Shown one piece after another: positions 1 to 64,000 of a DNA stretch of 64,000 bases (position 1 is its first letter; each line of letters opens with the position of its first letter). The translations under genes and the position numbers were made by a program. Below the pieces are notes generated by a model. It did no database searches. It was not told the origin of the DNA and saw nothing but the letters and a program-made list of their open reading frames with translations. This DNA comes from Caldilineaceae bacterium (lineage in GTDB: Bacteria > Chloroflexota > Anaerolineae > Caldilineales > Caldilineaceae): assembly GCA_026989655.1 (NCBI GenBank), contig JALSIX010000038.1, positions 1 to 64,000 on the forward strand. The letters are read 5' to 3'.

Positions 1-73
1 CCTGAGGGCCTGATGCCCCTGCGTGTCCACCGTGGATGGGCCGCAAGGGACGCACAGCCGGGAGGAGAGAGCC

Positions 74-1876
74 GTGGCGTTTCGGTGTGGTGGAAGGTGG
101 ACGTGGAGCCTGCTGGGCATAGGGCTGGTTCTGGTGGCTGTGGGATTGGCCGGCTGTGGTGCCTCCCAGAAGGAGAGCGCTCCCCAGGAGCTCCCACCGG
201 CCATGGCGTCGGAGACGAAGACCCCCTTGCCTGCGGGGCCTGCACAGGGCGGGGAGACATCCGGACAGCCGTGGCGCTCCGGCCAGGGCATGGCTCCCTT
301 CTCGGGAACCTCCCGTCCGGTCACGGTGGGCTGGTCCGCCAGGCTGCCGGAACGCTACACCCGGCCCTTGCTCCAGGCCCTGCTCGCGTTGGAGGGAAAC
401 TCCCCGGCCCTGGGGCTGGTCGTGGCCCCGGACCCCGGCCTGGCCCAGGTGCAGGCGATCCTGGCCCCCCGAACCCAGGCCTCCATCCGGTTGTTCGAAC
501 GGTTCTACGCAGCCGTGGTCCCCTTTGCCACGGTGCAGGATGCCCTGGCCGTGGAGGAGCTGGCCGCCCGGTGGCGTGGGGATGGAGAGGGTGGGTTGGT
601 GGTGCCCCGGGAAGAGCTCCCCGAGCTCCAGGCCCTGTGGGGGGGGCCGCCGGCAGAGACGGTGGCCGTGGTCCAGAGCTCGGACCTGCTGGAGGCCCTG
701 GAGGCCGCGCCGGACCGGGTGGGTATCCTGCCCTTCCACGAACTGGACCCCCGCTACAAGGTGCTCCACTTGACGACACCAGGGGGCGAGACCCTGAACG
801 TGCTGGACAACCGACTGGACGTGGAGGCCTATCCCTTGGCCGTGGCCCTGACTCTCCAGGGCGAGGAGGCCGCAGCCGTGGCCCCCATCCTGGAGCCAGT
901 GCTCCGAGGCCCACGGACGAACCGGGAGCCCGACCGGTTGACCGTGCTGCTCATGACCGGGGTGACGGCCATGTCCCGGGTGACCGCCCTGCGCATGGAG
1001 CAGAAAGGGGTCCTCTATCCGGCCCAGGTCATCTCGGACACCCTGCGGGCCGCGGACATCACCCACATCAGCAACGAGGTGCCCTTCCTGGACGATTGCC
1101 AGGTGGATCCGTCGGAGAACAACCTGGTCCTGTGCAGCGACACGGACTACTGGGCCGCGCTGGAGGCCCTGGGCACGGATATCGTGGGCCTGAGCGGCAA
1201 CCACGTGAACGACTTCGGCCGGGAAGGGGCCGTCCGTTCCATCACCTGGTATCGGGAGCAGGGGATCCCGATCTACGGCAGCGGGCTGAACGTGGAGGAG
1301 GCCTGCGCGCCCCTGCTATGGGAACACAACGGCAACCGCTTGGCCTTCTTCGCGGCGTTGGCCTTCTATCCCGAGTCCGCGTGGGCCACCGAGGACCAGC
1401 CGGGCGCCTGCTACTACTACCACAACCAGGAACGCATCTGGGACGCGATCCGGGAGCTCCGCCCCCAGGTGGATATCATCTCGGTGGAGCTGCAGTACCT
1501 GGAGACCTACGAGCCTTTTCCCACGGACCAACAGGTGGTGGAGTTCCGGGAGCTCCGAGAGGTGGGCGCGGACATCGTCACCGGGGTCCAGAGCCATGTG
1601 CCCCAGGCCATGGAGCCCTACGGCCCTGGGCCGGGACGGGCGCCGTCCATCATCGTCTACGGGCTGGGCAACCTCTTCTTCGATCAGATGTGGAGCTGGG
1701 AGACCCGCACGGAGCTGATGGCCCGTCACGTCATCCACCGGGGGCGGCTTCTCAGCACGGAGATCCTCACCGCGGTGCTGGAGGACTACGCCCAGCCCCG
1801 GTGGGCCACGCCGGAGGAGCGGGCGGAGATCCTCCAGCGGATCTTCCGGGCTGCGCCTCCTCGTCCCCACGAGTAG
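74..1876 (+). CDS. CapA-family lipoprotein with extra N-terminal domain
   Basis: The predicted product is a secreted lipoprotein of 600 residues. The signal peptide ends in lipobox LAGC, so Cys28 would be lipidated. The C-terminal half (about 290-585) matches the CapA/PGA_cap metallophosphatase-like family of poly-gamma-glutamate capsule proteins: SGNHVNDFG near 385, then SVELQYLETYEPFP and IIVYGLGNLFFDQM. About 200 residues before it (roughly 75-275) resemble a periplasmic solute-binding fold, an addition not found in short CapA proteins. I chose GTG at 74 because GGGAGGAGA lies just upstream and the lipobox then sits at normal depth; an in-frame GTG at 23 would add 17 charged residues. It converges on hemL. 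The family call is firm, but the substrate is unknown. Confidence 0.8.
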   Translation: MAFRCGGRWTWSLLGIGLVLVAVGLAGCGASQKESAPQELPPAMASETKTPLPAGPAQGGETSGQPWRSGQGMAPFSGTSRPVTVGWSARLPERYTRPLLQALLALEGNSPALGLVVAPDPGLAQVQAILAPRTQASIRLFERFYAAVVPFATVQDALAVEELAARWRGDGEGGLVVPREELPELQALWGGPPAETVAVVQSSDLLEALEAAPDRVGILPFHELDPRYKVLHLTTPGGETLNVLDNRLDVEAYPLAVALTLQGEEAAAVAPILEPVLRGPRTNREPDRLTVLLMTGVTAMSRVTALRMEQKGVLYPAQVISDTLRAADITHISNEVPFLDDCQVDPSENNLVLCSDTDYWAALEALGTDIVGLSGNHVNDFGREGAVRSITWYREQGIPIYGSGLNVEEACAPLLWEHNGNRLAFFAALAFYPESAWATEDQPGACYYYHNQERIWDAIRELRPQVDIISVELQYLETYEPFPTDQQVVEFRELREVGADIVTGVQSHVPQAMEPYGPGPGRAPSIIVYGLGNLFFDQMWSWETRTELMARHVIHRGRLLSTEILTAVLEDYAQPRWATPEERAEILQRIFRAAPPRPHE

Positions 1877-1946
1877 AGCGCTGCGGAGCGGTGCTCTCCG
1901 ACCCCACGCTTCGAGAGCTGGGGGATGGCCTCCTCTGGGCAGGTGC

Positions 1947-3251
1947 TCAGTCCAGGGTGTCCATCACCTGGGCCGCCGCGGCCAGGGTGGCCTGGATCTC
2001 CGCCTCCCCATGGGCGGTGCTGAGGAAGCCGGCCTCGAACGGGCTGGGGGCCAGGTAGATCCCCTGGGCCAGCATGCCGTGGAAGAAGCGGGCGTATCGC
2101 TTCGGATCCACCTGGGCCTGGACCTGGGTATAGTCGTGGATGACCGCGCCCGGCTCCCGCAGGAAGTAGATCCCGAACATGGTGCCCGCGTGTTCCGCCT
2201 GCACCGGGATCCCGGCCTCCGCGGCGACCTGACGCAGGCCCGCCACCAGGCGTTGGGTCCGTTGGGCCACTGTGTCGAAGACCCCGGGCTCCAGCAGGGT
2301 GCGGATGGTCACCAGCCCTGCGGTCATGGCCAGGGGGTTTCCAGAAAGGGTGCCCGCCTGGTACATGGGGCCTGCCGGCGCCACCCTGGCCATGATCTCC
2401 CGCCTTCCCCCGTATGCCCCCACGGGCAGCCCTCCGCCCAGGACCTTCCCCAGGCAGGTGATGTCCGGCTCCAACCCCCAGGCTTCCTGTGCACCGCCCG
2501 GCGCCACCCGAAAGCCGGTCATCACCTCGTCCAGGATGAAGAGGGCACCGTGCCGGCGGCACAGCTCCTGGAGGCCGGGGAGAAAGCCCTCCCGAGGTAG
2601 GACGAAGCCCATGTTGGCCCCGATGGGCTCCACGATCACCCCGGCGATCTGATCCGGATGGGCTGCGAAGAGATCGGCCACCGCGTCCAGGTCGTTGTAG
2701 GGGGCCACCAGGGTATGGGCTGTGGTGGCCTGGGGGACACCTGGGGAGTCGGGCAGGCCCAGAGTGGCCACTCCGCTCCCCGCCTGCACCAGGAACATGT
2801 CCGCGTGGCCGTGGTAGCAGCCCGCGAACTTGATGACCTTGTCCCGACCTGTGTAGGCGCGGGCCAGGCGCAGCGCGCTCATGCAGGCCTCGGTGCCGCT
2901 GTTGACGAACCGCACCATCTCCACCGAGGGCACGGTCTGGACCACCAGCTCGGCCAGCGCGTTCTCCAATGGGGTGGGGGCACCGTAGCTGGTGCCCCGA
3001 GCGACCGCGCTGCACAGGGCCTCCACCACCTTGGGGTGCCCATGGCCCAGGATCAGAGGGCCCCAGGAGAGCACGTAGTCGATGAAACGGTTGCCGTCCA
3101 CGTCCCAGATGTAGGCGCCCTCTCCCCGGTCGATGAAGAGGGGGGTGCCCCCCACGCCCCTGAAGGCCCGTACCGGGCTGTTCACGCCGCCGGGCATGAG
3201 CTCCTGGGCCTTGAGGTAGAGGGCTTCGGATGTGGGGATCTTCATGGCCAT
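1947..3251 (-). CDS. hemL: Glutamate-1-semialdehyde 2,1-aminomutase
   Basis: This PLP enzyme converts glutamate-1-semialdehyde to 5-aminolevulinate, the last step of the C5 route to tetrapyrroles, in the cytoplasm. The 434-residue product has the normal family length. Visible hallmarks are [10 protein letters not shown] at the N terminus, [19 protein letters not shown] for PLP phosphate binding, [10 protein letters not shown], and the Schiff-base lysine K269 in [20 protein letters not shown] at 3251 has GGAGA just upstream; the open frame runs further back to 3782 but that part overlaps hemY. It is the last gene of the haem operon, 103 bases after hemY. HemA, which makes its substrate, is the second gene of the same operon. 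Confidence 0.96.
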
Positions 3252-3354
3252 GGTCTCTCCGTCTCCGTGATGCTTGGATTCCAGGGGCGAGCTCCCCGCG
3301 CCCGGCCACGTCTCCTCCAGACGCCGGGGCGCGGTCTCCGTCCTCCGTCGTCCT

Positions 3355-4836
3355 CTATCCCCTGGCTGCTTGGGTGGAAAGCTTCCGTTGGGTTTCCAGC
3401 ACAGCCGCCAGGCAGAGGGCTGCCTCCCGTCCCTGGTGGATACAGTCTGGGATGCCCACGCCCCGATAGGGGCTCCCCACCACCCGGATGTCCGGGGGCA
3501 GCGCGGCCTCGATGGCGGCCACCCGTTCCAGATGGCCCACGTCGTACTGGGGCTGCGCCCTGGGCCAGCGATGGATGCGGTGGAAGAGGGGGGCGGCCCG
3601 GATGCCCAGGATCTCCGCCAGTTCCCGCTGGACCGTGGCCAACAGCTCCGTGTCCTCCAGAGCGAAGGTGTGGGGGGTGCGGGAGCCCCCGAAGAAGACC
3701 CGGACCAGCTCGTATCCTTCGGGCGCCCGTTCCGGGAACTTGGCGGTGGTCCAGGTGATGGCGTTGATGGCCCGCCCCTCACTGCGGGGGATCACCACGC
3801 CGAAGCCCTCCAGCCGGGGTGCATCCTGGGCCCGAAAGGCCAGGCTCACGGTGCCGGTGCTCACCGTGCGCAGGGCTCGGAGCCGGGCGGCCGCCTCCGG
3901 GGCTAGGTCGGCCAGCAGGTGGGCGGCCCCGGCCGCGGGGATGGCCAGGATGACACCGGATGCCTCCAGGGTTCCGCCGTCGGACAGACGCAGCCGGTAG
4001 CCTCCGGTGGGCCGGCGTTCCAGGCCCTCTACCCGGGTGTTCAGCCGCAGGTCGCCGGTGAGCCGGGGCACCAGGGCCTCCACCAGCTCCGCCATGCCGG
4101 TGCGGAAGGACATGAAGAGGGGCCGTGGGGAAGCTCCGGCGGGGTGCCGGGTCCGGCGTCGCATGGCCCACATGCCCCGGGTGAGGCTGCCGTACCTACG
4201 CTCCAGCTCTCGGAAGCGGGGGAAGGTGGCCAGGAGGCTCTGGCGCTCCGCGTCTGCGTTGTAGATGCCCGCAAGGAGGGGTTCTCCCAGCCTGTCCAGG
4301 ACCTCCGCGCCCAGCCGACGTCGGATGAAGTCGGCCAAGGTCTCGTCCGTCTCGTCCTGTCGGGGTGGGATGAACAGCTCCAATCCCATACGCAGCTTGC
4401 CCCGCAGGGAGAACAGCCGGGAGGTGAGGAAGGGCCTGAAGCGGGTGGGCACGATCAGCATGATCCCTTCGGGCAGGGGGGTCAGCCGGCCCTGGACCCG
4501 GACATAGGTCCGCCGTCGGCGGTCGTCGGTGCCCAGCAGCCGTTCCTCCAGGCCCAGCTCTCGAGCCAGTTCCAGGGCCCAGGGCTTCTGGGTGACGAAG
4601 GCATCCGGCCCGGCCTCCACCACGAAAGGGGATACCCCGAAGCCGTCTATCCGTTCGGTTCGGATCTTTCCCCCCCAACGGCCAGATGCCTCCAGGAGGG
4701 TGTACTGGAACCCGGTGCCCTCCACCTTCTGCTGGAGCTGCCAGGCCGCGGCCAGGCCGGTGATGCCACCCCCGATCACGGCGATCCGGGGCGGGGTGGG
4801 CTCTTCTCCTCTGGGAAAGGGGGTTTGCAGGTCCAT
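3355..4836 (-). CDS. hemY: Protoporphyrinogen/coproporphyrinogen oxidase (HemY type)
   Basis: This FAD enzyme removes six electrons from a porphyrinogen ring. The 493-residue product starts with a Rossmann motif (G22-x-G24-x-x-G27) and contains [15 protein letters not shown], the family signature [11 protein letters not shown] and a C-terminal [19 protein letters not shown], all typical of HemY oxidases. Sequence alone does not say whether it uses protoporphyrinogen IX or, as CgoX does, coproporphyrinogen III. The second is plausible because no coproporphyrinogen decarboxylase (HemF/HemN) gene lies in the cluster. The ATG at 4836 is 7 bases after the hemE stop with no strong ribosome binding site of its own, suggesting translational coupling. 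Confidence 0.92.
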
Positions 4837-4843
4837 GGTGCGT

Positions 4844-5962
4844 TCAGGGGAGCGGAGTTCGGCTGTTGGCCGTGGCCTCGTGCACGAAATCCACCAGGCG
4901 ACGGACGTTGTCCACCGGTGTCTGGGGGAGGATGCCGTGGCCCAGGTTGAAGATATGTCCCGGCCGGCCTCTGGCCCGGTCCAGAACCTGTTGGGCCCGC
5001 CGGCGGAGTTCTGGCCAGGGGGCCAGCAGGGCCACGGGATCCAGGTTTCCCTGGAGGGCCACACCCGTTCCCAGACGTTTCCACGCCCGATCCAGGTCCA
5101 CGCGCCAGTCCACGCCGATGACATGGCCGCCTGCGTCCCGGATCTCCTCCAGGAAACCTCCGGTGCCCGTGCCGAAGTGGATGATGGGGGCTCCGGCCTG
5201 GGCCGCGATGGAGAGGGCCTTGCGGCTGTAGGGCTGCACATGTTCCCGGTAGTCCTGGGGCGAGAGAGCCCCCACCCAACTGTCGAAGAGCTGCAGGGCC
5301 TGGGCACCGGCCTGGGCCTGTGCCCGGAGGTATGTCCCCACCATGGTGGCCAGCTTGTCCATGAGCCGGTGCCAGGTCTCCGGCGCATCCATCATCATGC
5401 CCTTGGTTCGGGTGTAGTGTCGGCTGCTGCCTCCCTCGATGGCGTAGGAGGCCAGGGTGAAGGGCGCGCCGCTGAAGCCGATCAGGGGGATGCCCCGGGG
5501 GTCCAGCTCCCTGCGGGCCAGGCGGATGGCCTCCAGGGTGAAGGCCAGGGTCTCCTCTGGGGGCGGCGTGGCCAGCCGCTCCACGTCCTGGGCAGTCCGC
5601 AGGGGGTTGTGGAGCACCGGTCCTTCGCCGCGGACGAACTCCAGCTCCAGGCCCATCCCCTCCAACAGGGGCAGGATGTCCGCGAAGATGATGGCCGCGT
5701 CCAGGTCGAAGGCCTGGATGGGCTGGAGGGTCACCTGACAGGCCAGTTCCGGGGTCTTGATGAGCTCCAGGATGGGATGGCGTTCCCGCAGAGCCCGGTA
5801 TTCGGCCATGTAGCGGCCGGCCTGGCGCATGAGCCAGATGGGGGTCGCGTCCACGGGCTCTCGACGGCAGGCCCGGAGGAAGCGGGGCGGTCGGGGCCCG
5901 GCCGCGCGGCCGGACCCGGTGGGCGATGGGGTTTCTGGGGTTTCAGAGAGGTGCACGGTCAT
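4844..5962 (-). CDS. hemE: Uroporphyrinogen decarboxylase
   Basis: The enzyme decarboxylates the four acetate side chains of uroporphyrinogen III to give coproporphyrinogen III. The 372-residue product contains the active-site block [16 protein letters not shown] near residue 43, [30 protein letters not shown] and [10 protein letters not shown], and ends with [22 protein letters not shown], all diagnostic. The first 25 residues are a Pro/Gly-rich extension beyond the usual start. ATG at 5962 overlaps the hemB stop as ATGA, so the two should be translationally coupled. Confidence 0.96.
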
Positions 5963-7038
5963 GGGGTGGGGTTCCCTTCCTGGAGCCAACGGGCGGCATC
6001 CAGTGCGAAGTAGGTCAGGATCAGGTCCGCGCCGGCCCGCTTGATGGCCGTGAGGGCCTCCAACGCGCAGCGGCGGAGGTCCAGCCAGCCCTGGGCCGCG
6101 GCTGCATGGAGCATGGCGTACTCGCCGCTCACCTGGTACGCGGCCACCGGGAGTGGAAAGGTCCGCCGGACGTCCGCCAACACGTCCAGGTAGGGCAGGG
6201 CCGGCTTCACCATCAGCAGATCCGCGGCCTCGGCCACGTCCAGGGCCACCTCCCGCAGGGCCTCCCGTCGGTTGGCCGGATCCATCTGGTATTGGCTGCG
6301 GTCGCCGAAGGCCGGAGGAGACTCCGCGGCCTCTCGGAAGGGCCCGTAGAAGCTGCTGGCGTACTTGGCCGCGTAGCTCATCACCGCCACGTGGGCGTAG
6401 CCGGCCTGGTCCAACGCGTGGCGGATGGCCCCGACCATGCCGTCCAACATCCCCGAAGGGGCGATGACGTCCGCGCCGGCCTCCGCGTGGACCACCGCGG
6501 CCCGGGCCAGGAGCTCCAGGGTGGCGTCGTTGAGCAGGTATCCCTGGGGCAATCGGGGATCGTAGTGGGGGTGGCCCGGGGTGTTGACCAGACCGCAGTG
6601 GCCGTGGTCGGTGTACTCGCAGAAGCACATGTCCGAGATCACCACCAGGTCGGGCAGGGCCTCCTTGAGGGCTCGGATGGTCCGGGGGACGATGCCGTCT
6701 GTCGCGTAGTTCTCGCTCCCGCAGGCGTCCTTGTGCTCTGGGATGCCGAAGAGGATCACCCCGGGGATGCCCAGGGCAGCGGCCTCCCGGGCCTGGGCCA
6801 GGGCCTGGTCCGGCGAGAGCTGGAACTGGCCGGGCATGGAGAGGATGGGACGGCGGAGGCCCTGGCCCGGGCGGACGAAGAGAGGGTAGATGAGGTCCGC
6901 GGGGGTCAGGACCGTCTCCTGGACCATGCGGCGCAGGGCAGCCAGACGGCGGAGCCGCCGGGGACGGGCCCGCAGGGACGGGGTGCATTCCCGGAATGCC
7001 GGATCGAGGGGGTGGATGTCCGGATGCTGGAGCTCCAT
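5959..7038 (-). CDS. hemB: Delta-aminolevulinic acid dehydratase, zinc type
   Basis: It condenses two 5-aminolevulinate molecules to porphobilinogen. The product has 359 residues. The cysteine-rich loop [14 protein letters not shown] provides the three zinc ligands (C138, C140, C148), so this is a zinc rather than magnesium-only enzyme. The two active-site lysines are K225 ([15 protein letters not shown]) and K278 ([12 protein letters not shown]). I chose ATG at 7038 because GAGGAGAG lies 8 bases upstream. A TTG at 7077 would overlap the hemD stop and add 13 residues but has no better support. The gene ends in an ATGA overlap with hemE. Confidence 0.96.
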
Positions 7039-7073
7039 AGGGTGTCTCTCCTCGGGTAGGCTGGACGATGGGC

Positions 7074-7943
7074 TCAAGGCCGCTCTTCCCGGTAGTAGGC
7101 CACCAGAGCCTGCACCAGGCCGTCCAGGGTATGGTCCTGGGCCACCACCCGGACGGGCAGGTCGTGGCGGCGGGCGGCCTCCGCGGTGATGGGCCCGATG
7201 CAGGCCGCCACCACATCCACCAACATCCCCGGCGAGCCGTTCTCCCGCTTCAGTCGCTGGAGGAAGCGGTGTACCGTGGACGCGCTGGTGAAGGTCACCG
7301 CGTCCACGGTGCCCTCCCAGAGATACTCGGGCAGGGGCTCGCCCCCTTGGCCCAGCAAGGTTCGGTAGACCGGCAGGGCCGTGACCTCTGCGCCCAGGGC
7401 CCGGAGCCGCTCTGCGAGCACCGGCCGGGCAATGGCCGACTGGGGCAGGAGGACCCGTTCCCCGGGACGGATCTCCAAGGCCTGGGCCAGGGCCTCGGCC
7501 ACGTGTTCCCGGGGCAGCACGTCCACCTGGAGGCCCAACCGCTCCTGGATCTCCTGGGCCGTGGCCGGGCCCACCGCGGCCACCCGCAGGGAATGGCGGG
7601 CCAGATCCTGGCCTGTGTGGCCTCCAAGGGCCAGGCGCTGGGCCAGGATGTGGACCGTGTTGGTGCTGGTCACCACCAGCCAGGCGTATTTCCCCGCGAC
7701 CGCCTCCGCCAATGCCCGGTCCAGGCGATGGATCTCGGGCACGGGCTCGATGCGGATGGCGGGGTAGTGGACCACCGTTGCGCCCGCGGCCTCCAACCGA
7801 CGGGTGAGGGCCGAGGCCTGGTGGGCGGCCCGGGTGTTCACGATGCGGAGTCCCTCCAGGGGAGGGGAGCGGTCGGCCATCTCGTCCGATGCCATCTTCA
7901 CGGGTGTGGAACGGGTATCCGAGAGCGGCACATCTCTATCCAT
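7074..7943 (-). CDS. hemD: Uroporphyrinogen-III synthase
   Basis: It cyclises hydroxymethylbilane with inversion of ring D to give uroporphyrinogen III. This family is poorly conserved, so the call rests on features plus position. The 289-residue product has the two-domain pattern starting [24 protein letters not shown], a central [27 protein letters not shown] and a late [16 protein letters not shown], the usual HemD landmarks. It sits between hemC and hemB. ATG at 7943 overlaps the end of hemC by 8 bases. An internal ATG at 7895 is possible and would remove a poorly conserved 16-residue leader. Confidence 0.9.
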
Positions 7944-8892
7944 CGGAGCGTCCCGGCAGGTCCCTCTGCGGGGAGAGCAGCCTGGCCGCGCCTTGGGCCA
8001 GGGCCTGCTGGGCCAGGGAACGCCCCAGGTCTCTCGGAGCGGCCATGGGGCCCCGGGCCTCCACATGGATGCAGGCGGTCCCATCCTCGGCCAGGACCCG
8101 CCCCTGCAGATGCAACGACCGGTCCACCACCGTGGCCAGGGCGGCTACCGGGACCGCGCAGCCGCCCCCCAGCTCGGCCAGGAAAGCCCGCTCCGCGTCC
8201 ACCCGGGCCCGGGTGGGCAGGTGGTCGATGGCGGCCAGGAGCTCCTGGGCCCAGGAACGGGCTCGGCACTGGACGGCCAGCGCGGCCTGGCCAGGGGCCG
8301 GGAGCATCACGTCCAGGGACAGGGGGACCCAGGAGCTGTTCTCCAGACCCAGCCGCTGCAGCCCTGCCTGGGCCAGGACCGTGGCCCCATAGCCTCCGTT
8401 CGGTTCCAGGACCTTGCGGATCCGGGTGTCCACGTTGCCGCGGATGTCCCGCACACGCAGGTCCGGGCGACGACGGAGAAGCTGGGCAGCCCGGCGGCGG
8501 CTGCTGGTGCCCACGATCGCGCCCGGGGGCAGGGTCTCCAGGGAATCCCCGCCCGGGGTCACCAGCACATCGTGGACGGGTCCCCGTTCCAGGATCGCGG
8601 CCACGGTCAGCCCCTCTGGCTCCTCGGTGGGCAGGTCCTTCAGGCTGTGGACGGCAGCATGGATGGCGCCTCGGTGCAGGGCAGTTTCCAGCTCCGCGGT
8701 GAAGAGCCCCTTGCCGCCGATCTGGGGCAGGGGGGTGTCCAGGATCCGATCCCCTCGTGTCTGGATGACCACCACCTCCACCGAGAGCCCTGGATGGGCC
8801 TGTCTCAGGGCATGGGCCACATGGTCGGCCTGCCAGCGGGCCAGCCGAGAGCCCCGGGTGCCCAGGCGGAACACAGCGGATCGAGGGCTCAT
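7936..8892 (-). CDS. hemC: Hydroxymethylbilane synthase (porphobilinogen deaminase)
   Basis: It polymerises four porphobilinogens into hydroxymethylbilane. The 318-residue product starts FRLGTRGSRLARWQAD and contains LPQIGGKGLFTAELE, AVHSLKDLPTE, VGTSSRRRAAQL and RDIRGNVDTRIRKV, the substrate and cofactor-binding arginine block. The dipyrromethane cofactor should attach to C245 in LAELGGGCAVPVAA. ATG at 8892 overlaps the hemA stop as ATGA, and the tail overlaps hemD by 8 bases, so hemA-hemC-hemD should be translated as a coupled set. Confidence 0.97.
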   Translation of the reverse strand: MSPRSAVFRLGTRGSRLARWQADHVAHALRQAHPGLSVEVVVIQTRGDRILDTPLPQIGGKGLFTAELETALHRGAIHAAVHSLKDLPTEEPEGLTVAAILERGPVHDVLVTPGGDSLETLPPGAIVGTSSRRRAAQLLRRRPDLRVRDIRGNVDTRIRKVLEPNGGYGATVLAQAGLQRLGLENSSWVPLSLDVMLPAPGQAALAVQCRARSWAQELLAAIDHLPTRARVDAERAFLAELGGGCAVPVAALATVVDRSLHLQGRVLAEDGTACIHVEARGPMAAPRDLGRSLAQQALAQGAARLLSPQRDLPGRSDG

Positions 8893-10199
8893 CCTTCCTC
8901 CCGAAGGTGGACAGGGCCGTTGGCGGGCGGCGTGGCCTGGGGATCCAGCCCGAAGAGCCGGGCCGCGGCCTGGGCGATCTGGGGGCCTTGCTCCACGGCC
9001 GCGGCCTCTCGAAGTTGGACGGTGGGTCGATGGAGGAACTTGTTGACCAGGCGATGCACCAGTTTCTCCACCACGGCCCTCTCTTCAGGGGAGAGCTGGG
9101 GCAGTCGGCGCAGAGCCAGGGCCAGCTCCTGGTCGGCCATCTCCCGGATCTGTTGGCGCAGGCTGCGGATAAGGGGGGTCACCGCCTGGGACTGGAGCCA
9201 GGCGATGAAGCGGGCCTCCTCCTCCGCGACGATGGCCTCCACCGCGGGGACAGCGGCCCGACGGCGGGCCAGGTTGGCATCCAGGGTGGCTCGCAGGTCG
9301 TCGATGTCCAGGCGGACGACACCGTCCAGGCCATCCAGGGCCGGATCCACATCCCGGGGCACGGCCATGTCCACGAAGACCAGCGGCCGGCCATGTCGCT
9401 CGGGCAGGACCGAGGCCACATCGCCCACATCGATGACCGGGTGGGGCGCGCGGGTACCGCTGATGACCACATCCGCCCAGGCCAGGGCCTCGGCCAGTCG
9501 GGACCAGGGGAAGGCCCGGCCGTCCACCGGAGCCATCATGGCCTGGGCCCGGGCCAGGGTGCGGTTGACACATCCGATCCGGCGGATCTCCCGATGTCGG
9601 AGGGCCTTCAAGGCCAGGTGCACCATCTCTCCCGCGCCCACCAGGAGGACCCGGGGGTCGGTCTCGGAGAGCTGGGCCAGGGCCAGTTCCACGGCCACGT
9701 GGCTCACCGAGGTGGCGGAGCGGCCGATCGCGGTCTCGTGGCGGGCCCGTTTGCCCGTATGGATGGCTGCCTGGAAGAGCCCGAGCAGGATCTTGCCCGC
9801 GGTGCCCGTGGCCTGGGCGATCTCCAGGGCCTCTCGCACCTGGCCCAGGATCTGGGATTCGCCCAGGATCTGGGAGTCCAGCCCCGCCGCGACCCGCAGG
9901 AGATGGCGGACCGCGCCCGGGCCCTGTCGGCTGTACACCACCGCCTGGAGGGTGGCCAGGTCCAGGCCAGAGCGGTGGGCCAGGAAGCGGACCGCGGGCC
10001 CGGGCAGCCTGTGGGGATCTGGGCCCGCCAGGTAGAGCTCCAGCCGGTTGCATGTGGAGAGGATGACGACCTCATCCCCGGGCAGCTCGTGGAGGGCTCC
10101 GTTCAGCGCGGCCCGCAGCCCGTCCCCGGCCAGGGCCATCTGCTCCCGCAGCTCCACGGGTGCACTGCGATGGTTCACGCCGACCACAACCGGTTCCAC
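8889..10199 (-). CDS. hemA: Glutamyl-tRNA reductase
   Basis: This NADPH enzyme reduces glutamyl-tRNA to glutamate-1-semialdehyde, the committed step of the C5 tetrapyrrole pathway. The 436-residue product carries the catalytic cysteine C50 in VVILSTCNRLELY, the glutamate-recognition block GLDSQILGESQILGQVR, AIHTGKRARHETAIGR, the NADPH-binding VLLVGAGEM, and a C-terminal helical dimerisation region ending VHRLVNKFLHRPT. The start is GTG at 10199. AGAGGAGG lies about 10 bases upstream and overlaps the stop codon of the preceding radical SAM gene, which points to coupled translation. Confidence 0.97.
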   Translation of the reverse strand: MEPVVVGVNHRSAPVELREQMALAGDGLRAALNGALHELPGDEVVILSTCNRLELYLAGPDPHRLPGPAVRFLAHRSGLDLATLQAVVYSRQGPGAVRHLLRVAAGLDSQILGESQILGQVREALEIAQATGTAGKILLGLFQAAIHTGKRARHETAIGRSATSVSHVAVELALAQLSETDPRVLLVGAGEMVHLALKALRHREIRRIGCVNRTLARAQAMMAPVDGRAFPWSRLAEALAWADVVISGTRAPHPVIDVGDVASVLPERHGRPLVFVDMAVPRDVDPALDGLDGVVRLDIDDLRATLDANLARRRAAVPAVEAIVAEEEARFIAWLQSQAVTPLIRSLRQQIREMADQELALALRRLPQLSPEERAVVEKLVHRLVNKFLHRPTVQLREAAAVEQGPQIAQAAARLFGLDPQATPPANGPVHLREEG

Positions 10200-10214
10200 A
10201 GGCCCGTTCCTCCT

Positions 10215-11363
10215 CTATGCGGCCACTGTGCGGGTAATGGGATCGTAGACACAGAAGGGCTCCTCGGCCAGGTAGTCGCCCGACATGCCGTAGGCCCGGG
10301 CCCGACATCCACTGCAGAGGTGCTTGAACTGGCAGATGCCACACTTGCCGCCCAACCGCTCCGGGTCCCGGAGCTGGGCGAAGACCTGGGAGTGCTCCCA
10401 GATCTCCCGGAAGGGCTGGCGACGGATGTTGCCGGCCTCCACGGGCAGGTACCCACAGGGGAACACCTCGCCCCGGTGGGAGACGAAGCAGACCCCAGTA
10501 CCTGCCAGGCATCCCTTGGTCATCTGGTGCATGGCCGTTGCCCCGGAGGGATGGCCGCTCGGGCGGCCACCGGGGTGTCCCCCACCTGCCTGGGCCTGGC
10601 GACGGTGGCTGTGGGGCTGTTCTCGAACCATGCCCTGGCGTCGCTCCTGGGCCTGGCGTTGCCGCACCACCCGGAAGTAGTGGGGCGCGCAGGTGGCCTT
10701 CATCTCGATGTCCGGGTTCTCCCGCTCTGCGTCGTAGAGCCAGTTCAGCACCCGTTCGTAGGCCTGGCCGGTGATCTGGTGCTCCGGCGCGATCTCCATC
10801 CCACATCCCACCGGGACCAGGAGAAAGAGGTGCAGGGCCCGGGCACCAACCCGTTTCACCAGCTCCAGGGTCTCGGGCATGCGATCCACGTTGTGGGTGG
10901 CCACGGTGGTGTTGATCTGGTAGGGGATGCCCTCGGCCCGCAGATGGGCCATGCCGGCCAGGGCCTGTTCGAACGCACCGGGGCCTCGGAAGAGATCGTG
11001 GCTCTCCGGGTCGGGTCCGTCCAGGCTGATGCTCACCCGTCGGATGCCCGCCTGTCGGATGCGCCGGGCCACATCTCTGTCGATGAGGGTGCCGTTGGTG
11101 GCCAGGGCCACCAACAGGCCCGCGTCGCTGGCGTGGCGGGCGATCTCGAAGATGTCGGGTCGGAACAGGGGCTCTCCGCCGGAGAGGATGAAGATGGGGC
11201 GGGCGAAGGCAGCCACCTGGTCGATCAGGTCGAAGGCCTCTTGGGTGGTCAGATCCTGGGGAAGGAGCTCCTGGGCCACGGTGATGCGTCGGCAGTGAAT
11301 GCAGCGCAGGTTGCATCCCGCGGTGGTCTCCCAGAAGATCAGGCGGGGTGGGGGGTAGGCCAC
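10215..11363 (-). CDS. Radical SAM/SPASM protein heading the haem operon
   Basis: The 382-residue product binds a SAM-cleaving 4Fe-4S cluster through C17, C21 and C24 (CNLRCIHC), with FILSGGEPLFRPDI and ALATNGTLID following. A C-terminal SPASM-type cysteine set (GCLAGTGVC, FPCGYLP, KCGICQFKHLCSGC, PFCVYD) should bind extra clusters. The architecture is that of the AhbD/NirJ/PqqE-like group, whose members modify haem precursors or peptides. Its place as first gene of a haem operon makes a tetrapyrrole role, for example late decarboxylation, likely but unproven. About 40 residues near 230-270 form a His/Gly/Gln/Arg-rich insert just before the SPASM cysteines, unlike the rest of the protein. GTG at 11363 has CAGGAG upstream. 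Confidence 0.85.
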   Translation of the reverse strand: MAYPPPRLIFWETTAGCNLRCIHCRRITVAQELLPQDLTTQEAFDLIDQVAAFARPIFILSGGEPLFRPDIFEIARHASDAGLLVALATNGTLIDRDVARRIRQAGIRRVSISLDGPDPESHDLFRGPGAFEQALAGMAHLRAEGIPYQINTTVATHNVDRMPETLELVKRVGARALHLFLLVPVGCGMEIAPEHQITGQAYERVLNWLYDAERENPDIEMKATCAPHYFRVVRQRQAQERRQGMVREQPHSHRRQAQAGGGHPGGRPSGHPSGATAMHQMTKGCLAGTGVCFVSHRGEVFPCGYLPVEAGNIRRQPFREIWEHSQVFAQLRDPERLGGKCGICQFKHLCSGCRARAYGMSGDYLAEEPFCVYDPITRTVAA

Positions 11364-11466
11364 GCTGTTCGCTCCTGTTGGGTCGTCGCGGTTCGGCGGA
11401 TCTCCGGGCCCGGCAGGGCCCGTGGACGATCTGTTGACCTGTGCAAATCTCAGTAAAACTGTTCAA

Positions 11467-11495
11467 ATAGTAGCACAAGATGGTCCGATCCACAA
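11467..11495 (-). promoter_or_regulatory. Predicted promoter of the haem operon
   Basis: On the minus strand TTGTGG (-35) and TACTAT (-10) are separated by exactly 17 bases, inside the only AT-rich patch of this spacer. Transcription would start near 11460, leaving a leader of roughly 95 bases before the radical SAM gene. Assigned by similarity to the sigma-70 consensus only. Confidence 0.5.
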
Positions 11496-11771
11496 CTGGC
11501 CACCCTGCCGGGTATCGTTCACCCGGATCGGGCCCGGCAGCGCCAAGGTCTGTTCCCACGCCCACAGCGGGCAGGGGTCCTTCCCTTGCCGATGGTTCTG
11601 CGCGATGTGCCCTGTCGGCTCTTCTCGTCCAGGGGCGTCTTGGCAGGGCGGGGCCCCCAGCCCTGTCGGGCCAGGAGATGGGTGGCGGGCCTGGGACCCG
11701 GGGCGGCTGGGCGAATTGGTCCAGGATGGCCCGTGGAGCGTCGGGCCGCCGTGGCGGGGCTTCAGGCCCAT

Positions 11772-11800
11772 TTGTGGGCATGGAGGCAGTGTGATATAGT
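11772..11800 (+). promoter_or_regulatory. Predicted promoter of the metalloprotease gene
   Basis: TTGTGG, a 17-base spacer and TATAGT on the plus strand. The -35 hexamer is the same as that of the divergent haem-operon promoter. It leaves a leader of about 250 bases (11807-12058) before the ATG at 12059, in which I recognise no known riboswitch. The rest of the 11364-12058 spacer holds no convincing gene. Confidence 0.5.
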
Positions 11801-12058
11801 GTGCGATACCGCGCACCTGCTCTGCGTTGCGGGAGACAGCCCTTCGTCTCCCCTTTCCCCTACAGTGGAACGGCAGGCGGCTCTGTCAGCCTATCGCTTC
11901 CCCGGAGCGCCCGCACGGTGTAGCCGTCTGTGGGCTGCCTGATCCCCAGCCCTGTGCCGCTAGGCCTGGCCCGTGGTGGTCGGCGGGCCGGCTGACAAGT
12001 ACTCCTTCCCCTACCCTTTTCCCTGCTGTTTTGGGGACCGACACGAAAGGAGCAGATC

Positions 12059-15000
12059 ATGGATCGTCTCCATGCCCGGCGCCCTTGGTGGCTGGGGGGC
12101 ATGTTGGCCCTCTGCCTGGCCATAGCAGTCGGGGGCCTCTTCTGGCTGGAAGGACGTTGGCCCGTGTGGGCCGATGCCTCTGGAGAACGGATCTCCGGGG
12201 AGGATCTGGAGGGGGCCCTCCATCGCCTGGGCGCCCACCTGCACGGCCAAGAGGGCCAGGCGATGCCCACCGTGGTGGATTTCGGCGGCGCGCCCCCGGA
12301 CGCGCCCGTGGCCGGGCTGGACCAGTGGATGGCCCGGCAGCAGGGAGCGGTCCAGCCCGCGGGGATCGTCTCCAACCCCGTGGGCGGGACCAAGAACGTC
12401 ATGGTGCTGCGGGTCTACTTCAAGGACTACAGCAACACCTCCCGCTACTCCAAGGCCGATGTGGAGGACTTCTTCGACGAGCTGGACAAGCTGTGGCAGG
12501 ACACCTCCTACGGGAAGATCACCATCCAGGCCCGGGTCTCCAAGCTCTACCAGCTCCCGGACAACCGCAGCGCGTACATCGACGACGAGGCCACGGGCGA
12601 TCTCTCCAAGGGGAACAAGTTCTGGAAGGTGCTGAACGACGCCATCGAGAATGCTCTCAGCGGCCTGGACTGGAGCGACCTGGACGCGATCATGGTGGTC
12701 ATGGCCGAGACCAGTGCCAGCCAGTTCCACCGGGGCCAGGGCAGCGGGAGCTGCAACCTCCCCCAGGGGCCCGGCGGCTCCACGAAGACGGTGGGCTGCG
12801 CCATCTTCAGCGAGAACCCCTCGGAGAGCGACCGGGCGGTCTGGGGGCGATGGGCCCACGAGATCGGCCATGCCTTCCAGCAGCACGGCCCGGCCCACCC
12901 CAGCGCGTACAACAGCGAGTTCGAGCTCATGGACGCCAACTACCCGGGGCAGACCGGCGTCTACGAGAAGCAGGACGACAAAGGGTTTCCCGGATGGATG
13001 CCCACCACCAAGTACGTGGAGATCGACAACGCCCAGGGCGGCGAGGAGATCTGCCTCTGGGCCATGGAGTACAACCCCGTGGGCCAGGTCAACCCCCAAG
13101 TGCTCCGGGTCAACATCACCGGCAGCAAGTACTACCTCTTCAGCGTGCGGCGCCGTATCCTGGGGGATGACCTGAACGCGGGCTTCACGCCCAACGGCAT
13201 TCCGGACGAGGGAGTCCTGATCGAGGAGGTGGTGGACGGGCGCAAGACCTCCGACGGCACGAGCGACATGCCCGTGGTGATCCAGGGCAAAGAGGGAGAC
13301 CGCAACCGTCTGTGGAAGGACGGCGACGTCTTCAGCAACGCGGACCTGGAGGCCCGCATCCGGAAGCTGGACGACGACAACTACTGCGTCCGCATCCGTT
13401 TCAACAAGGGCGCGAACCAGCCGGATGTGATGATCGCCCCCTGGCGCAGCGCCCCGGGCAACACCTGGGAGACCACGGATATCTGGGTGGACAGCCCGGT
13501 GAACGGCTACGGCGTCTACCGCTACGGCATGTGGAGCGACCTCCGGGGCGGCATGGTGCCCCGGGGCAACGGCGATGACCCGGCCATCGGCCTGGTGAAC
13601 CGTCTCTATGCCCGGGTGCGCAACGTGGGCACCCAGGACGCCACGGATGTGGAGGTGACCTTCCAGATCACAGATCCCCCCGGCGTGGGGATCGCGGGGA
13701 GCAACGGCTGGAAGACCCTGGGCACCGTGGACAAGAACGACTTCCCTGGCCTGGCCGCGATCCCGCCCGGGGGTGTGGTGGATGTCTACATCGAGTGGGT
13801 CCCGGACTTCGAGATCTCGGACGAGGACCTGGCCGCAGGGCGCTTTGCCTTCCACACCTGTGTCCGGGTCATCATCGGCCCGGTGGCCGGCGAGACCGTC
13901 CTGGGCAACCAGGACGGCGACATGGAGCAGGAGAACATCTCCTACTTCCAGGCGGTGACGGATGGGGGGCCTCCCACCGTGTACGACAGCTTCATCCGCC
14001 TGCGCAACGACGACATGGTGGCCACCAAGGTCTTCAACCTGACCTACGAGAGCGACCTGCCCGACACCTGGATCCTGGACATCAACAACGGTCAGCCCAC
14101 GGTGACCCTCGCGCCCAATGAGGTGCGGGAGATCCCCGTGGTGATCAAGCCCCAGGGCTCTGCTGTGGTCGGCAGCTCCTTCGGCGTGGACATCCGGGCC
14201 TCCTACCTGAACCTGCTGGTCAACGACCTGGATCCCAAGGACCTGCATCCGGCGGACGAGGAGCTGGGGGGAGCTCGGGTGGAGGCGTGGGTCCTGTTGC
14301 CGGTCGCGGTCAAGTGCGAGGCCCAGAACCAGGGCGAGATCCTGGTCACCGGCGCGATGGAGGTCCAGGAGTTCGAGAACTTCTACGATCCCCAATCTCC
14401 CTTCCAGATCCTGGTCCAGGGCGTGGACGGGAAGCGGCGGTTCATCCGGACCCGGGGGGCATCCCAGGTGGTGCCGGTGCAGGAGGACGGGACCTTCCGG
14501 GGCGTGATCTACGCCAAGGAGCCCGTGGTGGAGGTGGTCTGTCTCTTCGCCGGCACCACGGAGCTGGCCAGCGGGAGCAGCGGCTACGTGAAGGTGCCCA
14601 ACACCCAGAGCCCTCTGCCCTCGCCCACCCCCACCCGGCAACCCCAGCCCACCTGGACCCCCATCCCCTCACCCACCCCTACCCCGGGCCCCACGCCGAC
14701 CCCCGTCCGGCCGTACCTGCTCTATCCCTATCGCCCGCCTGTGACCATCGACCTGCCCATCACCATCCTCAAGGGCGATCTGGGGATCTTCGGCATCGAG
14801 ATCACCCAGGGCATCCAGTGTTTCGATACCAGCAAGGGGTTGACCACCTGTCCGGACAACTCCCTGCCCGTGGTGACGGGAAAGCTGACCGCGGCCCGGG
14901 TCTACCTGCGATACGACCACTCCATCTTCTCGTCCACCACGAACGTGCCCGTGCGGCTCTACATGAGCGTGGACAACGGCCCCTGGCAGCAGGTGGACAC

Positions 15001-16978
15001 CAGCGCCAGGGCCCTGAGCACCCTGGACCAGTCCCAGGCGGAGAACAGCGCCAACTTCATCTTCACCATCCCCGGCCCCACCACCTCGGTGGTGCGCTTC
15101 TACGCGGTGGTGGACCCGAACGATGTGGTGGCGGAGACGAACGAGGGCAACAACCGCTATCCCAGCAGCGGCTATCTCACCATGATCTTCCGGCCCCGGG
15201 AGGACCTGAGGATCCTGGGCCGGCCGCTGGACTACCAGCCCAGCGGCTACACCGGGACCCGCCTGGCCCAGGGGTGGGCGGTGAACGGGGGGGCGGCCAC
15301 CTGGTTCAACCAGCTCATGCCCATCCGGGACAACGGGGTGGACTACTCCCTGGCGGGCGCCAAGGAATGGACCACCACCCTGGGGGGCAGTCGCGACGGC
15401 CAGCACGAGCTGATCCAGGCGCTGAACGGCGAGTATGCCCTCCTGGTGCTCTTCAACGCCCTGCTCGGCAACATCTCCGACATCCCCGACCATATCTACG
15501 GCTGGGTGCCCAATGACGGATGGACAGGAGGCCACGCGGACATGCCTGTCTACCCCCATGCCGGTGGCCTGGGAGTGGTGGGCATCGGCACGGATCGACC
15601 CGGCACCAGCACGGACAGTCCGGGAGGGGGCGCGCTGATCTTCGGCCACGAGCTGATCCACGACTACGATGTCTTCCACACCAACACCGCCGACGGTTGC
15701 GGCTCCACCGATAACAACAGCGACTTCCCCTACGGCTCCGCCAGCATCCAGGAGTACGGCTTCAACCCGGCCACCCTCAAGGTCTACGACCCGGCCGAGA
15801 CCCACGACGTGATGAGCTACTGCCCTGCAGGGGGCTCCAAGGAAGGGTGGATCGCACCCTTCACCTGGCAGAAGATGTTCAACAGCCTGGCGACCTCTGC
15901 GGCCGCGGCGGCAGAGGCCAATGGCGCGGCCGGAGACGTCCTCGCGGCCCGGCCGGGCTTCTTCACCCTCTACCGCACCGCCCAGGCGGCCTCCATCCTG
16001 GTGGACCTCACCGTCCAGAATCCGGACGTGGTGGGGAGCCCCAAGGGCTCGCTGAACGACCTCTACAAGCTCGACGCCGGCTTCTACCTGGCCCTGCCCG
16101 ACGGCGCCTACGCGGTGGAGCTGCGCAACGGCAGCCAGGTGCTGGCCCGCTATCCCTTCCGTGTGGACTTCACCAGTGAGTACCAGGCCGGGGAGAGGCG
16201 CGGAGGAGACGTCCACTCGCCCTCGCCCCAAGGCAAGGACCCCATCGTCGGGGATCCGAACCCCACGGAGCAGGCGGACATCATCATGGCCGTGCCCTGG
16301 ATGGATGGGACCACCACCATCGCCCTGACCTACCGCGGGCAGACACTGGATGAGCGCCGGATCTCGGCCAATCCTCCTGCGGTGCGCTTCCTGGAGCCGG
16401 CCAAGGACCAGGTGTGGACCTCCGGCATCCAGAAGCTGTCCTGGGAGGGCACGGACCCGGACAGGGGGGACGTCCTCCGCTACGCGCTCTTCTACAGCTA
16501 CGATCAGGGGGAGAGCTGGCAGCTCCTGGCCGATGGCCTGGAGAAGCCGATCTACGCGGTGGATGTGGACACCCTGCCGGGCGGTCCCGACGTCCGCTTC
16601 CGGGTGGTGGCCACCGACGGGGTGAACACCGGGATGGACGAGACCCCGGTGAACATCTCCGTCTCCAACAAGGCACCTCAGGTGGTCATCGTGGAGCCTG
16701 TCTCGGGCCAGCGGGTCCTGCCGGACACCCTGCTGGTCCTGCGGGGCTCTGCGATAGACCTGGAGGACGGCACCATCCCCAGCGAGGATCTGCGCTGGAT
16801 CAGCGACAGACAGGGCGAGCTGGGCCGCGGGGCCACCCTGCCCCTGACCACCCTGAGCCCAGGGCTCCACACCCTGACCCTGGAGGCCCGGGACCGTTAC
16901 GGCCTCACCGGCCGCAGCAGCGTCCAGGTCTTCGTGGGCCATGCCCTGTTCCTTCCCAACGTGAGCCGGGCCGAGTAG
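12059..16978 (+). CDS. Giant secreted protein with two zinc-metalloprotease domains
   Basis: The 1639-residue product is exported by an N-terminal signal/anchor (residues 8-30). Order of parts: an M6-like peptidase region (about 115-360) with HEIGH at 267-271; beta-rich and CARDB-like segments; a Pro/Thr linker near 850-887; another CARDB-like domain (about 945-1045) ending VVAETNEGNN; a second peptidase region with HELIHDYDVFH at 1197, which has metzincin spacing (HExxHxxxxxH) and a following VMSYCP met-turn-like motif; then fibronectin/Ig-like domains (about 1440-1630) and a final LFLPNVSRAE. The start has AAAGGAG just upstream. It probably degrades extracellular protein; the substrate is unknown. 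Whether both active sites work cannot be told from sequence. Confidence 0.82.
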   Translation: MDRLHARRPWWLGGMLALCLAIAVGGLFWLEGRWPVWADASGERISGEDLEGALHRLGAHLHGQEGQAMPTVVDFGGAPPDAPVAGLDQWMARQQGAVQPAGIVSNPVGGTKNVMVLRVYFKDYSNTSRYSKADVEDFFDELDKLWQDTSYGKITIQARVSKLYQLPDNRSAYIDDEATGDLSKGNKFWKVLNDAIENALSGLDWSDLDAIMVVMAETSASQFHRGQGSGSCNLPQGPGGSTKTVGCAIFSENPSESDRAVWGRWAHEIGHAFQQHGPAHPSAYNSEFELMDANYPGQTGVYEKQDDKGFPGWMPTTKYVEIDNAQGGEEICLWAMEYNPVGQVNPQVLRVNITGSKYYLFSVRRRILGDDLNAGFTPNGIPDEGVLIEEVVDGRKTSDGTSDMPVVIQGKEGDRNRLWKDGDVFSNADLEARIRKLDDDNYCVRIRFNKGANQPDVMIAPWRSAPGNTWETTDIWVDSPVNGYGVYRYGMWSDLRGGMVPRGNGDDPAIGLVNRLYARVRNVGTQDATDVEVTFQITDPPGVGIAGSNGWKTLGTVDKNDFPGLAAIPPGGVVDVYIEWVPDFEISDEDLAAGRFAFHTCVRVIIGPVAGETVLGNQDGDMEQENISYFQAVTDGGPPTVYDSFIRLRNDDMVATKVFNLTYESDLPDTWILDINNGQPTVTLAPNEVREIPVVIKPQGSAVVGSSFGVDIRASYLNLLVNDLDPKDLHPADEELGGARVEAWVLLPVAVKCEAQNQGEILVTGAMEVQEFENFYDPQSPFQILVQGVDGKRRFIRTRGASQVVPVQEDGTFRGVIYAKEPVVEVVCLFAGTTELASGSSGYVKVPNTQSPLPSPTPTRQPQPTWTPIPSPTPTPGPTPTPVRPYLLYPYRPPVTIDLPITILKGDLGIFGIEITQGIQCFDTSKGLTTCPDNSLPVVTGKLTAARVYLRYDHSIFSSTTNVPVRLYMSVDNGPWQQVDTSARALSTLDQSQAENSANFIFTIPGPTTSVVRFYAVVDPNDVVAETNEGNNRYPSSGYLTMIFRPREDLRILGRPLDYQPSGYTGTRLAQGWAVNGGAATWFNQLMPIRDNGVDYSLAGAKEWTTTLGGSRDGQHELIQALNGEYALLVLFNALLGNISDIPDHIYGWVPNDGWTGGHADMPVYPHAGGLGVVGIGTDRPGTSTDSPGGGALIFGHELIHDYDVFHTNTADGCGSTDNNSDFPYGSASIQEYGFNPATLKVYDPAETHDVMSYCPAGGSKEGWIAPFTWQKMFNSLATSAAAAAEANGAAGDVLAARPGFFTLYRTAQAASILVDLTVQNPDVVGSPKGSLNDLYKLDAGFYLALPDGAYAVELRNGSQVLARYPFRVDFTSEYQAGERRGGDVHSPSPQGKDPIVGDPNPTEQADIIMAVPWMDGTTTIALTYRGQTLDERRISANPPAVRFLEPAKDQVWTSGIQKLSWEGTDPDRGDVLRYALFYSYDQGESWQLLADGLEKPIYAVDVDTLPGGPDVRFRVVATDGVNTGMDETPVNISVSNKAPQVVIVEPVSGQRVLPDTLLVLRGSAIDLEDGTIPSEDLRWISDRQGELGRGATLPLTTLSPGLHTLTLEARDRYGLTGRSSVQVFVGHALFLPNVSRAE

Positions 16979-17017
16979 AGGCCTGACAGCAGGACGTTCT
17001 GAGGAGGCGATGTGGTG

Positions 17018-17051
17018 CCGGTGGCCATGGGGGACCCCCCATGGCCACCGG
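17018..17051. terminator. 15-bp perfect hairpin between convergent genes
   Basis: Arms CCGGTGGCCATGGGG (17018-17032) and CCCCATGGCCACCGG (17037-17051) around a 4-base GACC loop. It lies between the stops of the protease gene (plus) and the dehydrogenase gene (minus), so it could end transcription from both sides. No T-run follows on either strand, so it is not a classical intrinsic terminator. Confidence 0.55.
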
Positions 17052-17117
17052 AGATCTTGCGCCCATCGCTCGGCCTGGGAAACCGCACCCCAGGGGGGCA
17101 GGGCGCCGTGGTCCTGT

Positions 17118-18086
17118 CTACTGGGTCTGGCGATACACCTGGGGATTGCACACATCCGGAGGGATGTGGCCCCGGAAGAAGGCCAGGAGCCGCTCGACGG
17201 CCATCTCCTCGATCCGGGCCCGTCCCTCCATCGTCACCGAGGCGCTGTGGGGGGTGAGGACCACCCGGGGGTGGTTCCGCAGGGGGGAGTCCGGCGGCAG
17301 CGGCTCCGGGTCGAAGACATCCAGCCCGGCACCGGCCAGCCTCCCTGTGTCCAGGGCCTCCAGCAGGGCCTCCGTGTCCACCAGAGAGCCCCGGGCCACG
17401 TTGATCAGGTACGCGCCCGCCTTCATCCGGGCCAGGGCCTCCCGGCCGATCAGCCGGTAGGTCTCCGGCAGGCTGGGGGCGTGGAGGCTGAGCACGTCTG
17501 CCCGGGCGAGCACCGTCTCCAGCTCGGCCAGGGTCACGTCCAGGGCGCGGGCCACCTGGGGGTCCACGTATGGATCGTGGGCCATCACCTCCATGCCCAG
17601 GCCGCGACCGCAGATCTGGGCCACCCGACGGCCGATGCGTCCCAGGCCGATGAGCCCCAGGGTCTTTCCCCGCAGCTCGTTGCCCAGGAGCGTGCTTCGG
17701 GGGGGCCACTTCCCCTGGGCCAGGGCCGTGTGTCCGGGCACCACCCGCTTGGCCAACGCCAGCATCAGGGCCACCGCGTGTTCCGCGGTGGACTCGGTGG
17801 GGCCCTCCGGGGTGTTGCACACCACCACGCCTTGGGCCGTGGCCGCGTCCAGGTCCACGTTGTCCAGGCCGATGCCCGTGCGCACCAGGATCCGCAGGTG
17901 GGGCAACTGTTCGAAGGCCGACCCGTCGTAGCGGAGGTTCGAGGAGGCCAGGATGGCCTGGGCCGGGCGGGCCGTTTCCAGGGGAGGGCGTCCTGGCTTG
18001 GGCTGGAGGACCACCACATCCGAGGGCAGCCGGTCCAGGGCGTTGGAGAGCAAGGGGGCCTCTACCCAGAGGTGAGTGAGCTGCAT
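17118..18086 (-). CDS. NAD-dependent 2-hydroxyacid dehydrogenase (SerA-like)
   Basis: The 322-residue product is a D-isomer-specific 2-hydroxyacid dehydrogenase, closest in pattern to phosphoglycerate dehydrogenase catalytic cores without the C-terminal ACT domain. Seen: ILVRTGIGLDNVD, the NAD-binding GLIGLGRIGRRVAQ, INVARGSLVD (substrate arginine), DVFDPEPLP (catalytic glutamate) and VLTPHSAS (catalytic histidine). ATG at 18086 has GAGGAG 7 bases upstream. It follows the ChbG-like gene by 37 bases and is probably co-transcribed with it. The exact substrate (3-phosphoglycerate, glyoxylate, other) is open; with no serine genes nearby I leave the symbol blank. Confidence 0.85.
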   Translation of the reverse strand: MQLTHLWVEAPLLSNALDRLPSDVVVLQPKPGRPPLETARPAQAILASSNLRYDGSAFEQLPHLRILVRTGIGLDNVDLDAATAQGVVVCNTPEGPTESTAEHAVALMLALAKRVVPGHTALAQGKWPPRSTLLGNELRGKTLGLIGLGRIGRRVAQICGRGLGMEVMAHDPYVDPQVARALDVTLAELETVLARADVLSLHAPSLPETYRLIGREALARMKAGAYLINVARGSLVDTEALLEALDTGRLAGAGLDVFDPEPLPPDSPLRNHPRVVLTPHSASVTMEGRARIEEMAVERLLAFFRGHIPPDVCNPQVYRQTQ

Positions 18087-18123
18087 GGTCTCTCCTCGTG
18101 TTCGGTGTCTCCGAGGTCGGGGA

Positions 18124-19023
18124 TCAAGATCTTCCAGGGACCAGATCTCGATATCCGATGGGCACCATGCCTCGGTCGTCCAGGAAGCGGCGCAGCCGTT
18201 CGGACTGGAAGTAGCGGTACTCGAACACCCGCCAGGCCGCCCATTCGGGGGACAGGGGCTCCACGTCCCCCGGGGCATTGGGATGGAGGCTGAAATAGGT
18301 GATCCCGGGCGGCAACTGGTCCAGGATGGACTCGTAGAGGGCCGCTCGTTCCTCGTCGGAGTGGGCCGACACATGGCTGGGGGTGATCCGGAACCAGTCC
18401 ACCAGGGCCATGCCCCGATCCTCCAGCTCCCGGATCCGTCGCTCCCAGCTCTCCGGGTCCTCCGGTGTCAGGCCCATGTGGGCCAGCACGGGATCCACCT
18501 GGCGGGGGAGAAGGATGGGGAGGCCGTGGTCCAGCCCCAACTGGATGTAGATCTCCAGGAGACGGGGTTCCTTGGCGAACCCCATGTGGTTGTCCAGGTG
18601 GGTGGGGTTCACCCCGAAGCGGCGCACCTGGGCGATCTGGGCCTCCAGCTCTCGGTGGGCCGCGGCCAGGTGCACGTGTTGGGCCAGGGCCTCCACCGTG
18701 GGCCACAGGTAGCCCTGCGGATCCAGCAGGCCGCTGTTCTCCTGCCGGGTGCTGAGAGGGCCCCAGCGGTACCCGGGCCATTCGCTGGTCAGGGTCAGGT
18801 GGACTCCCAGGTCCACCTGGGGGTGGGCCGCTGCATGGCGCAGGATCTCCGGCGCCCAGGGACAAGGGGCCATGACCGAGCCACATCGGACCATGCCGGC
18901 CTCCAGGAGTTCCAGGAAGGCCTGGTTGGCCCCATGGCTCATGCCCAGGTCGTCCGCGTGGAAGATGACCAGGCGGGTGTCCGCATCGTATCCGAGCCGA
19001 GACAGCAGGGGGTTGGGGGCCAT
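18124..19023 (-). CDS. ChbG/YdjC-family carbohydrate deacetylase
   Basis: The product has 299 residues. The family removes N-acetyl groups from glycans such as chitooligosaccharides with a bound divalent metal. Seen: VIFHADDLGMSHGAN (the metal-binding/catalytic Asp pair), VDLGVHLTLTSEW, PTHLDNHMGF (metal-binding histidines) and YFSLHPNAP. ATG at 19023 is the start chosen; a GTG at 19059 would add 12 residues. No polysaccharide genes surround it, so the physiological substrate is unknown. First gene of a two-gene minus-strand unit with the dehydrogenase. Confidence 0.85.
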   Translation of the reverse strand: MAPNPLLSRLGYDADTRLVIFHADDLGMSHGANQAFLELLEAGMVRCGSVMAPCPWAPEILRHAAAHPQVDLGVHLTLTSEWPGYRWGPLSTRQENSGLLDPQGYLWPTVEALAQHVHLAAAHRELEAQIAQVRRFGVNPTHLDNHMGFAKEPRLLEIYIQLGLDHGLPILLPRQVDPVLAHMGLTPEDPESWERRIRELEDRGMALVDWFRITPSHVSAHSDEERAALYESILDQLPPGITYFSLHPNAPGDVEPLSPEWAAWRVFEYRYFQSERLRRFLDDRGMVPIGYRDLVPGRS

Positions 19024-19132
19024 GGTGGCAAGCCTCGCAGAAGATCGTCCCAGCTCCACCTCCCAGGGGGCCGGGCAGAGCGTCTCCTCTCCTCCATGGT
19101 ACCATCAAGGGGACAGGAGGTGAAAACACGCT

Positions 19133-19161
19133 TTGCGAAACGGTGCACCTTATGCTACACT
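19133..19161 (+). promoter_or_regulatory. Predicted promoter of the ABC-transporter operon
   Basis: TTGCGA, 17 bases, TACACT, with TGC directly before the -10 (extended -10 type). Transcription would start near 19168, leaving a leader of about 370 bases before the binding-protein gene. I see no recognised RNA element in that leader and no gene in 19024-19537. Confidence 0.5.
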
Positions 19162-19537
19162 CCAAGATGCCCCCTGAACGCTCCGAGCGTGCGGCCCGAT
19201 CCGTGTTCCACCTCCGAGCCGATCCGCTGCACCGCACTGTGCCTGGATCGAGGGAAGAGCCACCATAGCCAGCCCGTCCGGGTTCTGGCCACGCCGGACC
19301 GACGCTTCGTCCGGGTGCCATCTTGTTCCAGGGGGCGCCGGGACGGGCCCCGCTCCAGGCCGGGGGCGTGGGCCTGGGAGCTCCCTGGTGGATCCCCCTC
19401 GGCCTTCCCGTCGGACACCGCCTCCATCCTGGCACGTCTGTTCGAACCGCTGCGCTGCTCCCGGACGGTGGACGCGATCGGGATGCGATCCCGGCTATCC
19501 GACACCCTTTCTCGACCGTTTCACAGGAGGTGACGCG

Positions 19538-21163
19538 ATGAACGCACCACATCGGCTGTTGGCCCTGGCCCTGTGGGCGGCCCTGGCCCTGTGGGTGGTG
19601 GGCTGTGCCGCGCCCGCGGCGCCCGGAGCCCCGGCGGCCCAGCCCCCATCGGCCCCGGAGGCGGCTGGGCCGGAGGAGGCGGCGGCTCCCGCGCAGCCGC
19701 CGACCGGGCCCACTGGGGAGCTGCGGGTAGCCCTGTCCACCATGCCCAACTCCATCTACATGCCTCGGGCCGCGGAGCGCAACGCGGCCAATGCAGCCAG
19801 CCAGCTCTACGATTCCCTGGTCTGGGTGGACGACGAGGGGAACCTGGTCCCGGCCCTGGCCACCGAATGGGAGGTCTCCGAAGATGGCACCGAGTACATC
19901 TTCCGGCTCCGCCAGGGGGTGACCTTCCACAACGGCGAGCCTTTCAACGCGGATGCGGTGGTCTTCTCCTGGGAGATGGGCAAGGATCCGGAGAACGAGT
20001 ATGCCTACATCTGGGAGATGGCGGACAGCGTGGAGAAGATCGACGACTACACGGTGCGGATCACCACACCGGAGCCCAACGCGCTCTTCCTGCGCTTCAT
20101 GGCCTATAACTGGATGATGGTGCCTCCCCAGTACTTCCAGGAGGTGGGGGTGGAGGGCTTCGAGCAGCATCCCATCGGCACCGGCCCCTTCAAGTTCGTG
20201 GAGTGGAAGCGGGGCGATCGGATCGTCTACGAGGCCAATGAGGACTACTGGCGGGAGGAGATGCCCAAGGTCAAGACCCTGATCTTCCGCCCCATTCCCG
20301 AGTCCTCCACCCGGGTGGCCGCGGCCCGTACCGGCGAGGTCCACATTGCCCAGCGCCTGAGCGCGGAGGAGGCCCAGACCCTGGAGGACGCGGCCAACGT
20401 GCGCATCCTCTCCTATCCGGTGGATCGGGTCTACTACATCGCGTTCAACAACCTGACCACCGGCAAGGGCATGCCCACCGAGGATGTCCGGGTGCGCCTG
20501 GCCATGAACTACGCGGTGGACCGCCAGGCCATCGTGGATGCCCTCTTCGACGGCAAGGCTCGTCTGTCCACCGGCTTCATCACCCCGGCCAACCTGGGCT
20601 TCGACGAGAGCCTGGAACCCTATCCCTATGACCCGGACCGGGCCCGGGAGCTGCTGGCCGAGGCCGGCTACCCGGACGGCTTCTCGATCGGCATGGCCTG
20701 CCCCACCGGCGCGTACACCAACTTCGAGCAGGTGTGCGAGGCCGTGGCCGGCTACCTGGGGGACGTGGGCATCCAGGTGGACCTGGAGTTCATGGAGTCC
20801 GGCCAGTACTGGGACCTGGAGGCCAACAAGGAGCTGCCGCCCCTGTTCGGCGATAGCTGGTCCTCGGCCCTGGGCGAGGCCTACAACCGCCTCCTGGGCG
20901 CGCTGGGCGGCTGGGATGCCACCTATTCCTCCTGGTACGACGAGAAGATCGGGGAGTACCTGGACCAGATCATCGTCACCATCGACGACGAGGCCCGGGC
21001 CCAGCTCTACCGGGAGCTCCAGCGCTACATGTACGAGAACCCGCCCTTCATCTACCTCTACGAACCCTGGGCCTTCGAGGCGGTCAACGTGGCCGTCCAC
21101 GACTATCGGCCTCGGGCCGCGGAACAGTACTTCCTCATGTACACCTGGATCGAGGAACCGTAG
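19538..21163 (+). CDS. ABC transporter substrate-binding lipoprotein, peptide/nickel (family 5)
   Basis: The 541-residue lipoprotein (Cys23, VVGCAAP) has an Ala/Pro-rich linker up to about residue 65. It is a family 5 extracellular solute-binding protein: NAASQLYDSLVWVDDEGNLVPALATEWEVS, then FRLRQGVTFHNGEPFNADAVVFSWE and PIGTGPFKFVEWKRGDRIVYEANEDYW. The family captures oligopeptides, nickel chelates or sugars outside the membrane. ATG at 19538 has a near-perfect AGGAGGTGA upstream; the frame is open back to 19388 but that part lacks a signal peptide. It is followed by two matching permeases. Confidence 0.92.
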   Translation: MNAPHRLLALALWAALALWVVGCAAPAAPGAPAAQPPSAPEAAGPEEAAAPAQPPTGPTGELRVALSTMPNSIYMPRAAERNAANAASQLYDSLVWVDDEGNLVPALATEWEVSEDGTEYIFRLRQGVTFHNGEPFNADAVVFSWEMGKDPENEYAYIWEMADSVEKIDDYTVRITTPEPNALFLRFMAYNWMMVPPQYFQEVGVEGFEQHPIGTGPFKFVEWKRGDRIVYEANEDYWREEMPKVKTLIFRPIPESSTRVAAARTGEVHIAQRLSAEEAQTLEDAANVRILSYPVDRVYYIAFNNLTTGKGMPTEDVRVRLAMNYAVDRQAIVDALFDGKARLSTGFITPANLGFDESLEPYPYDPDRARELLAEAGYPDGFSIGMACPTGAYTNFEQVCEAVAGYLGDVGIQVDLEFMESGQYWDLEANKELPPLFGDSWSSALGEAYNRLLGALGGWDATYSSWYDEKIGEYLDQIIVTIDDEARAQLYRELQRYMYENPPFIYLYEPWAFEAVNVAVHDYRPRAAEQYFLMYTWIEEP

Positions 21164-21243
21164 CGCTTGCCACATCTCCGGGCGCTGGGTGGGGGCGAGC
21201 ATCCCTCCACCTGGCGCCCTCCATTCCCCTCCCGAGCGAGGCC

Positions 21244-22164
21244 ATGTTCGGCTATCTTCTCACCCGGATGGCCCAATCGATCCTTCTCCTGTTCGGCGTG
21301 GTGGTCATCGTCTTCTTCATCATCCGGCTGACCGGCGATCCGGCCTCTCTGATGGTGCCCCGAGACGCCTCCCCGGAACAGGTGGAGGCCTTCCGAAAGG
21401 CCATGGGCTTCGACCGCCCGGTCTACGTCCAGTTCATGGACTTCGCGACGGGCGTCCTCGTCCTGGACCTGGGCACCTCCCTCAAGCTCAACCGCCCCAA
21501 TCGGGCCGTGATCCTGGAGCGGCTGCCGGCCACGGTCCAGTTGGCCGTGGCGGCCATGGCGGTGGCCACGGCCATCGCGATCCCCCTGGGCACCCTGAGC
21601 GGCACCTATCCCGGCTCCTGGGTGGACGGCCTGGGCCGGGCGTTGGGCCTCCTGGGGCAGGTGACGCCCAGCTTCTGGCTGGCCATGATCCTGATCCTGG
21701 TCTTCGCGGTGCAGTTGGGCTGGTTCCCCAGCTTTGGCCGGGATCGCTGGATCTCCGTGGTGTTGCCCGCGGTGGCCCTGGGGCTGGGGGTCATGAGCCA
21801 GCTCTACCGCCTGACCCGGGCCCAGGTCCTGGAGATCCGGACCAACGACTTCGTGCGCACGGCCCGCTCCAAGGGGCTGTCCGAGGTCCTCATCATGGCC
21901 CGGCACATCCTGCCCAACACGGCCATCGCCCTGATCAGCGTCATGGGGGTCCAGTTCACCTATCTCCTGGGGGGCTCCATCTACATCGAGACCATCTTCG
22001 CCTGGCCGGGCCTGGGCAGCCTTCTGGACGAGGCCATCAAGGGCCGGGATTTCCCCCTGGTCCAGGCCATCACCGTCTTCTTCGCCAGCTTCGCGATCCT
22101 CATCCATCTGGTCACGGATCTGCTCTACGGGCTCCTGGACCCCCGCATCCGACGTGGAGCGTAG
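21244..22164 (+). CDS. ABC transporter permease, DppB/OppB type
   Basis: This 306-residue inner-membrane protein has about six hydrophobic segments. The N terminus YLLTRMAQSILLLFGVVVIVFFIIRLTGDPA and the EAA coupling-loop region (TNDFVRTARSKGLSEVLIMARHILPN) match DppB-type permeases. It forms the channel with the next gene. It starts 80 bases after the binding protein, with GCGAGG ahead of the ATG. The nearest ATP-binding subunit in the window is PotA, more than 12 kb away and of another family. Confidence 0.93.
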   Translation: MFGYLLTRMAQSILLLFGVVVIVFFIIRLTGDPASLMVPRDASPEQVEAFRKAMGFDRPVYVQFMDFATGVLVLDLGTSLKLNRPNRAVILERLPATVQLAVAAMAVATAIAIPLGTLSGTYPGSWVDGLGRALGLLGQVTPSFWLAMILILVFAVQLGWFPSFGRDRWISVVLPAVALGLGVMSQLYRLTRAQVLEIRTNDFVRTARSKGLSEVLIMARHILPNTAIALISVMGVQFTYLLGGSIYIETIFAWPGLGSLLDEAIKGRDFPLVQAITVFFASFAILIHLVTDLLYGLLDPRIRRGA

Positions 22165-22170
22165 TTCGCC

Positions 22171-23100
22171 ATGGAAGCGACGACCCATCCTCGGGCGGCC
22201 GGCCCCATGGAGGCCTTCCACCGGGATCCCACCTTCTGGGAGCGGCTGGGCGCGGTGTGGCGGATGTTGCGCCGGGATCGGGCCGGCCTGTTGGGGCTCC
22301 TCCTGGTCCTCCTGGTGGTCTTCACCGCGGTCTTCGCGGAGCCGATCGCGCCCCACGATCCCCTGGACCAGAACCTCCGGGCCGCGAAGATGCCTCCAGC
22401 CTGGCAGGAAGGGGGCTCGTGGGAATATCCCCTGGGCACGGACAACCTGGGCCGGGACATGTTCAGCCGCATCGTCTTCGGCAGCCGGGTCTCGGTGACG
22501 GTGGGGGTCTTCGGCGTGGCCATCGCGCTCACCCTGGGGATGGTGGCCGGGCTGTTGGCCGGCTACGTGGGCGGCTGGCTGGACACCCTCCTCACCGGGA
22601 CCATCAACCTGCTCCTGGCCATCCCCTACGTGATCCTGGTGGTGGTCGCGGCCGCGGTGCTGGGCCGGAGCCTGATCAATGTGATCCTCCTCTTCGGCGT
22701 CACCAGCTCGCCCCTCTTCGCCCGGGTCACCCGGGGCGAGGTCCTGCGCATCCGACAGGCCGAGTACATCCAGGCCGCCCAGTGCATCGGGGTGCCCACC
22801 GGCCGGGTCCTGCTGCGGCACATCGTCCCCAATCTCATCGGGCCCCTCCTCACCCTGGCCACCTTCGAGATGTCGGCCATGATCTTCTACGAGGCCGGCC
22901 TCAGCTTCCTCGGCCTGAGCGTTCCCCCCAGCGTGCCCAGTTGGGGCAACATGCTGACCCAGGGCCGCAAGTACCTGAACATCTATCCCTGGATCGCGGT
23001 CTACCCGGGCCTGGCCATCGCGGTCACCGCGCTGGGCATGAACCTGTTGGGCGACTGGCTGCGGGATGTGTTGGACCCCCGCACCCGGCGGGACCGATGA
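22171..23100 (+). CDS. ABC transporter permease, DppC/OppC type
   Basis: The 309-residue second permease has PLGTDNLGRDMFSRIVFGSR after the first membrane segment and an EAA loop (RQAEYIQAAQCIGVPTGRVLLRHIVPN), both classic for DppC. The tail ALGMNLLGDWLRDVLDPR is also diagnostic. It begins 6 bases after the DppB-type gene. No DppD/DppF ATPase genes follow, so the transporter must borrow an ATPase encoded elsewhere. Confidence 0.94.
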   Translation: MEATTHPRAAGPMEAFHRDPTFWERLGAVWRMLRRDRAGLLGLLLVLLVVFTAVFAEPIAPHDPLDQNLRAAKMPPAWQEGGSWEYPLGTDNLGRDMFSRIVFGSRVSVTVGVFGVAIALTLGMVAGLLAGYVGGWLDTLLTGTINLLLAIPYVILVVVAAAVLGRSLINVILLFGVTSSPLFARVTRGEVLRIRQAEYIQAAQCIGVPTGRVLLRHIVPNLIGPLLTLATFEMSAMIFYEAGLSFLGLSVPPSVPSWGNMLTQGRKYLNIYPWIAVYPGLAIAVTALGMNLLGDWLRDVLDPRTRRDR

Positions 23101-23145
23101 GGCCAGGGAGATTCCATCCCCAGCCGCACGGACCGGAGATCCCCC

Positions 23146-23925
23146 ATGGCCTACCCCTCCCCCTATGCGGAACTCATCCAGTTCGCCGTGCGGCTGGCCG
23201 AGCTCAGCGCCGCGGTGATCCGCCGCCACTTCCGCAGCGGCTTCGCCGTCCACCACAAGGCGGACGATTCCCTGGTGACCCCGGCCGATCAGGAGGCCGA
23301 GGAGGTCATGCGGGAGCTCATCGAACGACACTACCCCACCCACGGCATCCTGGGCGAGGAATACGGCCTGACCCGGCCCGAGGCCCGGGAACGTTGGGTG
23401 TTGGACCCCATCGACGGCACCAGCAGTTTCGTGGCCGGGAGCTATCTCTTCGGCACCCTCATCGCGTTCTGCCAGGACGAGCGGCCCTGCTTCGGGCTGC
23501 TGCACCAGCCCCTGACCGACGATCTCCTGGTGGGCGACGGCCGACACGCCTGGCTCAACGGGGAACGGGTCCGTGTCCGGAGCTGCCCCTCCATCCGGGA
23601 CGCGGTGCTTCTCACCAGCGAGCACCTCGACGTGCCTCGATACCAGGATGGACCGGCCTTCGAGGCCCTGATCCGGCAGGTCCGCCACTACTACGGGTGG
23701 GGCAACTGTCATGGCTACTACCTGGTGGCCATCGGCGGTGCGGACATCATGCTGGATCCCCGGATGGCCCCTTGGGACCTCATGGCCCTGGTGCCCATCG
23801 TCCAGGGGGCGGGCGGCACGGTGACCGACTGGCAGGGCAACGATCCGGTGTCCGGCACCAGCCTGGTGGCCACCGGAGGGACCATCCACGACGCGGTGAT
23901 CCGGGCCTTGAACCCGATCCGCTGA
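23146..23925 (+). CDS. Inositol monophosphatase-family phosphatase (HisN-like)
   Basis: This 259-residue enzyme belongs to the magnesium-dependent, lithium-sensitive phosphatase family. Metal-binding motifs are visible: GILGEEYG near 67, WVLDPIDGTSSFVAG near 85, and PWDLMALVPIVQGAGGTVTDW near 205. The DGTSSF variant and overall length are like histidinol-phosphate phosphatases (HisN) and related sugar-phosphate phosphatases. With no his genes nearby, a sugar-phosphate substrate fits the next gene equally well. Lies 45 bases after the permease gene, probably in the same transcript. Confidence 0.85.
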   Translation: MAYPSPYAELIQFAVRLAELSAAVIRRHFRSGFAVHHKADDSLVTPADQEAEEVMRELIERHYPTHGILGEEYGLTRPEARERWVLDPIDGTSSFVAGSYLFGTLIAFCQDERPCFGLLHQPLTDDLLVGDGRHAWLNGERVRVRSCPSIRDAVLLTSEHLDVPRYQDGPAFEALIRQVRHYYGWGNCHGYYLVAIGGADIMLDPRMAPWDLMALVPIVQGAGGTVTDWQGNDPVSGTSLVATGGTIHDAVIRALNPIR

Positions 23926-23940
23926 GGCTGGAGGGGGCCT

Positions 23941-24843
23941 GTGTCCCATTCCCTGGCCATCACCACCGACTATGTGGCCGATACCGGCGATCCGGAGCCG
24001 TACCTCCGCCGGGCCGCGGAGGCGGGCTTCACCCACATCCACTGGTGTCACCACTGGAACACCGACTTCGTCTACCATCCCTCGGAGGTGGCCCAGATCC
24101 GGGCCTGGTTGGAGACCTATGGCCTGCGGCTCCTGGATGTCCACGGTTCCGCGGGGGTGGAGAAGGACTGGACCGCGGCGGAGGCCTACCGCCGTCAGGC
24201 CGGGGTGGAGCTGGTGAAGAACCGGGTGGACCTGGCGGCGGACCTGGGGGCCGACGTGGTGATCATGCACCTCTTTCCGCCGTCCGCGCCGGAAGAGCGG
24301 AGCACCTTCTGGGAACAGGCCCGTCGTACCCTGGACGAACTGGAGCCCTACTGCCGGACCCGGGGGGTCCGCCTGGCCCTGGAGAACCTCTTCCGTCTCC
24401 GGCAGCCGGTCCACCGGGAGCCCCGCCCCGAGGACTTCGAGCACAACTTCGATGCGTTGGTGCAGGTCCTGGACCTCTATCCTCCCGACTACCTGGGGTA
24501 CTGCCACGACAGCGGCCATGCTACCCTGACCCCCGGCGGGATGGAGCGGGCCTGGCCCTTGGCGGACCGGCTCCTCGCGGTCCATCTGCACGACAACGAC
24601 GGCACCTGGGACCAACACCGGCTGCCCTACGACGGCATCACCGACTGGGAGTGGACCGCGAGCTTCATTGCTCGTTCCTCCTACACCAAACCCCTGAGCC
24701 TGGAGGTCTCCATCCATCTGTCCGGGCTGGTCTACGAGGCGGAGTTCCTGGAGAGGGCCCATGCCAGGGGGCGGCGTCTGCACGCGGCCGTGGCGCGGCT
24801 GCGGGAGCGCGGCCCAGGGCCCGGGGAGGCGGCCGGGTCCTAG
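23941..24843 (+). CDS. Sugar phosphate isomerase/epimerase-like TIM barrel
   Basis: The 300-residue product matches the AP endonuclease 2/xylose isomerase-like TIM-barrel family (sugar phosphate isomerases/epimerases such as IolE). Metal-ligand regions seen are LALENLFR (Glu), YLGYCHDSGHATL (Asp/His), LLAVHLHDNDGTWDQHRLPYD and LSLEVSI. GTG at 23941 is preceded by GGAGGGGG, 15 bases after the phosphatase. The pairing with a phosphatase and an ABC importer suggests sugar or cyclitol catabolism. That is an inference. Confidence 0.82.
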   Translation: MSHSLAITTDYVADTGDPEPYLRRAAEAGFTHIHWCHHWNTDFVYHPSEVAQIRAWLETYGLRLLDVHGSAGVEKDWTAAEAYRRQAGVELVKNRVDLAADLGADVVIMHLFPPSAPEERSTFWEQARRTLDELEPYCRTRGVRLALENLFRLRQPVHREPRPEDFEHNFDALVQVLDLYPPDYLGYCHDSGHATLTPGGMERAWPLADRLLAVHLHDNDGTWDQHRLPYDGITDWEWTASFIARSSYTKPLSLEVSIHLSGLVYEAEFLERAHARGRRLHAAVARLRERGPGPGEAAGS

Positions 24844-24923
24844 CTCCCTCGTCCCCCCGGATCCTGGCCAGGGCCCCTGCCCGCGCGGCGATCCCCATGC
24901 ATTGCCCCAAGGAGGTGGCAGAG

Positions 24924-25262
24924 ATGGCCAAAGTTCGACGGGTCTACTCCACCGATCCCGATCCAGAGAAGCCGGCCGAGACCGCGGCCACACCCCACGA
25001 TCCCGCAGGTCCCTGGGCGGTCCAGGGGGATCGGCCGGTCCTGGTTCGGGTGGAGCGGAAAGGACGAGGGGGCAAGACCGTGACCGTGATCCGGGGAGTG
25101 CAGAGCCCGGCGGCCGGTCGGAGGGCCTTGCTCAAACATCTGAAGAGCCGGCTGGGAACCGGCGGCACGGTGAAGGGGGACCAGATCGAGATCCAGGGCG
25201 ACCAGCGAGATCGGATCCTGCTGCTGTTGGAGGAGCTGGGCTTTCGGGCCCGGCAGGGATGA
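24924..25262 (+). CDS. SUI1/eIF1-family translation factor (YciH-like)
   Basis: This small basic protein of 112 residues has a C-terminal SUI1 domain (about 38-112) with VRVERKGRGGKTVTVIRGV and LLKHLKSRLGTGGTVKGDQIEIQGDQRD, the signature of eIF1 and bacterial YciH. Bacterial members are thought to influence initiation fidelity or stress translation; the function is not settled. AAGGAGG sits 8 bases before the ATG, an unusually strong ribosome binding site for this window. The first 37 residues are an unconserved acidic/proline tail. Confidence 0.92.
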   Translation: MAKVRRVYSTDPDPEKPAETAATPHDPAGPWAVQGDRPVLVRVERKGRGGKTVTVIRGVQSPAAGRRALLKHLKSRLGTGGTVKGDQIEIQGDQRDRILLLLEELGFRARQG

Positions 25263-25286
25263 GCGGGCCGATGGCGGAGACGGTCC

Positions 25287-26558
25287 TCAGCGCCTCGCGT
25301 TCCGCTGACTGCGGCCCACGCTGCTGCCGCTGCGGATGCTCTTCCGCCGGCCGAAATCGGCCTCGGTGGCCCCGGGGTGGACGATGACGTTCCGCCCCAG
25401 CACCATTCGGTCGGGGATGCGGCTGCCCTTGCCGATGAGGGTCAGGCCTGTGTTGAGCCGTTCCGGCAGCTCCTTGTTGGGGGTGTTCCGTTCTCCATGG
25501 CCCACCCGGGCCCCCACTCCGATGACCGCCTCCTTGTCCACGATGCAGCGCTCCACCTCCGCGTCGGCCCGGATGACCGTGTCGTTCAGGATCACGCTGT
25601 CCCGCACCCGGGCTCCGGGTTCCACCACCACCCCGGGGGCGATGACGCTGCGTTCCACCACGCCGAAGATCTGACACCCATTGGAGAGGATGGTCCCGTC
25701 CACGTCCGCCTGGGGGCCCAACTTCACCGGGGCCTTCTCGTAGGAGCGGGTGTGGACCACCCATTCGGGGTCGTACAGGTCCAGGGCCGGCTCCTCGGCC
25801 AACAGCCCCATGTTGGCCTCCCAGTAGGCCTGGACCGTGCCCACGTCGGCCCAATACCCGGGGTAGAAGTAGGCGAAGACCCGTCGGTGTTGGCGCACCA
25901 TCTCGGGCAGCAGGTGGTGGCCGAAGTCCACGTGGTCGCCCTGGAGCAGCGCGTCCACCAGGACGGCCCTGTCGAAGACGTAGACGCCCATGTTGGCCAC
26001 ATTGCCGGGCGCGCGGCGGGGTTTCTCCTGGAAATCTCGAATGCGTCCGTCCCCGTCCACCCGGACGATGCCGAAGCGGTAGGTCTCGTGGCGGCTGACC
26101 CGTCGCACGGCCACGGTGACCTCCGCGCGGCTCTGGATGTGGAACTCCAGCATGGGCCGGTAGTCCATGAGATAGATGTGGCGGCCGGAGAGGATGAGGA
26201 CCCGTTCCTCGGGCTGTTGGAGCACGTAGTCCAGGTTGCGGCGTACCGCGTCCGCGGATCCGCGCTGCCAGCCGCCGAAGGGGCCCCCCTGGTAGGGCTG
26301 GAGCAGGCGCACGCCGCCCTTGGCCCGGTCCAGGTCCCAGGGTTTGCCGATGCCGATGTGGTCGTTCAGGCTTCGAGGGCGATACTGGGTCAGGATGGCC
26401 ACGTTGTGGATCCCGCTGTTGACGCAGTTGCTCAGGGAGAAGTCCACCAGGCGGAACTTGCCGCCGAAGGGCACCGCGGGCTCGGCCCGGATCTCCGTGA
26501 GGACGCTCAGGTCGGGGCTCTCACCGCCGGCCATGATCATGGCAAAGGCCTGGGACAT
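25287..26558 (-). CDS. Degenerate ADP-glucose pyrophosphorylase paralogue (GlgD-like role)
   Basis: The 423-residue product is clearly homologous to Glg[47 protein letters not shown], and a C-terminal left-handed beta-helix with hexapeptide repeats. Two catalytic elements are broken. The nucleotide-binding loop GGxGTRL is GGESPDL at residues 11-17, and the catalytic Asp of [10 protein letters not shown] is Arg126 ([10 protein letters not shown]). The FQEKP lysine motif remains. It probably forms a regulatory or structural subunit with the intact GlgC upstream, as GlgD does in Firmicutes or large subunits do in plants. It starts 11 bases after the glgC stop, with GAGGAGG. There is no sign of frame damage, so I treat it as a functional gene. 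Confidence 0.85.
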
Positions 26559-26569
26559 GGGCCGCCTCC

Positions 26570-27823
26570 TCAGATGGTCTGGCCGTCGGGGACCACTCGG
26601 TCTTCGGGGAAGGCCTCCTCCCGGCGGCCGCTGTTGATGAGCACGTTGCAGCCGATGCGGCTGCCCTCGGGGATCTCCGCGCCCTTGCCCACCACGGTGA
26701 TGCCGGTGTTCAGGCGGTCGGGCATCTGTTGGTTGGGGATGTCGGGGTCGCCCTGGCCGATGAGGGTGCCCGCGCCCACGGTGACCTCCTTGTCGATGAC
26801 CGCCCGCTGCACCAGGGCGCCGGGCCCGATCCAGGTGTCGTTCATGATGACGCTGTCCCGGACCACCGCGCCGGGGCTGACGTAGACGCCGGGGCTGAGG
26901 ACGCTGTTCTCCACATGGCCCCGGACGATGCTGCCGTTGGAGACCAGGCTGCGGAGCACCCGGGCCTGGGGCGTCACCTTGACCGCGGGCCGTTCCTGGG
27001 ACTTCGTGTAGATAGGCCAGTTCTCGTCGTACAGGTCCAGCGCGGGCTCGGGCTGGACCAGCTCCAGGTTCGTGGCCCAGTAGGCGTGGACCGTGCCCAC
27101 GTCCACCCAGTAGCCCTGGAAGCGGTAGGCGAAGACCCGGTCGCCGGCGGCCAGCATGGCCGGCACCACGTGTTGTCCGAAGTCCACCCGAGGCGAGTCT
27201 GCCGTGCCCTCGCCCAGCCGGTGCTCCAGGGCAGGGCGGTCGAAGACGTAGATGCCCATGGAGGCCAGGTTGCTCCTGGGCTCCTTGGGCTTCTCCTGGA
27301 AGCGGACGATGCGTCCCTCTCCGTCCACCTCCATGATGCCGAAGCGGTGGGCTTCCTCCAGGGGCACGGGCATCACCCCGATGGTCAGGGCCGCGCCCTT
27401 CTCCCGGTGGTACCGGAGCATGGGCCGGTAGTCCATCTTGTAGATGTGGTCGCCCGAGAGGACCAGCACCGTATCGGCCCGTTGTTCCCGGATGTAGTCC
27501 AGGTTCTGGTAGATCGCGTCCGCGGTGCCCGCGTACCAGACCTGGCCGCCTCGCCCCTGGTAGGGCTGGAGGATCCGGACCCCACCCTTGGCCCGGTCCA
27601 GGTCCCAGGGTTTGCCGATGCCGATGTGCTCGTTCAGGCTGTGGGGGCGGTATTGGGTGAGGACGCCCACGGTGTAGATCCCGCTGTTGACGCAGTTGCT
27701 CAGGGTGAAGTCGATGATGCGGAACTTGCCCGCGAAGGGCACTGCAGGCTTGGCCCGGGTCTCGGAGAGGACGGTGAGGCGGGTTCCCTGGCCGCCAGCC
27801 AGGATCATGGCCACGACGTTCAT
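26570..27823 (-). CDS. glgC: Glucose-1-phosphate adenylyltransferase
   Basis: It makes ADP-glucose from ATP and glucose-1-phosphate, the committed step of bacterial glycogen synthesis. The 417-residue product has the intact loop GGQGTRL (10-16), [10 protein letters not shown] with catalytic D125, [21 protein letters not shown] and RFQEKPKEP, then a beta-helix C terminus. ATG at 27823 has GGAGA upstream; the frame opens further to 27895 but that stretch is unconserved. First gene of a pair with the degenerate paralogue. No glgA or glgB is in the window. Confidence 0.94.
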
Positions 27824-28011
27824 GGTGCAGCGGTTCTCCGGACGGTGTCTCCCTGGAGGAGGGCGGGCATCTTCCTTCATCCGCGGTCCGGCCACGTCTC
27901 CTGGGCCGCGAGGAGGCTCGAGGGAGTGGACCGAGACGCCGGAGCGCCGGGCCTGTGGGCCCAGGCGGTGGGGTGGACGGGATGCTGGCCGCAGGGTGCT
28001 GTGCCAGGTGT

Positions 28012-28040
28012 ATGGTACCGGATCCCAGGGGGAAATTCAA
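28012..28040 (-). promoter_or_regulatory. Predicted promoter of the glgC pair
   Basis: On the minus strand TTGAAT, 17 bases, TACCAT. Transcription would start near 28005, leaving a leader of about 180 bases. It lies just beyond the 3' end of the DUF389 gene (stop at 28090), so the glg pair is probably an independent unit. Confidence 0.45.
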
Positions 28041-28089
28041 GGATCCGTGGGACATCCACGTTGGCCCCAGGGGAGGCGGTGGCGACAGG

Positions 28090-29112
28090 TCACCGCTGCG
28101 CCAGGTAGAGGAAGGCGAGGAGCAGCGCGAGCAGGACGGCCCACAGGGCCGTGGCCCGACGGGTGGCCCGGCGGGCTCGCCGCTCCTCCCACCAGGTCCG
28201 GGGACGGACCCCCTGGGCCAGAAAGGTGAGGACGCTGGCCAGGTTGACGCCGATGACGTTGATCCCGACCAGCAGGAGGGCGCCCAGGGCCTGGGCCAGG
28301 TGGCCGCTGCCCAGGAGCATCCCCGCGGTGACCATGGGGGGCATGAGGGCCACGGCCACCATGACGCCGATGACCGCCTCGGCCAGGCCCCGGGTGAAGG
28401 CCAGCGCGCCTGCAGTGCCTGCGGCCAGGGCCAGGATCAGATCGCTGAGCTGGGGCTGGGTGCGGGCCACGAGGGCCGGGGAGGTGGGGTCCACGGCCAC
28501 CACCAGGCCCATGGCCCCGGAGACGGCCAGGGCCAGGAGCGCGCCCACCGCGTTGGTCCGCACCGCCCGTCGGAGCAGGTCGGTGTCGCCCAGGGTGGTG
28601 GCCAGGGCCATGGCCACGTTGGGGCCCAGGAGGGGCGCGATGACCATGGAGCCGATGACCACCGCGATGTCGTTCCGCAGCAGCCCCACCCCGGCCACCA
28701 GGGCCGAGAGGGCCGTGAGCACCACGAAGACCCGGGTGATGCCCACCGCGCCCACCACCGCGGTGTAGAGCTCCTCCCGGCTGATCCGGCCGCTCCGCTC
28801 CGCGGGCGAGGGCTCGGCCTCCGGGCCGGGCCGGGGCGCGGCCCCCTCTGGTTCCTCCTCCGGCTCCAGGCGGGGGACGGTGGCCTCCGCGGCCAGGACC
28901 ACGATGCGGAAGACGTCGGAGCCGCTGAAGGCCTGGGTCAGGCGATCCATGACGGCCTCGCTCTCCTCCGCCGGCACCAGGAGGTGGATCGCGATCCGAT
29001 CCTCCTGAGCTTGGTCCTTCCACAGGCCCAGGAGGGGCTGGTCCCCCAGGATCTCGGCCAGCCGGTCCTGGCCGTTGGCCGGGATGAAGGCCTGGAGATA
29101 GCGCGGGGCCAC
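28090..29112 (-). CDS. DUF389 membrane protein
   Basis: The 340-residue protein has a soluble N-terminal domain (1-80), an acidic Pro/Glu linker (about 83-110) and a hydrophobic block of roughly six membrane segments, including [30 protein letters not shown] and [20 protein letters not shown]. This is the DUF389 (TIGR00341/TIGR00271) pattern; the function is unknown. GTG at 29112 is 3 bases after the stop of the aldehyde dehydrogenase gene, with GAGGCTGA overlapping that stop, so the two are almost certainly translated from one mRNA. Confidence 0.88.
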
Positions 29113-29115
29113 GGC

Positions 29116-30837
29116 TCAGCCTCGCAGTGCGTCCACGAAGATCCCCGGCAGGTGGAGCCAGCCTGGGTTCTCCGCGAAGGCCGCCATGCGCCAGCCCACG
29201 CTGTGGTTGAAGCGATGGGTGACGAACCAGGGGGGCTTGGGCAGGAGCTGGAACTGGCCGTGGCGCAGGTTGCGGGGGAAGGGATAGAAGTTGCCGTACA
29301 CCACGCTCTTCTCCGGCCGGTCGAAGAGGAAGGTGTTGTGGACCATGCCGATGCCGCTCTGGACGTCGGCCAGGGTGTGGCCTGGGTAGGCGCCCCAGGG
29401 GGTCTGGGAGAGGAGGAAGCCGGCCCCCACCCAGATGTTGACGCCGATGGTGCCGTAGCGCAGGTCGGCCAGGGCCTGATCCAGCGCCCGGCCAAGGTGT
29501 CGGGCGGTCCTGGGATGGACGATGAGGTTCGCTCCCAGGGTGCCGTAGAGGCGCTCGTTGACGAAGCGCACCGCATGGCGCAGGAACTCGGCCGGATCGT
29601 TTCCGGGGAGCCCGGTCTGGACCAGTACCGGCCCGAAGACCTCCTCTCGGAAGAAGGGGGAATCGGCTTCCGGATCCACGTCGGTGATCAGGGTGCGGGG
29701 TACCCGGCAGCTCCAGGGCTCGTCCAGGAGCTCCACCCGTCCATCGTGTCGAGCCGCCTGGGCCTGGCGCTCCTCCGCGCCGGGGTAGTAGGCCTCTCGG
29801 TGGGGTATCGAGCGCATCACCGTGCGCAGGTGGAAGAGGAGGCGTTCGGTCAGGGGCCAGGCCCGGGGGGTCACCAGCACCTGGGCCGCGATGCAGTTGA
29901 AGCCGCAGTTCTGGAGCTTCTGGGTGGCGATGTGTTCGGCCTGGAAACGCAGGTCCGCCTCGTCCCAGGGGCCGGGGACCACGATGGTGGGGGTCACGTT
30001 CCCCAGCTCCGCGGTGATGGGCTTGTCCAACAGGGGGGTGCCCTGCTCTCGCCGACGTTGGCCCTCCGGGCCGGGCCCCCAGACGATGGCGTCGAAGGTC
30101 CGGGCGCTGCCGGTCATGTGGACCGCCTCGATCCCGTGGTGGTGGACCAGATACTGGCCCACCTCCGGGCCGCCGTGGACGAACTCCACAAAGCCGTAGG
30201 CCCGCAGGGTGGCGAAGATCTCCTCGAAGAAGGGCCTCAGATAGTCGTTCACCGGGTTCATCTTCGCCAACACCACCGAGCCCTCGGCCACCAGTTGGTG
30301 GAGCACGTCCATGGGGGTGATGCTGGCCACGTTCCCCGCGCCCAGCACCAGGGTGACCCGACCTGGTGGGCTCGACCGGCGATAGAAGGAGGCCATCTGC
30401 TCCCGGAGGTTGTCCAGGGTCACGTCCCGCTGCATCCAGACCTCCGCACGGACGCCGTGCATGAGGAGGCGCTCGTAGAGGTTCAGGGGATAGACCTGGA
30501 CCACCACCTGGCCGTCGGCCCGGGTGCGCACGGGGCCTGTGTGGTGCAGCAGGTCGTCCCCCCGGCTCAGGGCCACCAGGGTCTCCACGTAGCGGTTGAT
30601 GCCGTGGAGCAGGGCCCAGGGGCCACCGGCCCACTCCTCGCCCACCAGCGGCGAATCCAGGGGAATCCCCTTGGCCTGGGCCGCGGCCTCCACCCACTCC
30701 CGGGCCACCCGGCCGGTGCGGCGTCGCATCTCGCCCAGGTGGTGGATCTTCTCCTCCAGGGGGAGGCGGGCCCAGTCGTCCTTGCGGACCTGGAGACGTC
30801 CGATCTTGGCGTCCAGCTCGCGGGTGTCCATCTCCAT
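29116..30837 (-). CDS. Long aldehyde dehydrogenase-superfamily protein
   Basis: The 573-residue product is some 70-90 residues longer than common aldehyde dehydrogenases. Features kept are VTLVLGAGNVASITPMDVLHQL (cofactor binding), AVHMTGSARTFDAI, ITAELGNVTPTIV (general base E277), QNCGFNCIAAQVL (nucleophile C315) and FFREEVFGPVLV. Extra length lies mainly at the N terminus and in the C-terminal 100 residues, where PFPRNLRHGQFQLLPKPPWF is distinctive. NAD(P)-dependent oxidation of an unknown aldehyde is likely. ATG at 30837 has AAGAGG upstream. Divergent from the Lrp gene; forms an operon with DUF389. Confidence 0.82.
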   Translation of the reverse strand: MEMDTRELDAKIGRLQVRKDDWARLPLEEKIHHLGEMRRRTGRVAREWVEAAAQAKGIPLDSPLVGEEWAGGPWALLHGINRYVETLVALSRGDDLLHHTGPVRTRADGQVVVQVYPLNLYERLLMHGVRAEVWMQRDVTLDNLREQMASFYRRSSPPGRVTLVLGAGNVASITPMDVLHQLVAEGSVVLAKMNPVNDYLRPFFEEIFATLRAYGFVEFVHGGPEVGQYLVHHHGIEAVHMTGSARTFDAIVWGPGPEGQRRREQGTPLLDKPITAELGNVTPTIVVPGPWDEADLRFQAEHIATQKLQNCGFNCIAAQVLVTPRAWPLTERLLFHLRTVMRSIPHREAYYPGAEERQAQAARHDGRVELLDEPWSCRVPRTLITDVDPEADSPFFREEVFGPVLVQTGLPGNDPAEFLRHAVRFVNERLYGTLGANLIVHPRTARHLGRALDQALADLRYGTIGVNIWVGAGFLLSQTPWGAYPGHTLADVQSGIGMVHNTFLFDRPEKSVVYGNFYPFPRNLRHGQFQLLPKPPWFVTHRFNHSVGWRMAAFAENPGWLHLPGIFVDALRG

Positions 30838-31079
30838 CCAGAGACCTCTTGGTCAGCGATGAGGAAGTTCGTTGGCGAGGGGCAGGGGGCGAACATCCGG
30901 GGGAGGCGTCCGACCTCCCCGCCGCCCGTCTCTCCACTATGGCCTGGGTGGATTGTGGCCGGGTTTCTCCCAGATTGCAAGTCTACCTGTGCCGGGGAAT
31001 CCGCTCCTCCCCTGGCGGGCGCGCCGGAGGAGCCGGTCGGGACGGGCTGCCCTTGCGTGCACCTGGCGGCCGGGGCGAT

Positions 31080-31108
31080 TTGCGGGATTGCGATAATCGT
31101 AGTATACT
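31080..31108 (+). promoter_or_regulatory. Predicted promoter of the lrp-pot operon
   Basis: TTGCGG, exactly 17 bases, TATACT, the best consensus match in the window. Transcription would start near 31115, with a leader of about 70 bases. The minus strand also carries TTCGCA-N17-TACGAT across the same DNA, possibly a divergent promoter for the aldehyde dehydrogenase gene. Nothing else is seen in 30838-31183. Confidence 0.6.
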
Positions 31109-31136
31109 TGCCCGGCGCTGCGAAATTCGTAATCCC
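31084..31136. promoter_or_regulatory. Imperfect inverted repeat flanking the lrp -10 (operator)
   Basis: GGGATTGCGATAATCG (31084-31099) and CGAAATTCGTAATCCC (31121-31136) are inverted copies matching at 12 of 16 positions, placed symmetrically around the -10. Lrp/AsnC regulators often control their own genes by binding such AT-centred dyads as multimers. That the adjacent Lrp protein binds here is inference. Confidence 0.5.
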
Positions 31137-31183
31137 CCGCCAAGCGTTCGCCACCCTGTCAGCGGGATCTCCAGGGATCTCCC

Positions 31184-31678
31184 ATGGACGAACTGGACTA
31201 CGCGATCCTGGCCCATCTCCAACAGGATGGCCGCAAGCCCTTCACGGAGATCGCCAAGGCCCTCCAGGTGACCGAGGGGACGGTGCGGAACCGGGTGGCT
31301 CGGCTGGTGGAGGAGAAGGTGGTGCGCATCATCGGTCTGGTGGACCCTCACCGCACGGGCATCCACGCGCCGGCCATGGTGGGGATCCACGTCCATCCGG
31401 CCCATCTGGACCAGGCTCTGGAGGAGATCGCGGCCATTCCCGAGGTGAGCTATCTCCTGTGGGTCACCGGGGAGTACGATCTGTTGGTGGAGGTGATGTG
31501 CCGGGATCGGGATCACCTGGCCCGGGTGCTCAAGGACCGGATCTCCAAGGTGACCGGGGTCCAGCGCACCTGGACCTCCATGATCCTGCAGGTCTACAAG
31601 GTGGCGGAGCAGAGCCTGAGCCACTATCTGCGGGTATCGGAGCGCCCCCCATCCAAGGTGGACGGACGCTATGCATGA
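31184..31678 (+). CDS. Lrp/AsnC-family transcriptional regulator
   Basis: The 164-residue product has an N-terminal winged helix-turn-helix (MDELDYAILAHLQQDGRKPF, then EIAKALQVTEGTVRNRVARL) and a C-terminal RAM ligand-binding domain (about 65-150, with VSYLLWVTGEYDLLVEVMC). Lrp-type proteins are octamers that sense amino acids or related small molecules. It overlaps the first permease gene by 8 bases, so regulator and transporter are co-expressed; the ligand is likely a polyamine breakdown product such as GABA or an amino acid. Confidence 0.92.
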   Translation: MDELDYAILAHLQQDGRKPFTEIAKALQVTEGTVRNRVARLVEEKVVRIIGLVDPHRTGIHAPAMVGIHVHPAHLDQALEEIAAIPEVSYLLWVTGEYDLLVEVMCRDRDHLARVLKDRISKVTGVQRTWTSMILQVYKVAEQSLSHYLRVSERPPSKVDGRYA

Positions 31679-32534
31679 GAGCCTGTCGAGGCGCCGCGGC
31701 CATCGGGCCCAGTTCTGGTTCCTCTTCACGCCCGGGGCCTTCTGGCTGGGGTTCTTCTTCCTGTTGCCCCTGCTCATCGTGCTGGTCTACAGCTTCTTCA
31801 CCCGGGGGCCCTACGGGAACGTGATCTATCGGTGGACCGCGGACAACTACGCCCGGCTCCTGAACCCCATCTACTTCCAGATCTTCTGGCAGTCCCTGTG
31901 GATGGCCGTCACCACCACGGTCATCAGCCTGTTGGTGGGATACCCCCTGGCCTACTACATCGCTCGCCAGCGACAGCCCTGGCGGAACGTGCTCCTCCTG
32001 TTGGTCATCATCCCCTTCTGGACCAACTTCCTGGTGCGGACCTACGCGATCATGGTCTTGTTCCGGACCGAGGGGGTGGTGAACGCGGTGCTCCAGGGGC
32101 TGGGCGTGATCCAGGAGCCCTTGCAGATCATGTACACTCCCTTCGCGGTGACCTTCGGCCTGGTCTACGGCTACCTCCCCTTCATGGTGCTCCCCCTGTA
32201 CGCGTCCATCGAGAAGTTCGATTTCTCCCTCATCGAGGCGGCCCAGGACCTGGGCGCGAACGGGTGGCGTTCCTTTCTCCGGGTGATGCTGCCCCTGACC
32301 TTGCCGGGGATCGTGGCCGGCTGTATCCTGGTCTTCATCCCGGCCATCGGCGCCTTTGTCACGCCGGATCTCCTGGGCGGGGCCAAGACCATGATGATCG
32401 GCAACCTGACCCAACAGCAGTTCCTGAAGGCCCGGAACTGGCCCTTCGGCTCGGCTGTCTCCATCTCCCTGATGGTGATCGTCTCCATCGCGGCCTGGAT
32501 CTACTTCCGCTACGGCGAGGAGGAGATGCTCTGA
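31671..32534 (+). CDS. potB: Spermidine/putrescine ABC transporter permease PotB
   Basis: This 287-residue inner-membrane permease has six hydrophobic segments. PotB features are LFTPGAFWLGFFFLLPLLIVLVYSFF at the start, NVLLLLVIIPFWTNFLVRTYA, and the EAA loop LIEAAQDLGANGWRSFLRVMLPLTLPG. It forms the polyamine channel with PotC. The ATG lies inside the end of the lrp gene, and the TGA stop overlaps the potC ATG. Confidence 0.92.
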   Translation: MHESLSRRRGHRAQFWFLFTPGAFWLGFFFLLPLLIVLVYSFFTRGPYGNVIYRWTADNYARLLNPIYFQIFWQSLWMAVTTTVISLLVGYPLAYYIARQRQPWRNVLLLLVIIPFWTNFLVRTYAIMVLFRTEGVVNAVLQGLGVIQEPLQIMYTPFAVTFGLVYGYLPFMVLPLYASIEKFDFSLIEAAQDLGANGWRSFLRVMLPLTLPGIVAGCILVFIPAIGAFVTPDLLGGAKTMMIGNLTQQQFLKARNWPFGSAVSISLMVIVSIAAWIYFRYGEEEML

Positions 32535-33481
32535 TGGCCCTGGAAGCCACCACGGTGGAACGACCTCTGGCCACCCAGCCCCCGCCGGCCGCCGGCACCC
32601 GAGGCGCCGCGGCCCGCTGGCTCCTGGGCCTGAACGCGCTGTTGGTCTACACCTTCCTCTACGCGCCCATCCTCATCCTGGTGATCCTCTCCTTCAACGC
32701 CTCCAGGAACGTCTCGGTGTGGCGAGGGTTCACCCTGGACTGGTATCGCAGCCTCCTGGCCGGCGCGGGGACCCTGGGCCTGTACGGCGACACCGGGACC
32801 GTGGCCCAGGACACCGCGGAGCTGGCCCGGAACTTCCAGGCCAGCGGCATCGTGCTGGCCCTGCGCAACAGCCTGATCGTCTCCTTCTCCGCGACGGCCA
32901 TCTCCACGGTCTTTGGTACCATGATCGCGCTGGCCCTCCACCGGTACCGCTTCCGCTTCAAGGGCACCTTTCAGACCCTGTTGGCCCTGCCCGTGGTGAT
33001 CCCGGACATCACCATGGGCATTTCCCTGTTGGTCTTCTTCTCGCTCCTGTTCCGCCTGCTGGAGAACCTGCTGGGGCTGCGCATGGCCCTGGGCTTTGCC
33101 ACCATCATCATCGGCCACGTGGCCTTCAACGTCTCCTACGTGGCCATCGTGGTCCGGGCTCGCCTGGCCGGGATGGACCGGACCCTGGAGGAGGCGGCCC
33201 AGGACCTGGGCGCGAACGAGTGGCAGACGTTTCGACGGGTCACCCTGCCCCTGATCATGCCGGGAGTGCTGGGCGGCGCTCTGTTGGCCTTCACCCTCTC
33301 CCTGGACGACTTCGTCATCACCTTCTTCACCGCAGGGGTGGGATCCAGCACCCTGCCTCTCTTCGTGTACGGGATGATCCGCTTCACCGTGACACCGGCC
33401 ATCAACGCGGTCTCCACCCTGATGTTGTTGGCCTCCATGGTCCTGGTGCTCCTCTCTCTGGCCATCCAACGGCGAGGATGA
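32534..33481 (+). CDS. potC: Spermidine/putrescine ABC transporter permease PotC
   Basis: The 315-residue second permease of the polyamine importer has an EAA loop (LEEAAQDLGANEWQTFRRVTLPLIMPG) and TLSLDDFVITFF, the typical PotC signature. A stretch of about 35 residues between the first two membrane segments (around GAGTLGLYGDTGTVAQD) is longer than in E. coli PotC. The start codon overlaps the potB stop (TGATG). Confidence 0.92.
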   Translation: MALEATTVERPLATQPPPAAGTRGAAARWLLGLNALLVYTFLYAPILILVILSFNASRNVSVWRGFTLDWYRSLLAGAGTLGLYGDTGTVAQDTAELARNFQASGIVLALRNSLIVSFSATAISTVFGTMIALALHRYRFRFKGTFQTLLALPVVIPDITMGISLLVFFSLLFRLLENLLGLRMALGFATIIIGHVAFNVSYVAIVVRARLAGMDRTLEEAAQDLGANEWQTFRRVTLPLIMPGVLGGALLAFTLSLDDFVITFFTAGVGSSTLPLFVYGMIRFTVTPAINAVSTLMLLASMVLVLLSLAIQRRG

Positions 33482-33560
33482 CCTGGGCCTTCGCGCCTTC
33501 TCCGTGGCACAGCACGCTGCTGGCATCTCGACACTCTTCAACCCAAGGAGGGACACATCC

Positions 33561-34676
33561 ATGAAGACCCATCGTCTGTTCGTCTGGCTGGTCCTGGTGA
33601 CTGTCCTGGCCCTGGTGGTGGCCGCGTGCGCGGCGCCCGCAGCCCCCCAGGCGCCGGCCTCCGGGGGGGCAGAGGAAGCCGCGGCCCCGGAAGGCGGGGA
33701 ATCCGGTGAGGTCCTGGAGCTGAACATCTACAACTGGTCCACCTACATCGCGCCGGAGACCATCCCCCGCTTCGAGGAGCGCTATGGGGTCAAGGTGAAC
33801 TACGACATCTTCGACAGCAACGAGGAGCTGTTGGCCAAGCTCCAGGGTGGCAACCCGGGGTACGACCTCATTGTGCCCTCGGACTACATGGTGGAGATCA
33901 TGATCAACCTGGGCATGTTGGAGGAGCTGGACCACGAGAACATCCCCAACATCGCCAACCTCGATCCCACCTTCCAGAACCCCCGCTACGATCCGGGGCT
34001 GAAGTACTGCGTGCCCTACCAGTGGGGCACCATGGGTATTGGCTACAACATCGAGGCCACCGGCGGCGAGATCGACAGTTGGTGGTCCTTCTGGGACGAG
34101 AAGTACGCGGGCCGGATCGCGTGGCTGGACGATCCCCGGGCCGTCATGGGCGTGGCCCTGCTCCTGCTGGGCTACGACATCAACACCACGGATCCCGACC
34201 AGATCAACGAGGCCAAGGAGCTCCTGTTGGAGCAGAAACCCCTGGTGGCCGCCTTCGCACCGGACACGGGCCAGATCCTCCTGGACGAGGGCGAGGTGGA
34301 TCTGACCATGGAGTGGAGCGGCGACATCTTCCAGGTGATGGAGGAGAACCCGGCCATCCGCTACAGCATCCCCAAGGAGGGGTCCATCGTCTGGACCGAC
34401 AACATGTGCATCCCCAAGGGCGCGCCCCACAAGGAGCTGGCCGAGAAGTTCATCAACTACATCCTGGAGCCCGAGGTGGGCGCGGAGCTGTCCAACTACA
34501 TCCGCTACGCGACCCCCAACGCGGCCGCGCTGCCCCTGATCAACGAGGAGGACCGCAACAACCCCGGCATCTACCCACCGCCCGAGGTGATGGAGCGGCT
34601 CCAGTTCGTGGTGGACGTGGGCGAGGCCACGGTCCTCTACGACGACGCGTGGACGGAGATCAAGTCCGCCCAGTAG
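33561..34676 (+). CDS. potD: Spermidine/putrescine-binding lipoprotein PotD
   Basis: The 371-residue lipoprotein (Cys23 in VVAACAAPA) has an Ala/Pro/Glu linker followed by a PotD/PotF fold: LNIYNWSTYIAPETIPRFEERYGV, KLQGGNPGYDLIVPSDYMVE, VPYQWGTMGIGYN and a late IPKEGSIVWTDNMCIPKGAPH. It presents polyamine to PotBC. AAGGAGG lies 9 bases before the ATG. Whether it binds putrescine, spermidine or both cannot be read from sequence. Confidence 0.93.
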   Translation: MKTHRLFVWLVLVTVLALVVAACAAPAAPQAPASGGAEEAAAPEGGESGEVLELNIYNWSTYIAPETIPRFEERYGVKVNYDIFDSNEELLAKLQGGNPGYDLIVPSDYMVEIMINLGMLEELDHENIPNIANLDPTFQNPRYDPGLKYCVPYQWGTMGIGYNIEATGGEIDSWWSFWDEKYAGRIAWLDDPRAVMGVALLLLGYDINTTDPDQINEAKELLLEQKPLVAAFAPDTGQILLDEGEVDLTMEWSGDIFQVMEENPAIRYSIPKEGSIVWTDNMCIPKGAPHKELAEKFINYILEPEVGAELSNYIRYATPNAAALPLINEEDRNNPGIYPPPEVMERLQFVVDVGEATVLYDDAWTEIKSAQ

Positions 34677-34724
34677 CCCGATCGGTCTTCGCTGTCCTCG
34701 GACATATTCCCGAGCCAATGTCCT

Positions 34725-35879
34725 ATGGCCCAATCTGTCGACCTCTCTGGACGTGAGCTGCGGACCTCCACCGCCCTGCCCGCGGTGGAGGTCCGGGAGG
34801 TGACCAAGGTCTTCCCCGGCCCCCACGGCGAGACCGTGGTGGCCGTGGAGGACGTGACCCTGACCATCCAGGAGGGGGAGTTCTTCTCCCTCCTGGGGCC
34901 GTCGGGGTGTGGAAAGACCACCACCCTGCGCATGATCGCGGGCTTCGAGCTGCCCACCCGGGGCGAGATCTGGATCCACGGCAGGCCCATGGGCAGCACG
35001 CCGCCCTATCGCCGGCCGGTCAACACGGTCTTCCAGAACTACGCGCTCTTCCCCCACATGACCATCTACGAGAACGTGGCCTTTGGCCTGGAGATGGAGG
35101 GGGTGCCCAAGGACGAGATCCGACGCCGGGTCCTGGAGGTCCTGGAGCTGGTCCGGCTGCCGGGCATGGAGAGCCGCCGGCCCCGACAGCTCTCCGGCGG
35201 GCAGCAACAGCGGGTGGCCCTGGCCCGGGCCCTGGTCAAACAGCCCGAGGTGCTCCTCCTGGACGAGCCCTTGGGGGCCCTGGACCTGAAGCTGCGCAAG
35301 GCCATGCAGCTGGAGCTGAAGCACATCCAGCACCGGGTGGGCATCACCTTCATCTACGTGACCCACGATCAGGAGGAGGCCCTGACCATGTCCGATCGGA
35401 TCGCGGTCATGGATCGGGGACAGGTGCTCCAGGTGGGAGCGCCCGCGGAGATCTACGAGGCACCGGTCAACCGCTTCGTCGCGGACTTCATCGGCGAGAG
35501 CAACCTGTTGGAGGGCCAGATCGCCCGGCTGGAGGGCGAACGGGCCCTGATCTACGTGGACGGCGTGGAGCTGGCCGCCCACCGTCACGCCCAGGAGGTC
35601 CAGCTCCATCAGGCCGTCACCTTCGCCCTGCGTCCGGAGAAGATCTCCCTGTTGGCCACCACCGCGGAGGTGGCTCCCGGCCATGTCTCGGTCACCGGCG
35701 TGGTGGAGGAGCGGGTCTACATCGGTACCGACACCCGCTATATGGTGCGGATCGGGGACCAGGCCCAGTTGGTGGTCCGCATGCAGAACCTGACCCACCA
35801 GGACGCGGACCACTTCCAGCCCGGCGACCGGGTCCAGCTCTCCTGGGATCCGGCCGTGGCCCGGGTGTTGGTGGAGTGA
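34725..35879 (+). CDS. potA: Spermidine/putrescine ABC transporter ATP-binding protein PotA
   Basis: The 384-residue product has Walker A GPSGCGKT (58-65), signature LSGGQ (156-160), Walker B VLLLDE (176-181) and the H-loop THDQEEALTMSDR, then a C-terminal TOBE regulatory domain (about 290-380). The order potB-potC-potD-potA differs from the E. coli potABCD order. No good ribosome binding site precedes ATG 34725, so the start is less certain than the identity. It is followed within 9 bases by the amine oxidase gene. Confidence 0.95.
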   Translation: MAQSVDLSGRELRTSTALPAVEVREVTKVFPGPHGETVVAVEDVTLTIQEGEFFSLLGPSGCGKTTTLRMIAGFELPTRGEIWIHGRPMGSTPPYRRPVNTVFQNYALFPHMTIYENVAFGLEMEGVPKDEIRRRVLEVLELVRLPGMESRRPRQLSGGQQQRVALARALVKQPEVLLLDEPLGALDLKLRKAMQLELKHIQHRVGITFIYVTHDQEEALTMSDRIAVMDRGQVLQVGAPAEIYEAPVNRFVADFIGESNLLEGQIARLEGERALIYVDGVELAAHRHAQEVQLHQAVTFALRPEKISLLATTAEVAPGHVSVTGVVEERVYIGTDTRYMVRIGDQAQLVVRMQNLTHQDADHFQPGDRVQLSWDPAVARVLVE

Positions 35880-35887
35880 GCCACGCC

Positions 35888-37207
35888 ATGGCCGCGACCG
35901 TGGTTGTGGTGGGCGCGGGCATGGCCGGCCTGGCCGCGGCTCGGGCCCTCCAGGAAGGAGGCCACACGGTGCGGGTGCTGGAGGCCCGGGAACGGATAGG
36001 GGGACGGACCCACACGGACACCTCTCTGGGCGCCTGCGTGGACCTGGGCGCGGCCTGGGTCCACGGCCCTGTGGCCAATCCCATCATGCCCTGGGTCCGC
36101 CGGGCCGGCGTGCGCTGGGGGAGCACGGATTTCCTGGACCTGGCCGGCGGCACTGTCCAGGCTTTCGACGGGGATGGCCGATCCATCCCGGCCGAGCCCT
36201 ATGCCCGGGGCCTCCAGCTCTTCCCCGGGGCCTACGCCCATCGCTTTGCCTCGGTGTTGACCGAGCCACCGGGGCCCGAGGTGCGTTCCCTGGCCGACCT
36301 GTACCGGCTGGGCCTGCCCGGGGTGGAGGCGCTGGAGCCTGCTGCCCGAGAGGGCTTCCACTACCAGGCGGTGGTCCGCACCCAGTTCAGCAACGCGGCG
36401 GACCTGGAGGAGATCGACTGGCGCCTGAACGCGGCCTATGTCACCTTGCCCGGAGGCGATCTCCTGCTCCACGGCGGGGGGTACAGCCAGGTGGCCCAGG
36501 CCCTGGCCCAGGGCCTGGAGGTATACCTGGACACCCGGGTGTATCGGGTCCGCCGGGGGGCCCAGGGGGTGGTCCTGGAGACCTCGATGGGCCGGGTCTC
36601 GGGGGACTACGCGGTGGTGACCGTGCCCCTGGGGGTCCTGAAGGCCGGGGCGATGCAGTTCGAGCCCCCGCTGCCCCCGGAAAAGCAGGGGGCCATCCAG
36701 CGGATCGGCTACGGGAGCTACGAGAAGCTGGCCCTGCGTTTCCCCCGGCCCTTCTGGCCCATGGAGCTCCATCGGTTCCATCTCCTCCATGGGGAGCAGC
36801 CGCCGCTGTTCCAGGCTTGGTTGAACACCGCCCACTACACCCAGGAGCCCATCCTGGTGACCTACCACTCGGGCAGCCGGGCCCGACACATCCGCCGATG
36901 GAGCGACGAGGAGCTCGTCCATCGGGCGCTCCAGGCCCTCCGGCGCATCTTCGGGGATGGGGTGTGCGAGCCGGAGGGCTACGTCCGCACCCGCTGGGAG
37001 GAGGACCCCTTCTCCCGGGGCAGCTACTCCTTCCAGCGAGTGGGCCAGAGACCCGAGGACCGGGACCTCCTGGCCGCGCCGCTCCATGGAAGGATCTTCT
37101 TTGCCGGCGAGGCCACCCATCCCCACTACTTCGGCACGGTCCACGGGGCCTACGAGTCGGGTCTACGGGCGGCCCGGGAGGTCGAGGCCCTGGCTTCCCG
37201 AGGATAG
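35888..37207 (+). CDS. Flavin-containing amine oxidase (polyamine oxidase-like)
   Basis: The 439-residue FAD enzyme has an N-terminal VVVVGAGMAGLAAARALQ, EARERIGGRTHTD, DLGAAWVHG and a C-terminal GRIFFAGEATHPHYFGTVHGAYESGLRAA, the hallmarks of the monoamine/polyamine oxidase family. Such enzymes oxidise amines to aldehydes with release of peroxide. Directly after potA, in the same transcript, it most likely attacks an imported polyamine. ATG at 35888 is chosen; an in-frame GTG at 35876 overlapping the potA stop as GTGA is an alternative. Confidence 0.9.
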   Translation: MAATVVVVGAGMAGLAAARALQEGGHTVRVLEARERIGGRTHTDTSLGACVDLGAAWVHGPVANPIMPWVRRAGVRWGSTDFLDLAGGTVQAFDGDGRSIPAEPYARGLQLFPGAYAHRFASVLTEPPGPEVRSLADLYRLGLPGVEALEPAAREGFHYQAVVRTQFSNAADLEEIDWRLNAAYVTLPGGDLLLHGGGYSQVAQALAQGLEVYLDTRVYRVRRGAQGVVLETSMGRVSGDYAVVTVPLGVLKAGAMQFEPPLPPEKQGAIQRIGYGSYEKLALRFPRPFWPMELHRFHLLHGEQPPLFQAWLNTAHYTQEPILVTYHSGSRARHIRRWSDEELVHRALQALRRIFGDGVCEPEGYVRTRWEEDPFSRGSYSFQRVGQRPEDRDLLAAPLHGRIFFAGEATHPHYFGTVHGAYESGLRAAREVEALASRG

Positions 37208-37307
37208 GCCGACGTCCTTTCACCATCGCCCAGGGGGAAGCCCACCTCAAGGCTCCCTGCGCGATCCACTATCCACTATCGGACCACCCACATCAGGAGG
37301 TATGCCC

Positions 37308-38594
37308 ATGTCTGCCCCGGCTCCCTCTGGGATGGAGCTCCTGGCTCCGGTCTGGACCCATCTGACCCAGATCCAACCTGTGCGCGGGGAGGGGGTCTAC
37401 CTGTACGATGCTCAGGGCCGCCGCTACATGGACTTCACCTCGGGCATCGGTGTCACCAACACGGGCCACTGTCATCCTCGGGTGGTCCACGCCATCCGGG
37501 AGCAGGCGGAGCAGCTCATCTTCGGCCAGATGAACATCGTCATCCCGCCCGCAACCCTGCGCCTGGCGGAGAAGCTGGACCAGGTGACGCCCCCGGCCCT
37601 GGACCGCTTCTTCTTCGCCAACAGCGGTGCCGAGGCTGTGGAGGCCGCGGTGAAGCTGGCCCGGGCAGCCACCGGACGGCGGAACATCGTGGTCTTCCAG
37701 GGGAGCTTCCATGGCCGGACCCACCAGACCATGGCCATGACCACGTCCAAGTACATCTACCGTCACAACTACCAGCCCCTGCCCGGCGGTATCTTCGTGG
37801 CCCCTTTCCCCTACAGCTACCGGTTCGGATGGGACGAGGAGCGCACCGTGGCCTTCTGCCTGGAGCAACTGGACTACCTGCTCCACGGCCAGAGCGCACC
37901 GGACGAGACGGCCGCCTTCATCATCGAGCCGGTGTTGGGGGAAGGGGGCTATGTCCCCGCGCCGGATCTCTTCCTCCGGGAACTGCGTGGCCTGGCCGAT
38001 CGACATGGCATCCTGCTTGTGGTGGACGAGGTCCAGACGGGCTTCGGCCGTACCGGCCGCTTCTTCTGTCTCGAACACCCGGGGATCGAGCCGGACATCC
38101 TGGTCATGGCCAAGGGCATGGGGAGCGGCATGCCCATCTCGGGCATCGCGTCTCGGGCCGAGCTGATGGCTCGGTGGCGGCCCGGGACCCACGGTGGGAC
38201 CTACGGCGGGGGCAACGCGTTGGCCGCGGCCGCCGCGGCCGTCACCGTGGAGGTGATCCAGGAGGAGGGGCTGGCGGAGAACGCGGCGGCCCGGGGACAA
38301 CAGCTCCTCCAGGGGCTGCAGGAGCTCCAGGCCGAATCCCCGGTGTTGGGAGATGTGCGGGGGCGGGGGCTCATGGTAGGGTGTGAGTTCACCTCTCCCG
38401 CCGGCAAGCCGGATCCCACCACCGCGTCCGCGGTCCAACAGGCCTGCCTGGCGCGAGGATTGCTCCTGCTCACCTGCGGCACCTACAACAACGTGGTTCG
38501 CTGGATCCCGCCCCTGATCGTCACCCCAGAGCAGGTGGACTGGGCCCTGGGCGTCTTCGCCGAGGCCTTGGCCGGGGCCACACACAACCGCTGA
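37308..38594 (+). CDS. Class III aminotransferase 1 (GABA/polyamine type)
   Basis: The 428-residue PLP enzyme has FFANSGAEAVEAAVKLARAATGR, GSFHGRTHQTMAMTTSK, LVVDEVQTGFGRTGRFF and the PLP lysine in LVMAKGMGSGMPISG. The pattern is of 4-aminobutyrate or putrescine-type omega-aminotransferases. I prefer ATG at 37308 over 37302 because AGGAGG would directly touch the latter. As the gene after the amine oxidase it could transaminate the aminoaldehyde or GABA produced from polyamines. Confidence 0.9.
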   Translation: MSAPAPSGMELLAPVWTHLTQIQPVRGEGVYLYDAQGRRYMDFTSGIGVTNTGHCHPRVVHAIREQAEQLIFGQMNIVIPPATLRLAEKLDQVTPPALDRFFFANSGAEAVEAAVKLARAATGRRNIVVFQGSFHGRTHQTMAMTTSKYIYRHNYQPLPGGIFVAPFPYSYRFGWDEERTVAFCLEQLDYLLHGQSAPDETAAFIIEPVLGEGGYVPAPDLFLRELRGLADRHGILLVVDEVQTGFGRTGRFFCLEHPGIEPDILVMAKGMGSGMPISGIASRAELMARWRPGTHGGTYGGGNALAAAAAAVTVEVIQEEGLAENAAARGQQLLQGLQELQAESPVLGDVRGRGLMVGCEFTSPAGKPDPTTASAVQQACLARGLLLLTCGTYNNVVRWIPPLIVTPEQVDWALGVFAEALAGATHNR

Positions 38595-38623
38595 ACCACC
38601 ATCCACACAGGAGGGCCGACCCG

Positions 38624-39928
38624 ATGGATCGCCAAGCCATCCTCGAGAGACAGCGGCGGCATCTCTGGCCCAACCACATCCTCTACTACACGGAGCCCTT
38701 GCCCCTGGATCGCGGCGAAGGCCTCTACGTGTGGGATGTGGAGGGGAACCGCTATCTGGACTTCTTCGGGGGCATCCTGACCACCAGCGTGGGCCACAAC
38801 AACCCCAGGGTCACCCAGCGCATCCACGAGCAGGTGGACAAGATCCTCCACACCTCCACCCTCTATCCCCACGAGAACCACGTGGCCCTGGCCGAGAAGC
38901 TGGCCGCGATCACGCCGGGCGAGCTGGACACCTTCTACTTCGGCACCTCGGGCACGGACGCGGACGAGACCGCGGTGATCCTGGCCAAGGTCCACACCGG
39001 CTACCAGGAGGTCATCGCGTTGCGCCATGGCTACAGCGGCCGCTCGCCCATGGCCATGGCCCTGACGGGGCAGGCCCCCTGGCGCATCGGGGGCACCCAT
39101 GTGGTGGGGATCAAGCACGCGCTGAACCCCTACTGCTATCGTTGCCCCCTGAAGATGACCTATCCACAGTGTGGCGTGGCCTGTGCCGAGGATGTGGAGG
39201 AGACCATCCGCACCACCACCTCCGGCCGCATCGCGGCCTTCATCGCGGAACCCATCCAGGGGGTGGGCGGCTTCATCACCCCGCCCCCGGAGTACTTCGC
39301 CATTGTCCAGGAGATCGTCCACCGCTACGGCGGTCTCCTGATCATCGACGAGGTGCAGACGGGCTTTGGCCGCACCGGCACCTACTGGTGGGGGATCGAG
39401 CACTCGGGGGTGGTGCCCGATGTCCTGACCATGGCCAAGGGCATCGCCAATGGGCTGCCCCTCTCGGCCACGGCCACCACCCCGGAGCTCGCGGCCAGCA
39501 TGGCCGATGCAGGGCTCACCATCAGCACCTTCGGCGGCAACCCGGTCTCTCTGGCCGCGGCCCTGGGCACCCTGGAGGCCCTGCACCAGGAGGCCCCACC
39601 GGAGCGGACCCAGGTGGTGGGCGATCGCCTGCGTCGGGGGCTGGAGGCGCTTCAGGAGAAGTACCCGCTGATCGGGGATGTCCGGGGGCGGGGTCTCATG
39701 CAGGGGGTAGAGCTGGTGGTGGACCGGTCCACCAAGGAGCCGGCGCCCAGGCACGTGAACGCGCTCTTCGACATCACCCGCCAGATGGGCCTGTTGATCG
39801 GCAAGGGCGGGCTCTACGGCAATGTGCTGCGCATCGCGCCGCCTCTGACTGCCACCGAGGAGCACGTGGACGAGGCCCTGGAGAAGCTGGACCAAGCGTT
39901 CGCCCGGGTCCAGGAGATGGCCCTGTAG
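38624..39928 (+). CDS. Class III aminotransferase 2 (AGXT2-like)
   Basis: The 434-residue PLP enzyme has FYFGTSGTDADETAVILAKVHTGYQ, ALRHGYSGRSPMAMALTG, LIIDEVQTGFGRTGTYWWG and the PLP lysine in VLTMAKGIANGLPLS. A Cys-rich loop CYRCPLKMTYPQCGVAC and the overall pattern match alanine-glyoxylate/beta-aminoisobutyrate aminotransferases of the AGXT2 group. CACAGGAGG lies upstream of the ATG, 29 bases after aminotransferase 1. It is the last gene of the lrp-pot run on this strand before a divergent gene. Confidence 0.88.
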   Translation: MDRQAILERQRRHLWPNHILYYTEPLPLDRGEGLYVWDVEGNRYLDFFGGILTTSVGHNNPRVTQRIHEQVDKILHTSTLYPHENHVALAEKLAAITPGELDTFYFGTSGTDADETAVILAKVHTGYQEVIALRHGYSGRSPMAMALTGQAPWRIGGTHVVGIKHALNPYCYRCPLKMTYPQCGVACAEDVEETIRTTTSGRIAAFIAEPIQGVGGFITPPPEYFAIVQEIVHRYGGLLIIDEVQTGFGRTGTYWWGIEHSGVVPDVLTMAKGIANGLPLSATATTPELAASMADAGLTISTFGGNPVSLAAALGTLEALHQEAPPERTQVVGDRLRRGLEALQEKYPLIGDVRGRGLMQGVELVVDRSTKEPAPRHVNALFDITRQMGLLIGKGGLYGNVLRIAPPLTATEEHVDEALEKLDQAFARVQEMAL

Positions 39929-40016
39929 CTCGGCCATCCGGTCTCGGGGGCAGAGACGAGCTGGGGAGGACAGGGACCCTCGGCCAGGGCCTCCATGCCC
40001 TCCCCAGGAAGGCGGA

Positions 40017-40550
40017 TCAGGCCGGCTGGGTCTCCCGAGCCAGGGCCTGGATGAGGGCCGGCAGGAAGGCCGGGAGATCTGCGGGGGTACGGGAGGTGAT
40101 CAGGGGGCCGTCCACCACCACCGGCTCGTCCACGTAGGTGGCCCCGGCGTTCACCAGGTCGTCCTTGATGGCGTAGAAGCAGGTGGCCCGCTTCCCCTGG
40201 AGGATCCCCGCGCTGATGAGGACCCAGGGCCCGTGGCAGATGGCGGCCACCACGCCGCCCCGGCGGTACACCCCTCGCACCAGGTCCAACACCGGGGGAA
40301 AGCGGCGCAGCCGGTCCGGCGCGTAGCCGCCGGGGACCACCACCGCGTTGAACTCCTCGGGGCGGGTTTGGACCGCGGCCTCAGTGGCTGTGGCCGGATA
40401 GCCGTGCTTGCTGCGGTAGGTCTTGGCCTCTGGGCCGATCAGATGTACTTCGGCGCCGGCCTCCACCAGGCGATAGTAGGGATACCAGAGCTCCAGATCC
40501 TCGTACAGGTCCTCCGCCAGGACTGCGACGCGTTTGCCCTTGAGATCCAT
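40017..40550 (-). CDS. DJ-1/PfpI-family protein
   Basis: This 177-residue protein of the glutamine-amidotransferase-like DJ-1/PfpI superfamily has its nucleophile elbow at C105 in GGVVAAICHGPWVL and the acidic partner in the N-terminal AEDLYEDLELWYPYYRL region. Members act as deglycases/chaperones or proteases under stress. AAGGAGGTG precedes the ATG. It is the only minus-strand gene inside the amine island, and might cope with reactive aldehydes made by the oxidase, which is speculation. Confidence 0.9.
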   Translation of the reverse strand: MDLKGKRVAVLAEDLYEDLELWYPYYRLVEAGAEVHLIGPEAKTYRSKHGYPATATEAAVQTRPEEFNAVVVPGGYAPDRLRRFPPVLDLVRGVYRRGGVVAAICHGPWVLISAGILQGKRATCFYAIKDDLVNAGATYVDEPVVVDGPLITSRTPADLPAFLPALIQALARETQPA

Positions 40551-40736
40551 GGTACACCTCCTTGGCCCTCGGGGCCGATCGGGGTGGATGGGGCCATCCA
40601 CCCAAGGGAAGACATGGATGGACCGGACAGGCTGCAGGATCCCGGGGACGGCTCGCGCCTCACCGCGCCCGCCTGGCCTCCGGTATACCAGCCAGTCCAG
40701 TATGCCGGAGCGCCCGGGCCCGGATCCATCAGGCCT

Positions 40737-40766
40737 ATTATACGAGGTCCACGGCACATCGGTCTA
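40737..40766 (-). promoter_or_regulatory. Predicted promoter of the PfpI gene
   Basis: On the minus strand a perfect TATAAT (40737-40742) with TAGACC 18 bases upstream. The same bases read TATTAT on the plus strand, so the element could also serve the divergent aminotransferase 3 gene, though no plus-strand -35 is evident. Confidence 0.45.
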
Positions 40767-40798
40767 CATCGATCTCAGCATGTGGGAGGCACAGGCGT

Positions 40799-42136
40799 AT
40801 GCCCACCATTCGACGGGTCACCGAGATCCCAGGACCCCGCAGCCGGGCGCTTGTGGCCCGCCGGGAGGCGGCTTCCTCTCGAGGAGCGGCCAAGTTGACC
40901 CCCATCGCGGTGGCCTCGGCCCAAGGGGCCGCCGTCACGGACGTGGACGGCAACGTGCTCCTGGACTTTGCCGGTGGCATCGGCGCCCTGGCCGTGGGCC
41001 ACTGTCCGCCCGAGGTGGTGGAGGCCCTGCAACGTCAGGCCGCTCGGCTCATCCACATGTGCGCCATCGTCGGCACCTATGAGCCCTACGTCCAGGTCTG
41101 CGAGCTGCTCAACCAGGTGGCGCCCGGGGACTTTCCCAAGAAGTCGGTGCTGGTGAACAGCGGCGCGGAGGCCGTGGAGGCCGCGGTGAAGATCGCCCGG
41201 GCCTATACCGGCCGCCAGGCCGTGGTGGTCTTCGAGGGGGCCTACCACGGACGCACCAACCTGACCATGGCCATGACCAGCAAGTGGGCCCTGTTCAAGA
41301 AGGGGTTCGGCCCCTTCGCGCCCGAGATCTACCGGCTGCCCTTCCCCAACCTCTATCGACGCCCCGAGGAGATGAGCGCGGAGGGCTTCGTGGAATGGAG
41401 CGTGGCCCAGCTGGAGCAGGCATTCGTCTCCTTCGTGGACCCCTCCGCGGTGGCCGCGGTGGTCATCGAGCCGATCCAGGGCGAGGCGGGCTTCGTGCCC
41501 GTGCCGCCCCGCTTCCTGGAGCGGCTCCGGGACCTGTGCCACCAACATGGCATTCTCCTCATCGCGGACGAGATCCAGTGTGGCATGGGCCGCACCGGCC
41601 GCCTCTTCGCGGTGGAACACTACGGCGTGGTCCCGGATCTGATCACCACGGCCAAGTCTCTGGCGGCGGGCATGCCCCTGGCCGCGGTCACCGGCCGGGC
41701 CGAGGTGATGGATGCCCCCCACCCCGGCGGCCTGGGAGGCACCTACAGCGGCAACCCCCTGGCCTGTGTGGCCGCGATCCAGGCCATCCAGACCCTCCGG
41801 CGACCGGAGTTCCTGGCTCGGGCCCAGGCGATCGGCCGGCGAATGCGGGAACATCTGTCCCGGATCCAGCGCAGACATCCCCACCGCATCGGGGATGTGC
41901 GGGGGCTGGGGCCCATGCTGGTCATGGAGCTGGTGCAGGATCCCACCACCAAGCAGCCGGACCCCGAGGCCACCAACGCCATCACCGCGGCCACCCTGCG
42001 TCGCGGCCTCATCACCATTCGGGCAGGGCTGCACAGCAACTGTGTCCGCTTCCTCCCGCCCCTGACCATCCGGGATGAGGAGCTCGACGAGGGCATGGGC
42101 GTGTTGGCGGAGGCCGTGGACGAGGTCCTGGCCTGA
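40799..42136 (+). CDS. 4-aminobutyrate aminotransferase-like class III enzyme 3
   Basis: The 445-residue PLP enzyme is very close in pattern to GabT: VLVNSGAEAVEAAVKIARAYTGR, VFEGAYHGRTNLTMAMTSK, IEPIQGEAGFVPVPP, LIADEIQCGMGRTGR and the PLP lysine in LITTAKSLAAGMPLA. It would convert GABA (or a 5- or 6-carbon omega-amino acid) to the semialdehyde. ATG at 40799 is preceded by GGGAGG; the frame is open further upstream but without conservation. It leads a second plus-strand group with the C45 and GNAT genes. Confidence 0.9.
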   Translation: MPTIRRVTEIPGPRSRALVARREAASSRGAAKLTPIAVASAQGAAVTDVDGNVLLDFAGGIGALAVGHCPPEVVEALQRQAARLIHMCAIVGTYEPYVQVCELLNQVAPGDFPKKSVLVNSGAEAVEAAVKIARAYTGRQAVVVFEGAYHGRTNLTMAMTSKWALFKKGFGPFAPEIYRLPFPNLYRRPEEMSAEGFVEWSVAQLEQAFVSFVDPSAVAAVVIEPIQGEAGFVPVPPRFLERLRDLCHQHGILLIADEIQCGMGRTGRLFAVEHYGVVPDLITTAKSLAAGMPLAAVTGRAEVMDAPHPGGLGGTYSGNPLACVAAIQAIQTLRRPEFLARAQAIGRRMREHLSRIQRRHPHRIGDVRGLGPMLVMELVQDPTTKQPDPEATNAITAATLRRGLITIRAGLHSNCVRFLPPLTIRDEELDEGMGVLAEAVDEVLA

Positions 42137-42181
42137 AGGGCCGCGGGCCCCGGGAAGCCCATTCTGGGGCTGCGGGTCCAG

Positions 42182-42192
42182 TGTGGTATCCT
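42182..42192 (+). promoter_or_regulatory. Possible extended -10 ahead of the C45 gene
   Basis: TGTGGTATCCT (-10 TATCCT with the TGNG extension) in the 174-base spacer after aminotransferase 3. No clear -35. Read-through from upstream is equally possible. Confidence 0.25.
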
Positions 42193-42310
42193 GATGGACA
42201 GGGGAGGGCCCCGGCGAGCACGGCGTCCAGGGCCTTGCTCTCTGGGCCAGGCCGCTCTCCCGCCCCATTCTCGGAACCGTTCGACCACTCTGCCAGGAGG
42301 ACATGGGCCG

Positions 42311-43399
42311 ATGCCCCCACTGCGTGTGTTGGAACTGGAGGGAGACCACTACCGGATGGGCGCGCTCCATGGCCAGGCACACCGGGAGGCCATCCGGGAG
42401 TACACCGAGAGCCGGATCGCCCTGGCCATGGGGGGAAGCTGGACGGGGCATCCGCTCTCCCGGGAGGAGGTGATGGCCCTGGCCGAGGCCTGCATCCCCC
42501 CACACCGGGCCTACGCGCCGGAGTTGGTGGAGGAGCTCCAGGGCCTGGCCGATGCCACCGGGCTCACCCTGGCCGAGCTGCTCGTCACCAACGGCTTCAC
42601 CGACTTTGTGGACCTGGTCTATGCCCACGGAAGGCAGCACCGGGCCCCCACCGTCCACACCGCGGAGGACTGCACCGCGTTCATCGTCCCGGGCTGCCGG
42701 GCGGTGGATGGGCACGGCCTCCTGGGCCAGACCTGGGACATGCACGCGGACTCCACCCGCTACGTGATCCTGCTCCGCTGCCGGCCGACGGGGGAGCCCG
42801 CCTGCCTGGTCTTCACCGTGACGGGATGCATCGGCATGATCGGCATGAACGAGGCCGGCATCGCGGTGGGGATCAACAACCTGCCGGCCGGCGACGGCCA
42901 GGTGGGGGTCACCTGGCCCTTTGTGGTGCGCAAGGCCCTGCAGCAGTCGGACATCGACGCGGCCCTGCGCTGCGTGACCGAGGCCCCCCTGGCCGGGGCC
43001 CACAACTATCTGCTCCTCGACGGCAACGGCCGGGGATACAACGTGGAGGCCTTCCCCACCTACACCCATGTGACGCCCCTGGAGGACGACCCCCTGGTCC
43101 ACACGAACCACTGTCTGGCCGCCCCCACCCAGGCGCGAAGCCGGCCCCGGTTGCCCCAATCCCAGGCCAGCAGCGAGGCGCGACTGGCCAGGGCCTCCCA
43201 GCTCCTGGCCCCAGGTGGTCTCCCCGTGGGCGTGGACGATCTCATGGCCCTGACCCGGGATCCGGTCATCTCGGTGCGGGCTCAACCGCCCCTGGAGGTG
43301 GAGAGCTGTGGCGCGGCCATCATGCGGCCGGCCACCCGGGATCTCTGGGCCCTCTGGGGGCGTCCTGCGGAGAACGAGTACGAGCATTTTCGGCTGTAG
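42311..43399 (+). CDS. C45-family autoproteolytic acyltransferase/hydrolase
   Basis: This 362-residue Ntn-hydrolase is related to fungal acyl-CoA:6-aminopenicillanic acid acyltransferase (peptidase family C45). Seen: the N-terminal GDHYRMGALHGQAHREAI, the self-cleavage/nucleophile Cys121 in AEDCTAFIV, DGHGLLGQTWDMH, and GMIGMNEAGIAVGINNL. After self-cleavage Cys121 would be the N-terminal nucleophile that makes or breaks an amide bond. In an amine-catabolism neighbourhood it may hydrolyse or form N-acyl amines; in bacteria the true substrates are mostly unknown. Confidence 0.85.
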   Translation: MPPLRVLELEGDHYRMGALHGQAHREAIREYTESRIALAMGGSWTGHPLSREEVMALAEACIPPHRAYAPELVEELQGLADATGLTLAELLVTNGFTDFVDLVYAHGRQHRAPTVHTAEDCTAFIVPGCRAVDGHGLLGQTWDMHADSTRYVILLRCRPTGEPACLVFTVTGCIGMIGMNEAGIAVGINNLPAGDGQVGVTWPFVVRKALQQSDIDAALRCVTEAPLAGAHNYLLLDGNGRGYNVEAFPTYTHVTPLEDDPLVHTNHCLAAPTQARSRPRLPQSQASSEARLARASQLLAPGGLPVGVDDLMALTRDPVISVRAQPPLEVESCGAAIMRPATRDLWALWGRPAENEYEHFRL

Positions 43400-43461
43400 G
43401 GCCCGGCTCGGGGAGCGGCTGCCCGGTTCCCGGGCCGGCTGGGAAGGGAGGAGATGGGAGC

Positions 43462-44088
43462 ATGGCGGTGGAGATCGTCAACATCCGACCGGAGTTCGCC
43501 GAGGCCCTGGAGGAGCTGCAGCGGGTGTGCTATCCGACCCTGGGCTCGGAGGAGCTGATGCGGGCCGAGCACTTCCTCAGCCACTGTCGGATCTTCCCCG
43601 AGGGAGACTTCGTGGCCCTGGTGGACGGGAAGGTGGTGGGGCTTGGCTCCGGCTTCTTCACGGACTTCGACTTCGACAGCCCGCAGCACACCTTCCAGGA
43701 GATCATCGCGGGAGGATACTACACCAACCACGATCCAGAGGGCCCCTACTACTACGGCGGGGACATCAGCGTGCATCCGGACTACCGGGGACGGGGCATC
43801 GGCCGGCGCCTCTACGAGGCCCGGAAGGACCTGGTGCGCCGCTACAACCGCAAGGGCATCGTGGCCGGTGGGCTCCTGCCGGGCTATGCCCGATACAAGG
43901 GGCAGCTCTCGGTACAGGAGTACGTGGATCGGGTGGTCGCGGGCGAGATCTTCGATCCGACCCTGAGCTTCCAGCTTCGGAACGGCTTCGTGGTCAAGGG
44001 GCTCCTGCAGAACTACATCCAGGATCAAGCGTCGGACAACTGGTCCACCTTGATCTTCTGGCCCAACCCAGACTACCGGGCGTCCTGA
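43462..44088 (+). CDS. GNAT-family N-acetyltransferase
   Basis: The 208-residue product has the acetyl-CoA motif A as ISVHPDYRGRGIGRRLYEARKDL (around 110-132) after FVALVDGKVVGLGSGFF. The C-terminal 70 residues (LLPGYARYKGQLSVQEYVDRV, then LRNGFVVKGLLQNYIQD) resemble a subgroup of larger GNATs found near amidohydrolases. AAGGGAGGAG precedes the ATG. It could acetylate an amine handled by this island. Its 3' end overlaps the converging methyltransferase gene by 16 bases. Confidence 0.87.
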   Translation: MAVEIVNIRPEFAEALEELQRVCYPTLGSEELMRAEHFLSHCRIFPEGDFVALVDGKVVGLGSGFFTDFDFDSPQHTFQEIIAGGYYTNHDPEGPYYYGGDISVHPDYRGRGIGRRLYEARKDLVRRYNRKGIVAGGLLPGYARYKGQLSVQEYVDRVVAGEIFDPTLSFQLRNGFVVKGLLQNYIQDQASDNWSTLIFWPNPDYRAS

Positions 44089-45023
44089 TCCCCGGGAGGC
44101 TCCTGGGCGTCCTCCAGCCTCTCCAGAGCCAGCACCACGTACTCGGGGTCGATCTCGTAGCCCACGAAATGGCGTCCGGCCCGTCGGGCGGCCAGGGCCG
44201 TCTGGCCGCTGCCCATGAAGGGGTCCAGCACCACTTCGTCCGCGAAGGTGTAGAGCTGGATCAGCCGGTAGGGGAGCTCTACGGGGAAGGGGGCCGGGTG
44301 GCCCACCTTGCGGGCGGTGGCGGGCGGAAAGGTCCACACGCTCTTGGTGTATTCCAGGAACTCCTCCCGGGTGATGGTGGCCCGGCGTTCCCGGGCGGGG
44401 GCGTCCGGGGCCCCGGGGGCCCGGCGGCTGCGTCCGAAGCGTTGTTTGGAGAAGACCAGGATGTACTCGTGGACGTCCCGCAGGGTGGGGTTCGAGGGGG
44501 ACATCCAGCTTCCCCAGGCCGTGGAGGGGCTTGCGTGCCCGGCCTTGTTCCAGATGATCTCGCCCCGCATGAGGAAGCCCAGCCCCATCATCTGTTGGGC
44601 GATGAGCGCGTTCAGGGGGATGTAGGGCTTGCGCCCCAGATTGGCCACGTTGATGCAGGCCCGGCCTCCGGGGACCAACACCCGCCACACCTCCTGCCAC
44701 ACCCGTTCCAGGAAGGCCAGGTACTCCTCCAGGGTGAAGTCCGCGTCGTACTCCTTGCCCACGTTGTAGGGCGGGGAGGTGACCATCAGGTGGACGCTGC
44801 AGTCGGGCAGATGGGCCATCTGCTCCGCGCTGTGGCAGAAGATCCGGTCCAGGGCATGGGCCGGGATCGGGTTCTCCACCAGGGGGACCTTCTCCTCCTG
44901 GGGGAGGCCTTGGTAGAGGCGGCTGCTGTAGAAGAGGCTGGCGTCGTGGCTGGCTCGGCCCGGGGAGCCGAAGGCACTGGTCCGGGTGCCTCGACGCCCT
45001 GGCCGGCGGGATCGGGATTCCAT
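44073..45023 (-). CDS. Site-specific DNA methyltransferase, beta class (solitary)
   Basis: The 316-residue amino-methyltransferase has catalytic motif IV TSPPYN (S83-Y86) before SAM-binding motif I DPFMGSGQT (267-275), the order of beta-class N6-adenine/N4-cytosine enzymes. The region between contains EIIWNKAGHASPSTAWGSW and EYILVFSKQRFGR. No restriction endonuclease or specificity subunit is adjacent, so it is probably an orphan with a regulatory or repair role. It follows the histidine kinase by 10 bases, an unusual operon partner. Confidence 0.9.
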   Translation of the reverse strand: MESRSRRPGRRGTRTSAFGSPGRASHDASLFYSSRLYQGLPQEEKVPLVENPIPAHALDRIFCHSAEQMAHLPDCSVHLMVTSPPYNVGKEYDADFTLEEYLAFLERVWQEVWRVLVPGGRACINVANLGRKPYIPLNALIAQQMMGLGFLMRGEIIWNKAGHASPSTAWGSWMSPSNPTLRDVHEYILVFSKQRFGRSRRAPGAPDAPARERRATITREEFLEYTKSVWTFPPATARKVGHPAPFPVELPYRLIQLYTFADEVVLDPFMGSGQTALAARRAGRHFVGYEIDPEYVVLALERLEDAQEPPGDQDAR

Positions 45024-45033
45024 GCCCGGCCCT

Positions 45034-47097
45034 CTACGTTTCCTGGTTGGGCTGGCCGGCGGACAGGCGGGGATCGCGTTGGAGCATCTTCTCCAGGAGG
45101 GAGGCCAGCTCCTCTACCCGGATGGGCTTGGCCACGTAGGTGTCCATGCCCGCGGCCAGACAACGGTCTCGGTCCTCGGGCGACGCGGCCGCGGTCATGG
45201 CCACGATGGTGGGCTGCTGTTCGGGCGGCAGGCGGCGTCGGATCTCCCGGGCGGCCTGCAGCCCGTCCATCTCGGGCATGAAGAGGTCCATGAGCACGAT
45301 GTGGTAGGGGCGGCGCAACACCGCGTCCAGGGCCTCCTTCCCGGTGCTCACCAGATCGGGCCGGTAGCCCAGCCGTTCCAGGATCAGCCGGGTGACCCGT
45401 CGGTTCACGGGGTTGTCCTCCGCGACCAGGATCTGGGCCGGATAGCGGTGGCCCAGGGGCCGGTCCGGGGCTTGGGCCAGGGGCTGGGCCGCTGTCTGGG
45501 GCGTCTGCCGTTGGCCCACCACGTTGACCAGGGCCTGGTAGAGGTGGCGGGGCTTGATGGGCTTGTACAGGAACGCGGCCAGGTTCAGGTCCTGGACATG
45601 TTCCCGGACGTTCACGTTGCTCACGGAGGTGAACAGGACCAGGGGCAGTTGCTCGCCGCGGGGCAGCTCCCGGAGACGGCGGGCCAACATGAGGCCGTCC
45701 ATGTCGGGCATCTCCATGTCCAGGATGGCCAGGTGGAAGGGGCCTTCCTGGGCAAACCGATCCAGGGCCTCCTGGCCCGAGGTCGCGAGGATGGGCTCCA
45801 TGCCCCAGCGACGGGCCTGGGTCTCCAGGATGCTGCGGTTGGTCTGGTTGTCGTCCACGATGAGCACCCGTTTGCCGGTCAGCGGGGAGGCGCTGGGAGC
45901 CTCCTGGGAGTCCTGGGGGCTCTCCCGGACCACCAGCTCCACGGTGAAGTGGAACAGAGATCCCACACCGGGCTCGCTCTCCACCCACATGGTGCCGCCC
46001 ATCAGCTCGGCCAGCCGTTTGCTGATGGCCAGGCCCAGGCCCGTGCCGCCGTGCTGGCGGGCGGCCCCGGTGTTCCCCTGGGTGAAGGCCTGGAAGATGC
46101 GCTCCTGGTGTTCCGGCGGGATCCCCATGCCCGTGTCCCGCACCGCGAAGTGGAACAGGTAGCGGTCGTCGGCCTGGGGCTGGGCCGTGACCGAGACCAC
46201 CACCTCGCCCTGGGCGGTGAACTTCACCGCGTTGCTGAGCAGGTTGACCAGGATCTGCCGCAGCCGTCCCACGTCGCCCAGGAGCTGGGTGGGGACCGAG
46301 TCCGGGCGGACGTAGGCCAGCTCCAGCCCTTTGGCTGCGGCTGCGGCCGCGAAGAGGTCCAGGGTCTCCTCGATGGTCTGGACCAGATCGAAGGGCACGG
46401 GCCTCAGCTCCATGCGCCCGGCCTCGATCTTGGAGAAGTCCAGCACGTCGTTGACCAGGGCCAGCAGGGTCTCGCTGGCCTTGCGGATGGTCTCCACGAA
46501 CTCCTGTTGCTCCGGGGTCAGGGGCGTGCTCAGCAGGAGCCCGGTCATCCCCACGATGGCGTACATGGGGGTGCGGATCTCGTGGCTCATGCTGGCCAGG
46601 AACTCGGTCTTGAGCCGGGCCGCGGCCTCTGCGGCCTCCTTGGCGGCCAACAGTTCCTGGATGAGCTGTTGGTGTTCCGTCTGGTCGCGGAAGAGGAGCT
46701 GGACCCGATCGGGGTGCTCCGGTGGCAGGAGCCACATGCGCGCCTGGAAGACCTGGCCATCTCTCCGACGGGCCCGCACCTCTCGGGGAACGGGACGTCC
46801 TCTGTCCTGTTTGGCCCAGGCCCGGGCCATCTCCGCCAACACCTCCTGGAGGGGTGGATCCACCAGGAGGTGGGCCAGGGAGCGATCGGACGGGGGCATC
46901 TCCTCGGGCCAGCCGAAGAGCTGGCGGGCCGCCCAGTTGGCCCGACGCAGTCTCAGCGTTGGGCGGTCCAGCTCGATCCAGGCGTCGGGGTGCCCGTCCC
47001 ACAGGGGATCGGCGCCGATGGAGAGGGGGCTGCTCTCCTCCCCTTCGTCCGGACCGAATTGGGGTGCGGGGGCCGAGTGATTGGCTCTGGACGACAT
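45034..47097 (-). CDS. Hybrid sensor histidine kinase with two receiver domains
   Basis: The 687-residue cytoplasmic protein has a PAS-like sensor (about 35-140), a short coiled coil, a HisKA with phospho-accepting H172 (SMSHEIRTP), an HATPase domain (N-box near 285-292, DTGMGIP, GGTGLGLAISK), a receiver with D460 and a second receiver with D604. It has no membrane segments, so the signal is internal. There is no HPt domain or output domain; phosphate must pass to a separate HPt/regulator. I see no good ribosome binding site before ATG 47097. Confidence 0.93.
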   Translation of the reverse strand: MSSRANHSAPAPQFGPDEGEESSPLSIGADPLWDGHPDAWIELDRPTLRLRRANWAARQLFGWPEEMPPSDRSLAHLLVDPPLQEVLAEMARAWAKQDRGRPVPREVRARRRDGQVFQARMWLLPPEHPDRVQLLFRDQTEHQQLIQELLAAKEAAEAAARLKTEFLASMSHEIRTPMYAIVGMTGLLLSTPLTPEQQEFVETIRKASETLLALVNDVLDFSKIEAGRMELRPVPFDLVQTIEETLDLFAAAAAAKGLELAYVRPDSVPTQLLGDVGRLRQILVNLLSNAVKFTAQGEVVVSVTAQPQADDRYLFHFAVRDTGMGIPPEHQERIFQAFTQGNTGAARQHGGTGLGLAISKRLAELMGGTMWVESEPGVGSLFHFTVELVVRESPQDSQEAPSASPLTGKRVLIVDDNQTNRSILETQARRWGMEPILATSGQEALDRFAQEGPFHLAILDMEMPDMDGLMLARRLRELPRGEQLPLVLFTSVSNVNVREHVQDLNLAAFLYKPIKPRHLYQALVNVVGQRQTPQTAAQPLAQAPDRPLGHRYPAQILVAEDNPVNRRVTRLILERLGYRPDLVSTGKEALDAVLRRPYHIVLMDLFMPEMDGLQAAREIRRRLPPEQQPTIVAMTAAASPEDRDRCLAAGMDTYVAKPIRVEELASLLEKMLQRDPRLSAGQPNQET

Positions 47098-47111
47098 GCG
47101 GCAGCTACGCT

Positions 47112-47139
47112 TTGTGTGCAGAGGCTACGCGGGTACAAT
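47112..47139 (+). promoter_or_regulatory. Predicted promoter of the selenoprotein gene
   Basis: TTGTGT, 16 bases, TACAAT, in the divergent spacer between the histidine kinase gene and the selenoprotein gene. Leader about 109 bases. A second AT-rich element, TATCTT at 47231-47236, lies closer to the start but has no clear -35. Confidence 0.45.
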
Positions 47140-47254
47140 GGTCGGGAACCGGCTTCCATCCACCCAGGAGCCGAGACGGTGGACCGGGTACGGCTGGACG
47201 ACTTACTCCCCGACTTTTTCCGTATGCTGTTATCTTAACACATGAGGTGAATCC

Positions 47255-48133
47255 ATGCATCTTTTGTCGCGAGGGCGGGCCAGGGCTCGGGAGCTGTGGG
47301 AGCGGGCGGTGACCGGGCTCTACTCCATGCCCTGGGTGATGCAGCTGTGGGCCCGCTGGGCGGTCCAGCGCAGCCAACGGCTGGATGCCTCGGCGGCCAT
47401 TCCCTTCGTTCCGTTCTCCGGGCCCTTGGCCCAGGCCCGGGCTGCCCTGGTCACCACGGCCGGGATCCACCTGCCCCATCAGCCTCCCTTCGACATGGAC
47501 GACCCGGAAGGCGATGCCTCCTATCGGGAGATCCCGGGGGACGTGGACCTGCGGACAGTGGTGATCACCCACAAGTACTACGACCATCGGGACGCGGACG
47601 CGGATCCCAACATCGTCTTCCCCCTGGACCACTTCCGCGATCTGGCCCGGCAGGGGGTCATCGGTGCGGTGAACCACCGCCATTTCAGCTTCATGGGCCA
47701 CATCGAGGGCCCCCATCTGGAGCGCCTGATCCAGGAGACCGGGCCGGAGGTGGCCGCGAAACTCCGGGCCGACCGGGTGGACTTCGCCTTTCTGACGCCG
47801 GCCTGAGGGCTCTGCAATCGGTCCGTGGGACTGATCGCACGTGCCATCGAGGCCATCGGGATCCCCACGGTGGCCCTCTCCATCGCCCGGGACCTGACCG
47901 CGGCCGTAGGCGTTCCCCGGGCCGTGTTCCTCAGGTGGCCCATGGGCCACCCCCTGGGCGAACCGCATCGTCCGGCCCAACAGCGGACGGTGATCTTCCT
48001 GGCCCTGCGCCTGCTGTTGGAGGCCGACGGCCCAGGCATCCTCCTGGAGCCCGGCCTGCGCTGGCGCCGGGAGACCTACCAGGAGCCCGACTGGGGCCTC
48101 CTGGCCCAGATCCCCGGGAGCAGATCGCCATGA
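47255..48133 (+). CDS. GrdB/PrdB-family reductase, predicted selenoprotein (Sec184)
   Basis: Read straight through an in-frame TGA at 47804-47806 this encodes 292 residues with selenocysteine at 184. The upstream 183 residues match the glycine/sarcosine/betaine and D-proline reductase selenoprotein B family: ARAALVTTAGIHLPHQPPFD, YREIPGDVDL, ITHKYYDHRDADADPNIVFPLD, VIGAVNHRHFSFMGHI. Directly after the TGA the frame gives GLCNRSVGLIARAIEAIGIP, the family's continuation, so the Sec lies in a U-x-x-C redox motif. A SECIS-like hairpin starts 6 bases after the TGA. The frame then stays open to 48133 and overlaps the next gene as ATGA. AGGTGA precedes the ATG. The substrate is unknown; the family reductively cleaves C-N bonds or acts as a thiol/selenol redox protein. 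Confidence 0.82.
47813..47839 (+). promoter_or_regulatory. Predicted bacterial SECIS hairpin
   Basis: In the mRNA UGC (47813-47815) pairs with GCA (47837-47839), A47816 faces C47836, and AUCGGUCC (47817-47824) pairs with GGACUGAU (47828-47835, one G-U) around the loop GUG (47825-47827). The loop starts 19 bases after the UGA, within the 16-37 base range reported for bacterial SECIS elements, and contains the GU expected at the loop start. SelB would bind here to direct Sec insertion. Confidence 0.72.
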
Positions 48134-48480
48134 ACGAACCGTCGAGACCTCCCCTCCGGGTCGACGGCGTCCTCTTCGCCTGGGCGGCCAATGTGCTGTT
48201 GGTGACCGCGGGCGTCTTCCTGGGCTCGATGTCCGGGGCGAATCTCCTGCTGCTTAACCTCACCGTGTTGGGGGGCGCATTGCTGGCCGGTCTCCTGACC
48301 GGGCTCTGGGTACGGGCTCGGGCAGCCATCCACGCCTTCCTCGGCGGCCTTCTCAGCGCGCCCATCTTGGCCCTGTGGATCCTGCCCAACACCAACTGGC
48401 GCTACGCCCTCCTGAGCGGGGCCCTCTGCGCGGTGGGGGGCATCCTGATGGAGATCCGAGAGCGTTCCCTCCGCTCCTGA
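48130..48480 (+). CDS. Small membrane protein of unknown function
   Basis: The 116-residue protein has about three to four hydrophobic segments (VLFAWAANVLLVTAGVFLG, LLLLNLTVLGGALLAGLLTGLWV, AFLGGLLSAPILALWIL, YALLSGALCAVGGILMEI). I do not recognise a family. Its ATG overlaps the selenoprotein stop (ATGA), so it depends on translation of that C-terminal part and probably works with it, perhaps as a membrane partner. Confidence 0.7.
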   Translation: MNEPSRPPLRVDGVLFAWAANVLLVTAGVFLGSMSGANLLLLNLTVLGGALLAGLLTGLWVRARAAIHAFLGGLLSAPILALWILPNTNWRYALLSGALCAVGGILMEIRERSLRS

Positions 48481-48565
48481 AGCGCCTGTCCGGCCTCCCT
48501 TCCCCCTGGGTTCTGGACTTCAGGGCTTCCTGGATCCCGGTGGAATTCGCCGTCCCTCCCGGGGC

Positions 48566-48576
48566 TGTGCTACAAT
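48566..48576 (+). promoter_or_regulatory. Extended -10, near-leaderless start
   Basis: TGTGCTACAAT; no convincing -35. The expected start point, about 7 bases after the -10, falls within a base or two of the GTG at 48585, and no ribosome binding site is present, so the mRNA should be essentially leaderless. Confidence 0.5.
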
Positions 48577-48584
48577 GACCTCCT

Positions 48585-50339
48585 GTGAACGTCCTATCCG
48601 CCTTCGCTGAACTCCTCCTATCTCCGGTAGGGCCGCCGTTGGTCCTGGTGGCGGCGGTGCCAGCGGTCTGGATGGCCGGACGCCGGGCTGCCCGGGGAGA
48701 TGTGCCCCGGTGGGTGGCCCTGGGCTTCTGGGTGGTGGCCGTGTGGCAGACCATGGGCATGCGGTTCCAGGCCACGGTCCCCTCCTTTGCATGGCTCTGG
48801 CATCCTCTGGTCCTGGAGCCGGCCTACCTGTACTGGCTCATGGATGGCTGGAACTGGTACATCTCCTCCCTGCTCCTGTTGCTGGGCGGGGTGGCCCTGC
48901 TGCTGGGCGGTTTCGGGGTACCGGTCTCCCAGCTCTCCACCCGACGGGATCGGCTGGAACATGCCACCGTTCTCATGTCGTACCTGGGGTTGATGGCCGC
49001 AGGGCTGCTGTTCGTCAACAGCGGCAACCTCCTCACCCTCACCCTGACCTGGGTGGTGATGGACCTGGTCCTGCTCCTGCGCTACGCCCTGGTGCCCCAC
49101 GCAGAGTCGCCCACGGACGGGAAGGCCCCCCTGGGGACCGCCTACCGGGCCCAGGGCTTCAGCCTGCTGGGCGCCCTCTTGCTGCTGATTGGGCTCCTCC
49201 CGGCCGGCCCTTCCGGCCCGGGCCAGCCTCTGCTGGGGGGGACCCTGCCCATCGAGACGGTGATGCTCATGCTCTTGGCCGGCGCAGTGCGGGCCGGCGC
49301 CTACCCCTTCCACCTGTGGCTCCTGCCCTCGCCCCGACGCCACCTGAGGCTGGCCGATCGTTTCGTGGACCACATGGTACCGGCCCTGGCCGGCCTGTGG
49401 TTGTTGGGATGGGCCAGTGCCTTGGGCCGGGCCACAGCCCTTCTCTGGCGCCAGGAGTTCGTGGCCCTGGTGCTGATGGCCTTTCTGGCCAGTGCCGTGG
49501 CCGCGTTCACCGCCACGGAGAAGCCAGGCCACACCACCTTCGTCCTGATCACCTCCGTGGGCTCCGCGGCCATCACCAGCATCTTTGCCGAGGCCTCGGG
49601 TCCGGCCGCGGTGCTCTGGCCCACCACGGTCTTTGCCCTGGCCGGGGGCCTGTGGCTGGTAGGAGAGCGGATCTGGCAGGAATGGGGGTGGCAGCTTCCG
49701 GTGAGCCTGGGCGCCCTGGCCCTGCTGGGGGTTCCCTTCACCCCGGGCTTCTTCACCCAGTCCGCGGTGGCCCGCCTTCTCTCGGGGCAGTTTCTGGGCT
49801 CCCTGGTGTTGCCCTTCTTCCTCCTCTTCCTCATGGCCCAGACCTTCTTCGTGGCCGCGCTGCTGCGGAGCTGGGGCGCTCCGGGGCCGCAGCAGCCCTT
49901 CCAGGGGGTGTCCGGTCTCATGTGGGGGTTGCTCTTCTCCAGCATCATCCTGGCCATCCCCCTGGTCATCGCGGGCATCTTTCCCCAGGTCCTCACTCGA
50001 TTGGTCGGTCTGCGGGAGGCCATCCCCGCGGATGTGGGGACGCCCCCCAGCGCGGTGGCCGGCCCACCCGTGTGGGTGACCATGGGCATTCCGCTGGTCC
50101 TGGGGATCGGGCTGGCCCTCCTCCGCCAGAGCCTGTTTCGGACCATCACCGGGAGCCTGGGCAACTGGCCGCGGCGGTTCTCCCTCCTCTTCGGTCTGGA
50201 CTGGCTCTCCATGGGGATGGACCGGGCCATGCGGGGGATGACCACGGTGTGGGACAACGGCCTGGCTGTGCTGGAGGGAACCGGCCATCTGGGGTGGGTG
50301 TTGGTCTTCGTGGCCATGGGCGTGCTGTTCTTCCTGTAG
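48585..50339 (+). CDS. Polytopic membrane protein, distant NuoL/NuoM/Mrp antiporter-like
   Basis: The 584-residue protein is mostly membrane helices (about 13-15). The block AGAVRAGAYPFHLWLLPSP and the later GVPFTPGFFTQSAV correspond to NuoL/M segments around the lysine-bearing helix (PFHxWLPD) and the GxPxxxGFxxK helix, but the usual lysine and histidine-rich motifs are changed (Arg at the first site). It is therefore a divergent relative, not a standard complex I subunit. GTG at 48585 appears leaderless. First of three adjacent membrane genes. Confidence 0.65.
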   Translation: MNVLSAFAELLLSPVGPPLVLVAAVPAVWMAGRRAARGDVPRWVALGFWVVAVWQTMGMRFQATVPSFAWLWHPLVLEPAYLYWLMDGWNWYISSLLLLLGGVALLLGGFGVPVSQLSTRRDRLEHATVLMSYLGLMAAGLLFVNSGNLLTLTLTWVVMDLVLLLRYALVPHAESPTDGKAPLGTAYRAQGFSLLGALLLLIGLLPAGPSGPGQPLLGGTLPIETVMLMLLAGAVRAGAYPFHLWLLPSPRRHLRLADRFVDHMVPALAGLWLLGWASALGRATALLWRQEFVALVLMAFLASAVAAFTATEKPGHTTFVLITSVGSAAITSIFAEASGPAAVLWPTTVFALAGGLWLVGERIWQEWGWQLPVSLGALALLGVPFTPGFFTQSAVARLLSGQFLGSLVLPFFLLFLMAQTFFVAALLRSWGAPGPQQPFQGVSGLMWGLLFSSIILAIPLVIAGIFPQVLTRLVGLREAIPADVGTPPSAVAGPPVWVTMGIPLVLGIGLALLRQSLFRTITGSLGNWPRRFSLLFGLDWLSMGMDRAMRGMTTVWDNGLAVLEGTGHLGWVLVFVAMGVLFFL

Positions 50340-50391
50340 CGTTCTGGGGTCCGCGCGATCTGGTGGACCCATCGTGGTGTGAGGAGACGCC

Positions 50392-51138
50392 ATGTCCGAG
50401 CTGACCGGCGTGTGGCCGTGGAATGCCCTGTACGGGCTCCTGGCCGGTTTCATGGGGCTGTGGGTCCTCTGGTGGAACTTTCGGGGCCTGTTGATCGGCC
50501 TGTCCCTGCTCCAACTGGGGCTGGGCCAGGTCATGGTCCAGCGCTACGATATGGAGATGCGTTGGGCCCTGGTCCTGGGGGCCGTGACCGTCATCGCCTG
50601 CGCCATCCTGGCCCTCACCGCGGAGCAGCGGAGCCCCCATTCCTGGACTCCGCCCATGCCCCGGCTGTTCCGGGGGCTGCTCCTGGCCCTGTTGGTGGGG
50701 GGCGTCCTGGCCGTGGACCTGGGGGAACACCTTCCCCTGGTGGACGGTGCCACCGCCCGTCTCCTGATCGGAGTGGCCCTGACCGGCTTCCTGATCCTGG
50801 CCTGGACCGACGATCCCCTCTACGTCGCGGTGGGGCTGCTCCTGTGGATGATGCCCAGCCAGCTCTTCCTGGCCCTAGCCCTGCCCGTGCCCATCCTCGC
50901 TGTGCTGCTCAACGGGGTGATCCTGGCCGCGGTGTTGGCCTGCAGCTACCTGGCCCTGGCCGGAGACGTGGAGCTGGCCATGCGCTCTCGTCCCTTGACG
51001 GACATCGCCTTTCCCGAGCCCGCGCGGGGGGAGCCAGCCGCCGCGAGGTCTTCGGTGCCCGGGCTCCTGGGCGGGCGTTCCGCTCCCATCCGACGTTGGC
51101 GTCAGTTCGGGGCACAGCTACGTCGGGCCCTTCGCTGA
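50392..51138 (+). CDS. Membrane protein of unknown function
   Basis: The 248-residue product has about six hydrophobic segments between residues 10 and 195, then a basic cytoplasmic tail (RSAPIRRWRQFGAQLRRALR). Its position between two NuoL/N-like genes suggests a small complex partner in the manner of NuoK/MnhC, and ARLLIGVALTGFLILAWTDD loosely fits, but I cannot assign a family. It lies 52 bases after the preceding gene and 15 bases before the next. Confidence 0.6.
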   Translation: MSELTGVWPWNALYGLLAGFMGLWVLWWNFRGLLIGLSLLQLGLGQVMVQRYDMEMRWALVLGAVTVIACAILALTAEQRSPHSWTPPMPRLFRGLLLALLVGGVLAVDLGEHLPLVDGATARLLIGVALTGFLILAWTDDPLYVAVGLLLWMMPSQLFLALALPVPILAVLLNGVILAAVLACSYLALAGDVELAMRSRPLTDIAFPEPARGEPAAARSSVPGLLGGRSAPIRRWRQFGAQLRRALR

Positions 51139-51153
51139 ACGGGGTTCTCTCCT

Positions 51154-52587
51154 ATGGTGGCCATCCCCTACTTCAATCTGCTGTTCCTGGGCCTGGTCGG
51201 GCTCGCGTCGACGGCCTTCCTGGGCCGCACGCGCCCGCGGGGGGCCGCGTGGGTCGGTGGCATGGGCCACCTGGTGCTGGCTGGCCTCACCGGCGCGGTC
51301 CCCCACGAGGGTGTGCTGCGCCTTGCCCCGACGGGTGTCCTGACCGTGGACGCCACGGTGGACTTCCGGGTGGGGGGGCTCGTCTTTCGGCTGCTCCAGA
51401 TCAACCAACCCCTGGCTGCCCTGATCCTGGGGGTGACCGGGGTGGCGTTGGTCCTGATGGCCCTGAGCCCGACGGTGGATGTCTCCTTCACAGTATGGGC
51501 CCCGATCCTGGCCGGGGCCATGGTCTTCCTGGCCCTTCTGGACACCGCTCCCCTGGAACCGGCTCTGCTCTACCCCTTGGGCCTGTCCGGTGTCCTGGTG
51601 TTGGCCGCCTTCGGCCTCCAGGGCAACCGGGTGGGCAATGTCCAGGGTCCTCTGCGCATCTTGGTCCTGCCCCTGTTGGCCGCGCCCTTCTTCCTCCTGG
51701 CCGCGTGGTATGTGGAGCAGTTGAGCCTGACCCCCCAGGTCCAGGAGATGGCCGTGGCCGCGGGATACCTGTGGACCCTGGGGCTCCTGGTCCTGCTGGC
51801 ACCGGTGCCCCTCCATGGGAGCCAGAGCGGGCTCCTGGCCTGGGTATGGTCGATTCCGGGGACATGGCTTCTCCTGACCTACCAGTTGGCCGTGGTCTCC
51901 CTGTTCTACCAGGGCGAGACGGCCTTTCTCTTCCTGCTGGAGGTCTCCACCCCGCTCAAGCTGTGGCTGGCCGTGTTGGGCATGGTCACCGCGATCTGGG
52001 CGGGGATCGCCGCGACCGGCACGGGCCATCCGGGACGCCTGGTCGGATATGCCCTTCTCTACGAATGGGGGCTGATCCTGCTGGTGATGGCCACCCCAGG
52101 CCCCCAGAGCTGGCCCCTGGTGGTCTTCCTCCTGGTCTCCCGGGCGGTGAGTGGTTTCGTGGCCGCGTTGGGCCTGGCCAACCTGGAGCTCGGCCCGGGG
52201 GCCAGGGACGAGCACCTGGACGGGATCGGCAGCCGCCGCCCCTGGAGCAGCGCTGCAGTGCTCATGGGGGGGCTGGGCCTGGCCGGGTTTCCCCTCACCG
52301 CGGGCTTCACCGGCCACTGGGCCGCCCTCCAATCCCTGGCCACCCAGGACTGGCGCATCGCGGCGGTGGTGCTGATCGCGGGGGCCGGGGTGGTGTTCGG
52401 GTTCGTCCGCCTGGCCCGACGGCTGTTCAGCGGGCAGCCTGCCGTCCCGGGATGGGCCGTGGCCCGGGAGCCTCTTCGGGCCTCTGTGGTGGCCGGCGCG
52501 GCCCTGGTCATCGCCGGGAGCCTCGCGCTCGCGCCCCAGCTTCTGAGCACTCCCCTGGCCTGGGCCCTCACCGCCTTCGGCTACTGA
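51154..52587 (+). CDS. NuoN/NuoM-like membrane protein
   Basis: The 477-residue protein has about 12-14 hydrophobic segments. The motif GGLGLAGFPLTAGFTGHWAAL near residue 370 is the clearest link to the proton-conducting NuoN/M/L family (LAGxPxTAGFxGK), with His in place of the usual lysine. The earlier YALLYEWGLILLVMA matches the preceding helix of that family. Together with the two upstream genes it forms a complex-I-like membrane module with none of the peripheral redox subunits nearby. Confidence 0.68.
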   Translation: MVAIPYFNLLFLGLVGLASTAFLGRTRPRGAAWVGGMGHLVLAGLTGAVPHEGVLRLAPTGVLTVDATVDFRVGGLVFRLLQINQPLAALILGVTGVALVLMALSPTVDVSFTVWAPILAGAMVFLALLDTAPLEPALLYPLGLSGVLVLAAFGLQGNRVGNVQGPLRILVLPLLAAPFFLLAAWYVEQLSLTPQVQEMAVAAGYLWTLGLLVLLAPVPLHGSQSGLLAWVWSIPGTWLLLTYQLAVVSLFYQGETAFLFLLEVSTPLKLWLAVLGMVTAIWAGIAATGTGHPGRLVGYALLYEWGLILLVMATPGPQSWPLVVFLLVSRAVSGFVAALGLANLELGPGARDEHLDGIGSRRPWSSAAVLMGGLGLAGFPLTAGFTGHWAALQSLATQDWRIAAVVLIAGAGVVFGFVRLARRLFSGQPAVPGWAVAREPLRASVVAGAALVIAGSLALAPQLLSTPLAWALTAFGY

Positions 52588-52613
52588 GGAGGCGGACGAC
52601 ATGGACGAAGGGG

Positions 52614-52632
52614 TCGGCTCCGGGAGAGCCGA
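52614..52632 (+). terminator. Short hairpin after the membrane-gene cluster
   Basis: TCGGCTC (52614-52620), loop CGGGA, GAGCCGA (52626-52632), 27 bases after the last stop. A 7-bp GC-rich stem without a T-run; weak terminator candidate. Confidence 0.35.
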
Positions 52633-52679
52633 TGCGTTCGTCTGCTGGCCCGGAACCCGATAGGTTTTGACAGCCAACC

Positions 52680-52690
52680 TGTGCTACAAC
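52680..52690 (+). promoter_or_regulatory. Extended -10, predicted leaderless mvaA start
   Basis: TGTGCTACAAC ends 7 bases before the ATG at 52698, so transcription should begin at or next to the start codon. No ribosome binding site is present. A perfect TTGACA at 52667-52672 lies only 12 bases upstream of the -10, too close to act as a normal -35. Confidence 0.5.
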
Positions 52691-52697
52691 CACACCC

Positions 52698-54071
52698 ATG
52701 GACACGCGAGCCGAGCGCACATCCCGCCTGCAGGGCTTCTATCGGATGTCCTTGGAGGAACGGGTGGCCCTGTTGGCCCAGTGGGCAGAACTGGAGAGCG
52801 CGGATCTCCGGGTCCTGGAGGAGAGCCTCTCCCTGGCCCAGGCCGATAAGATGATCGAGAACGTGGTGGGGCGCCACGCGTTGCCCCTGGGGATCGCGAC
52901 CAACTTCACGGTCAACGGACGGGATTACCTGGTGCCCATGGCCATCGAGGAGCCCTCGGTGGTGGCCGCGGCCAGCCACGCGGCCCGTCTGGCCCGGGAG
53001 GGAGGCGGCTTCCGGGCCGGGAGCACGGACCCGGTGATGATCGCCCAGATCCAGCTCCTGGATGTGCCGGACCCCCAGGCCGCGGAGAAGGCCATCCGAG
53101 ACCGCCGGGAGGAGCTGTTGGCCCGGGCCAACACCAGCCCCTCCATGGCCCGGCAGGGCGGTGGCCCCCGGGATATCCAGGTCCGCCATCTCCCCGACAC
53201 CCCCGCGGGCCCCATGACCGTGGTCCACCTGCTCATGGACTGCCGGGACGCCATGGGGGCCAACGCGGTGAACACCGCCGCGGAGGCCATCGCGCCGGTG
53301 TTGGAGGCCTTGAGCGGAGGACGGGCCCTGTTGCGCATCCTGAGCAACCTGTCGGACCGGCGTCGGTCCTGGGCCGAGGTGACCATCCCGGCCCGGGCCT
53401 TCCAGCGCTCTGGCCAGGACGGCCTCTCGGTGATCCGGGACATCGCGGCGGCCAACGCGTGGGCCGTGGCCGATCCGTATCGGGCGGCCACCCACAACAA
53501 GGGCATCTTCAACGGCATCGACGCGGTGCTTCTGGCCACCGGCAACGACTGGCGGGCCGCAGAGGCCGGTGGCCATGCCTACGCGGCCCGGGACGGCCGG
53601 TACCGGGCCTTGACCCAGTGGCAGGTGGTCGAACAGGGCGGTGAACCCCATCTCCACGGCCGCCTGGAGATGCCCCTGGCCGTGGGCATCGTCGGGGGGG
53701 CGACCCAAGTCCACCCCACCGCCCAGGTGGCCCGGAAGATCCTGGGGGTCTCCTCCGCGCAGGAACTGGCCCAGGTCTGTGTGGCCGTGGGCCTGGCCCA
53801 GAACCTGGGCGCCCTGCGGGCTCTGGTCAGCGAGGGCATCCAGCAGGGGCACATGCGTCTCCACGCCCGCCAGGTGGCCATCGCCGCGGGGGCGCCGCCC
53901 TCCCTGGTGGATCGGATCGCTGGGCAGCTCGTCCAGGAGGGACAGATCCGGCTGGAGCGAGCCCAGGAGCTCCTGGCCGCCCAGGACGAGACGACGGCCG
54001 CCGTGCCGGGGGACGGCTCCGCCGAGGGCCGGGGTGGGCAGGCGACCCGGTCTGGGGGACCTCCTGGCTGA
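52698..54071 (+). CDS. mvaA: Hydroxymethylglutaryl-CoA reductase, class II
   Basis: It interconverts HMG-CoA and mevalonate with NAD(P)H. The 457-residue product follows the bacterial class II enzyme closely: EEPSVVAAASHAA (catalytic Glu at 84/85), MDCRDAMGANAVNTAAE, THNKGIFNGI (K268), LATGNDWRAAE (D284) and GHMRLHAR with the catalytic histidine near 385. These are within a few residues of the Pseudomonas mevalonii numbering. The last 30 residues are a low-complexity Gly/Ala tail. Beside the HMG-CoA synthase gene the biosynthetic direction is more likely than mevalonate breakdown. Confidence 0.95.
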   Translation: MDTRAERTSRLQGFYRMSLEERVALLAQWAELESADLRVLEESLSLAQADKMIENVVGRHALPLGIATNFTVNGRDYLVPMAIEEPSVVAAASHAARLAREGGGFRAGSTDPVMIAQIQLLDVPDPQAAEKAIRDRREELLARANTSPSMARQGGGPRDIQVRHLPDTPAGPMTVVHLLMDCRDAMGANAVNTAAEAIAPVLEALSGGRALLRILSNLSDRRRSWAEVTIPARAFQRSGQDGLSVIRDIAAANAWAVADPYRAATHNKGIFNGIDAVLLATGNDWRAAEAGGHAYAARDGRYRALTQWQVVEQGGEPHLHGRLEMPLAVGIVGGATQVHPTAQVARKILGVSSAQELAQVCVAVGLAQNLGALRALVSEGIQQGHMRLHARQVAIAAGAPPSLVDRIAGQLVQEGQIRLERAQELLAAQDETTAAVPGDGSAEGRGGQATRSGGPPG

Positions 54072-54140
54072 GGACATCCGGTGGACAGGGGGGCGGACGT
54101 CCCCCACCCCGTTCAAGGGACCGACCGTCGGAGGCACGAG

Positions 54141-55193
54141 ATGTTGAACCAACCTGCGTTTCCCGTGGGCATCGTGGGCTACGGCGCGTACATTCCCCGC
54201 TACCGGCTCCCCGGCTCGGAGATCAGCCGGGTGTGGAGCGGCGGCGCGGAGAGGAGCCCGGTGAAGGAGAAGGCCGTGCCCGGCCTGGACGAGGACACGG
54301 CCACCATGAGCATCGAGGCGGCCCGCAACGCCCTGGCCCGGGCCGCCATCGATCCCACCCACATCCGCGCGGTGTGGGTGGGCAGCGAGAGCCACCCCTA
54401 CGCGGTGAAGCCCACCGGCACCATCGTGGCCGAGGCCATCGGCGCGATCCCGGCCACCCAGGCCGCGGACTGGCAGTTCGCCTGCAAGGCCGGTACCGAG
54501 GCGCTCCAGGCTGGGATGGGATTCGTGGGCAGCGGCATGGCCGCCTATGTGCTGGCCATCGGCATGGACACGGCCCAGGGCCGCCCTGGGGATGCCCTGG
54601 AGTACACCGCCGGCGCAGGGGGCGCGGCCTTCCTCCTGGGCCCTGCCGAGGAGGCAGTGGCCGTTGTCGAACGGAGCCTGAGCTATGTCTCGGACACCAC
54701 GGATTTCTGGCGGCGGCCGGCCACCCACTACCCCAGCCACGCGGAGCGCTTCAGCGGCGATCCCGGCTACTTCGGCCACGTGGTCCCGGCCGCCCGTCGG
54801 ATGATGGAGCTCGTGGACACCGCTCCCCAGGACTACGACCACGTGGTGGTCCACCAGCCCAACGTGAAGTTCCCGGTACGGGCCATGAGCCAGCTGGGCT
54901 TCACCCCGGCACAATGGCGGGCCGGGCTGTTGGTGCCCGAGATCGGCAACACCTACGCGGGATCTGCCCTGGTCGGGTTGACGGCCATCCTGGACGAGGC
55001 CGAACCCGGGCAGACCATCCTCATGGTGTCCTACGGCAGTGGAGCCGGCTCGGATGCCTTCCACATCCGGGTGACGGAGCGGATCCGGGAAGTACAGGGG
55101 AGGGCACCCCGGACCTGGGACTACATCCGGCGACGGGTGGCCATCGACTACGCGCTCTACGTGCGTTACCGGGGCAAACTGGCCGCCCGGTAA
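54141..55193 (+). CDS. Hydroxymethylglutaryl-CoA synthase, archaeal type
   Basis: It condenses acetyl-CoA and acetoacetyl-CoA into HMG-CoA. The 350-residue product has archaeal-type features: [15 protein letters not shown] at the N terminus, [17 protein letters not shown] (catalytic Glu83), [14 protein letters not shown] with nucleophile Cys115, [11 protein letters not shown] with the catalytic histidine, and [14 protein letters not shown]. Archaeal operons usually add a thiolase and a DUF35 protein; neither is here. CGGAGG precedes the ATG, 69 bases after mvaA. Together they supply mevalonate for isoprenoids. Confidence 0.94.
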
Positions 55194-55198
55194 CGCAC
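55161..55198. terminator. 13-bp perfect hairpin spanning the HMG-CoA synthase stop codon
   Basis: GTGCGTTACCGGG (55161-55173) and CCCGGTAACGCAC (55186-55198) around a 12-base loop. The right arm contains the TAA stop (55191-55193). It sits between converging genes and could act on both strands. No T-run follows. Confidence 0.5.
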
Positions 55199-55239
55199 GT
55201 GCAGCGCTGAAGAGAGGCGAAGAGGGGGGTGGGCCGCGC

Positions 55240-57057
55240 TCAGGGCGTGGAGGCGTCCGTGTCCGCCTGGCCGGGTACGGAGGTGCCGGGCCCCACCAGG
55301 TAGACCGCGTTCCAGGGCTGGTAGACCGAGCGGAGCTTCTCCACCCGGGTGACCCCGTTCTCGGTGATGGTCCGTTCCACCACCACGGTCATGCCTTCCT
55401 TGGGCCACTCTGCCTGTCGAACCTGGCCGGGAGCCAGGCCCTCGTCCACGATGTACTCCGGCGGCCCGGGGTCCACCACGTTGGAGATCTGGGGCTCGCT
55501 CACCGTCACCTGGCGGTCGGGCGGGGTGCCGAAGAGCTTGAAGGTGATCACCCCCTCCACCGGGTCCACTTCCGGCTGGACCAGGAGGTAGGCGCCTGTG
55601 TCGTTGCGGAACTTGAAGTCCACCGTGGGGGTGTAGATGGTGGCATCCAGCCCGGGCTTGCCGTACCAGTCCACCACATAGCCGTGGTTGTAGCGTTCCA
55701 CGATGGGAAAGCCGCCGAAATAGGCCGCGCGGAAGACCGTGGTGCTCACCTGGCATACCCCGCCGCCCACGCCCACGGCTGTCCGGTCGCCCCAGATGAT
55801 CAGGCTGTCCTCGAAGCCGTTGGCCGCGCTCACGTCCTCCACGATCTCGTTGAAGCTGAAGATCTCACCCGGGGGGATGACCACCCCCTCGAACTTGGAA
55901 GCGGCCACCTGGATGTTCCAGACCCGGGCGGGGCTGCTTCCCCGGAAATAGGTGGTGCCCTGGGAGATGAGCTCTCGGATGCCCAGCCGATCCAGGTCCG
56001 AGGAGTCCACGGCAGGGGGGACGGCCACCACGGGCAGGGGTGCCGTGCGCTCACCCCGTTCCAGGGCCTGGCGGACGGCCTGAAGGGTCGCGTCCACCGC
56101 CAGCCGTCGGCCTGGGGCGCTGGGCCGGATCACCTCTACCTGGCCCCGGGCCTCGTCGAAGCGCAGCCGGGCGTCCTGGGGGGGGATGGCCACCTGTTGG
56201 GCCCAGCCCTCCACGATGGCTCGCAGCGCGTCCTCGTCCAGTTGGGCGGGATCTCCGGAGGGGAGGATCCGGGTCAACTGGGCCGGATCCAGGGCGAACT
56301 CCAGGGTTCCATCCGGGGAGCGGAGCACCAGGGGCTGGGGCACGGAAGGGCCGGCCCCCATGTCCGGGGTCGCGGCCACGTCGGTCGCGCCGATCAGATG
56401 GCTTCCCGGATCCACCGGGTAGGTGACCAGCTCCACGATGGTGTTCTCCCCCCGGGCCAGGCCGTCCAGCACCGCCTGGAGGGAGGCTGCCACGTCCACC
56501 CGGAGGCCGGGGCGGGCCGGCGCGGACCAATCGCCCACGGTCACCGGGGGCTGGGGCGGCCGTTCCACCTCCTGGGCGATGCGGGTCAGGGTGGCCCGGA
56601 GGACCTGGGGATCGTAGACCACCTGGAGCGGGATGTTGCGCTGCCCCAGGAGGGCAGAGACCTGGTCGGCCAGCCGCTGGGACCAGGGGCCCCTGCGGCC
56701 CAGGGCGTAGGCGCGCTGCAGGCTGGCGGTCAGGTCGGTCTGGGCCCCCAGCTCCTCGGGGCTCAGGGTCCAGGTCTGGCCCTCGCCCTGGACGACCACG
56801 GCCGGCAGCGGCGGTTCCGTGAGGGTCTGTTGGAGGTAGGAGAGGGCATCGGGCAGGGTATAGCCGCCCACCGGGACCCCGGCGACCTGGACGCCGCTGT
56901 AGATGCGATCCAGATGCCAGAACTGCCAGCCCACCACCAGCCCCGCCAGGGTGAGGACGGCCACACCCAGCCAGAGCATCACAAAGTCCACGGCCCGGCG
57001 CGGGGACGCGGGGACTCGAGCCGCTGGGACGACAGGGATGGAACGAGCCGAGTGCAT
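55240..57057 (-). CDS. VanW-family cell-envelope protein with G5 domain
   Basis: The 605-residue protein has one N-terminal membrane segment (about 24-45), two putative peptidoglycan-binding domains of the PG_binding_4 type (roughly 55-170 and 230-340), a VanW domain (about 395-520, with VGGGVCQVSTTVFRAAYFGGFPIVERYNHG) and a C-terminal G5-like domain (VVVERTITENGVTRVEKL). VanW proteins are envelope-linked with unknown biochemistry. GGAGG precedes the ATG at 57057. It converges on the HMG-CoA synthase gene. Confidence 0.9.
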   Translation of the reverse strand: MHSARSIPVVPAARVPASPRRAVDFVMLWLGVAVLTLAGLVVGWQFWHLDRIYSGVQVAGVPVGGYTLPDALSYLQQTLTEPPLPAVVVQGEGQTWTLSPEELGAQTDLTASLQRAYALGRRGPWSQRLADQVSALLGQRNIPLQVVYDPQVLRATLTRIAQEVERPPQPPVTVGDWSAPARPGLRVDVAASLQAVLDGLARGENTIVELVTYPVDPGSHLIGATDVAATPDMGAGPSVPQPLVLRSPDGTLEFALDPAQLTRILPSGDPAQLDEDALRAIVEGWAQQVAIPPQDARLRFDEARGQVEVIRPSAPGRRLAVDATLQAVRQALERGERTAPLPVVAVPPAVDSSDLDRLGIRELISQGTTYFRGSSPARVWNIQVAASKFEGVVIPPGEIFSFNEIVEDVSAANGFEDSLIIWGDRTAVGVGGGVCQVSTTVFRAAYFGGFPIVERYNHGYVVDWYGKPGLDATIYTPTVDFKFRNDTGAYLLVQPEVDPVEGVITFKLFGTPPDRQVTVSEPQISNVVDPGPPEYIVDEGLAPGQVRQAEWPKEGMTVVVERTITENGVTRVEKLRSVYQPWNAVYLVGPGTSVPGQADTDASTP

Positions 57058-57110
57058 GGGATGCCTCCGCGGGACAGTGTTCCCAAGGGGAACGGCTGCT
57101 GGGCTAGGTG

Positions 57111-58637
57111 TCACCCAGTATACATGAACGGAATGGCCATGTCCAGCAAGATCAAGGATATCCAGGGAGCCATCCAGACCCAAGGGCGAAATCGCGGAGA
57201 TCGTCCCCAGGGGAGCCAGCCCCTCCCATAGACGGCCAACGCACCTCCGGCCCCTCCCCAGATGAGCAGCCGCCACCGGTCCACAGCCCCCTGGAGCCCG
57301 CCCCAGAGCCCCATGGCCAGGGCAACGGCCAGGAGGACAAACCCGATGCGTCCAGCGGTCTGGGGTCGAATCCCCTGGTCCCACCCCAGGCTGGCGGCCA
57401 GACTCCAGCTCACCAGAGCGGGGAAGAGGTATCGTCCCTGGTGTTGGACGAAATCCAGGTTGTACCAGATGTAGGAGGCCAAGGTGCCCCCGGCCAACAG
57501 CCCCAGGAGGAGCCATTGACGGCGTTGGAGCGCGGAGAGGGATCTTCCCCGACGCACCAGCCCGGCCACACCGCCCAGGAGGAGAATTCCGCTGAAAACC
57601 TCCAGGGTGATGTAAATCCGCCAGTCCATGAAGATCCCCATCCACCCAAAGACCCCCCAGAAGCTGCTGAAGGTGAAGTTCCAGGCCCGGTCCAGGTAGG
57701 CCTCCCATCCGTACTGGGCGATCCAGCCCGCGGTGGTGGGCTGGCCGGTGACCACCTGTTTGTGCCAGGCCAGGCCCAGGAAGTCCCACGGGCCGTACAC
57801 CTGGATGTTGCGGAGCCACCAGGGCAGGCCCAGGAGCAGGCCGAGGCCGGTGAGCCGGGCCAGGTCGGCCAGGACCCGGGAGGGGGAACGGGGCCAGGGC
57901 CCCGGACCTCGGTGGGCCGCCAGGACCGTGAGCACACCGACGGGGAGCAGGAGATAGGCGGTGGCCTTGGTCAGGAACCCCAATCCCATGAGGAGGGAGA
58001 AGAGGGCCAGGCGACGGGAGCGGCTCGGCGCCTGAAGCCAGCGGAGGAGGGCAAGGACCCCTGCGGTGATGAGGAGCTCGGCCAGGGCATCGTTGTTCAC
58101 CGCGGCCAGGAGGGCCAGGTGCATGGGCAGGAAGGCCGCGAACGCGGCCGCGCCCAGCGGGATGTGGGGACGACGTGGGCACACGAGCCGGGCACAGCGG
58201 GCGATGAGGAGGACCACCCCGGCCCCCAGGAGCGCGCTGGTCAGGCGCAGGGCCCAGAGCTGGCCCCCGCTGGCCCAGTAGACCGGGGCGGCCAGCAGGT
58301 AGTAGAGCGGGGGCTGGTGGAACTCGTAGCGGAGGGGCGCCACAGAGCGGTCCGGTGGAAAGCCCGCGTCCATGAGCTCCTGGAGATAGGCCTGGTCGTA
58401 GTCCCCCATGCGCAGGACCGGCGGCCGGAGCTTCTCCGCGAGGTACGCGATGTAGTTGTAGTGCGCGGGTTCGTCCGGGTTCTGCCAGGGTGGGGTGGTG
58501 AGGGCGAAGAGGAGGACCAGCAGGGCATAGGGGACCAGGACGAGCCAAGGCTGGGCCGGCAAGGGGGGGCGCCGGTCTCCCCGGGCCGGACCGGGGTCCG
58601 ATCCGGTGTGGGCGTCGGAACGGTCCTCGTGGGGCAT
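57111..58637 (-). CDS. GT39/PMT-like polytopic glycosyltransferase
   Basis: The 508-residue membrane protein has about 11-12 hydrophobic segments. The first external loop TTPPWQNPDEPAHYNYIAYLAE contains the acidic DE pair expected of GT-C enzymes, and FHQPPLYYLLAAPVYW and MGLGFLTKATAYLLLP match the dolichyl/undecaprenyl-phosphate-sugar dependent GT39/PMT_2 group. It would transfer a lipid-linked sugar to protein or lipid outside the membrane. ATG at 58637 is chosen over the adjoining GTG at 58640. The promoter for the VanW gene lies inside its 3' end. Confidence 0.82.
   Translation of the reverse strand: MPHEDRSDAHTGSDPGPARGDRRPPLPAQPWLVLVPYALLVLLFALTTPPWQNPDEPAHYNYIAYLAEKLRPPVLRMGDYDQAYLQELMDAGFPPDRSVAPLRYEFHQPPLYYLLAAPVYWASGGQLWALRLTSALLGAGVVLLIARCARLVCPRRPHIPLGAAAFAAFLPMHLALLAAVNNDALAELLITAGVLALLRWLQAPSRSRRLALFSLLMGLGFLTKATAYLLLPVGVLTVLAAHRGPGPWPRSPSRVLADLARLTGLGLLLGLPWWLRNIQVYGPWDFLGLAWHKQVVTGQPTTAGWIAQYGWEAYLDRAWNFTFSSFWGVFGWMGIFMDWRIYITLEVFSGILLLGGVAGLVRRGRSLSALQRRQWLLLGLLAGGTLASYIWYNLDFVQHQGRYLFPALVSWSLAASLGWDQGIRPQTAGRIGFVLLAVALAMGLWGGLQGAVDRWRLLIWGGAGGALAVYGRGWLPWGRSPRFRPWVWMAPWISLILLDMAIPFMYTG
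57117..57145 (-). promoter_or_regulatory. Predicted promoter of the VanW-family gene
   Basis: Minus strand TGGACA, 17 bases, TATACT. It overlaps the last codons of the upstream glycosyltransferase gene and leaves a leader of about 50 bases. Confidence 0.55.
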
Positions 58638-58670
58638 CACGCGGCGCTCTTCGGCGGCAGGGTGTCGGCC

Positions 58671-60464
58671 TCAGCCCACACCGGCCCGCTCCCCCAGGAC
58701 CTGGGCCGGGTCCAGCTTCTGGAACAGGGGTTTGGGCTTGCGCAGGGCCTGGCCCGGGGGCAGGGGACTGGGCTCCCAGCGGCCGGAGGCCGGGCTGGGA
58801 TCGTAGCGCAGGACCAGATGGGTGCCCCGTCCATCGGCCACCTCCTGGGTGTACTGACGGCCGAAGAGGGGCCGATCGTAGCCCAGATAGCGGTGGAGTT
58901 CCTCGCTGCTGTGGGGGAGAATGGGGGCCCACAGCAGCTTGAGCCAATCGATGGCCTGGAGGGCCACGTAGACAGAGGTCGCGGCCTGCTCCCGATCCGC
59001 CTTGATGGCCTGCCAGGGGGCCTTCTCGTTCAAGTACTGGTTGACCCGACCGCTCAGCCGCCGCACCTCCTGGAGCGCGGCCTTGAGCCTCACCCCGTTG
59101 TAGAGGGCGCCCACTTGCTGGAAGCCCTGTCGGATCTCGTCCAGCAGGGCCCGGTCGCTCTGGTCCATGGGACCGGGCACAGGCACCTGGGCGTCGAAGT
59201 GCCGGTACGCGAAGCCCAGCACCCGGTTGGCCAGGTTGCCCCAGTTGGCCACCAGCTCGTTGTTCACCCGGTTCACGAACTCCTCCCAGGTGAACTCCGT
59301 GTCCGCGGTCTCCGGGGCCAGCGCGGTGAGCACATAGCGCCAGGCATCGGCCTGGAACATCTTGAGCACGGTGTTGAAGCCGATGACGTTCCCCCGGCTG
59401 GTGCTGAACTGCTGGCCTCGGAAGTTCAGGTATTCGCTGGCCGGCACGTCGTAGGGCAGGTGGAGCCGGTACGGATCCCCGGTTGCGCCGGGCTCGTCGT
59501 TGTAGGCCATGATCATGGCCGGCCAGATGATGGTGTGGAAGGGGATGTTGTCCTTGCCGATGAAGTAGTAGTGGCGGGCATCGGGGGTGGTGTGGAGGTC
59601 CCACCACTGGCGCCAGAGCTCGGGATCCCCGGCCAGGTGGGCCCACTCGATGGCCGCGCTCCAGTAGCCCTGGACCGCGTCGTACCACACGTAGATCCGC
59701 TTGTGCTCGTAGCCGGGGACCGGGACCGGGATGCCCCAGTCGATGTCCCGGGTGATGGGTCGTCCCCGCAGCTCCTTGAGCGCGAGCTGGCCCTGGGTGA
59801 AGTGGAGCACGTGGGGACGCCAGTGTTCCTTGTCGTCCTGGATCCAGGCCAACAGCCGTTCGTTCAGCTTGCTCAGGTCCAGGAAGAAGTGTTCGGTCTC
59901 CCGGATCTCCAGATGGCGGTTCCCGGTGAGCTTGGAACGGGGGTTCCGGAGCTCCAGCGCGTCGTAGATGCGCCCGCAGTTGTCGCACTGGTCCCCGCGG
60001 GCCTCGGAATAGCCACAGTAGGGGCAGGTGCCCTCCACGTATCGATCGGCCAGGAAGCGACCTGCCTCGGGATCGTACCACTGGCGCTGGACGGCCCGGT
60101 AGATGTAGCCGTTCTCCAGATGGCGGAGGAACACCCGTTGGGTCACCTGCCAGTGGTTCTCTGTGTCCGTGTGGGTGTAGAGGTCGAAGGTGAGGCCCAT
60201 CTCCAGGCAGCCCTCGATGAAGAGCCGGTGGTACTTCTCCACCACCTGTTCTGGGGAGAGGCCCTCCTTCTCGGCCTGGAGGGTGATGGGTGTGCCGTGG
60301 GTGTCGGAGCCGCTGACCATGAGCACCCGGTGGCCGGCCATCCGCTGGTAGCGCGCGAAGATGTCCGGGGGCAGGTAGGCCCCCGCGATCTGGCCGATGT
60401 GTTTCTCGCCGTTCACGTAGGGCCAGGCCACGCAGACCAGAATGGTGCGGGGTTGGGAGTCCAT
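58671..60464 (-). CDS. metG: Methionyl-tRNA synthetase
   Basis: It charges tRNA-Met with methionine in the cytoplasm. The 597-residue product has a class I catalytic domain with [20 protein letters not shown] (HIGH-type motif 22-25), one zinc knuckle with C147, C150, C160 and C163, and the KMSKS equivalent as QQFSTSRGN. The helical anticodon-binding domain follows; there is no C-terminal tRNA-binding EMAP-like domain. ATG at 60464 is chosen; the upstream open frame to 60551 covers the promoter. Confidence 0.96.
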
Positions 60465-60521
60465 GTCGAGACCGTGCTCCTCTGGGGTGACACCGCGGGC
60501 TCGGGAGACGACGCAGAGAGT

Positions 60522-60551
60522 ATTATAGCGCGGTGCTCGGAGGAGGGACAA
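60522..60551 (-). promoter_or_regulatory. Predicted promoter of metG
   Basis: Minus strand TTGTCC, 18 bases, perfect TATAAT. Transcription would start near 60515 and give a leader of about 50 bases, too short for a T-box. Confidence 0.55.
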
Positions 60552-60670
60552 AAAGACCCCAGGAGCGGGTCAGACGATCCGGAACGATGGCCCCAGACAG
60601 AGATCTCCCCTTGTCGACGATGCCGAAATATACCTCGCCTTTCCAGGATGCTTCATCCCCCCTCGGCACC

Positions 60671-60681
60671 TGTGCTATAAT
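60671..60681 (+). promoter_or_regulatory. Extended -10 promoter of the transketolase gene
   Basis: TGTGCTATAAT, a perfect extended -10, 115 bases before the ATG at 60796. No good -35. It shares the TGTGCTA core with the elements at 48566 and 52680. Confidence 0.55.
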
Positions 60682-60795
60682 CCCTGTGTTCGGAGCGGCC
60701 ATGCTCCACAACCCCTGGCCTGGGGCGATCGGACACCATGCCGACAGCCATCCCGCTGGCCATAGCCGTGCCGTCCGCCATGAAAGGATGAGCCC

Positions 60796-62862
60796 ATGAG
60801 CGTCTACGCGGTGCCTCCTCTGGAGACCGAGGCCCTGGATCCGGCCTTCGAGCAGAAGGCTGTCAACACCATCCGCATCCTGGCCGCCGAGGCGGTCCAG
60901 GCCGCCAACTCGGGCCATCCCGGCATGCCCATGGGCATGGCCCATGTGGCCTTCGTGCTCTGGACCCGGTTCCTGCGCTACAGCCCCCGCCATCCCCAGT
61001 GGCCCAACCGGGATCGGTTCGTGTTGAGCGCGGGCCATGGTTCCATGCTCCTCTATGCCCTGCTCCACCTGACGGGCTACGATCTCCCCCTGGAGGAGCT
61101 GCAGCGGTTCCGCCAGTGGGGGAGCCGGACCCCAGGCCATCCGGAGTACGGCCACACGCCCGGGGTGGAGACCACCACCGGTCCCTTGGGCCAGGGTTTT
61201 GGCAACGGGGTGGGCATGGCCATGGCCGAACGCTGGCTGGCCGAGCGCTACAACCGGCCGGGCTTCCCTGTGGTGGACCACTACACCTACGCCATCGTCA
61301 GCGACGGGGACCTGATGGAGGGGGTGGCCAGCGAGGCGGCCAGCCTGGCCGGCCACCTGCGCCTGGGCAAGATCATCTATCTGTACGACAACAACCACAT
61401 CACCATCGATGGCCGCACGGACATCACCTTCACCGAGGACTGGCGGCGCCGATTCGAGGCCTATGGGTGGCACGTGCAGGAGGTGGACGGCTACGACAGC
61501 CGGGCCATTGCCGAGGCCATCCGGGCGGCCCAGGCGGATCCCCGCCCCAGCCTCATCGGCTGCCGCACCGTCATCGGCTACGGCAGCCCCCACAAGGCCG
61601 ATACCCCGGAGGTCCATGGCGCGCCCCTGGGCGAGGAGGAGCTCCGGCAGACCAAACGCAACCTGGGCTGGCCGGAGGAGCCCCCCTTCTACATCCCCGA
61701 GGAGGTGCGGGCCTTCTTCCGCCAGGCGGTGGACCGAGGACAGGCCCTGGAGGAGGCCCACCGGCAGCTCATGGAGGCCTATGCCCAGGCCTATCCGGAG
61801 GAGGCGGCCGAGCTGCGCATGGCCCTGGCCGGGGAGCTGCCCCCGGGCTGGGAGGAGGCCCTGCCCACCTTCTCTCCTGGCGCCGACGCCACCCGCAACG
61901 CCAGCGGCAAGGTGCTCAACGCCCTGGCCCCCCGGATCCCCTACCTGGTGGGCGGCAGCGCGGACCTGGCCGGCAGCAACAAGACCACCCTCCAGGGCGC
62001 CGGCCACCTGGCACCGGATGACTTCCAAGGTCGCAACATCCACTTCGGCGTGCGGGAACACGCCATGGGGGCCATCCTGAACGGCATGGCCGTCCACGGC
62101 GGCGTGATCCCCTACGGCGGCACTTTCCTGGTCTTCAGCGACTACATGCGCCCCAGCGTCCGTCTGGCCGCGATGATGGGCCTTCGGGTCATCTATGTGT
62201 GGACCCACGACAGCATCGGCCTGGGCGAGGACGGACCCACCCACCAGCCCATCGAGCACCTGGCCAGCCTGCGGGCCATGCCCAACCTGGTCCTCATCCG
62301 GCCCGCGGACGCGAACGAGACCGCGGAGGCCTGGCGCCTGGCCTTGACCCGCACCACCGGGCCTACCGCTCTGATCCTGACCCGACAGAAGGTGCCCATC
62401 TTCGACCGGGATCAGGAGGGGCTGGGGCCTGCCTCCGGGATCCGGCGGGGAGGATACGTCTTCTACCAGCATGGCCAGACTCCCCAAGCGGTGCTGTTGG
62501 CCAGCGGCAGCGAGGTGGCCATCGCCTACCAGGCGGCCCGACAGCTGGCCCAGGAGGGCGTTCCCGTGCGGGTGGTGAACCTGGCCAGCTGGGAGATCTT
62601 CCAGGAACAGGATCCGACCTATCGGCAGGAGGTGCTGTTGCCCGGTGTGCCCAAGGTGGCCGTTGAGGCCGCCGCCTCCCTGGGCTGGGAACGCTGGGTA
62701 GGCTCCGACCCCACCCAGGGAGCCATCCTCGGGGTAGACCGCTTCGGCGCCAGCGCGCCCTACCCGCGGATCTACCGGGAGTTGGGCCTGACTCCCGAAC
62801 AGGTGGTGGCCCGGGTCAAGGGCCTGTTGGACCTCCGGAGCGCCCAGGTGGAGGCCCCATGA
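60796..62862 (+). CDS. tkt: Transketolase
   Basis: This thiamine-diphosphate enzyme moves two-carbon units between sugar phosphates in the non-oxidative pentose phosphate pathway. The 688-residue product has [14 protein letters not shown] with H41, the cofactor motif [20 protein letters not shown] followed by [30 protein letters not shown] with the catalytic glutamate, and the pyrimidine-domain [16 protein letters not shown]. Full length for the family. GAAAGGA precedes the ATG. The stop overlaps the next start by 4 bases. Confidence 0.97.
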
Positions 62863-63341
62863 GCCTGCAGGACTGGATCCGTCGGACCCGGCAACACCAT
62901 GCCATCGAACACGCCACCATCCATCTCCTGGCGGCCCGCCACCCGAACACACCCCTGGCCGGCCTGAGCGATCCCTGGGGCTTCACCCTGTTCGGCAATG
63001 TGGGGGAGGACGCGGTGCGCCAGGCCGTGTCCGACGCGCTCCTCCGCCTCCAGGCCGGCCAGTCCCACCTCGCGCGGCACCCCAACTGCGGCACCAATCT
63101 CACCGTGGCCGTGCTCCTGGCCACCGTTGCGGCTGGGCTGGGCAGCCTCGTCCGTCGCTCTCTGCGAGAGCGGATGGCGGTCACCGCCGGGCTGATGGTG
63201 GCGGCCCTCTTCGCATCCCAACCTCTGGGCATGCAGGCCCAGCGGATCACCACCCTGGCCGATGTGTCCGACCGGTGGCTTGCCCACATCGAGGTCCTGG
63301 GCTGCGGCCGCCGGAGCGCCTATCGGGTCCACCTGGAATAG
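62859..63341 (+). CDS. DUF6391-like small membrane protein
   Basis: The 160-residue protein has [19 protein letters not shown] at the N terminus, [31 protein letters not shown] and a hydrophobic stretch (about 84-125). The pattern agrees with the uncharacterised DUF6391 family found in Chloroflexota and cyanobacteria; the conserved His/Glu/Cys residues could bind a metal. It overlaps the transketolase stop as ATGA, so is translationally coupled, but no functional link is known. Confidence 0.75.
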
Positions 63342-63366
63342 GGTGCCTGTTTCCCTCCCCAGGCCC

Positions 63367-64000
63367 TTACCCCGCGTCCAATCTCTCCAGGAGGGTCGCC
63401 GCCCGGGGAACGCCTCCCAAGGCCGCGAACTCCTCCTGGAGACGTCGGGCCCTTTCCCGAAAGGGAGAGGTGTCTGGAAGCAGCGCGGCCAGGGCCTGGG
63501 CCAACCGGGCCACGGTGACCTCTCGGGGGCGAAAGGCCAGGCCCACGCCGGTCCGCACCACGCCCTGGGCCTGGCGGGCCTGGTCTGCCGCGTGGGGAAC
63601 CACCACCTGGGGCACGCCGTGGACCACCAGGCCGTGGGTGGTCCCGGCCCCTCCGTGGTGGATGGCCGCGGCGATCCGGGGGAGAACCTGGGCGAACTCC
63701 ACCCGTTCCACCACCACCGCTTCCCCGGGCAGACGGGCCATCACGGAACGGGCCAGGGCCGCCGTCATCGGCATTCCCAGGGCCACCAGGGGGATCCCGC
63801 CCACCCGATGGACGGCCTGGGCAGCGGCCACGAAGAAGTTCGGGTCCTGGGTGAAGGCAGTGCCCAGGGTCACCAGCACCCAGGGGCGGTCCTGGGCCAG
63901 TCCCTGGAGCTCTGGGGCGGTCAGGGGGCGGGGCGGCGGTGGCACACCCCCCACCATGGCCGTCTGGGGCAGCAAGGGGAGCCCCCGGTACCAGCTCGGG
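63367..64000 (-). CDS. UGT/MGT-type glycosyltransferase, 5' end outside window
   Basis: The frame is open to the window edge, so only the C-terminal 210 or so residues are visible. They form the nucleotide-sugar-binding half of a GT1 family enzyme: VLVTLGTAFTQDPNFF, then the donor-binding HHGGAGTTHGLVVHGVPQVVVPHAADQARQAQ, then GVGLAFRP. Such enzymes glycosylate lipids, carotenoids or macrolides. A TTG at 63975 is not the true start because the protein frame continues upstream with WYRGLPLLPQTAMVGG. It converges on the DUF6391 gene with a 25-base gap. Confidence 0.88.
   Translation of the reverse strand, partial: PSWYRGLPLLPQTAMVGGVPPPPRPLTAPELQGLAQDRPWVLVTLGTAFTQDPNFFVAAAQAVHRVGGIPLVALGMPMTAALARSVMARLPGEAVVVERVEFAQVLPRIAAAIHHGGAGTTHGLVVHGVPQVVVPHAADQARQAQGVVRTGVGLAFRPREVTVARLAQALAALLPDTSPFRERARRLQEEFAALGGVPRAATLLERLDAG

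Follow-up and report, generated by a model that had tools for sequence, protein, structure and literature searches.

A PrdB-like selenoprotein of the Caldilineaceae predicted to act without a PrdA partner

The window analysed here, the whole stretch of 64,000 nucleotides under study, lies on contig C38 of a 4.09 Mb assembly that consists of 150 contigs and is 99% complete. At 47255-48133 it carries a gene that ordinary gene calling would truncate after residue 183, with loss of the predicted active site. We read its product as a PrdB-like selenoprotein in which UGA184 specifies selenocysteine (Sec) within a UxxC redox motif, and which is neither a D-proline nor a glycine reductase and probably acts on some other substrate; we put the probability of this joint reading at roughly 0.8. 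The features of the gene are as follows.

47244-47249, + strand: GAGGTG, Shine-Dalgarno-like, 5 bases upstream of the ATG (read directly from the sequence)
47255-48133, + strand: gene for the predicted PrdB-like selenoprotein, PF07355 superfamily, 292 aa with Sec184; 15 orthologues
47804-47806, + strand: in-frame TGA, codon 184 (predicted Sec184), which opens U-G-L-C; sole interruption of the frame, TGA in 15/15 orthologues
47813-47815, + strand: Cys187, presumed resolving Cys of UxxC, invariant in alignments of 22 and of 67 sequences
47813-47839, + strand: SECIS-like hairpin with a TGC/GCA base stem, an 8-bp ATCGGTCC/GGACTGAT stem and a GTG loop

Decoding of UGA184

The frame starts with the ATG at 47255 and comprises 292 codons plus a terminal stop, itself a TGA (48131-48133), and its end overlaps the ATG of the next gene (at 48130) as ATGA. 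Codon-position GC content is alike on the two sides of the internal TGA (GC1/2/3 of 0.72/0.46/0.87 before it and 0.74/0.54/0.88 after it). Among 36 further genomes from this family, mostly MAGs labelled Caldilineaceae (Chloroflexota), 15 contain a full-length orthologue (56-68% identical), and every one of the 15 has TGA at codon 184. Their identity to the window protein is 49-61% before the TGA and 63-76% after it, so the downstream part is at least as constrained as the upstream part.

A wider scan, covering 84,980 species genomes, used as its query only residues 46-183, which lie upstream of the UGA. It returned 196 relatives, 80 of which were kept, and the column holds TGA in 80/80 of these (14 of the 80 are the same family-level orthologues again). 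Together with 30 PrdB-like loci from a phylum survey they make up 110 wider relatives, in which the codon 184 column is Sec in 95, Cys in 15 and any other residue in none. The commonest motif among the relatives is UG(L/I)CN(Q/R)SVG, and the Cys forms read CPLCHR. Strains of Pelovirga terrestris, Geothermobacter hydrogeniphilus and Desulfatitalea alkaliphila belong to the relatives with the gene. A TGA shared by 15/15 full-length orthologues and 80/80 scanned relatives lies far outside what chance would give.

The DNA that follows the UGA is conserved beyond the needs of the protein and contains a covarying SECIS-like hairpin. This hairpin begins 6 bases 3′ of UGA184, and its RNA (47813-47839) can be written UGC-A-AUCGGUCC-GUG-GGACUGAU-C-GCA. 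Synonymous sites are nearly invariant over codons 188-195 in the orthologue alignment, and the 12 codons from 184 have an identical-codon fraction of 0.78, the highest in the gene (mean 0.49, sd 0.07). Across 16 sequences 99.4% of the hairpin's pair cells are standard, a figure that falls to 23-46% when the partner is shifted by 1-3 columns, and at three loci (L019, L022 and L023) a joint U-A to C-G change has occurred at the cost of an Ile to Val replacement. The apical stem recurs in 67 loci of other groups with GC/AU, UA/UG/GC/AU and UA/CG exchanges. A single-sequence fold of the hairpin region is modestly better than those of shuffled sequences (z -2.0), and Rfam gave no match for the region at gathering score.

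The genome also encodes the selenocysteine machinery: SelB on C65 (325 bits, cut-off 242), SelA on C86 (582 bits), SelD on C118 (332 bits) and, on C109, a tRNA-Sec with anticodon TCA (73.6 bits; ARAGORN agrees). We note that the SelD gene (C118:17962-18957) has an in-frame TGA of its own, in the motif ACAGUASK. Strong SelB matches were found in 78 of the 83 Sec-bearing genomes of the phylum survey, a comparison that discriminates little because SelB is above its cut-off in 307 of 400 Chloroflexota genomes.

The gene had first been proposed to encode a selenoprotein in a sequence-only reading, from the continuous frame with its single TGA at 47804, the U-G-L-C motif and the ATGA overlap, all of which are present as described. 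That reading expected Sec or Cys at this position in homologues, and this is what 110/110 wider relatives have; it looked to the genome for selA, selB, selC and selD, and all four are there; and it named a misread codon as one possible refutation, which the recurrence of the same TGA in independent genomes makes very unlikely. The conserved TGA, the Sec/Cys column, the putative SECIS and the Sec machinery all bear out the selenoprotein call, and UGA184 is almost certainly decoded as selenocysteine. The competing idea that UGA184 is a genuine stop or an error, giving a truncated pseudogene or a misassembled Cys or Trp codon, agrees with standard calling, which yields a 183-aa ORF ending at the TGA, but the recurrence of the TGA in 15 orthologues from independent assemblies and in 80 partly overlapping kept contigs, purifying selection downstream of it, SECIS covariation and a full Sec machinery leave it a negligible chance, and we rejected it. 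Reassignment of UGA was likewise rejected on the conserved TGAs, the SECIS and the Sec machinery; the gene itself terminates in TGA.

Relationship to PrdB, GrdB and D-proline reductase

By its profile matches the predicted protein is a member of the selenoprotein B superfamily (PF07355) that is nearest to PrdB. The Pfam PF07355 match (39.2 bits, gathering cut-off 22) ends just before the Sec, and the best NCBIfam match is to PrdB, TIGR04483, with 151.7 bits (E 2e-44). The equivalog cut-off of that model, 300 bits, is reached neither by the window protein nor by any of the 400 Chloroflexota genomes; the GrdB equivalog gives 56 bits against a cut-off of 602, and GrdF and GrdH are also far under theirs.

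An AlphaFold model of the read-through product, with 67 relatives as input, has a mean pLDDT of 94.6 and a pTM of 0.92 and predicts one continuous, well-folded PrdB-like domain, with Sec184 between a strand (177-181) and a helix (187-200). The PDB held no match by sequence, a profile search of it gave matches at chance level only, and Foldseek with the model found no match at E <= 0.001. The best VIA-align hits (Z 8.7) were LacI-type domains, which we did not accept as fold relatives, this score reflecting a common alpha/beta arrangement.

We compared the protein with the annotated PrdB of Peptoclostridium and Ligilactobacillus and with an unannotated Acetoanaerobium copy. Like these three, it has a single domain with a U-G-x-C motif and homology over about 215 residues (33-39% identity), with UGA in the same column (LTAGUGTCHR in PrdB, LTPAUGLCNR here). 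Unlike them, it has half the equivalog score, occurs in a genome with no PrdA and lies on a separate branch of the tree; its pre-Sec motifs are ITHxYYDH and MGHI, where PrdB has VSHGGYDN and MGGGGD. With GrdB, GrdF and GrdH (PF07355) it shares a homologous Sec-bearing C-terminal part, but their first ~200 profile positions are missing here, and the genome is without a GrdE-type partner. A stand-alone homologue on a Roseomonas plasmid, named "Glycine/sarcosine/betaine reductase selenoprotein B family protein", is 33% identical; it has CPVC in place of UGLC, and so Cys rather than Sec, and falls on another branch of the tree.

The tree comprises 122 sequences and is anchored by the three Firmicutes PrdB only. 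GrdB lies outside (support 100), the three Firmicutes PrdB form one branch (86), and 116 relatives including the window protein are set apart from them with an SH-aLRT of 97. The window protein groups with its own bacterial family in a 16-member clade, which is nested in a 78-member UGxCN group (95). These sequence comparisons show that it belongs to a subfamily that stands alone, differs from clostridial PrdB and occurs in several phyla. The motif holds Sec or Cys throughout this subfamily. Relatives at L026, L028, L032-L034 and L036-L038 have a second PrdB-like selenoprotein with TGA in the motif UPVCHVSVG; this one has an N-terminal extension and occupies a separate branch.

The PrdA/GrdE pyruvoyl partner (PF09338) has no match in the genome, which is 99% complete. 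The same search was positive in 9 of 400 related Chloroflexota genomes. PrdB-like proteins are far commoner, with 100 of the 400 genomes carrying them; therefore, most Chloroflexota PrdB-like proteins stand alone. GrdA (PF04723) gave no match in the genome in a search whose positive control was also without a match. The earlier claim that the gene sits outside the amino-acid-reductase operons is correct, and extends to the lack of PF09338 in the whole genome; the setting is nevertheless less unusual than that claim implied, Sec-containing "PrdB" having long been abundant in marine surveys (below).

Could the protein still be the true PrdB subunit of a D-proline reductase, with its PrdA encoded elsewhere? 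TIGR04483 is after all its best family match (151.7 bits), and the TGA is in the same column as in three Firmicutes PrdB of 33-39% identity. We nonetheless consider this very improbable, given a score at half of the 300-bit cut-off, the position outside the sampled PrdB clade, the replacement of the VSHGGYDN and MGGGGD motifs, and the absence of PF09338 from a 99% complete genome in a search that does find it in 9 of 400 related ones. Identity as D-proline reductase was rejected on the score, the tree and the missing PF09338. Among the Firmicutes themselves, the Ligilactobacillus salivarius plasmid PrdB (L183:2929-3654) has its TGA at codon 151 and lies in a prdA-prdB-prdD operon. A Peptoclostridium acidaminophilum plasmid (L180:3944-4657) carries an annotated prdB with a TGA; the 4 kb that flank it at each end hold no prdA, so Firmicutes may also have copies that stand alone.

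The superfamily is a long-known one, and its "PrdB" selenoproteins were abundant already in the surveys of 2005-2008. In the Sargasso Sea survey (PMC1088965) Sec-containing "PrdB" with UxxC is the third most abundant selenoprotein family (42 sequences), and the GOS survey (PMC2398784) gives it 235 members. These "proline reductase PrdB" entries are UxxC Sec proteins like the one described here, and the available text of the two surveys does not separate PrdA-independent forms from the rest. A list from 2006 (PMC1794560) assigns "proline reductase" selenoproteins to Anaeromyxobacter and Geobacter, and UxxC proteins of PF07355 and TIGR04483 are included in a 2026 review (PMC13188914). In the part of the literature that we covered we found no description of Chloroflexota PrdB-like selenoproteins as mostly lacking PrdA and forming their own branch. 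Since they are mostly without PrdA and have their own branch, they should not be named proline reductase; that usual name implies proline fermentation, which is impossible for PrdA-less genomes such as this one. We think it probable, with somewhat less assurance than for the window protein itself, that a large family in the Chloroflexota, Thermodesulfobacteriota, Myxococcota, Nitrospirota and Methylomirabilota, probably counted until now as "proline reductase PrdB", is independent of the PrdA pyruvoyl group and reduces a different substrate.

Proposed function and gene neighbourhood

D-proline reductase holds its substrate on the pyruvoyl group of a partner protein; the selenolate of PrdB is proposed to attack it there, after which cleavage by a thiol leads to a selenenylsulfide, a scheme that the source review itself terms hypothetical (PMC10298544). 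The protein described here retains the Sec and the Cys that presumably resolves, but its genome offers no PrdA/GrdE pyruvoyl partner. A pyruvoyl-held substrate would thus be unavailable to it, and so the protein would be neither a D-proline nor a glycine reductase. The simplest and most likely interpretation is a self-sufficient selenol/thiol oxidoreductase of the UxxC type, independent of PrdA. Both the motif and the replacement of its Sec by Cys in some relatives suggest that the U-x-x-C pair, where the helix begins, is the catalytic centre. Sec184 would attack a small or protein-bound electrophile, Cys187 would resolve the product to give a selenenylsulfide, and a cellular dithiol would reset the Sec184/Cys187 pair. 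The substrate is probably different from D-proline and glycine, or may be a protein disulfide; the suggestion in the sequence-only reading that it would be a new one is plausible. Finding it could provide a function, where PrdA is lacking, for the PrdB-like selenoproteins, a group near the top of marine surveys from 2005 onwards, and would reveal what chemistry PrdB can perform without a pyruvoyl partner.

Downstream of the gene in the window lie the following genes.

48130-48480, + strand: small membrane protein, 116 aa, about 3 TM; ATGA overlap with the selenoprotein gene
48585-50339, + strand: antiporter-like membrane protein, 584 aa, about 13 TM; no match in Pfam or NCBIfam
50392-51138, + strand: membrane protein, 248 aa; linked in most relatives
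51154-52587, + strand: NuoN/Mrp-like proton-antiporter protein, 477 aa; PF00361
52698-54071, + strand: HMG-CoA reductase, TIGR00532 type, from family match and linkage in relatives
54141-55193, + strand: HMG-CoA synthase, archaeal type; TIGR00748

The segment 48585-52587 thus holds three consecutive antiporter- or complex-I-like membrane genes, two of them without a significant Pfam match. The gene for the 116-aa protein, which has no family match in Pfam or NCBIfam, follows immediately, in the same orientation, in 14 of 15 relatives; the contig of the fifteenth stops there. Within this bacterial family the selenoprotein is probably co-translated with it, and may sit near the membrane through it. 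The antiporter/HMG-CoA block is linked to the selenoprotein gene in 11 of the 15 relatives, once on the other side.

This linkage of the 116-aa gene (14/15) and the block (11/15) would fit a selenoprotein that serves a membrane or isoprenoid pathway of this bacterial family together with the products of the antiporter-like and mevalonate genes, a role that we hold to be unlikely. Of 37 family genomes 36 encode the 584-aa protein, and roughly 20 of those 36 are without a selenoprotein orthologue; block and selenoprotein gene are on different contigs in three relatives, and the 116-aa protein was not found beside relatives of the selenoprotein outside the bacterial family.

In other phyla the neighbour tallies gave no recurrent reductase partner, and neighbourhoods vary by phylum, so that no shared partner points to the substrate. 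The neighbours there include a DUF3641 radical SAM protein, a metallophosphoesterase, a VTT protein and a mercuric-reductase-like flavoprotein, and often none recurs. Some of these settings bring to mind a selenoprotein that handles soft metal(loid)s or electrophiles: outside the family the gene can lie near YHS-domain or other metal-type P-type ATPases (L158, L125, L169, L170, L121 and L161), several of them co-directional and sometimes accompanied by a cytochrome c, and in Methylomirabilota it adjoins the DUF3641 radical SAM gene, VTT proteins and the mercuric-reductase-like flavoprotein. These are a minority of loci, in part from closely related genomes, and no such genes lie beside the selenoprotein gene in the window or in its bacterial family; such a role is possible but doubtful, about as much so as the previous one. 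A PrdA-independent UxxC oxidoreductase acting on some other substrate is the reading that we prefer to both.

At L121, L125, L158, L169 and L170 the selenoprotein gene is preceded, immediately or at a short distance, by the P-type ATPase gene (with a YHS domain where it is complete), and at L125 and L169 a cytochrome c gene lies between the two. In the Methylomirabilota loci L146 and L151 the gene directly upstream is that for the DUF3641 radical SAM protein (Pfam-tested in L151 only), which we take to be of the arsenosugar type, and in L146 this pair is preceded by an ArsM-looking methyltransferase gene.
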